From positions 1 to 64,000 of the forward strand of contig SHAP01000006.1 of assembly GCA_004213555.1 (NCBI GenBank): a stretch of DNA of 64,000 bases, in the 5' to 3' direction. This document shows positions 1 through 64,000 of this stretch, in pieces. A program made the translations under genes and the position numbers. Position 1 is the first letter of the stretch; every line of letters starts with the position of its first letter. The notes below the pieces were generated by a model. It searched no databases, was not told the origin of the DNA, and saw only the letters and a program-made list of their open reading frames with translations. The DNA comes from Phycisphaeraceae bacterium (lineage in GTDB: Bacteria > Planctomycetota > Phycisphaerae > Phycisphaerales > SM1A02).

Positions 1-948
1 TCCATCTCTCAAGTGGCGATCCTCGCTCCCAACTGGCTGGGGGATGTGGCACTGGCTCTCCAAAGTCTGCAGACGCTGGTCAAGGCCAGACCCGAAACAA
101 CATTTCATGTGGTGGGGCGTCCTCACTTCGGAGAAGTCGTCAATCTCCTCAGCACTCCCCGACTGAAGCACCACTCATGTGCCCAGAACAACCGGGAACG
201 ACGCCGACTCTTGCAAGACATCAATCCGGATGCGGTCATTCTGTTCACTGGGAGTTTTCGCAGCGCATGGATTGCCCGAGGACTCGGCCACATTCGAATT
301 GGTACGCACACCGAAGGTCGTGGATGGTTGTTGACCCATGCCATTCCGCGTGGCACCAGTCGCCCTCGACCCACTTGTGAGCTCTACGCGGATCTGGTGG
401 AAGTCGCCGTTGGAAGACGTCCCAAGCGGCCCAAAAGGTTGGTCCCCGAAGATCCCAAACCGGCACGATCGGGCGTTGTGTTGGTCCCTGGTGCCAGTCG
501 GGACAACAAAAAGTGGCCAGAATCACGGTTTGTCGACCTCGGACAGAAGCTGCAAGCCTCCGGTCATGCCATCATGCTTCTGGGAGCGCCCGAGGAAAAC
601 GCCCGATTGTGTGCGCTGTCCGAACACATCCCCCGGTCTCGAGTGATCTGTGAGAACAGCCTGCATCCTGCCCTGTTGGCCATACGGAACGCGGCCGTGG
701 TTGTTGGCAACGACACCGGCCCCCGTCACCTCGCCACACTGTTTGGGACCCCGTGTGTGACACTCTTTGGGCCGACCGATGTTCGATGGACGCCACCCGC
801 CACAAGCGAGCACGCGTTGCGGGCTCAGCCATTTGCCCCAGGGGAACTCATCGCCGACGACAAACCCACCGCATTCGACATGGACCGTATCCCAACCGGA
901 GATGTGCTCTACAGCGTGCACAACATCTTGAATCAATCTCAGAGTTAA
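1..948 (+). CDS. Glycosyltransferase family 9 (heptosyltransferase, WaaF-like), 5' end possibly outside window
   Basis: Transfers a sugar, usually heptose, from a nucleotide donor to lipopolysaccharide core or a related glycan at the inner membrane. The N-terminal APNWLGD stretch matches the acceptor-side start of ADP-heptose:LPS heptosyltransferase II. The C-terminal half carries PGASRDNKKWPESRF and GNDTGPRHLATLFGTP, the usual donor-binding segments of the family. A GTG at base 13 could be the start, but the frame is open to base 1 and the conserved strand begins right after it, so a few codons may lie upstream. The stop overlaps the convergent gene by 4 bases. The acceptor sugar cannot be told from sequence. 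Confidence 0.85.
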   Translation, partial: SISQVAILAPNWLGDVALALQSLQTLVKARPETTFHVVGRPHFGEVVNLLSTPRLKHHSCAQNNRERRRLLQDINPDAVILFTGSFRSAWIARGLGHIRIGTHTEGRGWLLTHAIPRGTSRPRPTCELYADLVEVAVGRRPKRPKRLVPEDPKPARSGVVLVPGASRDNKKWPESRFVDLGQKLQASGHAIMLLGAPEENARLCALSEHIPRSRVICENSLHPALLAIRNAAVVVGNDTGPRHLATLFGTPCVTLFGPTDVRWTPPATSEHALRAQPFAPGELIADDKPTAFDMDRIPTGDVLYSVHNILNQSQS

Positions 949-2138
949 CGCAGCTGCAGTGGCACTTTGGCCACCACCGAACGCCGCGCCTGTTCCGCCC
1001 ATTGCTGAACCAGCCGCTGGGCGGCCACGAAATCGAGAACAGCGGCCTCTCCCACCACTCTTCCGTCCGCCGCCATCGGTGGCAAACGCAAAACTTGGAA
1101 GGCACCCCCCGCCCGATCAACGAGTGAGGCCATGGCTTCTGGTGCGTCTTCGGCATCAACCCGCAACAAATGGGTGATCCCAAACGACGCCAACGCGTCT
1201 TGAGGCGCGATGGGTTCCAGTATGCCCTCGGCCATCAAACCCGCAGGAACTCTGCAGAAGAAGGTGGCCACAGCTTCGCCCTCTCGGGGAGACTGCTCGG
1301 GACGGGACTGCACCGCAACCGGACGCTGGGGCCTGGGATAGGCCTGCAATCCTGGGGGCGGCCAAGTTGCAGTCGATTGGACCGATGCCGTTGCCGGCCG
1401 ATTGAACCAAGAGGATCCTGGCCGCGGGGCAACAAACCAAACCATCGAAAGCAGCAACAAAAGCAAGCATCCACCGATCACCACTTGCCGAACTGGCTTC
1501 GCAAGTTGGCGACGCGGTTCAGGCAAACCTGGAGGCCCCAGCAGCACAGGACGTGCCGCCATGCCACTGGGGTCAAACCGTGGGGGTTCCGGGATTTCAC
1601 CCCGGTGCTGAAGGGCGGCTCGGTCGGCCCGCATCCCGTCCACCAAGTCGCGAAGTTCAGCATCGGCGTCGAGATCACGCGAAAGGCGGACTCGGTCGGC
1701 TTCTTCGAGACGAGATTCCACCCATCCCAACAGTTGACCAAGTTGTCCACGACCTACCCCCGGATCGTCCTCACCAAGCAGGCCCAAGCGGGCTCGCCAA
1801 CGCAACGCACGGACATCATGCAAGGTGGTGTTCAATGCCCCCGCGATCACGGTGTCTTCCAAATCTCCAAGATCACACAGGACCAAAGCAGCGCGCTCTC
1901 GGGGAGCCAGACGGTGCACCGGCAGGGCTGCATCTGGAGATGCTCCAGGAAGCGAATCAACCAATGCTGCAAACGCTGTGGCCGATTCTTCCGCTTCAGA
2001 TGCCGAGAGAGCCGCGCGAAGCCCACCGTCCAGACGAGCCTCCGCATGCCGTGGGTCAAGGGCAAGGGCGCACTCCCACAGCTTCGACTGAAGTCGATTG
2101 AGTCGCGGTCCGGATGGGCGCTGGCGTACCATCAGCAC
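945..2138 (-). CDS. Membrane protein with sigma-70 region-4-like N-terminal part and extracytoplasmic C-terminus
   Basis: Not a recognised named family. Residues about 75-120 (LAPRERAALVLCDLGDLEDT onward to RWRARLGLL) resemble the helix-turn-helix of ECF sigma region 4. A charged segment follows (about 130-170, DADAELRDLVDGMRADRA) like the cytoplasmic part of anti-sigma factors. One clear membrane helix sits near residues 220-240 (VVIGGCLLLLLLSMVWFVA), then a proline-rich stretch and an outside domain of about 150 residues. Region 2 of a true sigma factor is not evident, so this looks like a sigma/anti-sigma-like fusion or membrane-tethered regulator. GTG at 2138 or ATG at 2132 can start it; it is divergent from purB with only a few bases between the start codons. 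Function is inference. Confidence 0.6.
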   Translation of the reverse strand: MLMVRQRPSGPRLNRLQSKLWECALALDPRHAEARLDGGLRAALSASEAEESATAFAALVDSLPGASPDAALPVHRLAPRERAALVLCDLGDLEDTVIAGALNTTLHDVRALRWRARLGLLGEDDPGVGRGQLGQLLGWVESRLEEADRVRLSRDLDADAELRDLVDGMRADRAALQHRGEIPEPPRFDPSGMAARPVLLGPPGLPEPRRQLAKPVRQVVIGGCLLLLLLSMVWFVAPRPGSSWFNRPATASVQSTATWPPPGLQAYPRPQRPVAVQSRPEQSPREGEAVATFFCRVPAGLMAEGILEPIAPQDALASFGITHLLRVDAEDAPEAMASLVDRAGGAFQVLRLPPMAADGRVVGEAAVLDFVAAQRLVQQWAEQARRSVVAKVPLQLR

Positions 2139-2142
2139 AACG

Positions 2143-3585
2143 ATGGTACCCCCCCAAGACGAATGGCAGAGTCCACTGGCAAGCCGCTACGCCTCAGTGG
2201 AAATGCGAACCCTCTTTTCTGACCGAAACCGCATCGGACTGTGGCGCCGTTTGTGGCTCGCTTTGGCCGAATCCGAGCACGAATTGGGGCTGCCGATCAC
2301 CTCTGAGCAGATTGAAGAGTTGAAAGGCACCCTCGATGACATCGATTTTGACAAGGCCGCCGGCTACGAAGCCGAACTGCGCCACGACGTCATGGCCCAC
2401 GTCCACGCTTGGGGCGATGTGGCCCCGAACGCCAGACCCATCCTGCACCTAGGGGCGACCAGTCAATTCCTCAACTGCAACGCGGAAGCCATCATGCTGA
2501 GAGATGGCTTGGATCAGATTGCCGGGGCCTTGGCCTCTGTGATCGATGCGTTGGGCACATTTGCCCAAACCCACCGCGCGGTGCCCACCTTGGGATCCAC
2601 CCACTTCCAAACCGCGCAACCCACAACCGTGGGCAAGCGGGCCAGCGTGTGGTGTTGGGACTTGTGCTTGGCCCTCGAAGAAGTGGAACGCCAACGGGAT
2701 GGCATCCGCCTCCGTGGGGTCAAAGGCACCACCGGCACCCAAGCATCATTCCTGTCGTTGTTCGATGGTGATCACGACAAAGTGGACCAACTGGAACGAC
2801 TCGTGGCCGAACGCATGGGATTCTCGGCGGAACAATTGCACCCTGTGACTGGGCAAACGTACCCACGGCTGGTGGACGCCAAAGTTCTCGGTGCTTTGGG
2901 CATCGTCGCTGCCGCCAGCCACAAATGGGCCACCGATGTTCGTCTGCTCGCAGGTCGAGCTGAAATCGAAGAACCCATCGCCAAGAAGCAGATTGGCTCG
3001 TCCGCCATGCCCTACAAACGCAACCCCATGCGATGCGAGAGGGCCTGTGGTTTGGCACGATTTGTGATGAACTTGGTGCCAAACACGTACCAGACGGCCG
3101 CCACCCAATGGCTCGAACGGACCCTTGACGACTCGGCCAACCGGCGATTGGCTCTGGCCGAGGCTTTTTTGGCGACCGACGCAACTTTGGGCATCCTGCG
3201 AAATGTGGCACAAGGTCTCATCGCCAACCCAGCGGTATGCCGCACCAACTTGAGGCGAGAGATGCCCTTCTTGGCCACGGAAGCGTTGTTGATGGCGGCG
3301 GTGCGGAACGGTGCGGATCGACAGACCACCCATGAGATCATTCGAGCGCACAGTCGAGCGGTCCAGGCCGAACTCCGAGAAGGCGCCGCCACGAACAATC
3401 TCTTGGAGCGACTTCGGGCTGAACCGGCGTTCGCAGGGGTCAGCATGGATGAAGCACTGAACCCCGACCAGCACATTGGAAGGGCCCCAGAGCAGGTTGA
3501 CCGGTTTATTGACCAGTGCTTGAACCCAATTCGAGATCGATATGCGTCAAAAATTGGCGGAAGAGCATCGGATCTCGCCATTTGA
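2143..3585 (+). CDS. purB: Adenylosuccinate lyase
   Basis: Catalyses two steps of purine synthesis: SAICAR to AICAR plus fumarate, and adenylosuccinate to AMP plus fumarate. The fumarase/aspartase signature GSSAMPYKRNP is present, as are RHDVMAHVHAWG and LGATSQFLNCN in the N-terminal half and the STHFQTAQPTTVGKRASVW helix. The start SPLASRYASVEM and the sequence that follows resemble the eukaryotic-type ADSL more than the short B. subtilis type (from memory). ATG 2143 is chosen because it precedes the conserved SPLASRYAS segment by about ten codons; earlier in-frame TTG at 2098 lies inside the divergent gene. At 480 residues it is full length. Confidence 0.95.
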   Translation: MVPPQDEWQSPLASRYASVEMRTLFSDRNRIGLWRRLWLALAESEHELGLPITSEQIEELKGTLDDIDFDKAAGYEAELRHDVMAHVHAWGDVAPNARPILHLGATSQFLNCNAEAIMLRDGLDQIAGALASVIDALGTFAQTHRAVPTLGSTHFQTAQPTTVGKRASVWCWDLCLALEEVERQRDGIRLRGVKGTTGTQASFLSLFDGDHDKVDQLERLVAERMGFSAEQLHPVTGQTYPRLVDAKVLGALGIVAAASHKWATDVRLLAGRAEIEEPIAKKQIGSSAMPYKRNPMRCERACGLARFVMNLVPNTYQTAATQWLERTLDDSANRRLALAEAFLATDATLGILRNVAQGLIANPAVCRTNLRREMPFLATEALLMAAVRNGADRQTTHEIIRAHSRAVQAELREGAATNNLLERLRAEPAFAGVSMDEALNPDQHIGRAPEQVDRFIDQCLNPIRDRYASKIGGRASDLAI

Positions 3586-3702
3586 GCAAAAAAATGCCTG
3601 TATTGGGCCAAAAAGACCGTTTCTTCACGGCAAAGCCGCACGCCATGCGGCACAATGGCGAAACTGAGAGGGGCCCTGACAGCCCCCAAAAGGAGAACCA
3701 CT

Positions 3703-3879
3703 ATGGAGTCCTATGACAATCTTCGACGTCTTGTGGAATCAGTTGATGAAGACATCAACAAGGCCAAGGGTGGCAACAAAGCCGCTGGCACCCGTGTCCG
3801 CAAAGTCATGCAAGAAATCAAAGCCGCCGCCCAAGAGATTCGGGCCCAAATGCTTGAAATTCGTTCCGAAGACAACTGA
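3703..3879 (+). CDS. Histone H1-like DNA-binding protein (Hc1 type), 58 aa
   Basis: Short, lysine/arginine-rich helical protein resembling the chlamydial and planctomycete Hc1 histone H1-like family. The core GNKAAGTRVRKVMQEIKAAA followed by QEIRAQMLEIR is the recognisable family motif. The expected role is nucleoid compaction by non-specific DNA binding. ATG 3703 follows an AAAAGGAGA ribosome site seven bases upstream, which favours it over an in-frame ATG at 3655. The long basic Ala/Lys/Pro tail found in some H1-like proteins is absent. An intrinsic terminator follows, so it is probably a single-gene transcript. Confidence 0.85.
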   Translation: MESYDNLRRLVESVDEDINKAKGGNKAAGTRVRKVMQEIKAAAQEIRAQMLEIRSEDN

Positions 3880-3918
3880 TCTTTGACCAACCTTCCTCGG
3901 AAGGCAAACAATCGTTTG

Positions 3919-3950
3919 GAAGGCCGCCTCATGGGCGGCCTTCTTGCTTT
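3919..3950 (+). terminator. Intrinsic terminator after the Hc1-like gene
   Basis: Perfect 10-bp stem GAAGGCCGCC (3919-3928) / GGCGGCCTTC (3934-3943) with a 5-base loop, followed by a T-rich run TTGCTTTC. It sits 40 bases after the histone-like gene. Confidence 0.8.
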
Positions 3951-3968
3951 CGGTACGGTACGCCCAGT

Positions 3969-4442
3969 ATGGCTCTTGAACCTGTTTTACCGCTCGATCG
4001 AATCGACCCCAACGCTTGTCTTCATGACGCCACGGCCATTGATGCGCTGATTCCGCACCGTGGGCCCATCCGCCAAGTTGACCGCATTGTTTTTGCCGAA
4101 ACGCCGCTGATGATTGCAGGAGTGAAAGAGGTCCGCGACGATGAGTTCTGGTGCGAAGGGCACATTCCGGGTCGTCCCGTGATGCCAGGAGTCCTTCAGC
4201 TTGAAGCCGGTGCCCAACTGGCTTCGATTTTGGACACGCTCTGCCACGGACCAGATCGCTTCATGGGCTTGGTGCGCATCGATGAGGCTTCATTTCGGGG
4301 CTCGGTCGAGCCAAGTGATCAACTTCTTTTGCTTGGATATCGACTCAAGCCGGCGCACAAAAGGCGATTTGTATGCCACTGCCAAGGTCTGGTCGAGGGC
4401 AATATCGTCTTTGACGCGCAAATCACCGGGTTCACGATGTAA
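3969..4442 (+). CDS. FabZ/FabA-like (3R)-hydroxyacyl-ACP dehydratase family protein
   Basis: Hotdog-fold protein of 157 residues. The segment LIPHRGPIRQVDRIVF matches the FabZ N-terminal LPHR...LVD motif and GHIPGRPVMPGVLQLEAGAQ carries the family's catalytic His and Glu positions, so dehydratase activity is plausible. FabZ itself is about 145-150 residues. It is followed after 9 bases by manA with no lipid genes alongside, so it may serve a specialised lipid rather than bulk fatty acid synthesis. Two other hotdog proteins lie at 53895 and 54708. Confidence 0.8.
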   Translation: MALEPVLPLDRIDPNACLHDATAIDALIPHRGPIRQVDRIVFAETPLMIAGVKEVRDDEFWCEGHIPGRPVMPGVLQLEAGAQLASILDTLCHGPDRFMGLVRIDEASFRGSVEPSDQLLLLGYRLKPAHKRRFVCHCQGLVEGNIVFDAQITGFTM

Positions 4443-4451
4443 AACAGCCCC

Positions 4452-5438
4452 ATGACTCTGCTCCCCTTCCGTTGCCATCCTTTGCTCAAGTCCCGGGTCT
4501 GGGGTGGGGAACAACTTTTGGAGTGGAACAAACCACTTCCGGGCGGAAACACCAACCGCTGGGGAGAGTCTTGGGAACTCGCCGACTTGCCCGAAGATAT
4601 TCCTGATGGCCGCAGCATCATTCGAGACGGCCCACTTGCCGGTCAAAACTTCCGCGACGCAATGACCCAACATGCTCAGATGCTGCTGGGTGATTTGCCC
4701 CGCAGTCCGCATGGCGGCTTTCCTTTGTTGGTGAAGCTTCTCGACGCGCAGCGAAATCTTTCGGTGCAGGTGCATCCTACGGCCGAGTACGCGGCAACCC
4801 ATCCGGGCGCGTGCACAAAAGACGAGGCGTGGCTGATCCTTGATGCGAAGCCAAAAAGCCTGCTCTACACCGGTTTGGCCGAGGGGGTCACACCAGCCGA
4901 ACTGCATGCTGCGGCCCAGCGTGGTCAAGACTTGAAGCCGCTCATGCACGCGGTACCCGCCATTCCTGGAGCGTGCCATGTGCTTCCAAGTGGCACCTGC
5001 CATGCACTGGGAGCAGGAATCTTGGTGGCAGAATTCCAAACCCCCAGCGACACGACCTATCGCATCTGGGATTGGGGAAGAGAAGGTCGTGAAATGCACC
5101 TTGATCAAGCGCTGGCCTGCATGTCGCCAGGACGAGCAGCGCCACCGTGCACCACCCCAGCAGATGCGGATGGTCTTGAAATCAACATTGTGGCCAATAC
5201 CCCTGCTTTTGTGCTTCGGACCCTCCGCAGCTCAGATCAACGCGTCGTGAAGTCCCCACCCTCGGACCGACCGGAAATTTGGATGGTCCTCGAAGGCGAA
5301 ATGCAATGCGAATCCATGCGCTGGAAGAAGGGCGATACGGTCTTCTTCCCCGCCAACCGGGATGTGGCCATTGAGGTAGGTGCCGGATCGCATTGGGTGC
5401 ACTGTCACTTGCCATTTGGACAAGAACGCTTTGCCTGA
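4452..5438 (+). CDS. manA: Mannose-6-phosphate isomerase, class I
   Basis: Interconverts fructose-6-phosphate and mannose-6-phosphate, feeding GDP-mannose for glycan synthesis. Zn-site motifs are visible: LLVKLLDAQRNLSVQVHP gives the QVH pair, followed by KDEAW with the metal-binding Glu, and the later HVLPSGTCHALG segment supplies the third His. A C-terminal cupin barrel ends with KKGDTVFFPAN. At 328 residues it is the short bacterial class I type. The 3' end overlaps the upstream-most possible start of the ECF sigma gene. Confidence 0.92.
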   Translation: MTLLPFRCHPLLKSRVWGGEQLLEWNKPLPGGNTNRWGESWELADLPEDIPDGRSIIRDGPLAGQNFRDAMTQHAQMLLGDLPRSPHGGFPLLVKLLDAQRNLSVQVHPTAEYAATHPGACTKDEAWLILDAKPKSLLYTGLAEGVTPAELHAAAQRGQDLKPLMHAVPAIPGACHVLPSGTCHALGAGILVAEFQTPSDTTYRIWDWGREGREMHLDQALACMSPGRAAPPCTTPADADGLEINIVANTPAFVLRTLRSSDQRVVKSPPSDRPEIWMVLEGEMQCESMRWKKGDTVFFPANRDVAIEVGAGSHWVHCHLPFGQERFA

Positions 5439-6015
5439 GGGAATACCAAACCCCAAAAAGCCGTCTTCTCAGCATGATGCCCGAAGACCACTCTCAGAGG
5501 CCAAACTCCGTCAAATTATGCAAATCCATGGACCACGACTGCTTGCTTTGGCCCGGGGGGTCGTCCGTGATACCCATCTCGCAGAAGACATTGTCCAGGA
5601 AAGCTTCGTGAAACTCTGGCGTCAACCGCCGGAAGCTGAAGCAGCAACTGCCTCATGGCTTCGCACCACCGTGGTGCGGGCTGCAATCGATCGGATTCGA
5701 AAACGACAAGCATCGCCGAGTGAATCACTCAATCCCACCGCGCCTGAATCGCCACCCGTGGCAGACGCGCAAGAACAAGCAAGGCGGATTGAACAAGCTA
5801 TGGATCGGCTGGACCCTGAAAAGCGGGCGGTGCTGTTGCTGCGGGCTCGAGATCAACTCCCTTACGAAGCCATCGCCGCCGCCTTGGATATTCCTGTCGG
5901 CACCGTGATGAGCCGGCTCGCCCGGGCACGAAAAGCACTGCTCCACGAGTTGGCTCAAACCGAAAACGATGCCGCAGTGAACCCCATTCCCATTTCTCGG
6001 AGAACCAACCCATGA
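5380..6015 (+). CDS. ECF-type RNA polymerase sigma factor
   Basis: Region 2 is clear (HGPRLLALARGVVRDTHLAE then DIVQESFVKLW), and region 4 is near the C-terminus (LDPEKRAVLLLRARDQLPYE then IPVGTVMSRLARARKAL). The protein should direct RNA polymerase to a small regulon under control of the coupled downstream membrane protein. The start is uncertain: GTG 5380 has a TTGAGG site upstream but lies 59 bases inside manA in another frame; ATG 5518 would start right at region 2. The stop overlaps the next start as ATGA, typical of sigma/anti-sigma pairs. Confidence 0.88.
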   Translation: MPDRIGCTVTCHLDKNALPEGIPNPKKPSSQHDARRPLSEAKLRQIMQIHGPRLLALARGVVRDTHLAEDIVQESFVKLWRQPPEAEAATASWLRTTVVRAAIDRIRKRQASPSESLNPTAPESPPVADAQEQARRIEQAMDRLDPEKRAVLLLRARDQLPYEAIAAALDIPVGTVMSRLARARKALLHELAQTENDAAVNPIPISRRTNP

Positions 6016-6665
6016 AGATGGACCACGCGACCTTTGCTTTTTACCGCGATGCCTTCCTCGACGGACGACTCACCGAGGAAGAATTACGCCTTGTCGAACG
6101 GCATCTGGCCGAATGTTCAACCTCCCAAGCCGCCGTCGACCATCTGCTCGCCGCCGAAGCTCATCTGCGAAATCAACCCGAGCCCCAATGGACCGAAGAG
6201 CTCACTCAATCCGTTTTGGATCAAACCACCACACCACTGGCCCGACACGTTTGGTCCTGGCAATTGGCCACCGCCGCGGGCTGGCTTTTGGCCATTGGTC
6301 TGGGCCTGATGCTGCTGCGTCCCACCCAATCACCAGCTTCAAGGGGGCCGTCGGATGGGTACTACCAGCCCGCTGCTTGGATGAAATCAACGCTGGGCCC
6401 ACACCGTAAAATCGAAGACCCGTCCCCCGTCAGGGAAATTTTGCGGCACCTTCGCACGAGGCAAATCCCTTCTCCACGCCTGCTCGAAGCGATTGCCAGG
6501 GAGCGACAACGATCATTTGGTGAACAACGCGTGACACTTTTGGAAGCAGAAGCAGCATGTGCGCATCTCCTCCAGCCCACCGCCAAAGATCTTGAAACGC
6601 TGTTTCCCGACTTGGAATCACGACTAAAAGCTCTTTTCCAGCGTCAACGATCCCCAGATGCATAA
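6012..6665 (+). CDS. Putative anti-sigma factor, single-pass membrane protein
   Basis: It begins at the ATGA overlap with the sigma gene, so translation is probably coupled. The N-terminal 60 residues (FYRDAFLDGRLTEEELRLVE, then HLAECSTS) have the layout of a zinc-finger anti-sigma domain, with one His and one Cys but not the full HxxxCxxC set. A membrane helix is seen near residues 80-98 (ATAAGWLLAIGLGLMLL). About 110 residues follow outside, with no recognised domain. The role is inferred from position and architecture. Confidence 0.7.
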   Translation: MKMDHATFAFYRDAFLDGRLTEEELRLVERHLAECSTSQAAVDHLLAAEAHLRNQPEPQWTEELTQSVLDQTTTPLARHVWSWQLATAAGWLLAIGLGLMLLRPTQSPASRGPSDGYYQPAAWMKSTLGPHRKIEDPSPVREILRHLRTRQIPSPRLLEAIARERQRSFGEQRVTLLEAEAACAHLLQPTAKDLETLFPDLESRLKALFQRQRSPDA

Positions 6666-6712
6666 GTTTGCAGAGGTCCGAGAACCAAGGACTTTCCGTG
6701 CCCCACCTCTCG

Positions 6713-6727
6713 CTCGTAACATACGAG
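6713..6727. repeat. Short perfect inverted repeat before the 6729 gene
   Basis: CTCGTA / TACGAG with a 3-base spacer (6713-6718 and 6722-6727), directly upstream of the GTG at 6729. It could be an operator half-site pair or a small RNA hairpin near the ribosome site; there is no T run. Confidence 0.35.
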
Positions 6728-6728
6728 T

Positions 6729-6989
6729 GTGACATCAATCAATGGTTTGCCTTCGATGCCTCCGCCGGTGCCTTCGGCGACCCGAACCGCGCCGCTGCGT
6801 TTGGAAGAACCAGCATCCGTTGACACCCCGGTGGCACGCATTGCTCCAAGCCAACCCATTGATCCGTTGGTGGCGGGTCGACTCGCGCCCGGAACTCGGC
6901 TGTCGCTTCGTCCCAACCTCACGCAGATCCAAGCAACCTACGGCGCGCACCACCAGTCTCCGCATGCTGGTCCTGAGACCATCGCGTGA
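6729..6989 (+). CDS. Small hypothetical protein, 86 aa
   Basis: Not recognised. The protein is proline-rich at the N-terminus and has a segment PIDPLVAGRLAPGTRL that reminded me of small planctomycete proteins of the DxLVAGxV type, but this is an impression only. No signal peptide or membrane helix is seen. The last codon and stop overlap the eda start as GTGA, which supports real translation and coupling to eda. GTG start at 6729 is right after a 6-bp inverted repeat. Confidence 0.5.
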   Translation: MTSINGLPSMPPPVPSATRTAPLRLEEPASVDTPVARIAPSQPIDPLVAGRLAPGTRLSLRPNLTQIQATYGAHHQSPHAGPETIA

Positions 6990-7612
6990 ATCAAAAAGCA
7001 TTTGTTGATGCTTTTTCGGCCGCACGAGCCAGCGCGATACTGCGGACCTCCCACGAACATCTTGCGGCTTCCGCGATGGAAGCAGCCATCGATGCCGGTT
7101 TTCAAGTGGTGGAATTCACCATGACCATCCCTGGCGCTCTGGACTTGGTCCGGCAATTTGCCAAACGGGATGGATTGCTGGTGAGTGTGGGAACGGTGTT
7201 GACGCTAGAAGATGCCCACGCCGCGATTGATGCCGGGGCCTCTTGTCTGGTCTCCCCGGTCCTTGGGACCGAAGTGGGTGAAGTCGCAGCCGAACGAGAT
7301 GTGGCGTGGATGCCCGGTGTCGCAACCCCGACCGAAGCCTACGCCGCTCATCAAGCGGGCGCGCGCCTCCAAAAAATATTCCCAATGCCTGGCATTGGAG
7401 CCGCCTGGGTCAAAGCCATTCGTGGCCCCATGCCTTTTCTCAACTTGGTTCCCACCCACGGAGTCCACGAGAACAATGCGGCTTCATTTCTGAAAGCTGG
7501 AGCCCACGCCGTGGGCTTTGTGCAGTCGGTGTTTGATCCCAACGACATTGCTGAGCAACGTTGGAACAGGATCAAGGAAAAGGCTGAAAGAGCCTTGGCA
7601 TCGGTGGTTTAA
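6986..7612 (+). CDS. eda: 2-dehydro-3-deoxy-phosphogluconate (KDPG) aldolase
   Basis: Class I aldolase of the Entner-Doudoroff and uronate pathways: cleaves KDPG to pyruvate and glyceraldehyde-3-phosphate, or acts on related keto-deoxy sugar phosphates. The active-site Glu is in VVEFTMTIP, the phosphate and glycine-rich loops are seen at SVGTVLT and MPGVATPTEA, and the Schiff-base Lys is in LQKIFPMPG. At 208 residues it matches the family. GTG start at 6986 overlaps the upstream small gene. No edd or other pathway gene is next to it. Confidence 0.9.
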   Translation: MNQKAFVDAFSAARASAILRTSHEHLAASAMEAAIDAGFQVVEFTMTIPGALDLVRQFAKRDGLLVSVGTVLTLEDAHAAIDAGASCLVSPVLGTEVGEVAAERDVAWMPGVATPTEAYAAHQAGARLQKIFPMPGIGAAWVKAIRGPMPFLNLVPTHGVHENNAASFLKAGAHAVGFVQSVFDPNDIAEQRWNRIKEKAERALASVV

Positions 7613-7634
7613 GCCAACGAGCACAAGCACCGGA

Positions 7635-9167
7635 TCAATAACTCTTGGACCACACCACCCGCTGCGGGCTGGGCTCGCCACTGAAGGGGCAAGTCCCCGG
7701 TCCATCCGCCAAATCCTTCAGAGGGATACAACGGATTGTGACGCCCAACTCATCGTTGATGCGTTGTTCCACTTCCTCCGAACCGTTCCAATGGGTGAGG
7801 GCGAATCCGCCATGAATTGGCGTGGGTGTCCCCTCTTTGTAGGCGGGCGGGGTAAAGAAGGCGCGGAAGCTTTCTTCGTCGTCGATCACTTTGGTGTGCT
7901 CATCACGGAACGCTTTGGCTTTGGCCAACAGACCAGCTTGGATCTCGGACAGCACTTCCGGCAGCCCGGCAATGAATTCATCACGCGGCAATGAAGCTTT
8001 GTCTTTGTGACCTCGATCGCGCCGTCCGACAAAAACGGTACCCGCTTCCATATCACGCTCCCCCACTTCAACGCGAACGGGAATTCCTTTCTTGATCCAA
8101 CCCCACACTTTGTCGCCACCCCGGATGTCGCGATCATCAATTTCAACTTCGATGGCCCGCCCCATGAATGTGCGCTGACGGAGTTCCTCAGCAATCTTCT
8201 GGCAGTGGGCCAAGACCGCTTTCGGATCCTTGGCTTTCATGGTGATGGGAAGCAACACCACATGAGCGGGAGCCAAGGCAGGAGGAAGCACCAATCCATC
8301 ATCGTCGGCATGGGTCATGATCAAGCCCCCAACCAAGCGAGTAGAAACCCCCCAGCTGGTGGTCCAGGCGTGTCGGCGCTCACCTTGCTCGTCAATGAAC
8401 ATGATGTCCTGAGCCTTGGAGAATGTCTGACCCAAGAAGTGGCTGGTTCCAGCCTGAAGTGCTTTTCGATCTTGCATCATGGCTTCAATGCAAACGGTGT
8501 CGACTGCCCCGGGGAACCGTTCTCCAGCACTTTTGTGTCCCGTCATCACTGGCATCGCCATCACGTCTTCCGCGAAGCGAGCGTAGACCTCGAGCATCTT
8601 CATGGTTTCGTCACGGGCCTCCTCTTCGGTCGCATGCACCGTGTGACCTTCCTGCCACAGAAACTCAGCGGTCCGCAAGAAGAGCCGCGTTCGCAACTCC
8701 CAGCGCACCACATTTGCCCACTGGTTGATCAGCAAAGGCAGATCGCGATAGCTCTCGACCCACTTGCTGAACATGGCACCAATGATGGTTTCACTGGTCG
8801 GACGAACAATCAAAGGTTCATCCAATTCCCCCGCCGGCTTGAGGCCGCCCTCCCCGTCATCTTCCAAACGATGGTGGGTCACCACCGCACATTCTTTGGC
8901 AAAGCCGTCGACGTGCTCCGCTTCCTTTTCGAGGAAGCTCTTGGGAATGAACAGTGGGAAATACGCATTGCGGTGACCGGTTTCTTTGAACCGTCGATCC
9001 AAATCACGCTGAATGTTCTCCCAGATGGCGTACCCCCATGGCTTGATCACCATGCATCCCCGGACCGGCGAGGACTCGGCCAAATCAGCAGCCTTGACAA
9101 CTTGCTGGTACCACTCGGGGTAGTTCTCATTTCGAATGGGTTCGATCGCCGTTTTGGGCTTGCTCAT
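7635..9167 (-). CDS. proS: Prolyl-tRNA synthetase, archaeal/eukaryotic-like type
   Basis: Charges tRNA-Pro. Class II signatures are visible: motif 1 around PVRGCMVIKPWGYAIWENIQ, motif 2 at RWELRTRLFLRTAEFLWQEG and motif 3 at GLIMTHADDDGLVLPP. An anticodon-binding domain follows, and the C-terminal extension ends in Tyr, as in the ProS type 3 group. There is no editing (INS) domain. ATG 9167 is preferred to the upstream in-frame ATG 9179 because the homologous N-terminus begins close to SKPKTAIEPIRNENYPEW. Convergent with eda, 22 bases apart. Confidence 0.95.
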   Translation of the reverse strand: MSKPKTAIEPIRNENYPEWYQQVVKAADLAESSPVRGCMVIKPWGYAIWENIQRDLDRRFKETGHRNAYFPLFIPKSFLEKEAEHVDGFAKECAVVTHHRLEDDGEGGLKPAGELDEPLIVRPTSETIIGAMFSKWVESYRDLPLLINQWANVVRWELRTRLFLRTAEFLWQEGHTVHATEEEARDETMKMLEVYARFAEDVMAMPVMTGHKSAGERFPGAVDTVCIEAMMQDRKALQAGTSHFLGQTFSKAQDIMFIDEQGERRHAWTTSWGVSTRLVGGLIMTHADDDGLVLPPALAPAHVVLLPITMKAKDPKAVLAHCQKIAEELRQRTFMGRAIEVEIDDRDIRGGDKVWGWIKKGIPVRVEVGERDMEAGTVFVGRRDRGHKDKASLPRDEFIAGLPEVLSEIQAGLLAKAKAFRDEHTKVIDDEESFRAFFTPPAYKEGTPTPIHGGFALTHWNGSEEVEQRINDELGVTIRCIPLKDLADGPGTCPFSGEPSPQRVVWSKSY

Positions 9168-9213
9168 GGAACATTGCATTGTCGGCTTTTGTGTCCAGAA
9201 GAGCAAGACACCA

Positions 9214-9240
9214 CAAAAAACACCTCCAAGATGGGAGGTG
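9214..9240 (-). terminator. Intrinsic terminator of dnaK
   Basis: On the minus strand CACCTCC / GGAGGTG (7 bp, 6-base loop) is followed by TTTTTTG. It lies 30 bases after the dnaK stop and before proS. Confidence 0.8.
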
Positions 9241-9269
9241 CTCTTGTTTGTGTGGCAGAAGACCGGGGT

Positions 9270-11171
9270 TTACTTCCCGTCCTTGACCTCGTACTCGGCG
9301 TCAATGACGTCGTCGTCACCGTCAGATGCTTCGGTGGCGTCGCCTTCCGGTTTCGCTTCAGCCGTCTTGGCCGCTTCGTAAGCGGCTTTTCCGAGTTCCA
9401 TGGATTCTGATTCGAGCTTTTTCATCGACTCTTCGATGGCGGACTTGTCTTCGCCCGACAGAGAGCCTTCGACTTCGGCAACCGCGGCCTCGATCTTGGC
9501 TTTCACCTCTTCGCCGACCTTTTCGCCGTGCTCTTCAAGGGCTTGCTTGGTCTGGAAGACCATCTGTTCGGCTCGATTTTTCACGTCCACCAACTCACGC
9601 CGTTCTTTGTCGGCTGAAGCATTGGCTTCCGCTTCGGTTTTCATTCGCTCGATCTCTTCCTCAGACAATCCGCCCGAGTTGTCGATGCGAATATCAGCAG
9701 TTTTGCCAGTGGTCTTTTCGGTAGCCGTCACTTGCAAGATGCCATTGGCATCAATGTTGAATTCGACCTCAATTTGAGGCGTGCCCATAGGAGCAGGCGG
9801 GATCCCACCCAAATCAAATCGACCCAACGACCGGTTATCCGCGGCAAACTCACGCTCGCCCTGCAAGATGTGAATGGTCACTGAAGGCTGGTTGTCAGCG
9901 GCCGTCGTGAACGTCTCTTTGCGAGAGGTTGGAATCGTGGTGTTTCGCTCAATCAATTTGGTGGTGATGCCTCCCTTGGTCTCAACCCCCAACGAAAGTG
10001 GGGTGACATCAAGAAGGAGCACATCTTTGACATCGCCACCCAAGACACCACCCTGGATGGCGGCACCAATGGCCACCACTTCATCAGGATTGATGGACTT
10101 GTCGAGTTCGGCTTTGCCGAACACTTCCTTGGCCACCTCTTGGACTTGGGGGATTCGAGTCGAGCCCCCGACCATGACAACTTCATCCACGCTGGTACCG
10201 TCAAGTTTGGCATCCGCCAGCGCTTGGCGGCAAGGACCAGCAAGTCGCTCGAACAAGCTGGATGCCAACTGTTCAAACTTGGCGCGACTGATGGACTGCT
10301 GCAAATGCAACGGGCCACGGTCGGGAGTGGCGGTGATGAAAGGCAAGTTCACCGAGGTTTCCGACATGGTGGAAAGCTCATGTTTGGCCTTTTCCGCGGC
10401 CTCTTTCAACCTCTGCAGGGCCATTGGATCCTGACGGAGATCAATAGATGACTCCTTTTTGAATTCATCAGCGATGTGATCGATCAAGACCTGATCAAAA
10501 TCATCGCCACCCAGGTGCCCATCACCATTGGACGCCAATACTTCAAAGACACCGTCGCCGACATCGAGAATGGAGACGTCAAAGGTTCCGCCGCCCAAGT
10601 CGAAGACAGCGATTCGGGCGTTGGTCTTCTTGTCGAGACCGTAGGCCAATGCGGCGGCCGTGGGCTCGTTGATGATGCGTTCCACTTTCAATCCGGCAAT
10701 TTCACCTGCATCTTTGGTGGCCTGCCGCTGCGAGTCGTTGAAGTATGCAGGGACCGTAATCACAGCCCGGTCTACTTTCTCCCCCAAATAATCCTCGGCG
10801 GTTTTCTTGAGCTCACTCAAGACCATCGCACTGACTTCCTGTGGGGTGTAATCCTTATCCCGCACATTCACACTGACAAATTCGGTGGCGGCACCTTTCA
10901 CTTGGTACGGCACCTGCTTCTCTTCTCCGGTGACCTCTTCGGCTCTACGGCCCATGAAGCGTTTGATGGAGAAAACAGTGTGCTTGGGGTTGGTAACTTG
11001 CTGGTGCCGGGCCGCTTGACCAATCAACCGCTCCCCTTTTTCTGTGAAACCAACCACCGAAGGGGTCGTGCGGTTGCCGCTTGCGTTGATGATGACCTTG
11101 GGCTGGTCACCTTCCATGACGGATACCACAGAGTTGGTTGTACCGAGGTCAATACCAATGATCTTTGACAT
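9270..11171 (-). CDS. dnaK: Chaperone protein DnaK (Hsp70)
   Basis: ATP-dependent cytosolic chaperone. The 633-residue protein begins [16 protein letters not shown], with the second phosphate loop [15 protein letters not shown], the adenosine motif [13 protein letters not shown], the hydrophobic linker [15 protein letters not shown], the substrate-binding domain, and an acidic tail ending [18 protein letters not shown] 11171 is preceded by AAGGAGA. An in-frame extension to 11519 exists but is not part of the family. No grpE or dnaJ is adjacent, and no CIRCE element was seen upstream. Confidence 0.97.
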
Positions 11172-11333
11172 TCGTGGGGTCTCCTTGGGGTCCGGAGGTT
11201 TTAAATGCAACCCCCGTGCCAGACTCTGAAGCCCCTTTTGCGGGCAGAGGACCGCCGGGAGCCGATGGGAGGCCTCAAAACGTGCCAATCCGGCAGACTG
11301 GAGTCCCTGGACGCGCGCTCGTACGATAAATCC

Positions 11334-12392
11334 ATGGCTGGAATCGCCGCTGGAAGACCCCCACTGCAGATTGGCTCCTTTCAGCCGCCCACCCGAGTCT
11401 TTCTGGCTCCGATGGCGGGTTTTACGGATTTGCCTTTTCGCCGCTTGGTCCGCGAGTGTGGCGGCTGCGGATTGGCCACAACCGACCTGCTGAACTGCCG
11501 CTCGGTTCTCGCAGGGCACCCGACCGCCCTCCGATTGGCCGAAACCAACGATGCGGACAGCCCGGTGGGCATGCAGCTCTATGGGAACGACACCGATCCT
11601 CTGCCAGAAGCTGCCGACTGGGCGGTTGGCCGAGGGATCGATGTTTTGGACATCAACATGGGCTGCCCCGTCGACAAAGTGTGTAAAAAAAATGGTGGCT
11701 CACTCTTGCTGTGCGATCCCGAACGGACCGTTCGACTGGTGGAGCGGATTTTGGCCGCGGTTCGAGGCCGGGTTCCGGTCACGGCGAAATTGCGTCTGGG
11801 CTGGGACGACGATCACCTTACCGGTCCCAGATTGGCCCAAATGCTGGAATCAGTTGGTGTCGCCGCCATTGCCATCCATGGCCGCACCACAGAAATGAAG
11901 TTCCGCGGCCAAGTGCGACTGGAAGGGATTGGTCGGGTGGTGGAAGCAGTTCGTGATATCCCCGTGCTGGGCAATGGCGACATTGAGTCTCCCCAAGATG
12001 CCGAACACATGATGCGCACAACGGGATGCGATGGTGTCATGCTCGCTCGCGCCGCCACCCGTCAGCCATGGCTGTTGTCACGGATCCATCAACTTTTGGA
12101 ACATGGTGAAGACCCTGGAGAACTGGACCACCACGGCATATTGAGAGTCATCTTGCGTCATGTGGAACTCTGCCGAGAACACTGCGAAGAGCGGCGTTCA
12201 CTGCATGTGCTTCGCAGCAGAATCTCTCGATACGCCCGAAGCCTTGGGCACGTAAAACCGCTCAAAGAAGCCTTCCGGCTCGCAGAACACACCGACGAAA
12301 TGCTTGTGGCCATCAACGAGTGGCTGGAGCGACCGGCACCCCGTCGTCGGGATCTGCAATCGCAATCTTTGGCGTGTCTGTCGCGACCATAA
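11334..12392 (+). CDS. dus: tRNA-dihydrouridine synthase (DusB-like)
   Basis: FMN enzyme that reduces specific uridines in the tRNA D-loop with NADPH. The TIM-barrel start [20 protein letters not shown], the catalytic Cys in [19 protein letters not shown], the FMN-binding segment [11 protein letters not shown] and [14 protein letters not shown] are all clear, and the helical tRNA-binding domain follows. Length is 352 residues. ATG 11334 lies just ahead of the barrel; an in-frame frame opens at 11205. Divergent from dnaK. Confidence 0.93.
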
Positions 12393-12486
12393 GGCGGGCC
12401 CACAACAACAATCCCAAGACCAAAGCTGTACCGGCATGAGGCGCATGCCGCCAGTTTTGGAAATGACGTCGCATCCGAGCCATCAT
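12313..12486 (-). CDS. Small membrane protein, 57 aa
   Basis: Not recognised. It starts at an ATG that overlaps the stop of the upstream gene as ATGA, so it should be co-translated with it. An arginine-rich N-terminus (MMARMRRHFQNWRH) is followed by one hydrophobic helix ([16 protein letters not shown]) and a short Pro/Ala tail, probably outside. The last 80 bases run antisense into the end of dus. The overlap is the main reason to call it. Confidence 0.5.
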   Translation of the reverse strand: MMARMRRHFQNWRHAPHAGTALVLGLLLWARLMVATDTPKIAIADPDDGVPVAPATR

Positions 12487-12860
12487 GGCTGATTCTCCGC
12501 GTGGATTCGCCAAAGCAAATCGTTGGTCTGAAATTCAGCGAGGCCGCCCCGAATCAAATCCGCGGAAAAGGTGTGCACGCCTGTTTGTATTCGGATGCGT
12601 TCCGCCGTTCGATCACACTTGACCAAATCAAGGGTGCCAAAGTCAGTGTCGCATTCCAGTGACCAGATGGCGGGGACACCAAGGGGCTTCAGCAACAAAT
12701 CACCATCGGATTCCTGCCACACCCGCTCAATGGGGCCAAGTCTTTGGTGCAACTCGGCGTGAAGTGGCGGCGCGCCAGCCTGGTCGGGGAGGGCAACGAT
12801 TCCGACGGTAAACAAAGATCCTCCGACAGCCAACACCAGGGCCACGGCGGATTCTGTCAT
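12483..12860 (-). CDS. Small secreted or pilin-like membrane protein
   Basis: Not recognised. A hydrophobic N-terminal helix (AVALVLAVGGSLFTVGIVAL) is followed by about 95 residues with two Cys. If translation begins at the in-frame TTG 12881, which has an AGGAAA site, the sequence reads ISRRAMTESAV before the helix, which faintly resembles a type IV prepilin leader, though Glu is at mature position 3 rather than 5. Otherwise ATG 12860 gives 125 residues. Coupled to the 57-residue membrane protein downstream. A PilZ gene lies upstream on the same strand. Confidence 0.55.
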   Translation of the reverse strand: MTESAVALVLAVGGSLFTVGIVALPDQAGAPPLHAELHQRLGPIERVWQESDGDLLLKPLGVPAIWSLECDTDFGTLDLVKCDRTAERIRIQTGVHTFSADLIRGGLAEFQTNDLLWRIHAENQP

Positions 12861-13071
12861 GGCTCGTCGAGAAATAACCAATGGTGCGTTTCCTGTGGAG
12901 ACGCGCCGCCCGCGAATTCGGCGACCACTGCGGTCAGCCTCGGGAATCCGCGGGCGTGCGCTCCTTCCCATGCACCTTGCTGATCGGCCCGAGAAGAGTT
13001 CCACTTCGGACCGATTGCGAGTTTGGGGTGTCCAGACGGTTCAAGCCGATCAACCCAAACTCATTCGTTCG

Positions 13072-13443
13072 TTACGCCGCGGAGAGGGCGGCGTCGAGTT
13101 CAAATCCCAGGCGATATTGCTGATCACCAAGCTGCTCACAGCGAACCACTCGGCCCCGACGGGCAAACATGTCAAACCCCGAGAACCCCAAGGTCACGGT
13201 GGCTCCAAGCGGAAGAGGCTGGGCAGAAAATGCCCCCAAGCCGTGATCAGAGCGATCTGCCAAGGTCAGGGCGTGGGTGACCCCAAAGTGCTCAGGATCG
13301 AGCAAAAAGGCTGTCGCGCTCCCTAGAGCGTGATGACGGGATTCCCGTCTCTGCTCGAATCGGAGCGAACCACCCTGCGGTGCCGCTGTTTCGGGCTGGG
13401 TGAATTCAATTTCGGCGGCGGGTCGGTAGTTCAAGTCGGTCAT
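13072..13443 (-). CDS. PilZ domain protein
   Basis: PilZ domains bind cyclic-di-GMP. Both motif halves are visible: RFEQRRESRHHALG supplies RxxxR, and LADRSDHGLGAFSAQPL gives the D/NxSxxG. The barrel strands LGATVTLGF and RRGRVVRCEQLG follow, ending near YRLGFELD. The protein is 123 residues, a single domain. ATG 13443 has a strong GGAGG site 6 bases upstream. Its target is unknown; the exopolysaccharide operon starting at 14.6 kb is a natural candidate for c-di-GMP control, but this is inference. Confidence 0.82.
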   Translation of the reverse strand: MTDLNYRPAAEIEFTQPETAAPQGGSLRFEQRRESRHHALGSATAFLLDPEHFGVTHALTLADRSDHGLGAFSAQPLPLGATVTLGFSGFDMFARRGRVVRCEQLGDQQYRLGFELDAALSAA

Positions 13444-13529
13444 GGGAAACCTCCAAAAGAGCCATCGGCAAGCCCGAAGGGCAACTGAATCGGAAGTTTC
13501 GCTTTGTGGGGAAGAATCCACCCCCGATC

Positions 13530-14633
13530 ATGCCGATGATGGCATCACAGATGGAACGATCCGCAGGAAACTACTCCGCTGGCCCCTCCCGCCTCCCTGA
13601 CGCTGTCCGGGCCATGGTGGCGGAGGACGTGTTGGACCTGGACGGCTCCGGCATCGGCTGCCTTGAGCACTCCCACCGAGGCGAGGTCTTTGATCAAGTG
13701 CTCAGCCAAACCGAGTCGCTGACCAGAAATGTGTTGAATGTTCCTTCGGATTATTCGGTGCTCTTCTTGCAAGGAGGGGCGACCCAGCAATTCGGATTGA
13801 TCCCTATGAATTTTTCTGAAACGGGACTTTCAGCGCATACCAACACCGGAGTGTGGACCACCAAGGCCATGCGAGCCGCGGAACAGTTCGGACCCATCAG
13901 CATTGTCTTTGACGGTGCCGATGATCGGTTTCGCAGTTTGCCGGACCCCACCAACCTGCAAATTCCCAAGGAGGCGTCGTACTTTCATACCTGCGCAAAC
14001 AACACCGTGATGGGAACGCAGTGGAAAAACCTGCCCAGCCCACCAGCCAATGTTCCTCATGTTTGCGATATGAGCAGTGAAATTGGCAGTCGGGTTTTGG
14101 ACTGGAACAACTTGGACATGCTGTATGCAGGATGTCAAAAAAATCTGGGCGTCGCCGGCACGGTACTGGTGATCATCAAGAACGATCTGCTGCACCGTAG
14201 CAAAGCACCTACCCCATTCAATTATCAAGAACACGCTTCGGCAGGCTCAAGACTCAATACTCCGCCCACTTTTGGCATTGTGGTGTTGCGGCGAATGCTC
14301 GAGTGGATTCAAGAACATGGAGGTGTCAAAAACATGGCCCTCCGAGCCGAGAAACGGGCCCAGCTGTTGTATGACGCCATCGAATCAACTCAAGGGTATT
14401 GGCAGCCCCATGCTTCGCACGCGTGCCGAAGTGTGATGAACGTCACTTGGCATGGACCAAACCCCGAAGCCGAATTCCAATTTCTCCATCAGGCCAACGA
14501 ACTCGGTTTTTCTGGCCTCAAAGGCCACCGATCGGTCGGCGGACTTCGCGCATCTGTGTACAACGCCGCCGATGAAGTCGCCTGCCAGAAGTTGGCGGAG
14601 TTGATTCAGACCAGCTCACGTTCTTGCAAATAG
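13530..14633 (+). CDS. serC: Phosphoserine aminotransferase
   Basis: PLP enzyme of serine (and vitamin B6) synthesis, converting 3-phosphohydroxypyruvate to phosphoserine. The N-terminal NYSAGPSRLPDAV, the LQGGATQQFGLIPMN loop, CDMSSEIGSRVLDW and the Schiff-base Lys in YAGCQKNLGVAG are diagnostic, as is KGHRSVGGLRASVYNA near the end. Several in-frame starts are possible (GTG 13506, ATG 13530, 13536, 13539, 13551) and none has a clear ribosome site. The 3' end overlaps the convergent phosphatase gene by 28 bases. Confidence 0.93.
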   Translation: MPMMASQMERSAGNYSAGPSRLPDAVRAMVAEDVLDLDGSGIGCLEHSHRGEVFDQVLSQTESLTRNVLNVPSDYSVLFLQGGATQQFGLIPMNFSETGLSAHTNTGVWTTKAMRAAEQFGPISIVFDGADDRFRSLPDPTNLQIPKEASYFHTCANNTVMGTQWKNLPSPPANVPHVCDMSSEIGSRVLDWNNLDMLYAGCQKNLGVAGTVLVIIKNDLLHRSKAPTPFNYQEHASAGSRLNTPPTFGIVVLRRMLEWIQEHGGVKNMALRAEKRAQLLYDAIESTQGYWQPHASHACRSVMNVTWHGPNPEAEFQFLHQANELGFSGLKGHRSVGGLRASVYNAADEVACQKLAELIQTSSRSCK

Positions 14634-15073
14634 TCAAGCAACGCGCAAGTCGCCGTATCAACCAAGTCCAGAACCAAATCAAAGGCTTCCGTCCCGTCGT
14701 AATAGGGATCAGGTACCTCGGTTCTGGCAGTCTCGGGATGGAACTCCAACAAGCACCGGACGCGACTGGGTTCAACCCAAGGAAGATCTGTCACATCCTT
14801 GTGGTTGGCTTTGTCCATCACCACAATCAGGTCTGCATCGGCATCAGACGAGGCAATCTGCCTGGCATGTGATGAAATCTCAACACCGCGTTGTTGAGCG
14901 GCAGACCTCATTCGGGCGTCCGCTGGCTCTCCAGCATGCCAGCCTCCCGTTCCAGCCGAATCGATACAAAAAGCATGATCGAGGCCGCGTTCCTGGACGT
15001 GGTGACGAAAGTAAGCCTCCGCCGCAGGGGAGCGACAAATATTTCCTAGACACACAAAAAGAATATTCGGCAT
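14606..15073 (-). CDS. Low-molecular-weight protein-tyrosine phosphatase
   Basis: The P-loop CLGNICRSP (residues 8-16) and the general-acid motif DPYYDG are intact, so it should be active. In exopolysaccharide operons such phosphatases (Wzb family) dephosphorylate the tyrosine autokinase. It is the last gene of the 13-kb minus-strand operon; its ATG overlaps the stop of the WecA-like gene by one base. The partner kinase at 17270 has a damaged P-loop, so the substrate may be another protein, or the kinase may work differently. Confidence 0.92.
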   Translation of the reverse strand: MPNILFVCLGNICRSPAAEAYFRHHVQERGLDHAFCIDSAGTGGWHAGEPADARMRSAAQQRGVEISSHARQIASSDADADLIVVMDKANHKDVTDLPWVEPSRVRCLLEFHPETARTEVPDPYYDGTEAFDLVLDLVDTATCALLDYLQERELV

Positions 15074-16311
15074 CAGCTGGCCTGCTGAGACAACGCACGA
15101 CGTCGCGCGACCTTGATCGCGTAGGTCACGATTGAACTGAAAACAACCAACGCTCCGGCGTAGACCACACGACCTCGAAGCTCTGTCGAGACGTCAAGCC
15201 AAGCAAGAACAACCCCCAAGGTGGCAAAAAAAGCCGCAATGGCGTACAGGGTAATCACGGCGGGCTTCACGCCGCCCAGGGCCCGCTTGAGTTGATGATG
15301 AATGTGGTCAGAATCAGGATCACTCATGCGCTTTCCGGACAACCTACGGCGGACAATCGCCATAAACGTGTCCAAGATCGGCAACGTAAAGACCATCAAG
15401 CCCGCCAAAACAACATGAGTTTGTCCTCGATCACCCAACATCAAAATGATGGACACAACCAAATAACCCAACATCAAACTTCCAGCGTCTCCCAAAAAGA
15501 TGCTTGCCGGATTGAAATTGTGTGGCAAGAAGCCAAGGATGGCCCCCAAACCTACAACGGCGAGCACGATTCGGGCCACCGCCAAAGACTGTGGCGCTTC
15601 AACAGAGTCGCCCCCCACTTCGGGAAGCAACATCATGCCGATCAGAGCCAAGCCAATCAAAGCAATACCCGTCACTCCGGAAAGCAAACCATCGAGTCCA
15701 TCGATCAAATTGGCGGAATTGCAGCCGCCAAGCACCATGACCGCGACCAGACCCGTACCAACGATGCTGTAAACGTGTGAACTCAGCACCCAATCCACAC
15801 CAGGGAAAAAGAACAACTGGGTGTCGCCCGCGCCCAACAGAGGATTCAACACCCCCGCCGCCACTTGAACCCCAACACTCTCCACCGCCAAAGCAGCGGC
15901 GGCCATCATCTGACCGGCAATTTTGAGCCTCGGATCCCAACCAAACATGTCATCGCCAACTCCGGTGATAAAAATCACAATCAGGCCAAAGACCACCGAA
16001 ATCGGCACCGGCCGGTACTGATCAAGAGGTGCCTCCACGAACGCAGCGGACAGAACGCCGGCCATGATGCCAACAAAAACCGCCAGTCCTCCCAGATAGG
16101 CGATGGGCTCGGTGTGGATTTTTCGCCCCCCGGGTTGATCCACCACATCGAGGGCGATGGCCAACTTCCGAACCAGCGGAGTAATCAGGAGGGTGACCAT
16201 AAAGGCGACAAAGAATGAGGGTGCAAAAGCATTGAGAAGTTCGATGATGCCAACTGGGTCGACAGTACCGGCAATGCTTTGGTTCTCAATCGTGGGTTCA
16301 AGCTGCTTCAC
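15073..16311 (-). CDS. Polyprenyl-phosphate N-acetylhexosamine-1-phosphate transferase (WecA/TagO family)
   Basis: Integral membrane enzyme that starts glycan assembly by moving a sugar-1-phosphate from a UDP-sugar to undecaprenyl phosphate. There are about ten membrane helices. Family motifs: DQPGGRKIHTEPIAYLGG, VGDDMFGW, GCNSANLIDGLDGL with the catalytic Asp residues, FLGDAGSLMLGY, and DHIHHQLKR. GTG start, overlapping the epimerase stop as GTGA; the end overlaps the phosphatase. Likely initiating transferase of the exopolysaccharide made by this operon. Confidence 0.92.
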   Translation of the reverse strand: MKQLEPTIENQSIAGTVDPVGIIELLNAFAPSFFVAFMVTLLITPLVRKLAIALDVVDQPGGRKIHTEPIAYLGGLAVFVGIMAGVLSAAFVEAPLDQYRPVPISVVFGLIVIFITGVGDDMFGWDPRLKIAGQMMAAAALAVESVGVQVAAGVLNPLLGAGDTQLFFFPGVDWVLSSHVYSIVGTGLVAVMVLGGCNSANLIDGLDGLLSGVTGIALIGLALIGMMLLPEVGGDSVEAPQSLAVARIVLAVVGLGAILGFLPHNFNPASIFLGDAGSLMLGYLVVSIILMLGDRGQTHVVLAGLMVFTLPILDTFMAIVRRRLSGKRMSDPDSDHIHHQLKRALGGVKPAVITLYAIAAFFATLGVVLAWLDVSTELRGRVVYAGALVVFSSIVTYAIKVARRRALSQQAS

Positions 16312-17273
16312 TTTGAGTCCTCAGTACGGATGCAATCAGCGAGGTCTTGGATGGTCTCGGTAAGGGGCCGCGATGGTGGCAGACCAACCAAATTCCGAGC
16401 GCGGTTAAGGTCTGGAATCCGCTCTTGGAGATCCTGAAAACCGCGGCCCCACACCTCGGTGTAGGGGAGTACCTGGATGGATGACTCGGAATTCAAAACG
16501 TCACGAACCAATTCGGCCAATTGCAAAATGGTGATCGATTCATCATGTCCGAGATTGACCGGCAAACCCCGGGCATCAGGCGAACGCAGCAGACGCGGAA
16601 GTGAGTCCACAATGTCTCGAACATCAGCGAAGCATCGCTTTTGATTGCCATCACCGTGGACTTCGATAGGGGCATTTGCCAATGCGGCTTGCACGAATCT
16701 TGGCAGCACCATGCCCCAATCACCGCGTTGGCGGGGACCAACCGTGTTGAAAAACCGGACAACCACCGAAGGAAGTTCTTGCTCGAGCGCAAAAGCCAAG
16801 TGTTCATCAACAGCCTTGCTGTGTGCGTATGACCAACGTGCAACGGTGGTGGGACCGTACACCGAGTCATCGGTCTCTTGAAAAGGCCGCCCGTGACCTA
16901 CGCCATAGACTTCACTCGTGCTTGCCAAAAGGGTTGGGGTCGATGATTTGGCCAAATATCGAAGCAACCCTGCGGTCTCCATCACATTGTTGATGATGGT
17001 TCCAAATGGATCCTCCACAACCTTTCGTACGCCAACTGCGGCAGCAAGATGGTACGCCTCACCAAATTCTTCATTCGTCCCACTGCTCAACCACTGCTCG
17101 ACGTTCGAACAGACCAATTCGACTTTCGGATGCACGGGGACTTGCTCTTTTCGACCAGTTGAAAGATCGTCAACCACAAGGATCGAAAGCCCTTGATCCA
17201 AAAGACGCTCAACGAGATGGGATCCAATGAATCCGGCACCTCCGGTGACAAGGACCCGAGACACGTTGTTCAA
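16308..17273 (-). CDS. NAD-dependent epimerase/dehydratase (nucleotide-sugar SDR)
   Basis: Extended SDR with VTGGAGFIGSHLVERLL for NAD binding, STSEVYG with the catalytic Ser/Thr and YAHSK giving YxxxK. RFFNTVGPRQRGDWGMVLPR is the substrate-binding loop of UDP-glucose 4-epimerase and UDP-glucuronate decarboxylase relatives. The exact sugar cannot be assigned; the loop is closest, from memory, to dTDP/UDP-sugar epimerases of exopolysaccharide loci. It overlaps the kinase-like gene upstream by 4 bases and the WecA-like gene downstream. Confidence 0.85.
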   Translation of the reverse strand: MNNVSRVLVTGGAGFIGSHLVERLLDQGLSILVVDDLSTGRKEQVPVHPKVELVCSNVEQWLSSGTNEEFGEAYHLAAAVGVRKVVEDPFGTIINNVMETAGLLRYLAKSSTPTLLASTSEVYGVGHGRPFQETDDSVYGPTTVARWSYAHSKAVDEHLAFALEQELPSVVVRFFNTVGPRQRGDWGMVLPRFVQAALANAPIEVHGDGNQKRCFADVRDIVDSLPRLLRSPDARGLPVNLGHDESITILQLAELVRDVLNSESSIQVLPYTEVWGRGFQDLQERIPDLNRARNLVGLPPSRPLTETIQDLADCIRTEDSK

Positions 17274-19453
17274 GCAACCTCTGAATAATCCCGCATGATG
17301 CGGAAGTTCTTCTTGAAGTATCCACCAGTTTCAGTGCGAGCCTGGTTGAGGACAACGCCAAACACTTCGCTGCCAGCTTGCTTGACCGCGTTGGCAAGGC
17401 GAACCAAAAGACCACGTTCATCCTGACCAGCATGCACCAGCAACACAGCGCCATCGGCCTTCGATGCCATGGTCAAAGCGTCTCCGGCGGCAAGGGCGGG
17501 AGGCGCGTCGAACAGAACCAGGTCCCATTGCTGACGGGCATGATTGAGCAGCTCATCCATTTTTGGAGATCCGAGTCGGTCCACCACCCTGGAGGCCTCG
17601 GTACCAGCACCAACAAGATCAAATCCAGCCTCGGTGCGAACGGCAACACTTGAGAAATTCCCAGAGCCACCAAGAACATCCCCAAGGCCATTGCTTCCAT
17701 CAGCAAGGCCGAGTTGCTCGGCGAGTCCCGGTCGCCGGAAATCACCGTCGACCACCAGCACACTCCGGCCTGCCGCCGCCGCTGCAGCCGCGATGTTCAG
17801 GACGGTGCCTGTGCATCCGGTGTCGGGAGTGCACGGGAAAAAGACCACCACCCTGCGTTCAGTGGGGGCACATTTCCGTGAAAGTTGTGTCCAAATTTGC
17901 CGCATTGATTCTGCCACGACACTTTGACCAAATTCCGTCACTGCCGATTCAAAACTCGTGCAGCCATCTGGATCCTCATCAAGATGGGGAACAACGCCAA
18001 GAGTTCGAAGACCTGGTACCAAGGAAAGATCCTTCACACCTTTGATTCTTTGGTCGGTGAACTCACGCAAGAACACCACTCCAACCACGAGACCAGTTAC
18101 CAACAAGAATCCCGCGGGGATAACCAACTCAGGCTTTGGAAATGCCATCTCACGGGGGAGGGTTGCCGTACGAGCCAGCGAAACCAACCTCGCGTCATCC
18201 CGAGATCGAAACAATTTCAAATCGCGAACAAGTTGGTCTTCGCCATCTCGTTTCCGCTCGAGATAGTCACGTCGATTTTTAATATTTTCAATTCGACTGA
18301 GGTCTGCAGCCTGAGATTGCAGCGATTGGACCTTTTCAGAGTATTCATCTTGCAGAGATTGGCTCACGGCTTGGGTCTGCTCAAGGATTCTCATGGCTTG
18401 ACGGATGTCAGCTCTCAAGTTGCGCAACACGACTTCTTCACGACGGGCCTCCAACGCTGCTTCCGAGGAGTCGAGCCTCTGGATTGCCCTGGCCACGACT
18501 GGGCTTGAAGGGTCCAAGTATTGGGAACGCAAAAAAGTAAGATCTCGTCTCGCTGTTTCAACCGTTTGGACATGGATTGAAACTGAGGGGTCTGCTTCAG
18601 CCGTCCGAATGTCGTCCTCGTCGTAGGACAGCGTCCCATCAAGCTTTTGTTGGGCTTGGGCAACTTGAGTTTGCAGGCTCTGGGAGGCCTGTTGGTTGGT
18701 GTAAATCCGATCGGTCAATTGTTGAGCCGCGATCAATTCCGGGCTGTATCGAGGGTCTTCCAGCGAAGAAACGCCATTGGAAGTAATGAAGTCTTCCAGC
18801 TCGCCACTGATGTCGTCAATCTGACGTCGAGTGTCCGCAAACTCGGAGCTAAAAAGTCGGTCGATCGATTTGGCTCGGTTTTCTTCCAAGCTCTGAGTGC
18901 TCTCAAGATATGCGTCGGAAAGCGCGGCCACAATGGTTTGCGAATCTTCGCGACTCGCCGTGGCGAAGCTGATTCGGAACAATGCCGTCTTGGCAATGGG
19001 AGCACGGACCAAGTCATCTTCCAGCTCATCCACCGCTTCCTCGATACGTGGACCGTCTTCATCGACATACTGGCTGGTAAACCAGTTTGATCTCTGAACC
19101 GCTCGTGAACGTACCGCGGCTTTCAAAACATCACGATCCATCAGCCGGGAAAGTTCAGTGTTGGCTCGGCGTTCGATGTCGTCATCGTCCAACTCTTTGG
19201 CCGCACCAATCTCTGTGGCATCTTGGAGACCAGAACGTATTTCAAACAAAGCTTCAGATCGGTACTTGGGGGAAAAGATGGACAACGCGACGTATGAACC
19301 CCCCCCGACCCCAACCCCCAAAAAGCCGGAAAAAATCAGAAGAAGGAGATGCTTTCTGAGGATGCGAATCGGATCGACAGAAACGCCGGCTTCTCCTGGC
19401 GATGAAGGAGTCAGGGTTTCTTCAGATTTTGATTCTGACGGTTCCATACTCAT
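17270..19453 (-). CDS. Wzz/BY-kinase-like exopolysaccharide protein with a degenerate P-loop
   Basis: Architecture of a Wzc-type polysaccharide co-polymerase/tyrosine autokinase: N-terminal Wzz helix (about residues 35-58), a long coiled extracytoplasmic region, a second helix (ELVIPAGFLLVTGLVVGVVFL), then a cytoplasmic ParA/MinD-like domain. Walker A' (VLVVDGDFRRPGL) and Walker B (WDLVLFDAPPAL) are conserved. The Walker A segment, normally PGEGKST, reads FPCTPDTGCTGTVL: the catalytic Lys is Cys547 (codon 17813-17815). The C-terminus has only two Tyr (GGYFKKNF, MRDYSEVA). Kinase activity is therefore doubtful; chain-length control may remain. ATG 19453 follows ATAAGGG. Confidence 0.88.
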   Translation of the reverse strand: MSMEPSESKSEETLTPSSPGEAGVSVDPIRILRKHLLLLIFSGFLGVGVGGGSYVALSIFSPKYRSEALFEIRSGLQDATEIGAAKELDDDDIERRANTELSRLMDRDVLKAAVRSRAVQRSNWFTSQYVDEDGPRIEEAVDELEDDLVRAPIAKTALFRISFATASREDSQTIVAALSDAYLESTQSLEENRAKSIDRLFSSEFADTRRQIDDISGELEDFITSNGVSSLEDPRYSPELIAAQQLTDRIYTNQQASQSLQTQVAQAQQKLDGTLSYDEDDIRTAEADPSVSIHVQTVETARRDLTFLRSQYLDPSSPVVARAIQRLDSSEAALEARREEVVLRNLRADIRQAMRILEQTQAVSQSLQDEYSEKVQSLQSQAADLSRIENIKNRRDYLERKRDGEDQLVRDLKLFRSRDDARLVSLARTATLPREMAFPKPELVIPAGFLLVTGLVVGVVFLREFTDQRIKGVKDLSLVPGLRTLGVVPHLDEDPDGCTSFESAVTEFGQSVVAESMRQIWTQLSRKCAPTERRVVVFFPCTPDTGCTGTVLNIAAAAAAAGRSVLVVDGDFRRPGLAEQLGLADGSNGLGDVLGGSGNFSSVAVRTEAGFDLVGAGTEASRVVDRLGSPKMDELLNHARQQWDLVLFDAPPALAAGDALTMASKADGAVLLVHAGQDERGLLVRLANAVKQAGSEVFGVVLNQARTETGGYFKKNFRIMRDYSEVA

Positions 19454-19486
19454 CCCTTATCGGCCCAAAGGGGCAATCGGCTCGCG

Positions 19487-22400
19487 TTACGGGGTTAAAT
19501 TTGATTCCACTTCTTTCACCAGCGCCTCAAATTCATCACCTTCAGCATCATCACGGGCCTTGGCTACTGAAAGTGTCAATCGAGCTTGATCCTTATCACC
19601 TGATTGGGCCAAAGCGAGGGCGTGGCGGACCTGCGTGGTCGCGGAAGCTCCCCGGCGGACGGCTTCGGCAAGTGATTGGATGGCCTCTTCGTTTTGGCCA
19701 AGCGCCAACTGCACCGTGCCGAGAGTGTCCAAGATCTGAGGATTGCGAGGGCTTGCCTCGGCGGCAGACTGGGCCAATGGAAGAGCCCGTTCGTGCTCCC
19801 CCAACTTGTCAGAAAGGACATAGGCGATGTTGTTCGTGGTGAGCGGCTGATTGGGATCCAAGGCCAAACTCTTTTCCCATGCCGAGATTGCTTCGTTCGG
19901 TTTTTTGGCCGCAACCGCAATGTTTCCGGCAACCAACCACGCCTGAGCCGCTTCAGGATCTCCTTCTTCAGTCGCCATCTCCGCACTCTTCTTGCTGTCC
20001 TCAACCGCCCCGATGAAGTCTTCGCTGCCCAGCTTGACTCTGGCCAAGCCATTTAAGAGTGGCCACGAAAGCACGCCGCCGTTGGCTGCTTCGGCAAAAC
20101 TCCTGACGTCGTCGACTCGGCCCTCCCCAAAGTACGAACTGAGCTGGAGTGGGTATCGAGAAATCATCAGCTTGGGAGCACCATTGGCAACCTGTCTTTG
20201 GAACGCAGAAAAACACTCCCGCAAGACCGTCCGGGATTCTTGTTCACGGCCGATATTCAGCAGTGCGCTCGCACGCAAAGACATCAAGTCAGGGTTGTCC
20301 TGAACCCAAGTTTCCTCTTGAGCCGTCAGCCTGACCACCAGCCTCCAATCCGGATTTGGCACTGAAACTTCTGAAGCCATGCGACGGGCGAAGGTCGCGC
20401 TGTTGGTGTCTTGCTCAAAAGCTCTGCGGAAGTAATCACGAGCTTCAATTTCTTGATCTGGAATACCAATCAAAAGTTCTCCGGCTCGTGCATACCACTG
20501 GGCACTGAGTTTTCCGACCGGAAGGGATCGCCCCCCATCGCCTGCAACTGAGGCGGCGGACACTCGGTCTCCAATATTTAGGAATTCACGAACGATCCTC
20601 AAACGAAGCTTGTTGTTTGCGGGGTCACGCTTAAGTTGGGCTTGAAGGGCCCGAATGCCTTCAGAAATATCGCCTCCAGCGTCGAGAAGGGCGAATCGAG
20701 CCGCGGCAACAGCGGCAGACTGAGGCGAAAGGCCTTCGGCTTCAGTCAACGATTTTGCCGCCGCTTCATAAGCCTCTTTGTCACCGGTACGCCGATACCG
20801 TTCTATGTAGATCGTTGCCTCAAGAAGCCGAGGACCAATGTCCCGTGGCAGCAACCTTTTGGCCAACGCCAACTGCTCCAATGCTGAGGATTCTTCAGCC
20901 ATTCCATCTTGATTGTCCCTGTATTTTTCGGTGGCGAATCCGGCATAAATCATGGATTGAATCAGCGCTCGAGCCGCCCGATCGCGGTCATCCTGAGGCA
21001 GAGGCAGACGATCAAACACCGACTGGGCTTCGGCAGGTCGGTCCGAACGGGCAAGACACTCGCTGTACTGCTCAAAGAATGCGTGACGAGGCAGGACAAT
21101 CTCGGTCAAACCAGGCCGCGAGGTGTCCGGGCGAAAAACACGCACCGTCCGATCAGCAGCATCTTCAGGCAACATCGCAACCAGTGATTCGTACTGGTTC
21201 GCGGCTGCAACAAATTGATTCCGAGACATGTACATGGATGCCGCCGCAAACGCTCCGGAAATATCATTTAACGGCTCTAAGGTTTTGATCGCTTCGTCGT
21301 ATCTTCCGAGCTCTGAGAAGAGATTGGCCAACATAAGATTGGCTTTCAAAGAGGATTCATCATCTTCGGCCGATACCACGGCGTCACGCAACGCACTGAT
21401 CCCAAGCTCAGGGCGTCCCTGTTGCTTCGAAATATCCGCCTTGTAGGCCGCAATCATGAGCGAATCAAATTGGGAATCACCTGCTTGAAGGGCTTCATCG
21501 AGCAGCTCATCAGACTGCTTCCACCATGCTTGACGATTCGATTCGATCAGCAAACTCTGCCGTTCGGGGGGCAGTTGATTGAATTGATTTCGGTCGAAAG
21601 AAAATTCCGGATCAAGAATCTTGATGGTTGCGACGGTGGGAATGGCGACTCCCAGAAGTCGGGCCAATTCGATGACGTTGCGAAGATCCTTTGGATTTGA
21701 GGCGTAGCGCGACAACCTCACTTGAAAAAGGACTGAAAGATCGGCACTTTCTAAGGCGAGATTAAGCCATGCTTCGCGTAAGGCTATGTTGTCTGGGGCG
21801 AAGCGAGACGCGGTCTGAAGAACTTCTGTCGCGAGTTGTTTTTTGCCCAATTGGACCAACAGCAAAGCGTAGGACTGGGCAATTTGAATGCTGTTTGGCT
21901 GAATTTCCCAAGCCTCTACGTAGTGACGTTCAGCATTGACGTAGTCACCGAGTTGACTTTCAGTTTGGGCAAGTTGCGCCAAAAGTCGTCCATCAGTGGG
22001 AATGGCCTCGACCGCGGCCGTGAAAGCGTCGCGTGCAGCAGACCATTCTCCTTGCGCTGCGGCCAATCGTCCTTGATACGTTGCCCCTGATGCCTGGTCA
22101 GTGTTGAACTGCTCCGCGAGTTGTGCCGAATCCAATGCCGTCGCCCAATCTTGACTTTGGAGGGCTTGGGAAAAGCTGAATTCAATCCATTCCGGCGCTT
22201 CTGGATACTTCTGAGCAATATCTTTTTCTCGAACGCTTATTTCACTTTCAATGCGCTCGGCCAATTCCAAATCATCGGTTTGATTTGCATTGGCTTTGAA
22301 AGAAACGAGATCGCGGAGTATCGAAACCGCGCCGGCGGCTGGATTCTGCTCAAGATCATCAGAATGAAAGAGAACAATGGCCTCGATGGGATCGGAGGTG

Positions 22401-24418
22401 CTGGCGGTAACCCGAAGCTCACGAATGGCGTCTTCAATGCGTTGGTTCGAAGGGACAAAGGCATCAAGAATTTCAAGTGCCAGAGGCTTTTGATCTTCAA
22501 CAATCAACATCCGTACGTAGGAAACGACAACAACAAATTCCTGTGGTTCACGCTCGTAAATTGCCCTCATCTCACGAAGCGACCCATCGCGGTCCCCGTC
22601 GTCGTAACGCTGTAAAAGTTCTTGAACTTCAGTCGCCAATGGCGAGGTTCTGACCTTCCCCTCGAGGGCATCTTGAGCCAACTGAACCGCGTTCGCAGAT
22701 GCTTCGAAATTAATCTCGGCATCCATCATGGACTGGCCAAGCGACAGAACCTGTTCCCAATCGCGTTTCAGCACCAGTATTTGCAATTTGTTTTGCAACA
22801 ACGTTGGTTCGTTTGGCACAGACTCGAGAGCTTGATCCAACTGACTGAGGGCCAGTCCCAACTGGTTCAGTTCGCGGTTGACCTGTACCGAATACAACAG
22901 CAGGCGTACATCAGTAGGTTGCCCAGAAAGGCTCTTCCTCCGCAGAATATCGTCCAGAAGTGTGGCGGCAGTACGGAGGCTGCGATTGCTTCCTTCAGCG
23001 TAAGCCCGCTTCGCTTGCATTTCGAGCAAGACGAGATTTCCCTCAGGCTCTGGAACCAAAGCGAGAGCTTCCTCGTACAGATCATCGATGCTTGCGAGAA
23101 CGCTTGCTCTTTCAAGTTGTCCCCTCACCAGTTGGTCCATGATCAGGCCAGTATGAATGCCATACATGGTCAATTTGAAATCATCAAAACTTCCCGCAAA
23201 CAGTCCGACTTCTGGACGAGATCTCTGGGTGAAGTCTTTGGCCAATTCAAGGGCGAGCGCCCGCTGATCATCTTCTGTACTTTGGCTGAGCAGTTGAATG
23301 CGACGATGCTCAACCACATAGTCGGCATAAGAGGTTGTTTGCAGCTGGCTCAAAGCAACCGCGGACTGAGTGAACAAATCAGGCTCGCCCATTCTGGCCA
23401 ATGCATTCAAGCAGTCGTTGACATCAAAAAGCTCAAGCATGCGGGGAATTTCGCTCAATGCCAAGTCTCGAAGGGGGCCGTCTTCTATCTTCAATTCAGG
23501 GAGAACTTCCAGTACTCGTTCGTTGTTCAAAGCATGGGCGGCTTCGAGTCGGCCAATCACCCACAGTGCTCTTGCGTGACCGACCGAATCATTGGGGATT
23601 GGTCGCACAAACTCATCGCCTACCAACCCCCGGGCGTCACTTAGATATGGTTGTTCGGATCCAGGGGCTGGAACTTCGAGACTGGAGCTCTTGTCAAACA
23701 GGTTTCGAAGCGTCTGCCCGTATTCCGTGATGAGACTCCGGTCGTTGTCCAGAATGGCTTCTTCCAAACGAATGCTGTACCCACGGAGAGCAATGCCATA
23801 GTCAATGGCTTTCGGATCATCATCCAGTCGATTTTGTAAAAGTTCAAAGGCTTCATCACGATCGCGGTCGCGGAGTTCATTCCAGCGAATCTTGTTCAAA
23901 CGACTCGCTGCGATCCAACGTTCCGAGAATGACTCGTTCTCCAGACTCCGAATACCGGCGGCATCGGCGGTGTCCTCCACCATCTCCATCAGGGAGGCAG
24001 AACGAATATCCATCGCATCGGCATACACAGTTCGCACCAAGACCCGAGAACGCTCTGGCAGGTCGGGATGGTTTTCAGCCCCCCACTTCAGGGAACCCAA
24101 CCAAGCGTTGTAGAACTCGTTTGCTTCCACCGTAGAGTTGGGAGAAGTCAAAAGAATAACCCGTTGTAGGGATGTCAAGTACTCAAGGTCCCGAGGCTCT
24201 TTCCCCAAAGCTCGGCCATAGTTTCGGCGGGCCTCACGGAACTTTTCCGCCTGTTCAAACTCGACAGCCTTGGCATAAATCGACGAGGCGCTGCGAAGCA
24301 CCAAAAAGTAATACGCACCACCCAGCCCGCCAACCAACGCCATGCCAACAATCGAAAGAATCAGCAGCAATTTGATGTTGAGGGCACCGGCTCGATGAAG
24401 AGAAGAGTTGTGTCGCAT
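19487..24418 (-). CDS. Giant TPR-repeat protein of the exosortase/EPS operon (PrsT-like)
   Basis: 1643 residues from ATG 24418. An N-terminal membrane helix (IKLLLILSIVGMALVGGLGG) anchors it, with the rest probably periplasmic. The body is helical repeats; TPR-like units are clear near the end (PNEAISAWEKSLALDPNQPL, then LGQNEEAIQSLAEAV) and scattered throughout. Large TPR proteins (PrsT/EpsE type) accompany exosortases and are thought to scaffold polysaccharide or protein export. It overlaps the epsI stop by one base (TGATG), and 33 bases separate it from the kinase-like gene. It is longer than typical PrsT proteins (about 900 residues, from memory). Confidence 0.85.
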   Translation of the reverse strand: MRHNSSLHRAGALNIKLLLILSIVGMALVGGLGGAYYFLVLRSASSIYAKAVEFEQAEKFREARRNYGRALGKEPRDLEYLTSLQRVILLTSPNSTVEANEFYNAWLGSLKWGAENHPDLPERSRVLVRTVYADAMDIRSASLMEMVEDTADAAGIRSLENESFSERWIAASRLNKIRWNELRDRDRDEAFELLQNRLDDDPKAIDYGIALRGYSIRLEEAILDNDRSLITEYGQTLRNLFDKSSSLEVPAPGSEQPYLSDARGLVGDEFVRPIPNDSVGHARALWVIGRLEAAHALNNERVLEVLPELKIEDGPLRDLALSEIPRMLELFDVNDCLNALARMGEPDLFTQSAVALSQLQTTSYADYVVEHRRIQLLSQSTEDDQRALALELAKDFTQRSRPEVGLFAGSFDDFKLTMYGIHTGLIMDQLVRGQLERASVLASIDDLYEEALALVPEPEGNLVLLEMQAKRAYAEGSNRSLRTAATLLDDILRRKSLSGQPTDVRLLLYSVQVNRELNQLGLALSQLDQALESVPNEPTLLQNKLQILVLKRDWEQVLSLGQSMMDAEINFEASANAVQLAQDALEGKVRTSPLATEVQELLQRYDDGDRDGSLREMRAIYEREPQEFVVVVSYVRMLIVEDQKPLALEILDAFVPSNQRIEDAIRELRVTASTSDPIEAIVLFHSDDLEQNPAAGAVSILRDLVSFKANANQTDDLELAERIESEISVREKDIAQKYPEAPEWIEFSFSQALQSQDWATALDSAQLAEQFNTDQASGATYQGRLAAAQGEWSAARDAFTAAVEAIPTDGRLLAQLAQTESQLGDYVNAERHYVEAWEIQPNSIQIAQSYALLLVQLGKKQLATEVLQTASRFAPDNIALREAWLNLALESADLSVLFQVRLSRYASNPKDLRNVIELARLLGVAIPTVATIKILDPEFSFDRNQFNQLPPERQSLLIESNRQAWWKQSDELLDEALQAGDSQFDSLMIAAYKADISKQQGRPELGISALRDAVVSAEDDESSLKANLMLANLFSELGRYDEAIKTLEPLNDISGAFAAASMYMSRNQFVAAANQYESLVAMLPEDAADRTVRVFRPDTSRPGLTEIVLPRHAFFEQYSECLARSDRPAEAQSVFDRLPLPQDDRDRAARALIQSMIYAGFATEKYRDNQDGMAEESSALEQLALAKRLLPRDIGPRLLEATIYIERYRRTGDKEAYEAAAKSLTEAEGLSPQSAAVAAARFALLDAGGDISEGIRALQAQLKRDPANNKLRLRIVREFLNIGDRVSAASVAGDGGRSLPVGKLSAQWYARAGELLIGIPDQEIEARDYFRRAFEQDTNSATFARRMASEVSVPNPDWRLVVRLTAQEETWVQDNPDLMSLRASALLNIGREQESRTVLRECFSAFQRQVANGAPKLMISRYPLQLSSYFGEGRVDDVRSFAEAANGGVLSWPLLNGLARVKLGSEDFIGAVEDSKKSAEMATEEGDPEAAQAWLVAGNIAVAAKKPNEAISAWEKSLALDPNQPLTTNNIAYVLSDKLGEHERALPLAQSAAEASPRNPQILDTLGTVQLALGQNEEAIQSLAEAVRRGASATTQVRHALALAQSGDKDQARLTLSVAKARDDAEGDEFEALVKEVESNLTP

Positions 24419-25236
24419 CAGGAAGACTCCAAGGCAGCGGAAAGTGATCGCCAATCAGGCAAACTCCGCATGAGATAAGGCATGAGAAGTTCGAGAAACT
24501 CTCGACTGGCATCAACAAATTCAGAACGATCTTGTCGACGCTTCAATTGTGTCACCAGCTGGACCTTGCAGTAGTAGGCCATCTTTTGAGATGGATCAAA
24601 CGCAAGCCGTTTCACTGATTCTGGGGTCGCGGCAAACTTTCCATTCGCTACAAAGAAGTAGCCACCCCACAGCACTGTTCCTGGTTGATCTGAACGGATG
24701 AAACTGCTGGTCCGCAGAGACAAATCATCGGTAGGTATGAAGACATCTGCGACCCGTCCCGTCAGGGGGTCTTCGATACCTACCTCGAACCAAGAATCGT
24801 CAATTTTCTTCCAAGTGGGCTGCTTGATGTTGAGTGGCAGGTTTTCTGGCAATTGCTCAAGGTCGAACCCACCGGTCGCCACCAAACAGCGATCTGGGAC
24901 GTGTGGTACTGCATCAATCATGCCGGTGTAGTACGCCAAATGGAGTTGCAGAAAACGACCATCTGTGTGTTCATAGGACCGAGTAAGGAACTGATCGGTG
25001 CCGAGTTCTTCGATAAATTCTTCCGACAATCTTTGATCATCCCCAACCGCTTCCCATCGACCGAGAATCCGGGGGACATCAGCAAGGCCGCGTCGAATGG
25101 CCACGGGCTCTTTCTTAAGGTGAATGTTCAATGCGTCCATGGCGAAACTCATGCCGACTCGTGAAACCACCACCAGTCCCACAACAACCAACATCGCACG
25201 TCGTTGCGATTGATGAAGCCTGATGCCAAGACTCAT
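24418..25236 (-). CDS. epsI: EpsI family exosortase-associated protein (DUF3485)
   Basis: One N-terminal membrane helix (AMLVVVGLVVVSRVGMSFAM) followed by the EpsI domain: VPRILGRWEAVG, then LHLAYYTGM and the family's HVPDRCLVATGGFDLE. EpsI is usually fused to or next to an exosortase; its biochemical role is not settled. It overlaps the exosortase gene by 4 bases and the TPR gene by 1 base, consistent with coupled expression. Length 272 residues is somewhat longer than the usual 200-230. Confidence 0.85.
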   Translation of the reverse strand: MSLGIRLHQSQRRAMLVVVGLVVVSRVGMSFAMDALNIHLKKEPVAIRRGLADVPRILGRWEAVGDDQRLSEEFIEELGTDQFLTRSYEHTDGRFLQLHLAYYTGMIDAVPHVPDRCLVATGGFDLEQLPENLPLNIKQPTWKKIDDSWFEVGIEDPLTGRVADVFIPTDDLSLRTSSFIRSDQPGTVLWGGYFFVANGKFAATPESVKRLAFDPSQKMAYYCKVQLVTQLKRRQDRSEFVDASREFLELLMPYLMRSLPDWRSLSAALESS

Positions 25237-26171
25237 GATGCAGCCCCCGAACTCAATGCATCATTGGATGGATCTATCACCAAACGCTTCAATATTTCGG
25301 CCACCCCTAGGAACAACAACCAAGCGGGAACCAAAAGGAACACTCCAACCATCGTGTGTACTTCACCCGTTCCGAGATCAGGATCAATCAGACTTAACAG
25401 GCCAAGCACCAAAACACGAACGATGTTGACCACCAAGGCCACGGGGAAAGCAGATCCAATCAAGAGGACTCTCTGCCACCAGCGTTGGAAGGAGACAAAG
25501 GCCATGGTGGTACCGATGGCCAAAAATGCCATAAGCATTCGCATGCCACTGCATGCTTCAGCCACATTCAAAGGAATGATTGTGGATGACATGTCGTCAC
25601 CCATGACATAGATACGAATGACGTTGCCTTCAAGCTCAGCATCGAGCGTGCCCAACACCAGCAGCATATGAGCGCCAAATGCAGTAATAGATTGCATGGG
25701 GTGGGTGACATAGGCCATCAATCGGTCGGAAATGGTTTGCCCAAAGATCAGCAAGAAAATCATTGGAAAGATCAGATGCCGAATGGAGGCCGGGCCCAAC
25801 AACAACATCCCCACCCCACCCAAGCTGCACACGGCGGCGAAGCCACGAAGGTTGTGGTGGTGCAAGACCGAGGGGCCAAAAATACACACGGCGTACCACA
25901 TCAATCCGAGTGCCAATGGCAAAAGCCCCCACCAGCAAATTCGAGCTCCGGCGGACTCGATCTGTGGCCATGCACGTCGCAAGAACCAAGCGGCGATGAA
26001 GGGGGCAACCAGAGTGTGGCCCCAGTCATCGGTTTCCTGAATTGCCCATTGGAATTGACGGAGTAGAAAATCCCAAAAATATGCCACGAAGGACACCAGC
26101 AGCAACCCCACAACTGCAGCATCCCCTGCAATCGGGGAAGATGGACTTGGCTGGTCTGGGGAGGCTTTCAT
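25233..26171 (-). CDS. xrt: Exosortase (Xrt family transpeptidase)
   Basis: Multi-pass membrane transpeptidase proposed to sort PEP-CTERM-type proteins to the surface. About eight membrane helices. The catalytic triad of the family is intact: Cys207 in VAEACSGMRML, Arg252 in VVNIVRVLVLG and His272 in GTGEVHTMVG. Stand-alone (312 residues) with EpsI as a separate gene. The subtype is not assigned; planctomycete exosortases form their own groups. No substrate with a recognisable PEP-CTERM tail was seen in this window. A 92-base gap separates it from the upstream export gene. Confidence 0.9.
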   Translation of the reverse strand: MKASPDQPSPSSPIAGDAAVVGLLLVSFVAYFWDFLLRQFQWAIQETDDWGHTLVAPFIAAWFLRRAWPQIESAGARICWWGLLPLALGLMWYAVCIFGPSVLHHHNLRGFAAVCSLGGVGMLLLGPASIRHLIFPMIFLLIFGQTISDRLMAYVTHPMQSITAFGAHMLLVLGTLDAELEGNVIRIYVMGDDMSSTIIPLNVAEACSGMRMLMAFLAIGTTMAFVSFQRWWQRVLLIGSAFPVALVVNIVRVLVLGLLSLIDPDLGTGEVHTMVGVFLLVPAWLLFLGVAEILKRLVIDPSNDALSSGAAS

Positions 26172-26263
26172 GGATCAAGAGGCTGCCGGCACAAGGAAGC
26201 GTACGCTCTTGAATCGGCAAGGGTTTCCATCAAATCCAGCCCGATTCTCCGACCAAGTGACTT

Positions 26264-34570: not shown

Positions 34571-34747
34571 ATGGAGCCGCCAAAAAAATTTCTGATGGTG
34601 GTCTATCGCTGTTGCAACACTTATGGGCGATTGACCCGCAACCAAGCCAGCACGGCATACGAAGGTCGTTGCCCCAAATGTGGCGCAAAAACGAAGGCGG
34701 TTATTGGGGCCGAAGGCACCAATCGAAGAATCTTCCAGGCCGGCTAA
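34571..34747 (+). CDS. 58-aa zinc-ribbon protein conserved in planctomycetes
   Basis: ATG 34571 to TAA 34747. The pattern is YRCCNTYGRLTRN, then YEGRCPKCGAK, then IGAEGTNRRIFQAG: two Cys pairs (CC and CPKC) that could form a zinc ribbon. I recall a small family with this CC..YGR...RCPKCGA...IG..GT..R.F layout in planctomycete genomes; function unknown. It lies 36 bases after the cyclodeaminase gene, on the same strand, and ends 4 bases from the convergent ilvE. Confidence 0.8.
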   Translation: MEPPKKFLMVVYRCCNTYGRLTRNQASTAYEGRCPKCGAKTKAVIGAEGTNRRIFQAG

Positions 34748-34751
34748 GGGA

Positions 34752-35681
34752 TCAATCCTCGAGCGCGTCCTGAGCCACCATTTCGCGGAACGTCTTGGTG
34801 AATTTCTGGGTGATCGGTCCCACTTTTCCGTTGCCGATGATGCGGTCACCAATTTTGGAAGCGCCGATCACCTCAGCCGCGGTACCCGTGAGAAAGATCT
34901 CGTCGGCGTCGTACAGGTCCTCGAGGTGAAGCGTTCGTTCCAATACCGAGGATTGACAAGCAGGTGCGACCGTGTCGATCACGAACTGACGGGTAATTCC
35001 CAACAAAAAACCAGCATCAGGAGCTGGTGTGGAGATCACACCATCTTTGACAACAAAAATGTTGTCCCCGGTTCCTTCAGCCACCTCGCCCTTCGTGTTC
35101 AGCATGATGGCCTCGTACAAACCTTGTCGAAGGGCTTCACATTTGGCCAAGATGTTGTTGAGGTAGTTCAGGCTTTTCACCGAGGGATCCAAGCATTCGA
35201 CCGGGATACGAGGACGTTCGGCGATGATGACTTTCATGCCATCGCGATACATCTCTTCGGGATACAAGCGGATGCTGTCGGCGATACAAATCACCCCTGG
35301 CTCGGGACAACTGAATGGATTCAACCCCAAAGTGCCTTCGCCCCGAGACAAAATCAGACGGATGTAGCCATCTTGGAGGTTGTTGGCAGCCACGGTCTTT
35401 CGGGTGAGATCTTCAATCTCGTCAATACTCAGCTTGGGATCCAGGTGAATCCGCTCGGCCGACTCCATCAAACGCACCAAGTGCGAGCGAAGCTTAAAAA
35501 TCCGTTTGTTGTAGATCCGGATACCCTCAAAGACACCGTCTCCGTACAAGAAGCCGTGGTCAAAGACGCTGACCTTGGCTTCAGAACGGGGGACCAAGTT
35601 CCCGTTGATCCAAATCAATCGCTGATCGGTGGTGGGAGCAGAGTTGGAACTTGATGCAGCAGCGGCGGAAGATTGAACCAT
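34752..35681 (-). CDS. ilvE: Branched-chain amino acid aminotransferase (class IV)
   Basis: PLP enzyme for the last step of Val/Leu/Ile synthesis. Fold-type IV motifs: INGNLVPRSEAKVSVFDHGF, LYGDGVFEGIR, the Lys in SVKSLNYLNNILAK, EGTGDNIFVV and IFLTGTAAEV. 309 residues from ATG 35681, starting with a Ser/Ala stretch ahead of the conserved strand; an in-frame extension to 35888 is not part of the family. Confidence 0.93.
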   Translation of the reverse strand: MVQSSAAAASSSNSAPTTDQRLIWINGNLVPRSEAKVSVFDHGFLYGDGVFEGIRIYNKRIFKLRSHLVRLMESAERIHLDPKLSIDEIEDLTRKTVAANNLQDGYIRLILSRGEGTLGLNPFSCPEPGVICIADSIRLYPEEMYRDGMKVIIAERPRIPVECLDPSVKSLNYLNNILAKCEALRQGLYEAIMLNTKGEVAEGTGDNIFVVKDGVISTPAPDAGFLLGITRQFVIDTVAPACQSSVLERTLHLEDLYDADEIFLTGTAAEVIGASKIGDRIIGNGKVGPITQKFTKTFREMVAQDALED

Positions 35682-35844
35682 CACGCAAAAAGTGTAGTCA
35701 TTCACGACATCCGCCACCGTGACATCACGATTCTTGGGCCCAAACAGCCGATAGTAGAACGTGATTGTCCTTTTTTGCATCTTTGTGGGCCTTTCAGAAG
35801 GCCATCCTTTCGACCTCTCTGAAAATCGATGCTTTGAAACTTCC

Positions 35845-37668
35845 ATGACTGATCCCGCGGTAAGAGCGGATTGGCCGGCGTACATCACAAGCGAAACCGA
35901 AGATGGAAGTCGCTTGCTTCGCGTTCAAGCCAATTCGGGCGCCGCTGCCTTCCGAGTCGATGGTCCCAAAGCGTCCCCAGCCGGACCAGCCACCCTTCGG
36001 GTGCAAGCTCGGGTCACCAACCTCGGGGAAGACCAAATCATGCTGGTGGCCATTCGTGGAAATTCCCAAATCTCCCGGATCTTGACCACAGATGGAGAGC
36101 ATGACATCAGTTTGCCCATCCCCGCAGGAGCAGCGCCACCATCTTTGTGGTGCAAGATCTTGCGTCAGCATTTGGGTGAAGAGGTGACACCTCGAACCCC
36201 AGTTCCCAACCCCAGACTCCGGCTGGATCTCAAGTCATTGCATGTCTGGCCAAGACGGGAGCTTCGGATTGTGGGAAACAAGTTTGCGACGGTGGCCCCC
36301 AAACAGGAACTGGTATTGACGCTCGAAGGAATTGACCCCAAGGGCGAACCGGTGGTGGTGACTGAAGTGTTGCCCAGCGGAGAAGTGGTGGAAGAAACGC
36401 TTACCGAAACACTCCCCCGGCTGGAGATCATTCGTACGTTTCAAGGTCTGGGTCGATACCAGCTCCATGTCCAACAAGGGGCGTTGGAAGCCCATCGGAG
36501 TGTCTGCATTGTTCCCCCCGATCCCCTGAAAAATACACGCATTGCATTTTTTAATGCACCCGCAAGGTTTGGGGACTTGCATCGATTCGCCACAACACCT
36601 CCCGTCGGTTCTCTGGTCAGTCGACCGATGAACTCAGCCAAACGGGTGGTCATCGAACAGGAACGCACCCAAGTGGTGGGTCGATCAACTTTGGTGGCGA
36701 ACTTGGAATTGGAACCATTTTTGGGTTTTGCACCCGATTCCTTGGACGACGACGCCTTCCGGAAAGCAGGGGAACATTTGTTCTCCAACGCGCGAAACGT
36801 CATCATGGCGCCAGAAAATGCGGACGCTGGTCCAGAAGCCGCGCGCTGGCACACCTTGAGCAAACTTTCAAGGGACACCGTGCAAGTTGAAGGCAAGCTC
36901 CCAGGTTCTGGCGTTCGACAACTGTTCCGGCAGGACGGCTCGTTGTACATTTGGATTGACCAACCAGAATTTCCTTTGGTGCTCCCGGTGACAGCATCAA
37001 GCCAACGTCAAAATGCTGAAGGACATGTGGAAGCCGAGGGATTGGCGGCTGGAACCATTGAGCCAGGGGCCCGAAACATCTTCGTTGGGCCTTTGCGAGA
37101 ACCCGAAGTCTTGGTGCTGCGTCAGGTCGACTTCGCTCAACCGGTACGGTTGACCCGGAATCAAGAGGTCAACGCGTCCCTTCGCATCCCCAACCCAAGA
37201 GATGTGATTTGGCAAGGGAAGATCCAAGCAAATCGGTCGAGTCCCCTGCGGCTGCGACTCAGCAAAAACACATTGGAGCTGTTGCCGGGACAGGAAATCT
37301 ATCTGCCGGTGACCATTGAGTGGCCTGGTTCTTACGTGAAGCATGGTCGACATCCGGTCAACCTAGAGATCCAAGAACCAGCCGGAGGCACCATCACCGC
37401 CACGCTTGAAGTGGAGGTTGCCTTTCCTGATCTGCAAGTCGAGTTGATTTCAGATGCCAGGATCATCATGAAGGCATCTCAACCCATCGACACCCAAATC
37501 ACTTGGTGGAGTCAAAAGACAAAAATCAAACGAGAACAACGACAGCGGCTTCTTTCAAACAATGGCGTGGAAAGGGTCATTCCCACAAACGCCACTCATT
37601 TCGATGTGGTCTCCGGAATTCGTACCATTCGTTATGACCTTGAAGGCATGCGTGACGGCGGGCGCTGA
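35845..37668 (+). CDS. Large hypothetical protein, 607 aa
   Basis: Not recognised. Mostly beta-strand composition with repeated short hydrophobic strands (AELVLTLEG-like segments), suggesting several Ig-like or beta-sandwich domains; near residues 480-560 (LELLPGQEIYLPVTIEWPGS) resembles the C-terminal immunoglobulin-like segments of surface proteins. No membrane helix in the body. ATG 35845 is used; an in-frame GTG 35761 would add a hydrophobic stretch (IVLFCIFVGLSEG) that could be a poor signal peptide with no basic residue. The end overlaps the convergent gene by 37 bases. Confidence 0.6.
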   Translation: MTDPAVRADWPAYITSETEDGSRLLRVQANSGAAAFRVDGPKASPAGPATLRVQARVTNLGEDQIMLVAIRGNSQISRILTTDGEHDISLPIPAGAAPPSLWCKILRQHLGEEVTPRTPVPNPRLRLDLKSLHVWPRRELRIVGNKFATVAPKQELVLTLEGIDPKGEPVVVTEVLPSGEVVEETLTETLPRLEIIRTFQGLGRYQLHVQQGALEAHRSVCIVPPDPLKNTRIAFFNAPARFGDLHRFATTPPVGSLVSRPMNSAKRVVIEQERTQVVGRSTLVANLELEPFLGFAPDSLDDDAFRKAGEHLFSNARNVIMAPENADAGPEAARWHTLSKLSRDTVQVEGKLPGSGVRQLFRQDGSLYIWIDQPEFPLVLPVTASSQRQNAEGHVEAEGLAAGTIEPGARNIFVGPLREPEVLVLRQVDFAQPVRLTRNQEVNASLRIPNPRDVIWQGKIQANRSSPLRLRLSKNTLELLPGQEIYLPVTIEWPGSYVKHGRHPVNLEIQEPAGGTITATLEVEVAFPDLQVELISDARIIMKASQPIDTQITWWSQKTKIKREQRQRLLSNNGVERVIPTNATHFDVVSGIRTIRYDLEGMRDGGR

Positions 37669-38210
37669 CCCAAAAGGGTTCGCCACAAAACATCAGTCAC
37701 CTGCCAACCGCTTGCTCCATCACGCAGTTCGATTTGCCAAGTGGAAGCAATGGGGCGACCTCCATCCACCACCCGAACTTTCAAATCCACTTGGACTCGA
37801 TCTGATCTCAAGGTGGTGCCTTTGATCTGGAGGATGTTCCAAGAGGAAAACCGGTATCGACCCGCCCGAGCAATTTGTTGGTCCAGAATGGAAAATCCCT
37901 GACGTGGCGAACGCTCATCGCCAACCGCCCACCCCGCCTCAGGATGCAAACGGCGGCGGGCCGCTTCGATTTGGCCTTGGCAAACCTCTGCCACCAAACC
38001 TTCGACGACAGGAACCGCGCGTTCTGCTGGGGTCTCCACCAGGCTTGCCGCCAGCCACAAACCAAAAGCCATTCCCAGACATCCAACGCCAGCATGACGT
38101 GGTCGGGTGTACCCCTCACGCAAGGCAAAGCCCAGCAATACCAGACCAAGGAGCATCAAAGGGATCGCAACGGGGTAAGGATTGGCCATCAAGGCATCAA
38201 ATTCGACCAT
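37632..38210 (-). CDS. Membrane protein with NTF2-like outside domain
   Basis: Not a named gene. Two N-terminal helices (VAIPLMLLGLVLLGFAL; GVGCLGMAFGLWLAASL) are followed by about 125 residues whose pattern (VEGLVAEVCQGQIEAARRRL then SDRVQVDLKVRVVD, STWQIELRDGASGWQVTDVL) fits an NTF2-like/DUF4440-type cone fold, common in planctomycete membrane proteins. ATG 38210 is used; the frame runs on upstream to 38351 into the Lon-like gene. Convergent overlap with the 607-residue protein. Confidence 0.65.
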   Translation of the reverse strand: MVEFDALMANPYPVAIPLMLLGLVLLGFALREGYTRPRHAGVGCLGMAFGLWLAASLVETPAERAVPVVEGLVAEVCQGQIEAARRRLHPEAGWAVGDERSPRQGFSILDQQIARAGRYRFSSWNILQIKGTTLRSDRVQVDLKVRVVDGGRPIASTWQIELRDGASGWQVTDVLWRTLLGQRPPSRMPSRS

Positions 38211-38260
38211 CGACCTCTTCCTAATTCCTACCACGCCTTCTGCGGCGCTAGGATAAATCT

Positions 38261-38956
38261 GTGGAAACATTAGTCCAATGCGATTTCCGTAGGGAATTCC
38301 CAATTTTCCCACTCCGGCAAACGGTGATGTTTCCTCACAGCGTGGTTCCACTTCACATTTTCGAACCCCGTTACCGGCAGATGTTGGACGACGCCTTGGA
38401 TCGAGTTGGACAATTGGTCACCGCCACCACCCATCCTCACGCCGAAGATGAAGGGCCGAACGATCCTCCCCCGTTGCTACCAGTAGGGTGCGTCGGCCAA
38501 ATTCTTGATCATGAGCGACTGCCTGATGGTCGGTACAACGTTCTGTTGCAAGGCCTCTGCCGAGTTGAGATTGAAGAACTCAATGAAGCCACGGATGAAC
38601 GGCTGTATCGCTTGGGACGCTTGAGCCCAGTGGTCGATTCTGAAGCCGAGCAACACGATCGTCCGGAAGCGCGTGATCTGATTCGGATTGCCCTTCAAGG
38701 TCCTGGCATTGGCCGCATGTCCATGGCCGACGACTTGCAAGACCTACTTGACCGTGAGGAAGCACCGCTCGACGCGATTGTTGACCTCTTGGCCCACCCC
38801 TTGTTGCGAGAAAACAGGGACCGAAGCGAATACCTTTCTCTCGCCACCCTCCCTGAACGCATGGCCCTGTTGCTTCGGACCATGCGATACATCAATGCCG
38901 CGGCCCTACGCATGACGGAAGATCAGGAGTCTGATTCTCCAGAAGCAGAGAATTGA
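38261..38956 (+). CDS. Lon protease N-terminal (substrate-binding) domain protein
   Basis: Stand-alone LON_substr_bdg domain (PUA-like): FPIFPLRQTVMFPHSVVPLH then IFEPRYRQMLDDAL, and later PDGRYNVLLQGLCRVEI. The ATPase and protease parts of Lon are absent. The helical second half fits the N-domain. Members are often annotated as LON peptidase substrate-binding domain proteins; function is not established. GTG start at 38261; 34-base convergent overlap with the SixA-like gene. Confidence 0.85.
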   Translation: METLVQCDFRREFPIFPLRQTVMFPHSVVPLHIFEPRYRQMLDDALDRVGQLVTATTHPHAEDEGPNDPPPLLPVGCVGQILDHERLPDGRYNVLLQGLCRVEIEELNEATDERLYRLGRLSPVVDSEAEQHDRPEARDLIRIALQGPGIGRMSMADDLQDLLDREEAPLDAIVDLLAHPLLRENRDRSEYLSLATLPERMALLLRTMRYINAAALRMTEDQESDSPEAEN

Positions 38957-39393
38957 CGCCACCCACTTGGGGGCTCAACCCCCGTGAGCAACCAATCATC
39001 GACTTCCCAGATCAGTTGAAATCCTGAGGCCGGGGGGACATGTTCCCTCTTTGGGTCGTGCCTCCACAAAAGTTCCGCAAGCCCAGGGTTGTGAGCCACA
39101 ACAAGAACGTGCTCAACCTGAGGCAGACTCTGGGTGAAGCGAGCCAAAAAGTCTGCCGAAGCGAGATACAACTCGGGTCTGATCAGGACTCGCCCCAGAT
39201 CAAGCAAGTCTGCCGTGCTGCGGGCACGCTTGGCGTCGGAACTGAAGATGAGATCTGGGGTCCCAAGAGTTGAACGAACCCTGTCGCCCAACGCTCGGGC
39301 AGTCTTTGCTCCAAATGGAGTCAGAGGCCGAGTGTGGTCGTTTGAATCGGGGCTGGATTCAGCGTGTCTGACATAGGTGCATCTTGGTCGCAA
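38923..39393 (-). CDS. SixA-like phosphohistidine phosphatase
   Basis: Histidine phosphatase superfamily: RHAESSPD catalytic His, FSSDAKRARSTADLL and VVAHNPGLAELL with the second His. At 156 residues it matches the short SixA branch, which dephosphorylates phosphohistidine on phosphotransfer proteins. A TTG start at 39393 is required to include the N-terminal RHAE; no strong ribosome site is seen. Confidence 0.82.
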   Translation of the reverse strand: MRPRCTYVRHAESSPDSNDHTRPLTPFGAKTARALGDRVRSTLGTPDLIFSSDAKRARSTADLLDLGRVLIRPELYLASADFLARFTQSLPQVEHVLVVAHNPGLAELLWRHDPKREHVPPASGFQLIWEVDDWLLTGVEPPSGWRQFSASGESDS

Positions 39394-39417
39394 AGAAAGG
39401 AAGGCTCCAACTTTTTC

Positions 39418-39717
39418 TCACGGGACGTTTGGGCTTTTGGCGTCAAACTTCCGAAGTCTTCCATCAATGAGGAATGGTCCAAAGGGAAAAATCGCTGCGA
39501 ACATTCCCAGCAAGGCGAGGAGAAAGGGGATTTTTCGCATCCCTGCAACCGTCAAAAACATCAACCACAGCCCCACGAAGAGTGCGCCGTGCACCCAGCC
39601 GACGTAGGTCACGGCCATGGGATACCCCAAAACGTATTTCAGTGGCATGGCGATCAAAAAGAGCACCAAGGTGGAGATTCCTTCCACCAGAGAAAAACGG
39701 CGAAGCACAGAAACCAT
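39418..39717 (-). CDS. DUF3817 family small membrane protein
   Basis: 99 residues with three membrane helices. The DUF3817 pattern is visible: RRFSLVEGISTLVLFLIAMP then LKYVLGYP, VGWVHGALFVGLW and FPFGPFLID near the end. Function unknown; often seen near cell-envelope genes. Seven bases follow the upstream 92-residue gene. Confidence 0.85.
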   Translation of the reverse strand: MVSVLRRFSLVEGISTLVLFLIAMPLKYVLGYPMAVTYVGWVHGALFVGLWLMFLTVAGMRKIPFLLALLGMFAAIFPFGPFLIDGRLRKFDAKSPNVP

Positions 39718-39723
39718 GAACGA

Positions 39724-40002
39724 TCAAGCTCCTTCGTGTGAACGATCGGCCCGCCAGGTCATGGCCTCACCGTTCTCTTTCATTTTGACTTGTTCGTAGG
39801 GCACCGCTTGCACTTGGTACATCTCCAACTTGCAGCATTCCAAAACCCCGATGACATCATTGATGGCGGCATACCCGCCAGCTTTGTTTTCGATGAGATA
39901 TGAATCACAGAGTCGAGTGATGGCGTAGTTCAATTCACCAGCAGTGGTGGGAGTCCCACCAGCATCAATGCGGACACGATCTTCAGGCTTGATGTAAGGC
40001 AC
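39724..40002 (-). CDS. Conserved small protein (DUF6899-like)
   Basis: GTG start with AAGGAGA upstream. The sequence MPYIKPEDRVRIDAGG, then GELNYAITRLCDSYL, INDVIGVLECCKLEMYQ and VPYEQVKMKENG resembles a small family seen in bacteria and phages that I recall as DUF6899. No catalytic residue is apparent. Coupled to the DUF3817 gene by a short gap. Confidence 0.75.
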   Translation of the reverse strand: MPYIKPEDRVRIDAGGTPTTAGELNYAITRLCDSYLIENKAGGYAAINDVIGVLECCKLEMYQVQAVPYEQVKMKENGEAMTWRADRSHEGA

Positions 40003-40057
40003 CGTGGATCTCCTTCAAGGGTGTAGAAAATAGAATAGACATCCGATGGTATGAACG

Positions 40058-41074
40058 ATGATCGACCAACGGGGCGCCAGCGCGTCAACTTTGCCCGAAC
40101 AACCCTCAAAGTCCAAGAAATGGGTCCGAACAATGCTGGGTTGTGCCTCCATGGCACCCGTTGCCGGCAGCCAACCATGGTCCCCATTGGAACCTTGGTT
40201 CAGTCCTTTTCTGCCCCACGCCACCACTTTGGTCTTGCTGGTTCTGATCGGTCATCTGGTTGGCCGGCATTGGCGGGGGTCAGGAGTTCTCGCCCTGGCC
40301 GGATTCGTAGGGGTCTGGTCATGGACGAACGCCTTGCAATTTCAAAAATCAACGATCCCGCCTCAAACCAATGCGTTTGTCATCTCGGCTGGTTTTGCGA
40401 ACTTGGGAATTTCAAAAGCCCCCCCGCTTGGATCTTCCGATGCACTGCAAGACTGGGCCCGGGAGAACCCGTTTGATCTTTTTGGCGTGGTGGAGTGCTC
40501 CACCAGCCAAGTCGAATACATCCGCTCGTGGCAAAAATGGCACACGGTGCATGCTGAACCTGAAGACGAATCGGCCGATGGCATCGCGTTGTTCAGCATG
40601 CACCCGATTCAGTCGGTCAAGATCACGCGAACGCCCAACGCCAGACTGGACCATCTCACCGCAGTGGTCAATGCTCCTGGAGGAACTTTTCAGGTGGAAC
40701 TCACCCACCCCTGTCCTCCGGTACCGGGGTGGCTTCACCAACGGCAGGCACAACTGGACCAACTTTCCACCGCGTCGGCCTCCTCAGATTGGCCGGTGCT
40801 TGTGCTGGGCGATCTCAACGAAACACCATTTGGATCAAGTTGGCGTGAGTTGTTGACGACATCTGGCTTGTCTGCGGTCGGGCCTCTCAGCATGCCAACT
40901 TGGCCCAGCCAACTCAAAGGAATCCCCGTGCCACAATGGCTCGGGATTCGGATTGATCACATGCTGGTTGGATCCGAATGGGAAGCGGGTCCCCTCAAAG
41001 TCGGTCCCAAGATCAGTTCTGACCACCGGCCGATTCGAGCCAAAGTCTGGTTGCGTCGTCCCGGAGAGGCCTGA
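40058..41074 (+). CDS. Endonuclease/exonuclease/phosphatase family membrane protein
   Basis: N-terminal half has two or more membrane helices (HATTLVLLVLIGHLVG; VLALAGFVGVWSW). The C-terminal EEP domain has GVVECSTSQ with the metal Glu, VLVLGDLNETPFGSSW, IDHMLVGS and ISSDHRPI, the full catalytic set of DNase I-like hydrolases. Resembles YafD-type proteins. The substrate is unknown. Starts divergently from the 92-residue gene, 55 bases away. Confidence 0.82.
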   Translation: MIDQRGASASTLPEQPSKSKKWVRTMLGCASMAPVAGSQPWSPLEPWFSPFLPHATTLVLLVLIGHLVGRHWRGSGVLALAGFVGVWSWTNALQFQKSTIPPQTNAFVISAGFANLGISKAPPLGSSDALQDWARENPFDLFGVVECSTSQVEYIRSWQKWHTVHAEPEDESADGIALFSMHPIQSVKITRTPNARLDHLTAVVNAPGGTFQVELTHPCPPVPGWLHQRQAQLDQLSTASASSDWPVLVLGDLNETPFGSSWRELLTTSGLSAVGPLSMPTWPSQLKGIPVPQWLGIRIDHMLVGSEWEAGPLKVGPKISSDHRPIRAKVWLRRPGEA

Positions 41075-41199
41075 ATCCCACGAAAAAAGGTGGCATTTTT
41101 GGCTCCTGAACGCACCTTTCACGAAAAAAACACGGTTGGTCGATACATGGTTTGCCCCGTCGTGAGGGCCTCCGTTGTACAAGGAAGGGAGTTCGATCC

Positions 41200-41439
41200 A
41201 TGAAGGGATTCGACGTAATCAAGGGCTTCGCTAAGGAGCTGATGGAAATTTTTGTTCTCTTTATTGGTCTCGGCGTGCTCGCCGGCGTCATTTTTGGAGA
41301 AGCAAACATCTCATTCTTCGCAGGAATCACCGACAACCTCATCGGGTTGTTGACCCAGTTTGGTTCCAACGGCTTGATCGGCTTCATTGCCCTCTTGCTC
41401 GTGATCAGCGTCTTCAAGCGTACGTCCGCGACCGCCTGA
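41200..41439 (+). CDS. Small two-helix membrane protein, 79 aa
   Basis: Not recognised. ATG 41200 with AAGGAAGGGA upstream. Two hydrophobic helices (IFVLFIGLGVLAGVIFG; GLIGFIALLLVISVF) joined by a segment with ITDNLIGLL. No known domain. A bidirectional terminator follows. It sits beside the carotenoid genes but on the opposite strand to crtB; a link is not shown. Confidence 0.65.
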   Translation: MKGFDVIKGFAKELMEIFVLFIGLGVLAGVIFGEANISFFAGITDNLIGLLTQFGSNGLIGFIALLLVISVFKRTSATA

Positions 41440-41462
41440 GCCTGACTCACAAATAAATCGTC

Positions 41463-41495
41463 CACGGCCTCGCGACAGCGAGGCCGTGTTCGTTT
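41463..41495. terminator. Bidirectional intrinsic terminator between the small membrane gene and crtB
   Basis: CACGGCCTCGC / GCGAGGCCGTG perfect 11-bp stem (41463-41473, 41478-41488), 4-base loop, with TTCGTTTC on the plus side and ACGATTT on the minus side. Confidence 0.75.
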
Positions 41496-41526
41496 CAAGT
41501 CAATACCGAAAAAGACCCTCTACAGA

Positions 41527-42360
41527 TCAGACCGCACGAATGGACTGGGTGGCCACACGCACATCGGATCGATCAAGTTTGTAATGCCCCAGTGACTTGG
41601 CATTTTGCAACGCCCGTTCGGCCAATGAGAAGTTAAACGCGTTGAACGCCACAATGCCCGGCTGGGCTTCGTAGCGGAACAAAATGTCCAAAAACTCTTT
41701 TGTGGATTCCATGGATTCGGTGGCCATCCCCAGAAGGTCATCAAAAGAAATGGAATCGGAAAAATAGAGTCGATTGCGTTCGTTGTCGCTTTGATAGTCG
41801 CGGATCATGTTGACCAACTGCAACGACTCTCCAACCGAAGGCGCCAAGCGCATCAGTTCCGCCTCTGCAGGCAAAAGTCCTTGGTCGTACGACGTGAACA
41901 TGGCCGTCAACATCTCACCCACCACACCGGCCACGTAGTAGCAATACTCACGAAGTTCGCTGACATCGTGCCAGGCATCGTTCTTGACCAAGAACTGATC
42001 CATGCCGGCGACGGTCTTGGCGAGATATTGATGGATCAATTCTCGATGTGGAAGCGGGACCGACTTCAAACGCTCGATCAAGGAACCGCGGGCGTCCATC
42101 AGTGCCACGTAACCAGAGTGCTCGATCGAAGAAAAATCAGACCAATGATCAATTCTTTCGGTGGAACAGGTTCGCACGGAATCGATCCACTCTGTCAGCA
42201 TCTGAGACCGCTGATTCGAGTCGAACGACCCTTCGTCTTCGACAGTGTCGGCCACTCGAAAGAGAAGGTAAGCCAATGCGACTTCCTCTCGGATGGGGTT
42301 GGGAAGCATCGGGATCGAAACCGCAAAAGAACGGCTCGTTTGCTGGAGAAGGTCAAACAT
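41527..42360 (-). CDS. crtB: Phytoene synthase (squalene/phytoene synthase family)
   Basis: Condenses two GGPP to phytoene, judging from context. Family motifs: SRSFAVSIPMLP at the N-terminus, the first Asp-rich motif RVADTVEDE, YCYYVAGVVGEM, and the second, NMIRDYQSDNE. 277 residues. Sequence alone does not separate phytoene from squalene synthase; the adjoining crtI, rhodopsin and blh favour phytoene. It overlaps crtI by 8 bases and is second in that transcript. Confidence 0.87.
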   Translation of the reverse strand: MFDLLQQTSRSFAVSIPMLPNPIREEVALAYLLFRVADTVEDEGSFDSNQRSQMLTEWIDSVRTCSTERIDHWSDFSSIEHSGYVALMDARGSLIERLKSVPLPHRELIHQYLAKTVAGMDQFLVKNDAWHDVSELREYCYYVAGVVGEMLTAMFTSYDQGLLPAEAELMRLAPSVGESLQLVNMIRDYQSDNERNRLYFSDSISFDDLLGMATESMESTKEFLDILFRYEAQPGIVAFNAFNFSLAERALQNAKSLGHYKLDRSDVRVATQSIRAV

Positions 42361-43972
42361 GGGTTACCTCCTTGGTGCTCGGGGCACCAGTGGAAAAGGT
42401 TGCAAGCTGGGCCACCGGCTTGCTGGCGGGAAGTTGATTTTCAATCCCGGAACTTTTAAGTATGGATTCGGCGGTGGACTTTGCCCCCAAAAAGATGACG
42501 GGCAAACCGGAACCAGGATGCGTTCCGCCGCCCACCATCCAAAGACCATCGACGCCGGGCCACCGATGGTTGGGGCGACGGAAAGCCATTTGATCCAAAG
42601 TGTGAGACAAGCTGAACGTGGCTCCAAATTCAATGTTGGATTGGGCCCAGGTCTGAGGCGTCTCCACACATTCCACACGAATGCGATCCGACAAGTCGAT
42701 GCCATATTCGGTGGCGAGCGTCCCCAAAACCTTCTGACGCAGGGCCGGAAGCTCTGCCGACCAATCCAGACCGCTTTTTTGGTTTGGCGTAGGAATCAAG
42801 ATGTACAACGAACTGCAACCGTCGGGTGCCATGGAGTCGTCGGTCACAGACGGATTGCACACATAAAAACTCGGGTCCTCGGAGACCACGCCTGAGCGGC
42901 CGTTGTCCCGTGAGATGTCGCGAAGGTTCTGCTCGTACTCCTCAGCCACTCGAATGGTGTGGTGTGGCAAATCCACTTCGCCATCGACTCCGAGGTAGAG
43001 CATGGCGGTCGAGCAGGAATACTTGGCTTTCTTGGTGCGACGACGACCCCAAGCGCCTCGAATATGGCTTGGCATCAAGTTGTTGATGGCCCACGCTGCA
43101 TCGGCATTCACGACAACGTGATCGTGGCGATGTTCGGATTGATCTTGCAAGACCACGCCATTGCATTTGGTTCCCTCGACCAACAACCCGGAAACCGAGC
43201 TGTCCAGACGAATGGTGCCTCCCAGCCGAACAAACAGGTTGGCCAAAGATTGCATCAATTGACCGCACCCGCCTTTGGGATGCCAGACCCCAAAGCCGTA
43301 TTCAATCAACGGCAAGATGCTGAACAGGCTTGGGCATTCTGCCGCCGACATCCCGAGATACTTGCTTTGGAACCCCACCGCGATTTGGGAAACCGGATGG
43401 GAAAAATACGAGGCATTGACGGTCTTGAGCGATCGGAAGGGGTCCAACCGCAACCCACCTTTCACAAAGTCTGGACGAAATGCGTCAAAAGGCGAGTCAA
43501 AAGAGTTCCGGAGGACCGGTTCAAATGCGGAGAGTTTTTTTTCGTTCAGACGGCAGAATTCCAAAAAAGCATCGCCATCGCCGGGAAAAATTTCATTCAA
43601 TCGAGCTTTCATTTGGGACAAATCACGCACCGCGTCGATTCGTTCAACCTTCCCGGCCCAGCCAATATCAAGGCGGTACATCGGGTCCAATTCCGTCAAA
43701 TTGCCGACCGATTGGGCGGTTTCACCGGTCAGGGCCAAGATTTCGTCCAAAACCTCGGGCATCAAGAAGAATGTCGGCCCCCGATCGAACTTAAATCCCT
43801 GATCTTGAACGGTTTGGCATCGCCCACCGGGCTTGGAATCGGCCTCATAAATGGTGGTGGGCACCCCATGACTCGCCAATAAGATCCCCGTGGCAAGGCC
43901 GCCAGGGCCTGCTCCAACAATTCCGACCGAATCCAACGCGCTTGGCTCGAAGTGCCTAGAGTTATGCCGCAT
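42353..43972 (-). CDS. crtI: Phytoene desaturase
   Basis: FAD enzyme that desaturates phytoene toward lycopene. The dinucleotide motif VGIVGAGPGGLATGILLA is followed by GGRCQTVQDQGFKFDRGPTF, and the C-terminal FAD motif is GLWMVGGGTHPGSGLPVIFLGA, as in CrtI-type carotenoid desaturases. Start options are ATG 43972, ATG 43990 and TTG 44008; none has a clear ribosome site, so 43972 (closest to the FAD fold) is used. Divergent from the rhodopsin gene with about 72 bases between, which must contain both promoters. Confidence 0.9.
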   Translation of the reverse strand: MRHNSRHFEPSALDSVGIVGAGPGGLATGILLASHGVPTTIYEADSKPGGRCQTVQDQGFKFDRGPTFFLMPEVLDEILALTGETAQSVGNLTELDPMYRLDIGWAGKVERIDAVRDLSQMKARLNEIFPGDGDAFLEFCRLNEKKLSAFEPVLRNSFDSPFDAFRPDFVKGGLRLDPFRSLKTVNASYFSHPVSQIAVGFQSKYLGMSAAECPSLFSILPLIEYGFGVWHPKGGCGQLMQSLANLFVRLGGTIRLDSSVSGLLVEGTKCNGVVLQDQSEHRHDHVVVNADAAWAINNLMPSHIRGAWGRRRTKKAKYSCSTAMLYLGVDGEVDLPHHTIRVAEEYEQNLRDISRDNGRSGVVSEDPSFYVCNPSVTDDSMAPDGCSSLYILIPTPNQKSGLDWSAELPALRQKVLGTLATEYGIDLSDRIRVECVETPQTWAQSNIEFGATFSLSHTLDQMAFRRPNHRWPGVDGLWMVGGGTHPGSGLPVIFLGAKSTAESILKSSGIENQLPASKPVAQLATFSTGAPSTKEVTHV

Positions 43973-44044
43973 TGTCTGAACGATATGCATGAATTGAACG
44001 ATCCGCAAAGGGTCAACTGAATTTTTTAGCTAAAGGAATTCGAA

Positions 44045-44839
44045 ATGGAAGAAATGTCAATGACCATGAAAGCCTTGCAAGCGGGCCTCTCCGCTGAGGG
44101 CGTCACCATGTACCTCTTCTGGCTTGGAATTGTCGGAATGGGTGCAGGATCGCTCTATCTCTTCATGATGCAGAGCGCTCTTTCCGCCACTTACAAGAAG
44201 GTCGCCATTGTGGCCGGCATCATCTGTGCCGTCGCATGTTTCCACTACTACCGGATGTCAACCATCTATGTGGAATCTCTGGCAAACGCCATCACCTTTG
44301 ATGAAAGCGGCAACGCAGTGATCGGAGAGCTCGCAGCCTTCCCCACCGCGTATCGATACATCGACTGGCTCATCACTGTGCCATTGATGGTTCTTGAATT
44401 CCCGCTGCTTCTCGCCCTGGGGCGTCGTGCCAACGGCATGTTCTACTCGCTCGGCGGCATTTCTCTGGGCATGTTGATTACGGCTTGGATCGCCGAAACC
44501 AGCCCAATCAGCTCGGGCCAGTGGTGGGGCTTCTACCTCGTCTCCTGCGCTTGCTGGGTGGTTATGGTCAGCATGCTTTACGGCCAAGTCACCAAGGCGG
44601 CGTCGCACCTGCCTGCTGAATTCCAAGACAACCTGAAGTGCATGAAGACCTTCATCGCCGTCGGTTGGATCATCTATCCCATCGGATTCCTGCTGGCCCT
44701 CTCCGGCAACGAAAGCATCCGAGAGATCGCTTACAACGTTGCTGACGTGATCAACAAGGTCGGCTTCGGTGTGGCTTGTGTGATCGCGGCCAAGACCCTT
44801 TCCTCCCTTGAGTCAGAAGGCAAGCTCCAGGCAGCCTGA
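44045..44839 (+). CDS. Light-driven proton pump, proteorhodopsin-type
   Basis: Seven-helix retinal protein, 264 residues. Proton-pump residues are all in place: helix B His67 (ACFHYYRM), helix C Asp107, Thr111 and Glu118 (YRYIDWLITVPLMVLEF, the DTE motif), helix G Asp234 and the retinal Lys238 (NVADVINKVG). Residue 115, the spectral tuning position, is Met, which goes with green absorption in other proteorhodopsins. ATG 44045 follows AAAGGAA. Expected to pump H+ out of the cell in light, with retinal from the adjacent blh. A strong terminator follows. Confidence 0.95.
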   Translation: MEEMSMTMKALQAGLSAEGVTMYLFWLGIVGMGAGSLYLFMMQSALSATYKKVAIVAGIICAVACFHYYRMSTIYVESLANAITFDESGNAVIGELAAFPTAYRYIDWLITVPLMVLEFPLLLALGRRANGMFYSLGGISLGMLITAWIAETSPISSGQWWGFYLVSCACWVVMVSMLYGQVTKAASHLPAEFQDNLKCMKTFIAVGWIIYPIGFLLALSGNESIREIAYNVADVINKVGFGVACVIAAKTLSSLESEGKLQAA

Positions 44840-44842
44840 TCC

Positions 44843-45814
44843 TTGTCTCCTGACGGAAACAACACGAAAGCACCCCACCCCGGTGGGGTGCTTTTCTTTT
44901 TCCCCCTCCTCCAATTGTTGCTGTGCGGGATTGTGGGCTGGCAAATCAATCCCGACGAACATGCATCGTGGATCTGGGTGGTGGCTCTGTTCTGGGTGGG
45001 CATGCCCCATGGCGCCATGGATTTCCACGTCATCACCTGGGTGAAGCACAAAGTGCTGGGGCTCCGCTACGACCACCAGATGATCACGTACACCGTGCTG
45101 ATGGTGCTGACGTATCTGGGATTCACTGCGGCACCCGTAACTTTTGTTCTGGCGTTCTTGGTGCTCACCGGGCTGCACTTTGGGGAGGCCGATCGCATCC
45201 ACGCCATGATTTGCCACCAACATGGGGACGAACTTCCCGTCACCTGGGGCTGGCTGCGGGGCGCGTTGGTGGTGGGCCTGCCCACACTCTTGGCCCCGGA
45301 GCAATCCTGGTCGCCTTTTCAAATGTTGTCCGGAGTGGCGTGTTCGCCAAGGTTGGCAACGGTTCTGCAAGTCTTCGGGGGTTCTGCCCTCAGCATCGGT
45401 TTGCTTGCCGCGGTGTGGGGAACATTCAAAGCCCCCCCCACCATCTCAAGCCCGACCGTAAAGCGGTTTGCGGCCGAATCCGTGCTGTGTGCGGCGTGGT
45501 TTGTGCTCTTCCCCCCCATGTGGGCCATCGGCGGGTATTTCCTCTGCATCCATGCCACCAAGCACATGCTTCGCCTCGGGAATTATCAAACCCCCATGGG
45601 CCTCAACCAAAAGTTCCTGACCGAGCTGTTCCGGTTGCACGCCCAAGGGTGGGTCCTCACGTTGCCCGCCTTGCTCGCGGTGTGGTACTGGGCCCGCGAA
45701 CTGGACGCCGCATGGATTCCCAGTTTGGCCAGCGCGTCGATCGGGTTCTATTTGATCAGCACCCTGCCGCACCACTTGTTGGTCAACCGGCTGCCGGTTC
45801 GCTCTGGTCTCTGA
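44843..45814 (+). CDS. blh: Beta-carotene 15,15'-oxygenase, Brp/Blh family
   Basis: Integral membrane enzyme that splits beta-carotene into two retinals for the rhodopsin. His-rich motifs of the family: VGMPHGAMDFHVITW, TGLHFGEADRIHAM, CIHATKHMLRL, and LPHHLLVNRL. About eight membrane helices. The start is unsettled: TTG 44843 begins ahead of the terminator hairpin, GTG 44888 lies within it. Missing from the cassette are crtY and crtE. The gene ends at the left edge of the tRNA-Asp repeat island. Confidence 0.88.
   Translation: MSPDGNNTKAPHPGGVLFFFPLLQLLLCGIVGWQINPDEHASWIWVVALFWVGMPHGAMDFHVITWVKHKVLGLRYDHQMITYTVLMVLTYLGFTAAPVTFVLAFLVLTGLHFGEADRIHAMICHQHGDELPVTWGWLRGALVVGLPTLLAPEQSWSPFQMLSGVACSPRLATVLQVFGGSALSIGLLAAVWGTFKAPPTISSPTVKRFAAESVLCAAWFVLFPPMWAIGGYFLCIHATKHMLRLGNYQTPMGLNQKFLTELFRLHAQGWVLTLPALLAVWYWARELDAAWIPSLASASIGFYLISTLPHHLLVNRLPVRSGL
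44867..44901 (+). terminator. Strong intrinsic terminator after the rhodopsin gene, overlapping the blh start
   Basis: AAAGCACCCCACC / GGTGGGGTGCTTT (44867-44879, 44882-44894), effectively an 11-12 bp GC-rich stem, followed by TCTTTTT. It lies 27 bases after the rhodopsin stop and inside the N-terminal codons of blh, so read-through must feed blh. Confidence 0.82.
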
Positions 45815-45819
45815 ACAAC

Positions 45820-45913
45820 CCACCCCAAGAAAAAAGCCCTCCTGGTACAGGAAGGCTTCCAAAAGCGAGGCGGACGAGATTCGAACTCGCAACCTCCGGA
45901 TAGACAGTCCGGA
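45820..45913 (-). repeat. attL: displaced copy of the tRNA-Asp 3' region and terminator
   Basis: Matches 47437-47530 at 92 of 94 positions; the two differences are adjacent in the terminator loop (GT versus AG). The copy has the T arm, variable loop and the 3' half of the anticodon arm, but no D arm or 5' acceptor, so it is not a functional tRNA. Confidence 0.9.
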
Positions 45914-46102
45914 AAGCAAGACCAAAATTTCGATGGAAATGTGCCTTTAGACGCTCCAAACGGCGATTGTGCTGGCGTGGCTTCTGCAGACCGTGCGCCA
46001 AATCGTGCGCTTTCGCCAGCCAGAGCCGCTCTGCACCACCTCATAGACACGCTTGATGACCGAAAAGTGAATGCCCTGATGCAGTTGCTTTCCGATTCCT
46101 AA
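45914..46102 (+). pseudogene. Left-end coding remnant of the island
   Basis: An open frame runs from the attL repeat to TAA 46100-46102; its last part reads APNRALSPARAALHHLIDTL followed by DDRKVNALMQLLSDS, a sensible amphipathic C-terminus. The RAPNRAL segment is also in the recombinase remnant at the right end in the same frame, so this may be the tail of a related integrase or a partner gene. No start or ribosome site is evident. Confidence 0.45.
45992..46013 (+). repeat. 22-bp direct repeat, left copy
   Basis: CGTGCGCCAAATCGTGCGCT plus TT is identical to 47396-47417. Both copies are inside the island, near its ends. Either an arm-type recombinase site, a trace of a nested insertion, or a conserved segment of two related integrase tails. 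Confidence 0.6.
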
Positions 46103-46153
46103 ATCCCTTCTCCCGAACCCCGACCTCATTTACTCTGCGGTCAGGAGTTCTCT

Positions 46154-47209
46154 ATGCGTGCATTTGCCCTCGTATCGTCCGTTGCCCTTGCCGTTGCATC
46201 TGTGTCCCACGCAGACATCTTTCAATACTTAGATTGTGATGGGAATGGGACGCTGCTTCTGACGGAGTTAGATGCGGAACCGGGAGTTGATTTGTCGGGG
46301 TTGTATCTGGGATGTGCGGATCTGTCTGGTACGGATCTGTGTTTTGCGTTGCTATTTAATGCGGACCTGACGAATGCGAACCTGTCTGGTGCGGACCTGT
46401 TTGGTGCGGACCTGACGAATGCGGACCTGACAAATGCGAATCTGAGTAGCGTAACCCTGCTTGGTGCAATCCTGCCCGGTGCAAATCTGTCTGGTGCAGA
46501 TTTGTCTGGTACGGGGCTGGATTTTGCGAACCTGTTTGGTGCGGACCTGAACGATGCGAATCTGACTAGTGCAAACCTGTCTAATGCAAACCTGTCGGGT
46601 GCGAATTTGTCTGGTGCAGATCTGTCTGATGCGTTCCTGCTTTCTGCAAACCTTTCTGGGTTGCGATCAGGTGGCATTGTGGGGACACCAGATTCTCTTC
46701 CGTCAGAATGGAGTTTGATTAGCGGATACCTCATTGGTCCGAGTGCGGACCTGTCTGGTGCGGACCTGTCAAATGCAGACCTGTTTAATGCAGAACTGAC
46801 GAATGCGGACCTGTCTGGTGCGGACCTGTCTGGTGCGAACCTGTTTAATGCGGACCTGTCTGGTGCAAACCTGACGAATGCGAACCTGACGAATGCGGAC
46901 CTGTCTACTGCGTACCTGAGGGATGCGGACCTGACGAATGCGGACCTGTCTGGTGCGGACCTGTCTGGGACCTTCCTTGATGGAACGACAATATGCCCTG
47001 TAACTGATCAAACCGGTTCCTGCTGCACGAATTCGGGTTGTGCTTCCATTTCCGAATCAAACTGCTCTGCGATGGGCGGCACTTGGACCAAAGATGGTTC
47101 CTGTGACGATTGCTCACAGGCATTTTGCTCCGGCGATACCACTGGCGATGCGATCGTCGGGTTTGACGATCTCGTCATCGTGATCAGCAACTGGGGTGCG
47201 TGTCCGTAA
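46154..47209 (+). CDS. Secreted pentapeptide-repeat protein with dockerin-like C-terminus
   Basis: Signal peptide (RAFALVSSVALAVASVSHAD) with a TCAGGAG ribosome site upstream of ATG 46154. An EF-hand-like loop (LDCDGNGTLLLTELD) precedes two blocks of A(D/N)LSX repeats (about residues 45-170 and 195-275), which should fold as a right-handed square beta helix. A Cys-rich segment (TGSCCTNSGCASI) leads to GDTTGDAIVGFDDLVIVI and NWGACP, the dockerin-like tail common on planctomycete secreted proteins. Cargo of the tRNA-Asp island. Function unknown; pentapeptide proteins elsewhere mimic DNA or act as structural solenoids, but this one is exported. Confidence 0.85.
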   Translation: MRAFALVSSVALAVASVSHADIFQYLDCDGNGTLLLTELDAEPGVDLSGLYLGCADLSGTDLCFALLFNADLTNANLSGADLFGADLTNADLTNANLSSVTLLGAILPGANLSGADLSGTGLDFANLFGADLNDANLTSANLSNANLSGANLSGADLSDAFLLSANLSGLRSGGIVGTPDSLPSEWSLISGYLIGPSADLSGADLSNADLFNAELTNADLSGADLSGANLFNADLSGANLTNANLTNADLSTAYLRDADLTNADLSGADLSGTFLDGTTICPVTDQTGSCCTNSGCASISESNCSAMGGTWTKDGSCDDCSQAFCSGDTTGDAIVGFDDLVIVISNWGACP

Positions 47210-47437
47210 GGCGGATTCTCCGGCTGGAAATCTTTTCGGAAGTTCTATGCCACCGAACTCTCACGCCGGGGCTTGTCAGTCCCCACCATCCAGCGAGCCA
47301 TCGGACACGCTTCGGCGAGGACGACGGAGCGGTATCTCGACCCCTCCCGTGACCTCGACAGGCGAGCGTGTTTCTCCGTCATTCCCCCCAAAAAACGTGC
47401 GCCAAATCGTGCGCTTTTCTCAGATTCCACTCCAAAC
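47210..47437 (+). pseudogene. C-terminal remnant of a tyrosine recombinase (integrase)
   Basis: Directly after the pentapeptide stop, in the same frame: WKSFRKFYATELSRRGLSVP then TIQRAIGHASARTTERYLDP. This is the catalytic core end of tyrosine recombinases: Arg in FRKFYATEL, His in GHAS and the nucleophile Tyr in ERYL. The N-terminal ~75% is absent and the frame runs on into the attR repeat and tRNA, so it is not functional as it stands. Confidence 0.8.
47396..47417 (+). repeat. 22-bp direct repeat, right copy
   Basis: Identical to 45992-46013; lies within the recombinase remnant 20 bases before the attR repeat. Confidence 0.6.
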
Positions 47438-47530
47438 CACCCCAAGAAAAAAGCCCTCCTGAGACAGGAAGGCTTCCAAAAGCGAGGCGGACGAGATTCG
47501 AACTCGCAACCTCCGGATAGACAGTCCGGA
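47437..47530 (-). repeat. attR: 3' region of intact tRNA-Asp and its terminator
   Basis: Partner of 45820-45913. It covers the tRNA from the 3' half of the anticodon arm to its end and continues through the downstream terminator. Confidence 0.9.
47445..47475 (-). terminator. Intrinsic terminator of tRNA-Asp
   Basis: Minus strand: AAGCCTTCCTG / CAGGAGGGCTT stem (one mismatch, 3-base loop) followed by TTTTTTC, 8 bases after the tRNA. A copy with a different loop is in attL (about 45829-45859). Confidence 0.75.
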
Positions 47531-47556
47531 GCTCTAACCAATTGAGCTACCGCCCC
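47483..47556 (-). tRNA. tRNA-Asp (GTC)
   Basis: Minus-strand cloverleaf: acceptor GGGGCGG / CCGCCTC with one G-U pair, D arm GCTC/GAGC, anticodon stem CCGGA/TCCGG with loop CTGTCTA (anticodon GTC), T arm with TTCGAAT, discriminator G. CCA is not encoded. Its 3' part is duplicated at 45820-45913. Confidence 0.95.
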
Positions 47557-47650
47557 AAGTTGTCGCCCTGAGACACAAGGCAGGTCGGAAATCGTAGCGT
47601 GAAGCGCCGTGGTGTCAAGTCGAGATGGGGGTTCTGAGCCCCCAGACGCC

Positions 47651-50509
47651 CTATTTGGCCTCAATCCAAGTGGCACCGATCGATGAACCTGCAGTGATTG
47701 GGACCTGCAAATCGGGCATGGCCCCCGCCATGGCCTGCACCACGAAATCTCGCAAAGCCTCCGCCTGGCCACTGGGACACTCCAGCACCAATTCGTCGTG
47801 GATTTGCAAAAGCAAACGCGCCTCGGGGAAGGCTTTCGGCAACCTTCGATGCACGTCCACCATCGCCACCTTGATGAGGTCGGCGGCGGAACCCTGCACC
47901 ACGGTGTTGATGGCGTACCGCTCGGCCCGTTGACGCAACATAGGGTTCCGCTGGTCGATGCCCTCGATGGGCCGACGACGACCCAAAATGGTTCGCACGT
48001 ACCCAGTGTCTTTGGCCTCCTGCACGCACGCGGCCAAGAACTGATCGATCCCAACAAATCGGGCCTTGTAGTCGTCGATCACCTGCTGCGCTTCACCGGG
48101 CGAAATGGCGTGGTTCAACCGACGGGAAAGTCCAAAGGCGGTGATGCCATAGACAATGCCGAAGTTGATCATCTTGGCCGTGGAACGCTGGGTGTCGTCC
48201 ACCTCTTCTGGTTCCACATCAAAGGTCTGCGAGGCCACCGCGGTGTGAATGTCGGCCCCCAGTTCGAAGGCCTCCCTCAAGGCAGGATCACCGGAGAGAT
48301 GGGCCAAGATGCGCAGCTCGATTTGGGAATAGTCCGCTGTCACCAACAGGTTGCCTTCGTCGGCCACAAACGCCCGGCGGATTTCCCGACCGACATCGGT
48401 GCGAATGGGAATGTTCTGCAGGTTGGGGTCGCTGCTGGACAACCGGCCGGTCGAGGCGACCGCTTGATGGAACGAGGCATGGATGCGACCGGTGGATTCA
48501 CAGACATGCTCCGGCAATGAAGCCAAGTAGGTCCCCACCAACTTGGTCAGTTGCCGGTACTCGATGACCAATGCCGGAATGGGCGTGTCGACTCCAGGGT
48601 CATCACGAAGTTTCTCCAACACTTCCAAATCTGTGCTGGGGGTCCCGCTCTTGCCCTTTTTGATGGGCTTCAACCCCAACCCCGGGGCATCGGCATCCTC
48701 CGCATTGAACAATGCGGCCGAGAGTTGTTTGGGGGAATCAGGATTGAAAGGATGCGGTGCATGGGCGGCGACTTCGGCGGCAATTTCTTCGATGCGATCC
48801 TGCAAGCGGACTTGTTGCCGGGCAAGTTCTGTGAGATCCACACCGATGCCGTTCCATTCCATCTCGGCCAGCACTTCCACCAAGGGCAACTCCACATCTT
48901 GGGCAAGGCGGTCAAGGTCTTCCGCCACCAACTTGGGCTGCAAGAGATCATCCAAACGCAACGTGGCATCGGCATCTTCGGCGGCGTATTCGGCAGCCTT
49001 GTCCAAAGGCACCTCGGCAAAGCCAATCTGGGATTTGCCTTTGCCAATCAACGTCGAAATGGGCGTCATCTCCATGCCCAAAAGTCCCAGCGACAATGCA
49101 TCCAGACCATGGCTGCTTCGGGTGGAATCCAAGAGGTACGAGGAAATCATGGTGTCGCCAAAAGGTCCCACCACTTCAAAGCCAGCACCACGCAGGATCT
49201 GCAGGTCGTACTTCAGGTTGTGGGCCACTTTGCGAATGCCTTCTTTGGCAAAGACGGGTTGCAAGATCGCCAAGACTTCGGGCAATGCGAGATGCCGCGA
49301 TGCATCGGGAGAGTCCACCGGGATGTACACCGCCTCCCCCGCCTTGGTGCTGAACGACAACCCCACCAGTGCAGCCTCTCGTGCCCGCAGGCTGGTGGTT
49401 TCGGTGTCGAAGGCGAACCGGTCCACCCCCAGCAGTTCTTGGGCATATGCCTGGACCTCTTCGGCGGTGCACAAACAGCGGTAGTTGCCCAAAGATGCCT
49501 TGGGCGTTGTGGGCTCTGCTTCGGTCTCCGCCGCCCCGAACAATCCACCGTCAATGGGGTCGGGGGCGGCCGAAGATTTGCGGGAGGCGAGCACGGCTTC
49601 GGTTGCGGGGGCTTCGGGCGTTGATGCCTCAGCGCCCGCCAACTCACGAAAGGAACGGGGATAGGTGTTGAAACCAAGTTGGCGGCACAGTCCATCGAGC
49701 CCTTCAAGATCAATCTGACCACCATCAAAGTCGGCGTCATCAAGGTCAAATCCGGTGTCCAAATCCCGCTTGAGTTCGACCAGCTGTCGCGCCAAAGCCG
49801 TGGTTTCCCGGTGCTCACCGATCGCTTGCATCTTTTTGCCTTTGAGACCAGGCAGCGCTTCGTACAACCCCTCAAGATCGCCGTGCTCGATGATGAGCTT
49901 GGCCGCGGTTTTGGGCCCAATCCCCGGCACACCGGGAATGTTGTCGGCGGTGTCGCCCATCAGCGCCAAAATGTCCCCCACCATGTGAGGCTCCACGCCT
50001 TCGGTCTTGAACACATCGGAAGGGGTCACCAAGGCATCTTTCATCGCATCAAACATGTCCACCCGCGGTGAGCACAACTGGGTGAGGTCCTTGTCACGGC
50101 TGGCGATTCGTATCGCCAAATCGGAATGTTTTGCGGCGCACTGGGTGATGATCGAAGCAATGGTGTCATCCGCCTCCACCCCCTCAAGACCGAACACCGG
50201 AATACGCATCAAGCGCAGGAGCTCCAAACATCTTTCCACTTGGGGGCCAAAGTCTTCCGGGGCTTCGTCTCGGTTTGCTTTGTAATCGGCATACAACTTG
50301 GTGCGGAACGTTTCGGTATCCCCCGCCGCGTCAATCACCACCACCAACTTGGTGGGTTGGTGCGTGCGAATCATGTTGAGCAAAGTCCCCGTAAAGCCGT
50401 ACACCAAATGGGTTGGCTCCCCCGTCACCGGACTGGTCATGCCACCACGGATCGCGTGGTACGCCCGAAAGAAGGCCGCGTGGCCGTCAACAATCCAAAG
50501 TCGGTCCAT
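47651..50509 (-). CDS. polA: DNA polymerase I
   Basis: 952 residues with all three activities: the N-terminal 5'-3' nuclease (WIVDGHAAFFRAYHA; GDTADNIPGVPGIGPKTAAK), the 3'-5' exonuclease with intact DxE (FAFDTETTS) and the polymerase domain (DPNLQNIPIRT, VTADYSQIELRILAHLSGD, RRPIEGIDQRN, LLQIHDELVLECP). Works in Okazaki fragment processing and repair. ATG 50509. Coupled loosely to the downstream-positioned minus-strand genes at 50.5-52.2 kb (9-base gap from the upstream gene). Confidence 0.97.
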   Translation of the reverse strand: MDRLWIVDGHAAFFRAYHAIRGGMTSPVTGEPTHLVYGFTGTLLNMIRTHQPTKLVVVIDAAGDTETFRTKLYADYKANRDEAPEDFGPQVERCLELLRLMRIPVFGLEGVEADDTIASIITQCAAKHSDLAIRIASRDKDLTQLCSPRVDMFDAMKDALVTPSDVFKTEGVEPHMVGDILALMGDTADNIPGVPGIGPKTAAKLIIEHGDLEGLYEALPGLKGKKMQAIGEHRETTALARQLVELKRDLDTGFDLDDADFDGGQIDLEGLDGLCRQLGFNTYPRSFRELAGAEASTPEAPATEAVLASRKSSAAPDPIDGGLFGAAETEAEPTTPKASLGNYRCLCTAEEVQAYAQELLGVDRFAFDTETTSLRAREAALVGLSFSTKAGEAVYIPVDSPDASRHLALPEVLAILQPVFAKEGIRKVAHNLKYDLQILRGAGFEVVGPFGDTMISSYLLDSTRSSHGLDALSLGLLGMEMTPISTLIGKGKSQIGFAEVPLDKAAEYAAEDADATLRLDDLLQPKLVAEDLDRLAQDVELPLVEVLAEMEWNGIGVDLTELARQQVRLQDRIEEIAAEVAAHAPHPFNPDSPKQLSAALFNAEDADAPGLGLKPIKKGKSGTPSTDLEVLEKLRDDPGVDTPIPALVIEYRQLTKLVGTYLASLPEHVCESTGRIHASFHQAVASTGRLSSSDPNLQNIPIRTDVGREIRRAFVADEGNLLVTADYSQIELRILAHLSGDPALREAFELGADIHTAVASQTFDVEPEEVDDTQRSTAKMINFGIVYGITAFGLSRRLNHAISPGEAQQVIDDYKARFVGIDQFLAACVQEAKDTGYVRTILGRRRPIEGIDQRNPMLRQRAERYAINTVVQGSAADLIKVAMVDVHRRLPKAFPEARLLLQIHDELVLECPSGQAEALRDFVVQAMAGAMPDLQVPITAGSSIGATWIEAK

Positions 50510-50518
50510 GGTCTGATG

Positions 50519-51136
50519 CTATTCGGAGCCCGCCAACCGCGTTCGGCAAAGCAGAACCAGTCCGGTCTCTTCAAACCGAACCGCATCCACCACCACCGTT
50601 CGGTCGTCTTTCAAGGGGATTGTTTGGGGAAAAGTGATCTTGCTTGGAACATCGCCCAAAGAAGACGCGGGAACCGGCAAGAGTCCTCCTACCCGCGTTT
50701 GTGTCAATTCAAGTTCCGTGCAGGCAGCATCGTCTTGATCTCCTTGAAGCTCCAATTCCAACCAGCCCCAACCACGGCACCCCAGCACAACTGCCGGCGG
50801 AGAATCAACATACTTGGGCTCAACCCGTATTTGTGGCGTTCCCAACGCATCCAACATGCCCAAGGCGCCTTTGGACTCCCGCTGCAGCCAGGGGCGGAGC
50901 CGCTGGGCCAAAAAAGCATTGCATGAGGCGACATCGAGGGACAGTTCCCACCGCTGGTCATGATCACGCAGGGTGGTCAATTGATCCACGACCAACTGTT
51001 CGAAGCGTTCACCCGACCCGGACACATGCTGGTCGGGCTGGTACCAGCCGGGCGGAGTGCGCAACAGCATCCATCCGGAGAACAGCACCAGCAAGATTGC
51101 GCACCACAGCCACCCACGGCGGCGGAGTTGATTCAC
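50519..51136 (-). CDS. Membrane-anchored hypothetical protein, 205 aa
   Basis: Not recognised. One N-terminal helix after basic residues ([20 protein letters not shown]), then about 175 residues outside with mixed alpha/beta pattern ([36 protein letters not shown]). GTG start overlaps the FKBP stop as GTGA, so it is the second gene of that transcript, followed by polA. Confidence 0.65.
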
Positions 51137-52230
51137 TCGTCGATCACCTCAAGCAGTTCGACGTCGAAAATCAACGTGGCCCGAGCAGGAATGCTGCCCG
51201 GTCGGCCATTTTCACCGTAGGCCAAGCCGTAAGGAATCACGAGCTTGCGTTGGCCGCCCACCTTCATGGAGCCGACTCCCTCGGTCCAACCGCTGATGAC
51301 TTGCCCCAAACCAAACTCGGCGGGTGTGCCTCGGTCGACCGAAGAATCGAACTTCTCACCGTCCACCAAATATCCGGTGTAGTGCACTTTCACCCGGGCA
51401 GTGGGTCCGCTGGGCATGGGGCCGTCGCCTTCGACCATGTCGTAATAAACGAGTCCCGACTCGGTGATATTTTTCTCAACCCCACCGAGATCCATACCTG
51501 GCAAGTTGTCGGGAACCATCTCATAGTCAGGCCGTTCCAGACGCTCCAGGTCACACACGATCAAAGCATTGGGCGGAACATCAATGGATGGGGCGCCTTG
51601 GGCACCAAAGGCTTCCGCCGGAGGGATGAAGCACTTCATTGTCGATCCAACAGGCATGCGTTCCAGTGCGGTCTGCACTCCAGGCACGAAAGAAGATGAA
51701 ACCGAACGAAGTGGGAATTCAGGTGCAGCCCCACGCTCTCGGGTGTCGAACACCTTGGTGCCGTCATTCAAGTACAGGGTGGCATGAAATGAAACGGTGG
51801 TTTCGGCGGTTGGACGCTCGCCTTCACCGGCATTGCCCATGATGAATTTCACCCCATTGGCTGCGTCTTGAATGTCGCCAGACACTTCGTTTCCTGGCCA
51901 ACGTGAAGAGGCCATCGGTGCGAACGGTTCGCACGTCATCGGGTTCACTGGCACCACCATCCGGCGGCCCTCGGCATACACCACCACATCCAAATGGTCG
52001 TGGCCATCATGCAACGTCCACTTGGCCGAATGGGCAATGCCTCCAGTCGCCTTCTCCGCGGCTTGAATCGCGGCAATCAACGTGGGCTTGCTCCGCAGGT
52101 TGGTTTCCACGGTGGCGGGATCTTCGGGCATCGAAGACCAATTACGGTGTCCAGAGTGGTCTTGCATCATGGGGGCTACAGCAATGGCAGAGGCGGTCAA
52201 GAAAGCGGCAATCGCGATGGGCTTGGGCAT
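51133..52230 (-). CDS. Exported tandem-domain FKBP-type peptidyl-prolyl isomerase
   Basis: Signal peptide ([20 protein letters not shown]), then a PepSY-like region (about 45-105: [20 protein letters not shown] ... [16 protein letters not shown]). Two FKBP domains follow. The first (about 120-225: [18 protein letters not shown]) is divergent; the second (about 260-360: [54 protein letters not shown]) keeps the family pattern. Folds periplasmic proteins, probably by the second domain. Downstream of atpD after its terminator, so separately transcribed. Confidence 0.87.
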
Positions 52231-52305
52231 GGGAGCTCCTGGAGTTCAGTGAAAGTGAAGGCTAGACCATCTGTACGCCACTGGGGTCTTCTGGAGCGAA
52301 GGAAG

Positions 52306-52336
52306 CGAAAAAAACCGCGTCGACGGGCGACGCGGT
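52306..52336 (-). terminator. Intrinsic terminator of atpD
   Basis: Minus strand ACCGCGTCG / CGACGCGGT perfect 9-bp stem (52314-52322, 52328-52336), 5-base loop, followed by TTTTTTT. It ends the atpD transcript before the FKBP gene. Confidence 0.85.
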
Positions 52337-52358
52337 GGAGAAAGCAATGTTCTGAAAA

Positions 52359-54310
<1,952 letters not shown>

Positions 54311-54314
<4 letters not shown>

Positions 54315-54700
54315 CCCGCGATGACATCATGGAAAAAGTGGTTGAAGTCTTGGAAGATGCGTTGGGTGCTGATCCAGAAGACATCGTGCCTGCCGCCAGT
54401 CTCACGGCCGACCTTGATGCCGAGTCGATTGACTTCTTGGACATCGTGTTCAAACTCGAACAGACCTTCGGCTTCAAAGTGGCCCAAGGCGAACTCTTTC
54501 CCGAGAACCTCACCGACAACGAAGAATGGGTGCAAGGGGACGACATCACCGAAGCCGGCATGGCCATGCTGCAAGAAAAGTTGCCCCACGTTGACCTGAC
54601 CCCAGTCATCGAGACCAAGAAGGTTTCCAAGTTGGCCGGCATCGTGACGGTCGACTCGATTGTGAACTTCGTCGAGCGCAAGCTCGCTTCCGCAGGGTGA
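54311..54700 (+). CDS. acpP: Acyl carrier protein
   Basis: 129 residues, longer than the usual 78: the ACP core is residues 1-100 with the phosphopantetheine Ser in LDAESIDFLDIVFKLEQTFG, then an extension. The DAESID site and larger size resemble AcpXL-type ACPs used for specialised long acyl chains rather than bulk fatty acids. Lies between two hotdog dehydratase-like genes; no ketosynthase is adjacent. Confidence 0.88.
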
Positions 54701-54707
54701 ATCAAAC

Positions 54708-55253
54708 ATGCGTTGGAACTGGATCGACCGAATTCTCCGGCACGATCCGGGAGAACGTCTTGATGCCATCAAAGTGGTCTCCCTGAGCGAAGATCATCTG
54801 CATGAGCACTTTGTTGAAGCGCCATGCATGCCCTCTTCGTTGATGATCGAGGGGATGGCCCAGACCGCCGGAATTTTGGTGGGGGCCATTTCGAATTTTG
54901 AGCGTCGGGTGATTTTGGCAAAAATTGCCCGTGCTGAATTCCATGCCGATGCCTTCCCTGGCGATCAAATTCGGTACTCCGCCACGTTGGAACGCATGGC
55001 CGATGCGGGCGCGAGCACCAAAGGAACGGTAGAAATCCGCCGGGCCGATGAACTCGAGTTCCAACGTGCTGGCCACGTGGATCTTTTTTTCAGTCATCTT
55101 GATGGAGATCGTGCTCCGGACGACCTGCCCGAGGGCAACTTCGTCTTTTCGGACAACTTCAAAATTCTGCTCGATGGATTCTCAAACAACCCACAGTGTC
55201 AACTGCCGCCGGGGACCGTCCGAGAACAATCCGGCCAACACCGAGAGGGGTAA
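54708..55253 (+). CDS. Hotdog-fold FabZ-like protein, 181 aa
   Basis: The pattern HLHEHFVEAPCMPSSLMIEG then MAQTAGILVGA places the catalytic His (HEHF) and Glu (IEGMAQ), as in FabZ/FabA relatives, with FPGDQIRYSATLERM following. The usual FPG.P.MPG is altered to FVEAPCMPSS. Seven bases after the ACP. Together with 53895 it may form a heterodimer acting on ACP-bound intermediates; this is inference. Confidence 0.8.
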   Translation: MRWNWIDRILRHDPGERLDAIKVVSLSEDHLHEHFVEAPCMPSSLMIEGMAQTAGILVGAISNFERRVILAKIARAEFHADAFPGDQIRYSATLERMADAGASTKGTVEIRRADELEFQRAGHVDLFFSHLDGDRAPDDLPEGNFVFSDNFKILLDGFSNNPQCQLPPGTVREQSGQHREG

Positions 55254-55435
55254 AAAGCCGGCCCCGTCGCAAAGCGAGCGGGGCCGATCCAGGGGGGGCA
55301 AATGAATCGTCATCTGAAGTCATTTCAGACTTCAGAGAACGATCTAACATGTCTTTCAAATACCCTTCGACAAGTGATTCTTAGGGGTTTCAAGGTTTTT
55401 TGTTCAATTTTTCAACAGTGATGAGGACCCCCCAA
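55254..55435. other. Intergenic region with two hairpins
   Basis: No gene seen. A GC-rich imperfect hairpin (about 55259-55287, CGGCCCC/GGGGCCG outer stem) may end the lipid module, but its T run is on the minus side. A second perfect 8-bp inverted repeat TCTGAAGT/ACTTCAGA (55313-55320, 55329-55336) precedes an AT-rich stretch before coaD. Confidence 0.5.
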
Positions 55436-55957
55436 ATGGACAAATTTCCACGAACGGCGGTGTATCCGGGATCTTTTGACCCACCCACCAAAGGGCACCT
55501 TGATGTTCTTCAAAGAGCCACTGGGCTGTTTGATCGAGTGGTCGTTGGGATCGGACGCAACCCGGAAAAAGACTCCCTCTTCAGCGCCGAAGAGCGGGTG
55601 GAGCTCATGACGTCCCTGCGACCTGATGGCGTCGACGTTGTGGTCGAAGCGTACGAAGGGCTCACCGTGGACTTTGCCAAGAAGCACCAGGCGGTGGCAT
55701 TGATTCGTGGTTTTCGGACCATGTCGGACGTGGAAAGCGAATGCCGACTGGCCATTGCCAATCGCACCGTGGCCGACTTGGAAACAGTCCTCATGGTCGC
55801 GGCTCCGGAACACGCCTTCACCAGCAGTCGTTTGATTCGAGAAGTCGTCGGTCTCGGGGGCGCGTTGGATCGATTGCGTGCTTTCGTGCCCGAAGAAGTC
55901 TTGAATTGCCTGTCCACAAAACAAACCGAATTGCAAGAACGGATGGAAGGCTCATGA
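55436..55957 (+). CDS. coaD: Pantetheine-phosphate adenylyltransferase
   Basis: Penultimate step of CoA synthesis. Nucleotidyltransferase motifs YPGSFDPPTKGHLDVLQRA and FTSSRLIREVV (the ISSTxxR equivalent) are present, plus ALIRGFRTMSDVESE. 173 residues from ATG 55436; ATG 55421 in frame is possible. Overlaps the next gene as ATGA. Confidence 0.93.
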   Translation: MDKFPRTAVYPGSFDPPTKGHLDVLQRATGLFDRVVVGIGRNPEKDSLFSAEERVELMTSLRPDGVDVVVEAYEGLTVDFAKKHQAVALIRGFRTMSDVESECRLAIANRTVADLETVLMVAAPEHAFTSSRLIREVVGLGGALDRLRAFVPEEVLNCLSTKQTELQERMEGS

Positions 55958-56673
55958 CCTCGCCCCCCGTGCAATTGATCTCACTGGGTTCCCTCTCGGC
56001 CAATTTGCTTTGGAACGAACAGCATGCGGTCCGAACCGGACACGCCACCTGCAGTTCTATTCTTCAGGATGACACCATCACCTTGGTGAATCCAGGATTG
56101 CCACCCGCCGCCATGGCCTCGCGTCTGCACGAACGAACCGGGCAAATGCCTGATCGCGTGCAACGGGTTTTCCTCACGTCGGTTGATGCCGACCACGCCC
56201 GAGGACTCGAGGCGTTCCCCAATGCCACGTGGCTCGCGTTCCCACCGGAATTGGACGCCGCCCGCGAGCGTGCCGAATCAGAACGCGATGCCGCGGTCGA
56301 ACATGGCGACCAGGAGCATGCCGAGTCGCTGGCCCGCCATCTCAGCGCCCTCGAACAAATTGTGCCCACCGAGGATGGTCCAGCCCCAAACGTCGATCTG
56401 TTCCCCTCGGTCGGCGTCACGCCAGGGTGCTGTGGCCTGCTTCTGCCCCATGAGGGCCGAACCATATTGATTGCAGGCGATGCCGTGGCCAGCGAGGCCC
56501 ACCTGTTGGCGGGACAAATTTTGCCATGTCCCGATCGGGAACTGGCCCAATCCTCGTTTACCGAAGCAGTTGAAATTGCGGACGTCATCGTCTGCGGTCG
56601 CGATGGCATGATTCCCTCCCCCGGCCGGGTTCCCGAATCAGCCGGACCGGGTCATACTCTGCCCAACTTGTAA
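55954..56673 (+). CDS. Metallo-beta-lactamase-fold protein with degenerate metal site
   Basis: The fold is recognisable: TCSSILQDDTITLVNPGLPP, VFLTSVDADHARGLEAFP, and VTPGCCGLLLPHEG then LIAGDAV. The usual HxHxDH reads SVDADH, with the first two His lost, and the TPGHT His is Cys. Hydrolysis by the standard dinuclear site is therefore unlikely. 239 residues. It is coupled to coaD by ATGA, so a CoA-linked role is possible but not shown. Confidence 0.7.
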   Translation: MTSPPVQLISLGSLSANLLWNEQHAVRTGHATCSSILQDDTITLVNPGLPPAAMASRLHERTGQMPDRVQRVFLTSVDADHARGLEAFPNATWLAFPPELDAARERAESERDAAVEHGDQEHAESLARHLSALEQIVPTEDGPAPNVDLFPSVGVTPGCCGLLLPHEGRTILIAGDAVASEAHLLAGQILPCPDRELAQSSFTEAVEIADVIVCGRDGMIPSPGRVPESAGPGHTLPNL

Positions 56674-56682
56674 TTCACCAGA

Positions 56683-56756
56683 GGGCTGGTAGCTCAGCGG
56701 CCTAGAGCAGCCGACTCATAATCGGTTAGACGTGGGTTCGAATCCCACCCGGCCCA
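56683..56756 (+). tRNA. tRNA with CAT anticodon (elongator Met or lysidine-dependent Ile)
   Basis: Acceptor GGGCTGG / CCGGCCC, D arm GCTC/GAGC, anticodon stem GCCGA/TCGGT with loop CTCATAA (anticodon CAT), T arm GTGGG TTCGAAT CCCAC, discriminator A, no CCA. The G1-C72 pair and the stem lack initiator features. The GAGCAGCCGACTCATAATCG run looks more like tRNA-Ile2 than elongator Met, but this is not decisive. Confidence 0.9.
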
Positions 56757-56874
56757 TTCCCTCTACCGGACATGATGCCCGAACAAACTTTGGCGAACCC
56801 AACCCAAAGCGTCGATCCTTCATGTACAACCTGTCACGGATGCGGAGCATCCAAATTCGTCCAAGGAGGGACGC

Positions 56875-59800
56875 ATGGACCGACGCCAAACCCGGGTTTT
56901 GATCGCACTGTTCGCGGTCTTGAACATTTTTTGCTGGTACATCTTCACCAGGCCAACGAGTTTGTGGGCTGCCGAACAAGGCTTGCAATCCAAAGTCCCT
57001 CCCCCACCCGAGATTGTGCTCACTCAAGGCTTTTCCCGCGCGGTTTCCACGGGGCGAGATGTGCTGTACTTCAACTTTTCGGAAGCGGTTTATCCCGAGG
57101 CAGAGATCGAGGAGCGTGTGGTACCGGCTCTGTTTGAATTCGCTCCTCCACTGGAGGGAATCTGGACCGCCGTCAGCTCCGATCGAGTTCGCTTTGACTT
57201 GGCAGAACCCCTTCCACCCGCCCGAAGTTGGACCGCCACCCTGATCAAAGCCACCAACGGTGAGGGAAGGGCCATCACCGTTCCTACCCTCATTCAATTC
57301 CAATCCACCTCCCCCAATGTTTGGGGAGTGCACCTGGACCACATGACCAACGAAGAGGTGCATTTGGAAATTCGTTTCAACCAACCCATCCCGGCCGCTG
57401 AGTTAAACGATCGCATCAAGGTGACCTCGCTGTTTGACAACACAACCCTCCCGGTCAGCATGGAAATGACCAAACCCCTGCAGAACCACTTGATCACGGT
57501 TCCTCTTCCCGAGGCCGGAAATCTCAGGGTGAGGGTGGAGCCTGGGTATTTGGGCAATCTTGGCCCGATCCCTGCTCAGCAGTCTTACGCATCAACGGTC
57601 AAGATTCCCAAGAGTCTGCAGTGCCTTGATGCTTCCTTTCGCGGCACACTCACCGAGGGCATGCGCATGGTGGTGCGGTTCAGTGGATCAATGAAACCGG
57701 ACCAACCACTGGACTTGCTTCAAGTTGAACCTGAGGTTGAGTTGACCAGCAAACGCATCGAGGATGGCCGCATTGTTCTCCGCGGGGCATTCGAACCCGG
57801 CCGGGAATACGAAGTCACGGTCCCCGAAACACTGGTGGATCAATGGGATCGCGTCCTGGGTGAGTCCCCAAGCCGAGTGGCCACCATGCCGGAGTGGTCT
57901 CCGGAACTTTCGATTGTTCACGGTGGGGGCATCCTCTCACCCAAAGGTCGTTTGGAAGTTGATGTTCGTACCGTCAATGTGCAACAACTCCGTTGGGGAG
58001 TGCAACGGATGTACCCCAACAACGTGGTCCCTTTTCTCAATGGTTCTTGGTACCGAAAATGGGATTCCACCAGCCGAACGGTGACCCAAGGAATCCTGCA
58101 ATGCGATGGCCCTCGCAACGAAGTGCTGGACCACGTTTTGCCACTTCGGGAGCACCTTGAGAAGCCGATCGGCATTCACCGAATTGCATTGGCCGACAAC
58201 GACCGGAACTCGTGGAATCGCACCTCGGCCATGATCAGCATCACCGATCTGGGCCTGCTCTACAAAGCCGAGCGGGATCACCACGCGCTCTTGATCCACT
58301 CCATTTCCAGTGCGAAACCGTTGCCACAAGTCCGAGTTGAACTTCGATCCGACAAGAACCAAGTGCTGGGCGAAGGCTTCACCGATGAGGACGGCTGGGT
58401 TCGACTCCCGAAAATGCCAGATCATCCGGACGGATCAGGCTTTGTCCTGATTGCTGAGAAGGAGCAGGACCTCCAATTCATGAAGCTCAGCAGTGCCGCA
58501 TGGTCGGGCCCCAACCCCATTGGTGGTGAACGGCCCTATGTCGAGGAGTACGAAGCGTTTTTGTATCCCGAACGATCCATGTACCGACCTGGTGAATCGA
58601 TGCACCTCACCGGCGTGGTACGTGATCGGGAAGGTCGCATTCCCCCGAGTATGCCGCTGGAACTGGTGCGATACGGCGCGGATGGAAAGCTCCTCAGCAC
58701 CACCCCCGTTTCAGGATTCAACGAGCAGGGCATCTTCCAAATTGACATCACCACTGATGAATTGGATCCCACCGGACAAGAAAGACACGAGCTTCGAATT
58801 CCCGGTGTGACGAAGTCAATCGGAAGCGCGAGACCATTCGTGGAAGCTTTTGAACCGGTCCGTCTGAAGCTCGAATCCAGCGTCCCCCCGTTGGTGCAAG
58901 AAAGCACGCTGGATGTGGCCGTCAAAGTGTCGACGCTTTTTGGTGGAGTTGCCGCAGATCTACCGGTCCGAGCCCGAGGAAGGTTCAACCCCAAGAGCTA
59001 CACCTCCGTTCGGTTCCCAGACCACCGGTTTGACCTGGTCAAAGACACGCGTGAGCGTCAAAAGCTCGAGTCAAAACCAACGGTCTCCGATGACCAGGGA
59101 GGAGCTTTCCCGAGCTTGACCTTGGACGCGGGCTGGGGATATGGCGAGATTCAATTGACCGTCAGCGCCACTCAAATTGGCGGCCGGACGGTCAGCGACA
59201 ACCTCAGCACGATCTTTGATCCAATCGGAAAGCAACTAGGTCTTCGCCGCATGCGGTCCACCGTTCCCCTGAACTCATCGGTCGAATTTGATTGGGTGGC
59301 CCTCGATGCCAAGGACCAAGATCGACCGACCTCCGAGCCGAGCATCACCCTTCAGCGTGTCCAGCGTGACTGGGTCCGGCGCCAGATTCGAGACAACTGG
59401 CGCTGGACCGAGACCACTCGGTACGAAGACGCTCAAAATGGCGCCTCGGTGGTTGCGAATGACGCCACCGATCCAGACCAAACACGCTCCCGTGGCTCGT
59501 TCGCTGTTTCCTTTCAGGAACCCGGCGAATGGCGGGTGCTGATTGAAAGCGAAGATCAACAGGTCGCGCACACCGTCTACATCACCGCCAGAGATGGACG
59601 AAGCCGAACCCCCAATCCGCTGGTGGTCGAGCTTCTTCCAGCACGAGAAACGGTCGCAGCCGGAGAGACCATACCTGTGGTCGTCAAGGCACCTTCTTCT
59701 GGTCAACTTGTCCTCACCGTGGAATCCGACAAAGTTGACTGGTCCCAGAGCGTGGCCATATCGGGCACCGAAACCGCCGTTGACATCCCAGTGCCAGAGC

Positions 59801-62217
59801 ACGCGCGGGGCAGCGTCCATCTGTTGGCGGCCTTGATTCGACCCTTGGATCAAAATGCGGACAGTTGGACACCCCGAAGAGCCAAGGGGCATGTTCGAAT
59901 TCCAGTTCGAAGCAAACCACCATTGGAACCAGCATTCACCTTCCCCAACAACATCGAACCAGAACAGGAAGTCACGGTCCAGATTGACTGTCCCAACGCA
60001 CCAGCAGGCACCAAACTGCATGTGTGGGCCATCGACGAGGGCATTGTTCGGCTGTCCGGAAGCGAAGTGCCAAATCCCTCGAGATTCTTTCACGCCCCGC
60101 GCCGATTGGGCGTCCGCACCACCGACCAGTACGACCAACTTCTTCCCGATCACGATCGTGGTGAGCAAACTCTTCGCATCGGATCTGATCTCGAGGGAAA
60201 TTCGAGCCGACGACGGAGTCCAGTGTCAATCGATCGAAAGTCAATCGTGCTGTGGCGTGAGATGGTCCCCCTTGGCGAAGACGGAAGCTCCTCGATGACT
60301 TTCAACATGCCACGGCTGAACGGGGCGTTGCGGTTCCGAACCGTGGTGGTTCATGACGACGTGTACGGGGCGACCGAACAATCGGTCCCTGTGGTGGCGC
60401 CTGTTGGCATTGATGCCACCTGGCCACGGGCCGTCGCCCCCGGAGACGAGTTCCGTGTGCCCCTCCGGATTCATAACCGCACCGAAGTGGTCCAAGACAT
60501 CACTTGGACCTTCAATGGCGGTGAAGGATTGAGCCCTGCGGTGCGCACGGGGGTGGTGACCGTTGAGGCTGGAGCAACCGAGCGGCGATCGTTACCGGTG
60601 ATCGCCAACACCTCTGGGGTGCAACGCGGCACCTTGGTGGCGGAGAGCGACGGGCTGGCATCGACCACCGACTGGACGACCACCGTGCGTCCCGCAACCG
60701 GCCTGCATCTCGTCGATCGAACCCTCCGAGTGTCGGCCGATGAACCAGCCACGATCACGATGGATGAGATCTTCTTTTCCGACGGCTTGCGGGTGCACGT
60801 TGAAGCAGGTGGGCCTCCCACCCTGTCACTTCGACCATCCCTCGAGCGGATGTTGAAGTACCCCTATGGCTGCATCGAACAAACATCTTCAATTTTGGGT
60901 TCCACGCTTTTGTTGCCACAATTGGCCGCGACTGAAGGACGAGACGAACAGGTTGGAGTGGATCGATTGGTGCAAGCTGGGATCAGTCGAATGCAGCGGA
61001 TGCAGACCACCTCTGGCGCGTTCGCCTACTGGCATGGAGGGCGGGATGATCACGTCTACGGCACTGGCCGGGCGGCGTTGATCTTGGCTGAGGCCGACGC
61101 TCTGGGATACGCCATCCCGGAATCCATGAAAGAACGATTGTTGTCATGGCTTCGCACGGAAGTGTTGGGGCGCAGGCAACCGGATGCCAACATGCGGGCC
61201 CTTCTGGCCCACGCTGCTTCCGTGTGGGGCATTCCCGCCGAAGGGGCCAACGTGTTGCTCTTCGAATGGAGGAGCAAGTTGTCCATCACTGGAAAAATGC
61301 ACTTGCTTTCCGCCCTGATCAATTTGGGCCAACTTGAGCGGGCCAATCAGCTCTTTGACGAACTGGATGTTGAAGCCATCGTGGCCCAAACGCAAGCCGC
61401 AACAGTCGGTACTTGGATCGAAACCAAGCCACTCGCATTGTCCATGCTGTTGGAACACATGATTGATCTTCGACCATCGGACCAACGCGTGCTCTTGGTG
61501 GTGCAAGCGGTCCAAAAGGCTCGAACCAGCGGATGGTGGGGAACCACCCTCAACACCGTGGCGGCCACCAGCGCACTGATCAAGTGGATGGGGACGCAAG
61601 CACCCTGTGATTTCACTGGGGTGGTGACCACCGGGAACGAGCAAATCACGTTTACCGATGAGTCACCCTGCCGATTGATCCGCGAAGATCAAAGCAGCCC
61701 AATTCAAGTCAATCTGCAGGGCACTGGATACGCCACCCTTCGCGTCCGCGCTGAAGGCCGACCCAAGCCTGGGGTGGTTCAAGGTACAGAACATCGTGGT
61801 CTCTTGGTCACTCGGAAGTGGACCACCCCTGATGGCGAACCGCTCCCTGATGGCCCCATCCGAGTGGGTGATTTGATCTACGTCGAAGTCACCTTGGAGA
61901 GCATGAACGGAAATTCCCAAGTTCCCTATGTGGCAGTCACGGACATCTTGCCCGGTGGTATGGAAGTGGAACACCCACGGCTGGCCACAAGTTCACAATT
62001 CTCCAAGCCGATTGGTGCCCAAGCCGAACGGGTTGAATTCCTTGATGATCGCGTGCTGATGTTTGCGACTGCCTACAGCTCGGAACGAACCTTCCGATAC
62101 GCGCTGCGGGCCGTCACCGCCGGCGAGTTTGTCCATCCGGCGATTGAAGCGTCCAGCATGTATGCCCCTGAATTGCGAAGCCGTGGACCGGAGCGCAAGT
62201 GCATGATTGTCGAATGA
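56875..62217 (+). CDS. Bacterial alpha-2-macroglobulin family protein
   Basis: 1780 residues. N-terminal helix (VLIALFAVLNIFCWYIF) anchors it outside the membrane. MG-type beta domains are followed by the A2M bait and complement-like core (AFLYPERSMYRPGESMHLTG; VLWREMVPLGEDG) and a thioester domain with YPYGCIEQ, Cys1333, the CxEQ motif that forms the internal thioester. Such proteins trap proteases in the periplasm and pair with PbpC for envelope defence and repair. ATG 56875 has AAGGAGG. The stop overlaps the pbpC start as ATGA. Confidence 0.93.
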   Translation: MDRRQTRVLIALFAVLNIFCWYIFTRPTSLWAAEQGLQSKVPPPPEIVLTQGFSRAVSTGRDVLYFNFSEAVYPEAEIEERVVPALFEFAPPLEGIWTAVSSDRVRFDLAEPLPPARSWTATLIKATNGEGRAITVPTLIQFQSTSPNVWGVHLDHMTNEEVHLEIRFNQPIPAAELNDRIKVTSLFDNTTLPVSMEMTKPLQNHLITVPLPEAGNLRVRVEPGYLGNLGPIPAQQSYASTVKIPKSLQCLDASFRGTLTEGMRMVVRFSGSMKPDQPLDLLQVEPEVELTSKRIEDGRIVLRGAFEPGREYEVTVPETLVDQWDRVLGESPSRVATMPEWSPELSIVHGGGILSPKGRLEVDVRTVNVQQLRWGVQRMYPNNVVPFLNGSWYRKWDSTSRTVTQGILQCDGPRNEVLDHVLPLREHLEKPIGIHRIALADNDRNSWNRTSAMISITDLGLLYKAERDHHALLIHSISSAKPLPQVRVELRSDKNQVLGEGFTDEDGWVRLPKMPDHPDGSGFVLIAEKEQDLQFMKLSSAAWSGPNPIGGERPYVEEYEAFLYPERSMYRPGESMHLTGVVRDREGRIPPSMPLELVRYGADGKLLSTTPVSGFNEQGIFQIDITTDELDPTGQERHELRIPGVTKSIGSARPFVEAFEPVRLKLESSVPPLVQESTLDVAVKVSTLFGGVAADLPVRARGRFNPKSYTSVRFPDHRFDLVKDTRERQKLESKPTVSDDQGGAFPSLTLDAGWGYGEIQLTVSATQIGGRTVSDNLSTIFDPIGKQLGLRRMRSTVPLNSSVEFDWVALDAKDQDRPTSEPSITLQRVQRDWVRRQIRDNWRWTETTRYEDAQNGASVVANDATDPDQTRSRGSFAVSFQEPGEWRVLIESEDQQVAHTVYITARDGRSRTPNPLVVELLPARETVAAGETIPVVVKAPSSGQLVLTVESDKVDWSQSVAISGTETAVDIPVPEHARGSVHLLAALIRPLDQNADSWTPRRAKGHVRIPVRSKPPLEPAFTFPNNIEPEQEVTVQIDCPNAPAGTKLHVWAIDEGIVRLSGSEVPNPSRFFHAPRRLGVRTTDQYDQLLPDHDRGEQTLRIGSDLEGNSSRRRSPVSIDRKSIVLWREMVPLGEDGSSSMTFNMPRLNGALRFRTVVVHDDVYGATEQSVPVVAPVGIDATWPRAVAPGDEFRVPLRIHNRTEVVQDITWTFNGGEGLSPAVRTGVVTVEAGATERRSLPVIANTSGVQRGTLVAESDGLASTTDWTTTVRPATGLHLVDRTLRVSADEPATITMDEIFFSDGLRVHVEAGGPPTLSLRPSLERMLKYPYGCIEQTSSILGSTLLLPQLAATEGRDEQVGVDRLVQAGISRMQRMQTTSGAFAYWHGGRDDHVYGTGRAALILAEADALGYAIPESMKERLLSWLRTEVLGRRQPDANMRALLAHAASVWGIPAEGANVLLFEWRSKLSITGKMHLLSALINLGQLERANQLFDELDVEAIVAQTQAATVGTWIETKPLALSMLLEHMIDLRPSDQRVLLVVQAVQKARTSGWWGTTLNTVAATSALIKWMGTQAPCDFTGVVTTGNEQITFTDESPCRLIREDQSSPIQVNLQGTGYATLRVRAEGRPKPGVVQGTEHRGLLVTRKWTTPDGEPLPDGPIRVGDLIYVEVTLESMNGNSQVPYVAVTDILPGGMEVEHPRLATSSQFSKPIGAQAERVEFLDDRVLMFATAYSSERTFRYALRAVTAGEFVHPAIEASSMYAPELRSRGPERKCMIVE

Positions 62218-64000
62218 AACGGTGGCCACGAAATGTCGCAAAGGTGCTCGGAAGCACTCTCGCTTTGGCCACGGCGGTATTCCTCGTCAGTTGGTGGCTG
62301 GTACCGCCCGTCATTGACGATGGTTCGCAGACTGCGATCAGTTTGCGAATCGAAGACCGCCAAGGTCAACCCCTCTTGCGTCAGGTGGGCATGGACGACC
62401 AATGGCGAGAGCCCATTTCATTGGAAGCCATGGGGTCCCATTTGCCAGCCGCCGTGATGGCGGTGGAAGATGAACGGTTCCTGACGCACTTGGGCGTTGA
62501 CCCCATCGCCACCACTCGTGCCATTTTTCAGAATCTCCGGCATGCCAAAGTGGTTTCGGGCGCCAGCACCCTCACCATGCAGGTCTGCAAAATGCTCGAT
62601 CCTGCCCCGAGGACCTTGCGAACCAAATGGATCGAAGCCATTCGGGCGTTGAAGTACGAACAAGGCCATCAAAAAAATGAGGTGCTGGAACTCTGGCTGA
62701 ACATCGCTCCCTTTGGGAGCAATCTCCGCGGGGTGCGGGCGGCCAGTCTGCATTGGTTTGGGGTGGAACCAACAAATCTTCATTTGGCCGAAGCCGCACT
62801 GTTGGCTGGACTGCCCCAGTCACCCGAAAGGCTTCGTCCCGACCGAAATCCTGAGGCTGCCCTGAAACGACGGAACCATGTGCTGGATCGGATGCTGATT
62901 GAACATTGGATTGACAAGCAAACCCACGCCGAAGCGATCCGGCAGCCGATTCTCCTGTTTGAACACCCAAGGGACGATGCCATTCCTGATGCCATTGGAT
63001 TTTTGGCCGCCCAGCGACGGCCGAGGGGTGGCACCACCACGATTGACCCAGGATTGCAAGACCAGACCAAAGCGTTGATCCATGAGCATCTCCTTCGGTT
63101 GCCCGAAGGAACTGACGTTGCGGCCGTGATCATTGAAACTGCCACGAACAATCTTGTGGCTCTGGTGGGGTCGGCCAACCGAGGCGATCCCCGAGATGGC
63201 TGGGTCAACGGCGCCACCGCGCTTCGATCTCCGGGATCGGCCCTCAAACCATTTTTGTACGGCACGGCCTACGAATCCGGGCGATTCAGCCCCGAGTGTG
63301 AGATCCCGGATCGCCAAATCAATCGCGAAGGATGGACCCCCAACAACTACCACCGAACATTTGATGGCTTGGTCACCGCCCGAGAAGCCTTGCAACGCTC
63401 GCTGAACGTCCCCGCCATTCTGTTGACCGAAGCCGTCGGTGTCTCAAAGAACGTGGCGGCTTTGAGAAAGCTGGGATTGTCTCTGCCTGAAAATGCCACC
63501 GAACGCGGAGGGCTGGCCTTGGCGGTTGGAGGCTTGGAGGTCTCGCTTTTGAACTTGACCAATGCTTACGCCACCTTGGCTCGTTCGGGAGCCTACGCCC
63601 CAGTTCGCATGTTCCAAGACCACCAAGAGCGTCAGGAACATCTGGTGTTCTCGCCGGAAACCTGCGCGCATCTCAACCACGATCTTGCGTCGTGGATGCA
63701 TGCCCCCGCTGGCATGGACGAACTTCCGCCCCGGGATCGACCGTGGTTCATGTGGAAGTCCGGAACAAGTTCAGGCCACCGAGACGCCTGGGCGTTGGGA
63801 CACAACGGAGAATTCGCCATCGGATTCTGGGTGGGTCATTTCCATGGAGAAGGTGATCCCGCCTTTGTTGGGCGAGAAGCAGCGGGCCCACTGCTCGCCG
63901 ACGCCTTCACTCGCCTTGTGCCGTCGGCCCCTCCTCCCCCCATTCCTGAACCGCTGGTGGTGGAACGCCCCTATTCCTTCGATGAAGGTCTTTCGGACCA
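62214..64000 (+). CDS. pbpC: Penicillin-binding protein 1C, truncated by the window end
   Basis: Bifunctional peptidoglycan glycosyltransferase/transpeptidase. An N-terminal helix (VLGSTLALATAVFLVSWWLV) is followed by the GT51 domain (AVMAVEDERFLTHLGVD with the catalytic Glu; GASTLTMQVCKML) and the transpeptidase domain: SxxK in SPGSALKPF, SLN in LQRSLNVPA, and KSGTSSGHRDAW. ATG 62214 overlaps the A2M stop. The frame is open to base 64000; the C-terminal BiPBP_C domain would lie beyond. Confidence 0.93.
   Translation, partial: MKRWPRNVAKVLGSTLALATAVFLVSWWLVPPVIDDGSQTAISLRIEDRQGQPLLRQVGMDDQWREPISLEAMGSHLPAAVMAVEDERFLTHLGVDPIATTRAIFQNLRHAKVVSGASTLTMQVCKMLDPAPRTLRTKWIEAIRALKYEQGHQKNEVLELWLNIAPFGSNLRGVRAASLHWFGVEPTNLHLAEAALLAGLPQSPERLRPDRNPEAALKRRNHVLDRMLIEHWIDKQTHAEAIRQPILLFEHPRDDAIPDAIGFLAAQRRPRGGTTTIDPGLQDQTKALIHEHLLRLPEGTDVAAVIIETATNNLVALVGSANRGDPRDGWVNGATALRSPGSALKPFLYGTAYESGRFSPECEIPDRQINREGWTPNNYHRTFDGLVTAREALQRSLNVPAILLTEAVGVSKNVAALRKLGLSLPENATERGGLALAVGGLEVSLLNLTNAYATLARSGAYAPVRMFQDHQERQEHLVFSPETCAHLNHDLASWMHAPAGMDELPPRDRPWFMWKSGTSSGHRDAWALGHNGEFAIGFWVGHFHGEGDPAFVGREAAGPLLADAFTRLVPSAPPPPIPEPLVVERPYSFDEGLSD

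Follow-up and report, generated by a model that had tools for sequence, protein, structure and literature searches.

Retention of the attachment ends together with near-complete loss of the integrase and survival of a single gene is a common fate of mobile elements, and streptococcal CIMEs are much larger than the 1.5-kb islet considered here. As set out in PMC5704250, CIMEs have lost their integration and transfer genes and kept attL and attR, and further elements accrete at the target gene. The islands at the ssrA gene of Dehalococcoides (PMC3146451) comprise tandem islets, of which 15 lack an integration module, and are characterized by a serine integrase and a 20-bp repeat. A third relevant system is ICEKp1, for which PMC13023037 describes an integrase co-directional with the tRNA and driven by the tRNA promoter, with the tRNA terminator being displaced.

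The locus described here belongs to a marine planctomycete with a 2.01-Mb genome (G000; 14 contigs, 91% complete). The window, that is the entire analyzed stretch of 64,000 nucleotides, lies within a 135-kb contig and contains an islet which is, in all likelihood, what decay has left of an integrative element of the tyrosine-recombinase type that had inserted in tRNA-Asp(GTC), in the 3' half of the gene. The principal comparison is with a sister species of the same genus, Phycisphaerae bacterium isolate NAT18 (G001), in which the site lies on a 109-kb contig (PAHO01000014.1). The features of the locus are:

45820..45913, minus strand: left (displaced) core, with the tRNA-Asp 3' half (45865-45913) and an intrinsic terminator (-18.4 kcal/mol, z -3.4)
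45992..46013, plus strand: putative left arm-type site, CGTGCGC twice with 12-bp spacing, 79 bp inside the left core; one copy of an exact 22-bp direct repeat
46022..46153, plus strand: left end of the cargo module, with the palindrome AGAGCCGCTCT, a short ORF tail and a leader, common to the copies behind tRNA-Leu(CAA)
46154..47209, plus strand: cargo gene for a secreted-looking pentapeptide-repeat protein of 351 aa (PF00805, E=4.3e-52)
47216..47392, plus strand: tyrosine integrase remnant (C-terminal part), beginning 7 nt past the cargo stop codon
47396..47417, plus strand: putative right arm-type site, the second 22-bp copy; the tandem begins 86 nt before the tRNA 3' end
47437..47530, minus strand: right core, the element-borne tRNA-Asp 3' half and terminator, which completes the functional tRNA gene
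47482..47556, minus strand: intact tRNA-Asp (GTC), predicted by ARAGORN
47651..50509, minus strand: polA, conserved neighbor upstream of tRNA-Asp

The duplicated tRNA end and the integrase remnant

The initial annotation had reported a duplication of the 3' part of tRNA-Asp along with its terminator, and this observation is fully reproduced: the 94-nt copies at 45820-45913 and 47437-47530 are identical at 92/94 positions, with both differences falling in the terminator loop, and a repeat search extends them to 98 nt at 97% identity (45816-45913 versus 47433-47530), 1617 bp apart. The length of the repeat excludes a chance origin. It spans the region from the anticodon stem through the 3' end of the tRNA to the intrinsic terminator, and the displaced half corresponds to positions 27-75 of the tRNA with 0 mismatches. 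With the intact tRNA-Asp(gtc) at the near end and a direct repeat of its 3' part at the far end, two features of tyrosine-recombinase islands in tRNA genes are present, and the ARAGORN prediction taken together with the repeat positions supports the proposed site-specific islet with the intact gene at the right and the displaced half at the left. The left core preserves the native 3' part of the tRNA gene, which integration displaced to the far side of the islet. The long core had also been proposed to carry the terminator, in agreement with which the terminator folds in both copies. The terminators of these two cores and of the middle and right cores of G001 have folding energies of -16.6 to -18.4 kcal/mol (z -2.8 to -3.7), and their hairpins vary in sequence with the pairing being kept. 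The order polA followed by tRNA-Asp is also seen in G001, G017, G058 and G070. The G+C content of the islet (0.543) is close to that of the window (0.564), and hence composition does not mark it as foreign.

The only recognizable contents of the 1.5-kb islet are the cargo gene and the integrase remnant. The latter, which had been noted earlier as a tyrosine recombinase remnant facing the tRNA, is real though short: it matches positions 131-168 of the 172 positions of PF00589 (38 positions; 47231-47344, plus strand) with E=1.1e-5, below the family cut-off. Its reading direction is into the tRNA 3' end, and the frame stays open via the arm site, the terminator and the antisense tRNA to 47545. 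Its C-terminus shows 45% identity over 46 aa to a 479-aa integrase from another genome of the same order (G135). Given that only 38 of the 172 profile positions are left, the islet has no complete tyrosine integrase gene and is best classified as a decayed derivative of a tRNA island. A search for tyrosine recombinases elsewhere in the 91%-complete genome detected only two, both Xer-like, one of them scoring just above the XerC cut-off (335.4 versus 335.15 bits) and the other above the cut-off of the general subfamily NF001399 and below both equivalog cut-offs.

In split integrases of the SSV type attP lies within the integrase gene, with the N-terminal and C-terminal halves at opposite ends of the element. 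This arrangement was considered for the islet and rejected, as the genome has one integrase fragment only, besides the two Xer-like genes.

Just outside the left core, at 41527-45814 of the window, lie a rhodopsin gene (PF01036), a blh-type dioxygenase and carotenoid genes. This block is found in G002 at 85% identity; G001 has different genes there and no DNA match to the block elsewhere. Variability thus extends to the flank of tRNA-Asp that lies outside the islet. An older second displaced tRNA half was looked for to the left of the rhodopsin genes and none was found.

Orthology in the sister species and the age of the unit

The same polA-tRNA-Asp site in G001 contains three cores (L039 2844-2934, 4027-4116 and 5071-5160). 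Unit 1 of G001 matches the window in its left segment (92%) and in the 3' end of the cargo (87%), and has the left arm site at the same place, with its middle having been replaced by ~700 bp containing other small ORFs. Unit 2 is a second tandem unit situated between the old unit and the tRNA, with a 199-aa ORF lacking a family match and an integrase remnant showing 87% identity to that of the window over the aligned stretch. From the integrase remnant into polA the two genomes are ~89% identical. The shared position of the left end, the left arm site and the 3' end of the cargo indicates that the integration of unit 1 predates the split between the two species. Hence, the recent integration which had been surmised from the near-identity of the cores is not borne out, the unit being orthologous in G001 (left end 92%, polA region ~89%).

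Pairwise comparison of the five cores gives 0-2 differences in the 54-nt tRNA part, as against 18 mismatches in 233 nt (~8%) in the left segment beside the core, a deficit that is not significant (binomial P ~0.06). Constraint on the tRNA along with gene conversion would be expected to look the same as continued recombination. Within the genus, the G003 contig starts inside the core and the matching G002 contig stops ~80 bp short of it, and no empty site is readable. In the same family, G017 (72% complete) has polA followed by a tRNA-Asp with a single match.

Putative arm-type sites

The exact 22-bp inner repeat at 45992-46013 and 47396-47417, which was overlooked in the initial annotation, is best read as a pair of arm-type sites at which the lost integrase would have bound, on the basis of its position and of parallels elsewhere. 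An 18-mer of this site has only 2 occurrences in the genome, with up to two mismatches allowed. The reading as arm sites is suggested by the unrelated tRNA-Asp islands of G037 and G135, in which tandem 11-bp repeats particular to each island occupy the corresponding positions: G037 shows AGACGCACTTT twice on each inner flank (shared 15-mer) and G135 shows ACCTAGCCGAA-type repeats on both inner flanks (shared 11-mer), in the same orientation as in G000 and at similar distances.

For the inner flanks of nine tRNA-Asp units, the longest shared direct word was compared with that in random pairs of 200-bp stretches (2000 pairs for each unit), the P values of the nine tests being uncorrected. Words as long as those of G000 (22 nt) and G037 (15 nt) were each seen in 0/2000 control pairs, followed by G012 (12 nt, P 0.006), unit 1 of G001 (11 nt, P 0.028) and G135 (11 nt, P 0.04), with unit 1 of G001 not being independent of G000, as it is the orthologue of that unit. 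The shared word was not significant in 4/9 units, namely G137 (P 0.08), G044 (0.61), G039 (0.69) and unit 2 of G001 (0.91). In public genomes the 18-mer was recovered in 29 stretches from scattered phyla, with two copies only in NAT18; the remaining stretches are taken as chance matches. Two viral contigs were hit, with no tRNA found in the stretches fetched. In unit 1 of G001 (L039 3982-4004) the integrase is wholly gone and the arm site lies about a dozen bases past the cargo stop codon.

tRNA-Asp as an integration site across the order

A second partial match to tRNA-Asp was recovered in at least 10 of the 61 genomes searched with the islet: G000, G001, G012, G037, G043, G044, G047, G055 and G059 are among the matches listed, and G039 was recognized from its locus. 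In four of these (G043, G047, G055 and G059) the displaced half and the intact tRNA are on separate contigs, and for this reason an island spanning both ends is not shown in them. A search of 151 genomes added G135 and G137. Larger islands with a complete integrase, which the initial annotation had suggested seeking, were indeed uncovered at tRNA-Asp in related genomes, with both ends on one contig in G037 (~50 kb), G044 (~22 kb), G012 (~46 kb) and G135 (~12 kb). In G058 a complete integrase gene runs into tRNA-Asp on a contig that ends before the other side.

The G135 island (L114 2403-14439) encodes an integrase, an HTH protein, a Prim-Pol/D5-type protein and a C5 cytosine methylase, and looks satellite-like in its make-up. 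The repeats of G137 (L115 2363-9825) are ~7.3 kb apart and reach past the terminator (two 59-nt blocks, 95% and 88%); they enclose a TPR-CHAT-PDZ protein, possibly a defense gene, and no integrase is seen among the three largest ORFs. At the lower extreme, G039 (L116 2911-3923) has a 47-nt repeat (91%) with copies 938 bp apart and one 181-aa ORF without a family match, with no integrase seen. On the whole, these loci show that tRNA-Asp has served as an integration site time and again in a planctomycete order, its occupants ranging from complete-integrase islands to one-gene scraps. No published description of tRNA-Asp islands in Phycisphaerae was found in the literature searched.

Integrase orientation and the tRNA terminator

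The core carrying the terminator looks like part of a wider pattern linked to orientation. A scan for a hairpin and T-run within 90 nt after the intact tRNA found a terminator in 6/6 genomes with an adjacent integrase or remnant facing the tRNA (G000, G001, G037, G044, G058 and G070), and in 0/7 genomes with an integrase co-directional with the tRNA (G012, G043, G047, G055, G059, G147 and G149); absence here means unfound by the scan, which missed at least two terminator-like hairpins recognized by eye (G046 and G056). G137, with no integrase among its three largest ORFs, and G135, with its integrase away from the tRNA, were left out of this count. The independent cases are few, since the seven co-directional integrases form one family (82-100% identical) and those of G037 and G058 are 78% identical to each other. 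In G012 the terminator is at the displaced half, and this co-directional arrangement matches ICEKp1 as presented in PMC13023037. The rule we propose is that an element with a tRNA-facing integrase brings its own terminator, and that with a co-directional integrase the terminator is displaced and the tRNA promoter may be borrowed.

Origin of the islet and alternative explanations

The above observations suggest a scenario in which an element would have inserted into the 3' half of tRNA-Asp(GTC), with its own 3' half and terminator keeping the tRNA whole and terminated and the original 3' end being pushed to the left. Later deletions would have stripped nearly all of the integrase gene, bringing its final codons up against the stop codon of the cargo gene, along with all else but the gene for one secreted pentapeptide-repeat protein. 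As both cores and both putative arm sites remain, a related integrase from outside could in principle excise the islet or insert a further element beside it, which is the CIME state; the second unit of G001, lying between the old unit and the tRNA, is placed as such accretion predicts. What is left in the islet retains nothing that would tell a conjugative from a phage or satellite origin.

The intact cores and putative arm sites, the tandem units of G001 and the presence of cargo modules ~87-92% related behind tRNA-Leu would also accord with a still active non-autonomous element that is regularly excised and reinserted by incoming integrases, the near-identity of the cores reflecting this activity. 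We consider this unlikely, given that the same unit is at the same place in two species and that only the Xer-like pair of tyrosine recombinases was detected in the 91%-complete genome. Integration is not the only source of direct repeats at tRNA genes, and a simple segmental duplication of the 3' end would require no integrase; this is very improbable in light of the integrase remnant adjoining the core in both G000 and G001, the extent of the repeat from the anticodon stem to past the terminator, the putative arm sites on both sides and the comparable integrase-bearing islands at the same tRNA. Still less credible is an artefact of assembly or binning: a metagenome-derived genome in 14 contigs at 91% completeness may contain misassembled repeats, but this repeat is internal to a 135-kb contig, and the separate assembly of G001 has the orthologous left end and three copies of the core at the same polA-tRNA-Asp site. 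The decayed integrative element accordingly stands as the preferred explanation.

Relationship to described elements

The islet belongs to a known kind of element, with no description of its tRNA-Asp counterparts in Phycisphaerae found in the literature searched. It appears to fit the definition of a CIME-like decayed islet: both att ends seem complete, and the only further tyrosine recombinases detected in the genome are Xer-like. Both ends are retained in the form of the two cores and the two putative arm sites, and the integration and transfer genes are gone, with just cargo and an integrase remnant recognized in 1.5 kb. The resemblance to CIMEs, as outlined in PMC5704250, thus extends to gene loss with retention of the att ends and to tandem accretion at the end of the target gene as in G001.

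The Dehalococcoides ssrA islands are a close parallel, sharing tandem islets at an RNA gene and an integrase frame that overlaps the 3' end of this gene, and differing in their serine integrase and 20-bp repeat as against a tyrosine integrase and 94 bp in the islet (PMC3146451). ICEKp1 likewise occupies the 3' end of a tRNA gene (tRNA-Asn) with an adjacent integrase gene, but its integrase is co-directional and its terminator displaced, whereas the remnant of the islet faces the tRNA and the element supplies the terminator (PMC13023037). The G135 island, from the same order, shares with the islet the target tRNA-Asp, a displaced half (57-nt repeat, 91%), 11-bp arm-like repeats and an integrase with the 45% identical C-terminus; unlike the islet it is complete, at ~12 kb, and its integrase is at the displaced end.

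The cargo and its copies behind tRNA-Leu

Over 57 N-terminal codons, the cargo gene shows dN/dS of 0.20-0.39 (six comparisons, four copies), pointing to constraint on the protein; for the copy in the islet against the other three the values are ~0.2-0.3. Its C-terminal stretch is dockerin-like by eye only, with no Pfam match found for it. Copies of 46022-47210 are also present behind tRNA-Leu(CAA), one in the same genome (C7, 72%) and partial ones in G001 (C35, 87%; C31, 91-96%) and G002 (C245, 85%). These copies follow another repeated motif, TTATACGA, and C31 of G001 has a displaced tRNA-Leu 3' half with further TTATACGA motifs inside. As the motif differs from that at tRNA-Asp, one cargo module has been joined to two attachment systems.

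A speculative extension, which we regard as rather improbable, is that tRNA-Asp and tRNA-Leu(CAA) serve in this genus as platforms for tandem accretion of short one- or two-gene units, each capped by the 3' half of a tRNA together with arm sites and a functional terminator, with the cargo module 46022-47210 being re-housed between units of differing integrase specificity. Such a system would constitute a slow counterpart of the integron cassette array, with the integrase supplied from outside and each unit insulated by its own terminator.

tRNA-Leu(CAA) forms a second platform in the genus (L044 3848-3921, L041 413-534), where the same cargo module is accompanied by the TTATACGA motif.
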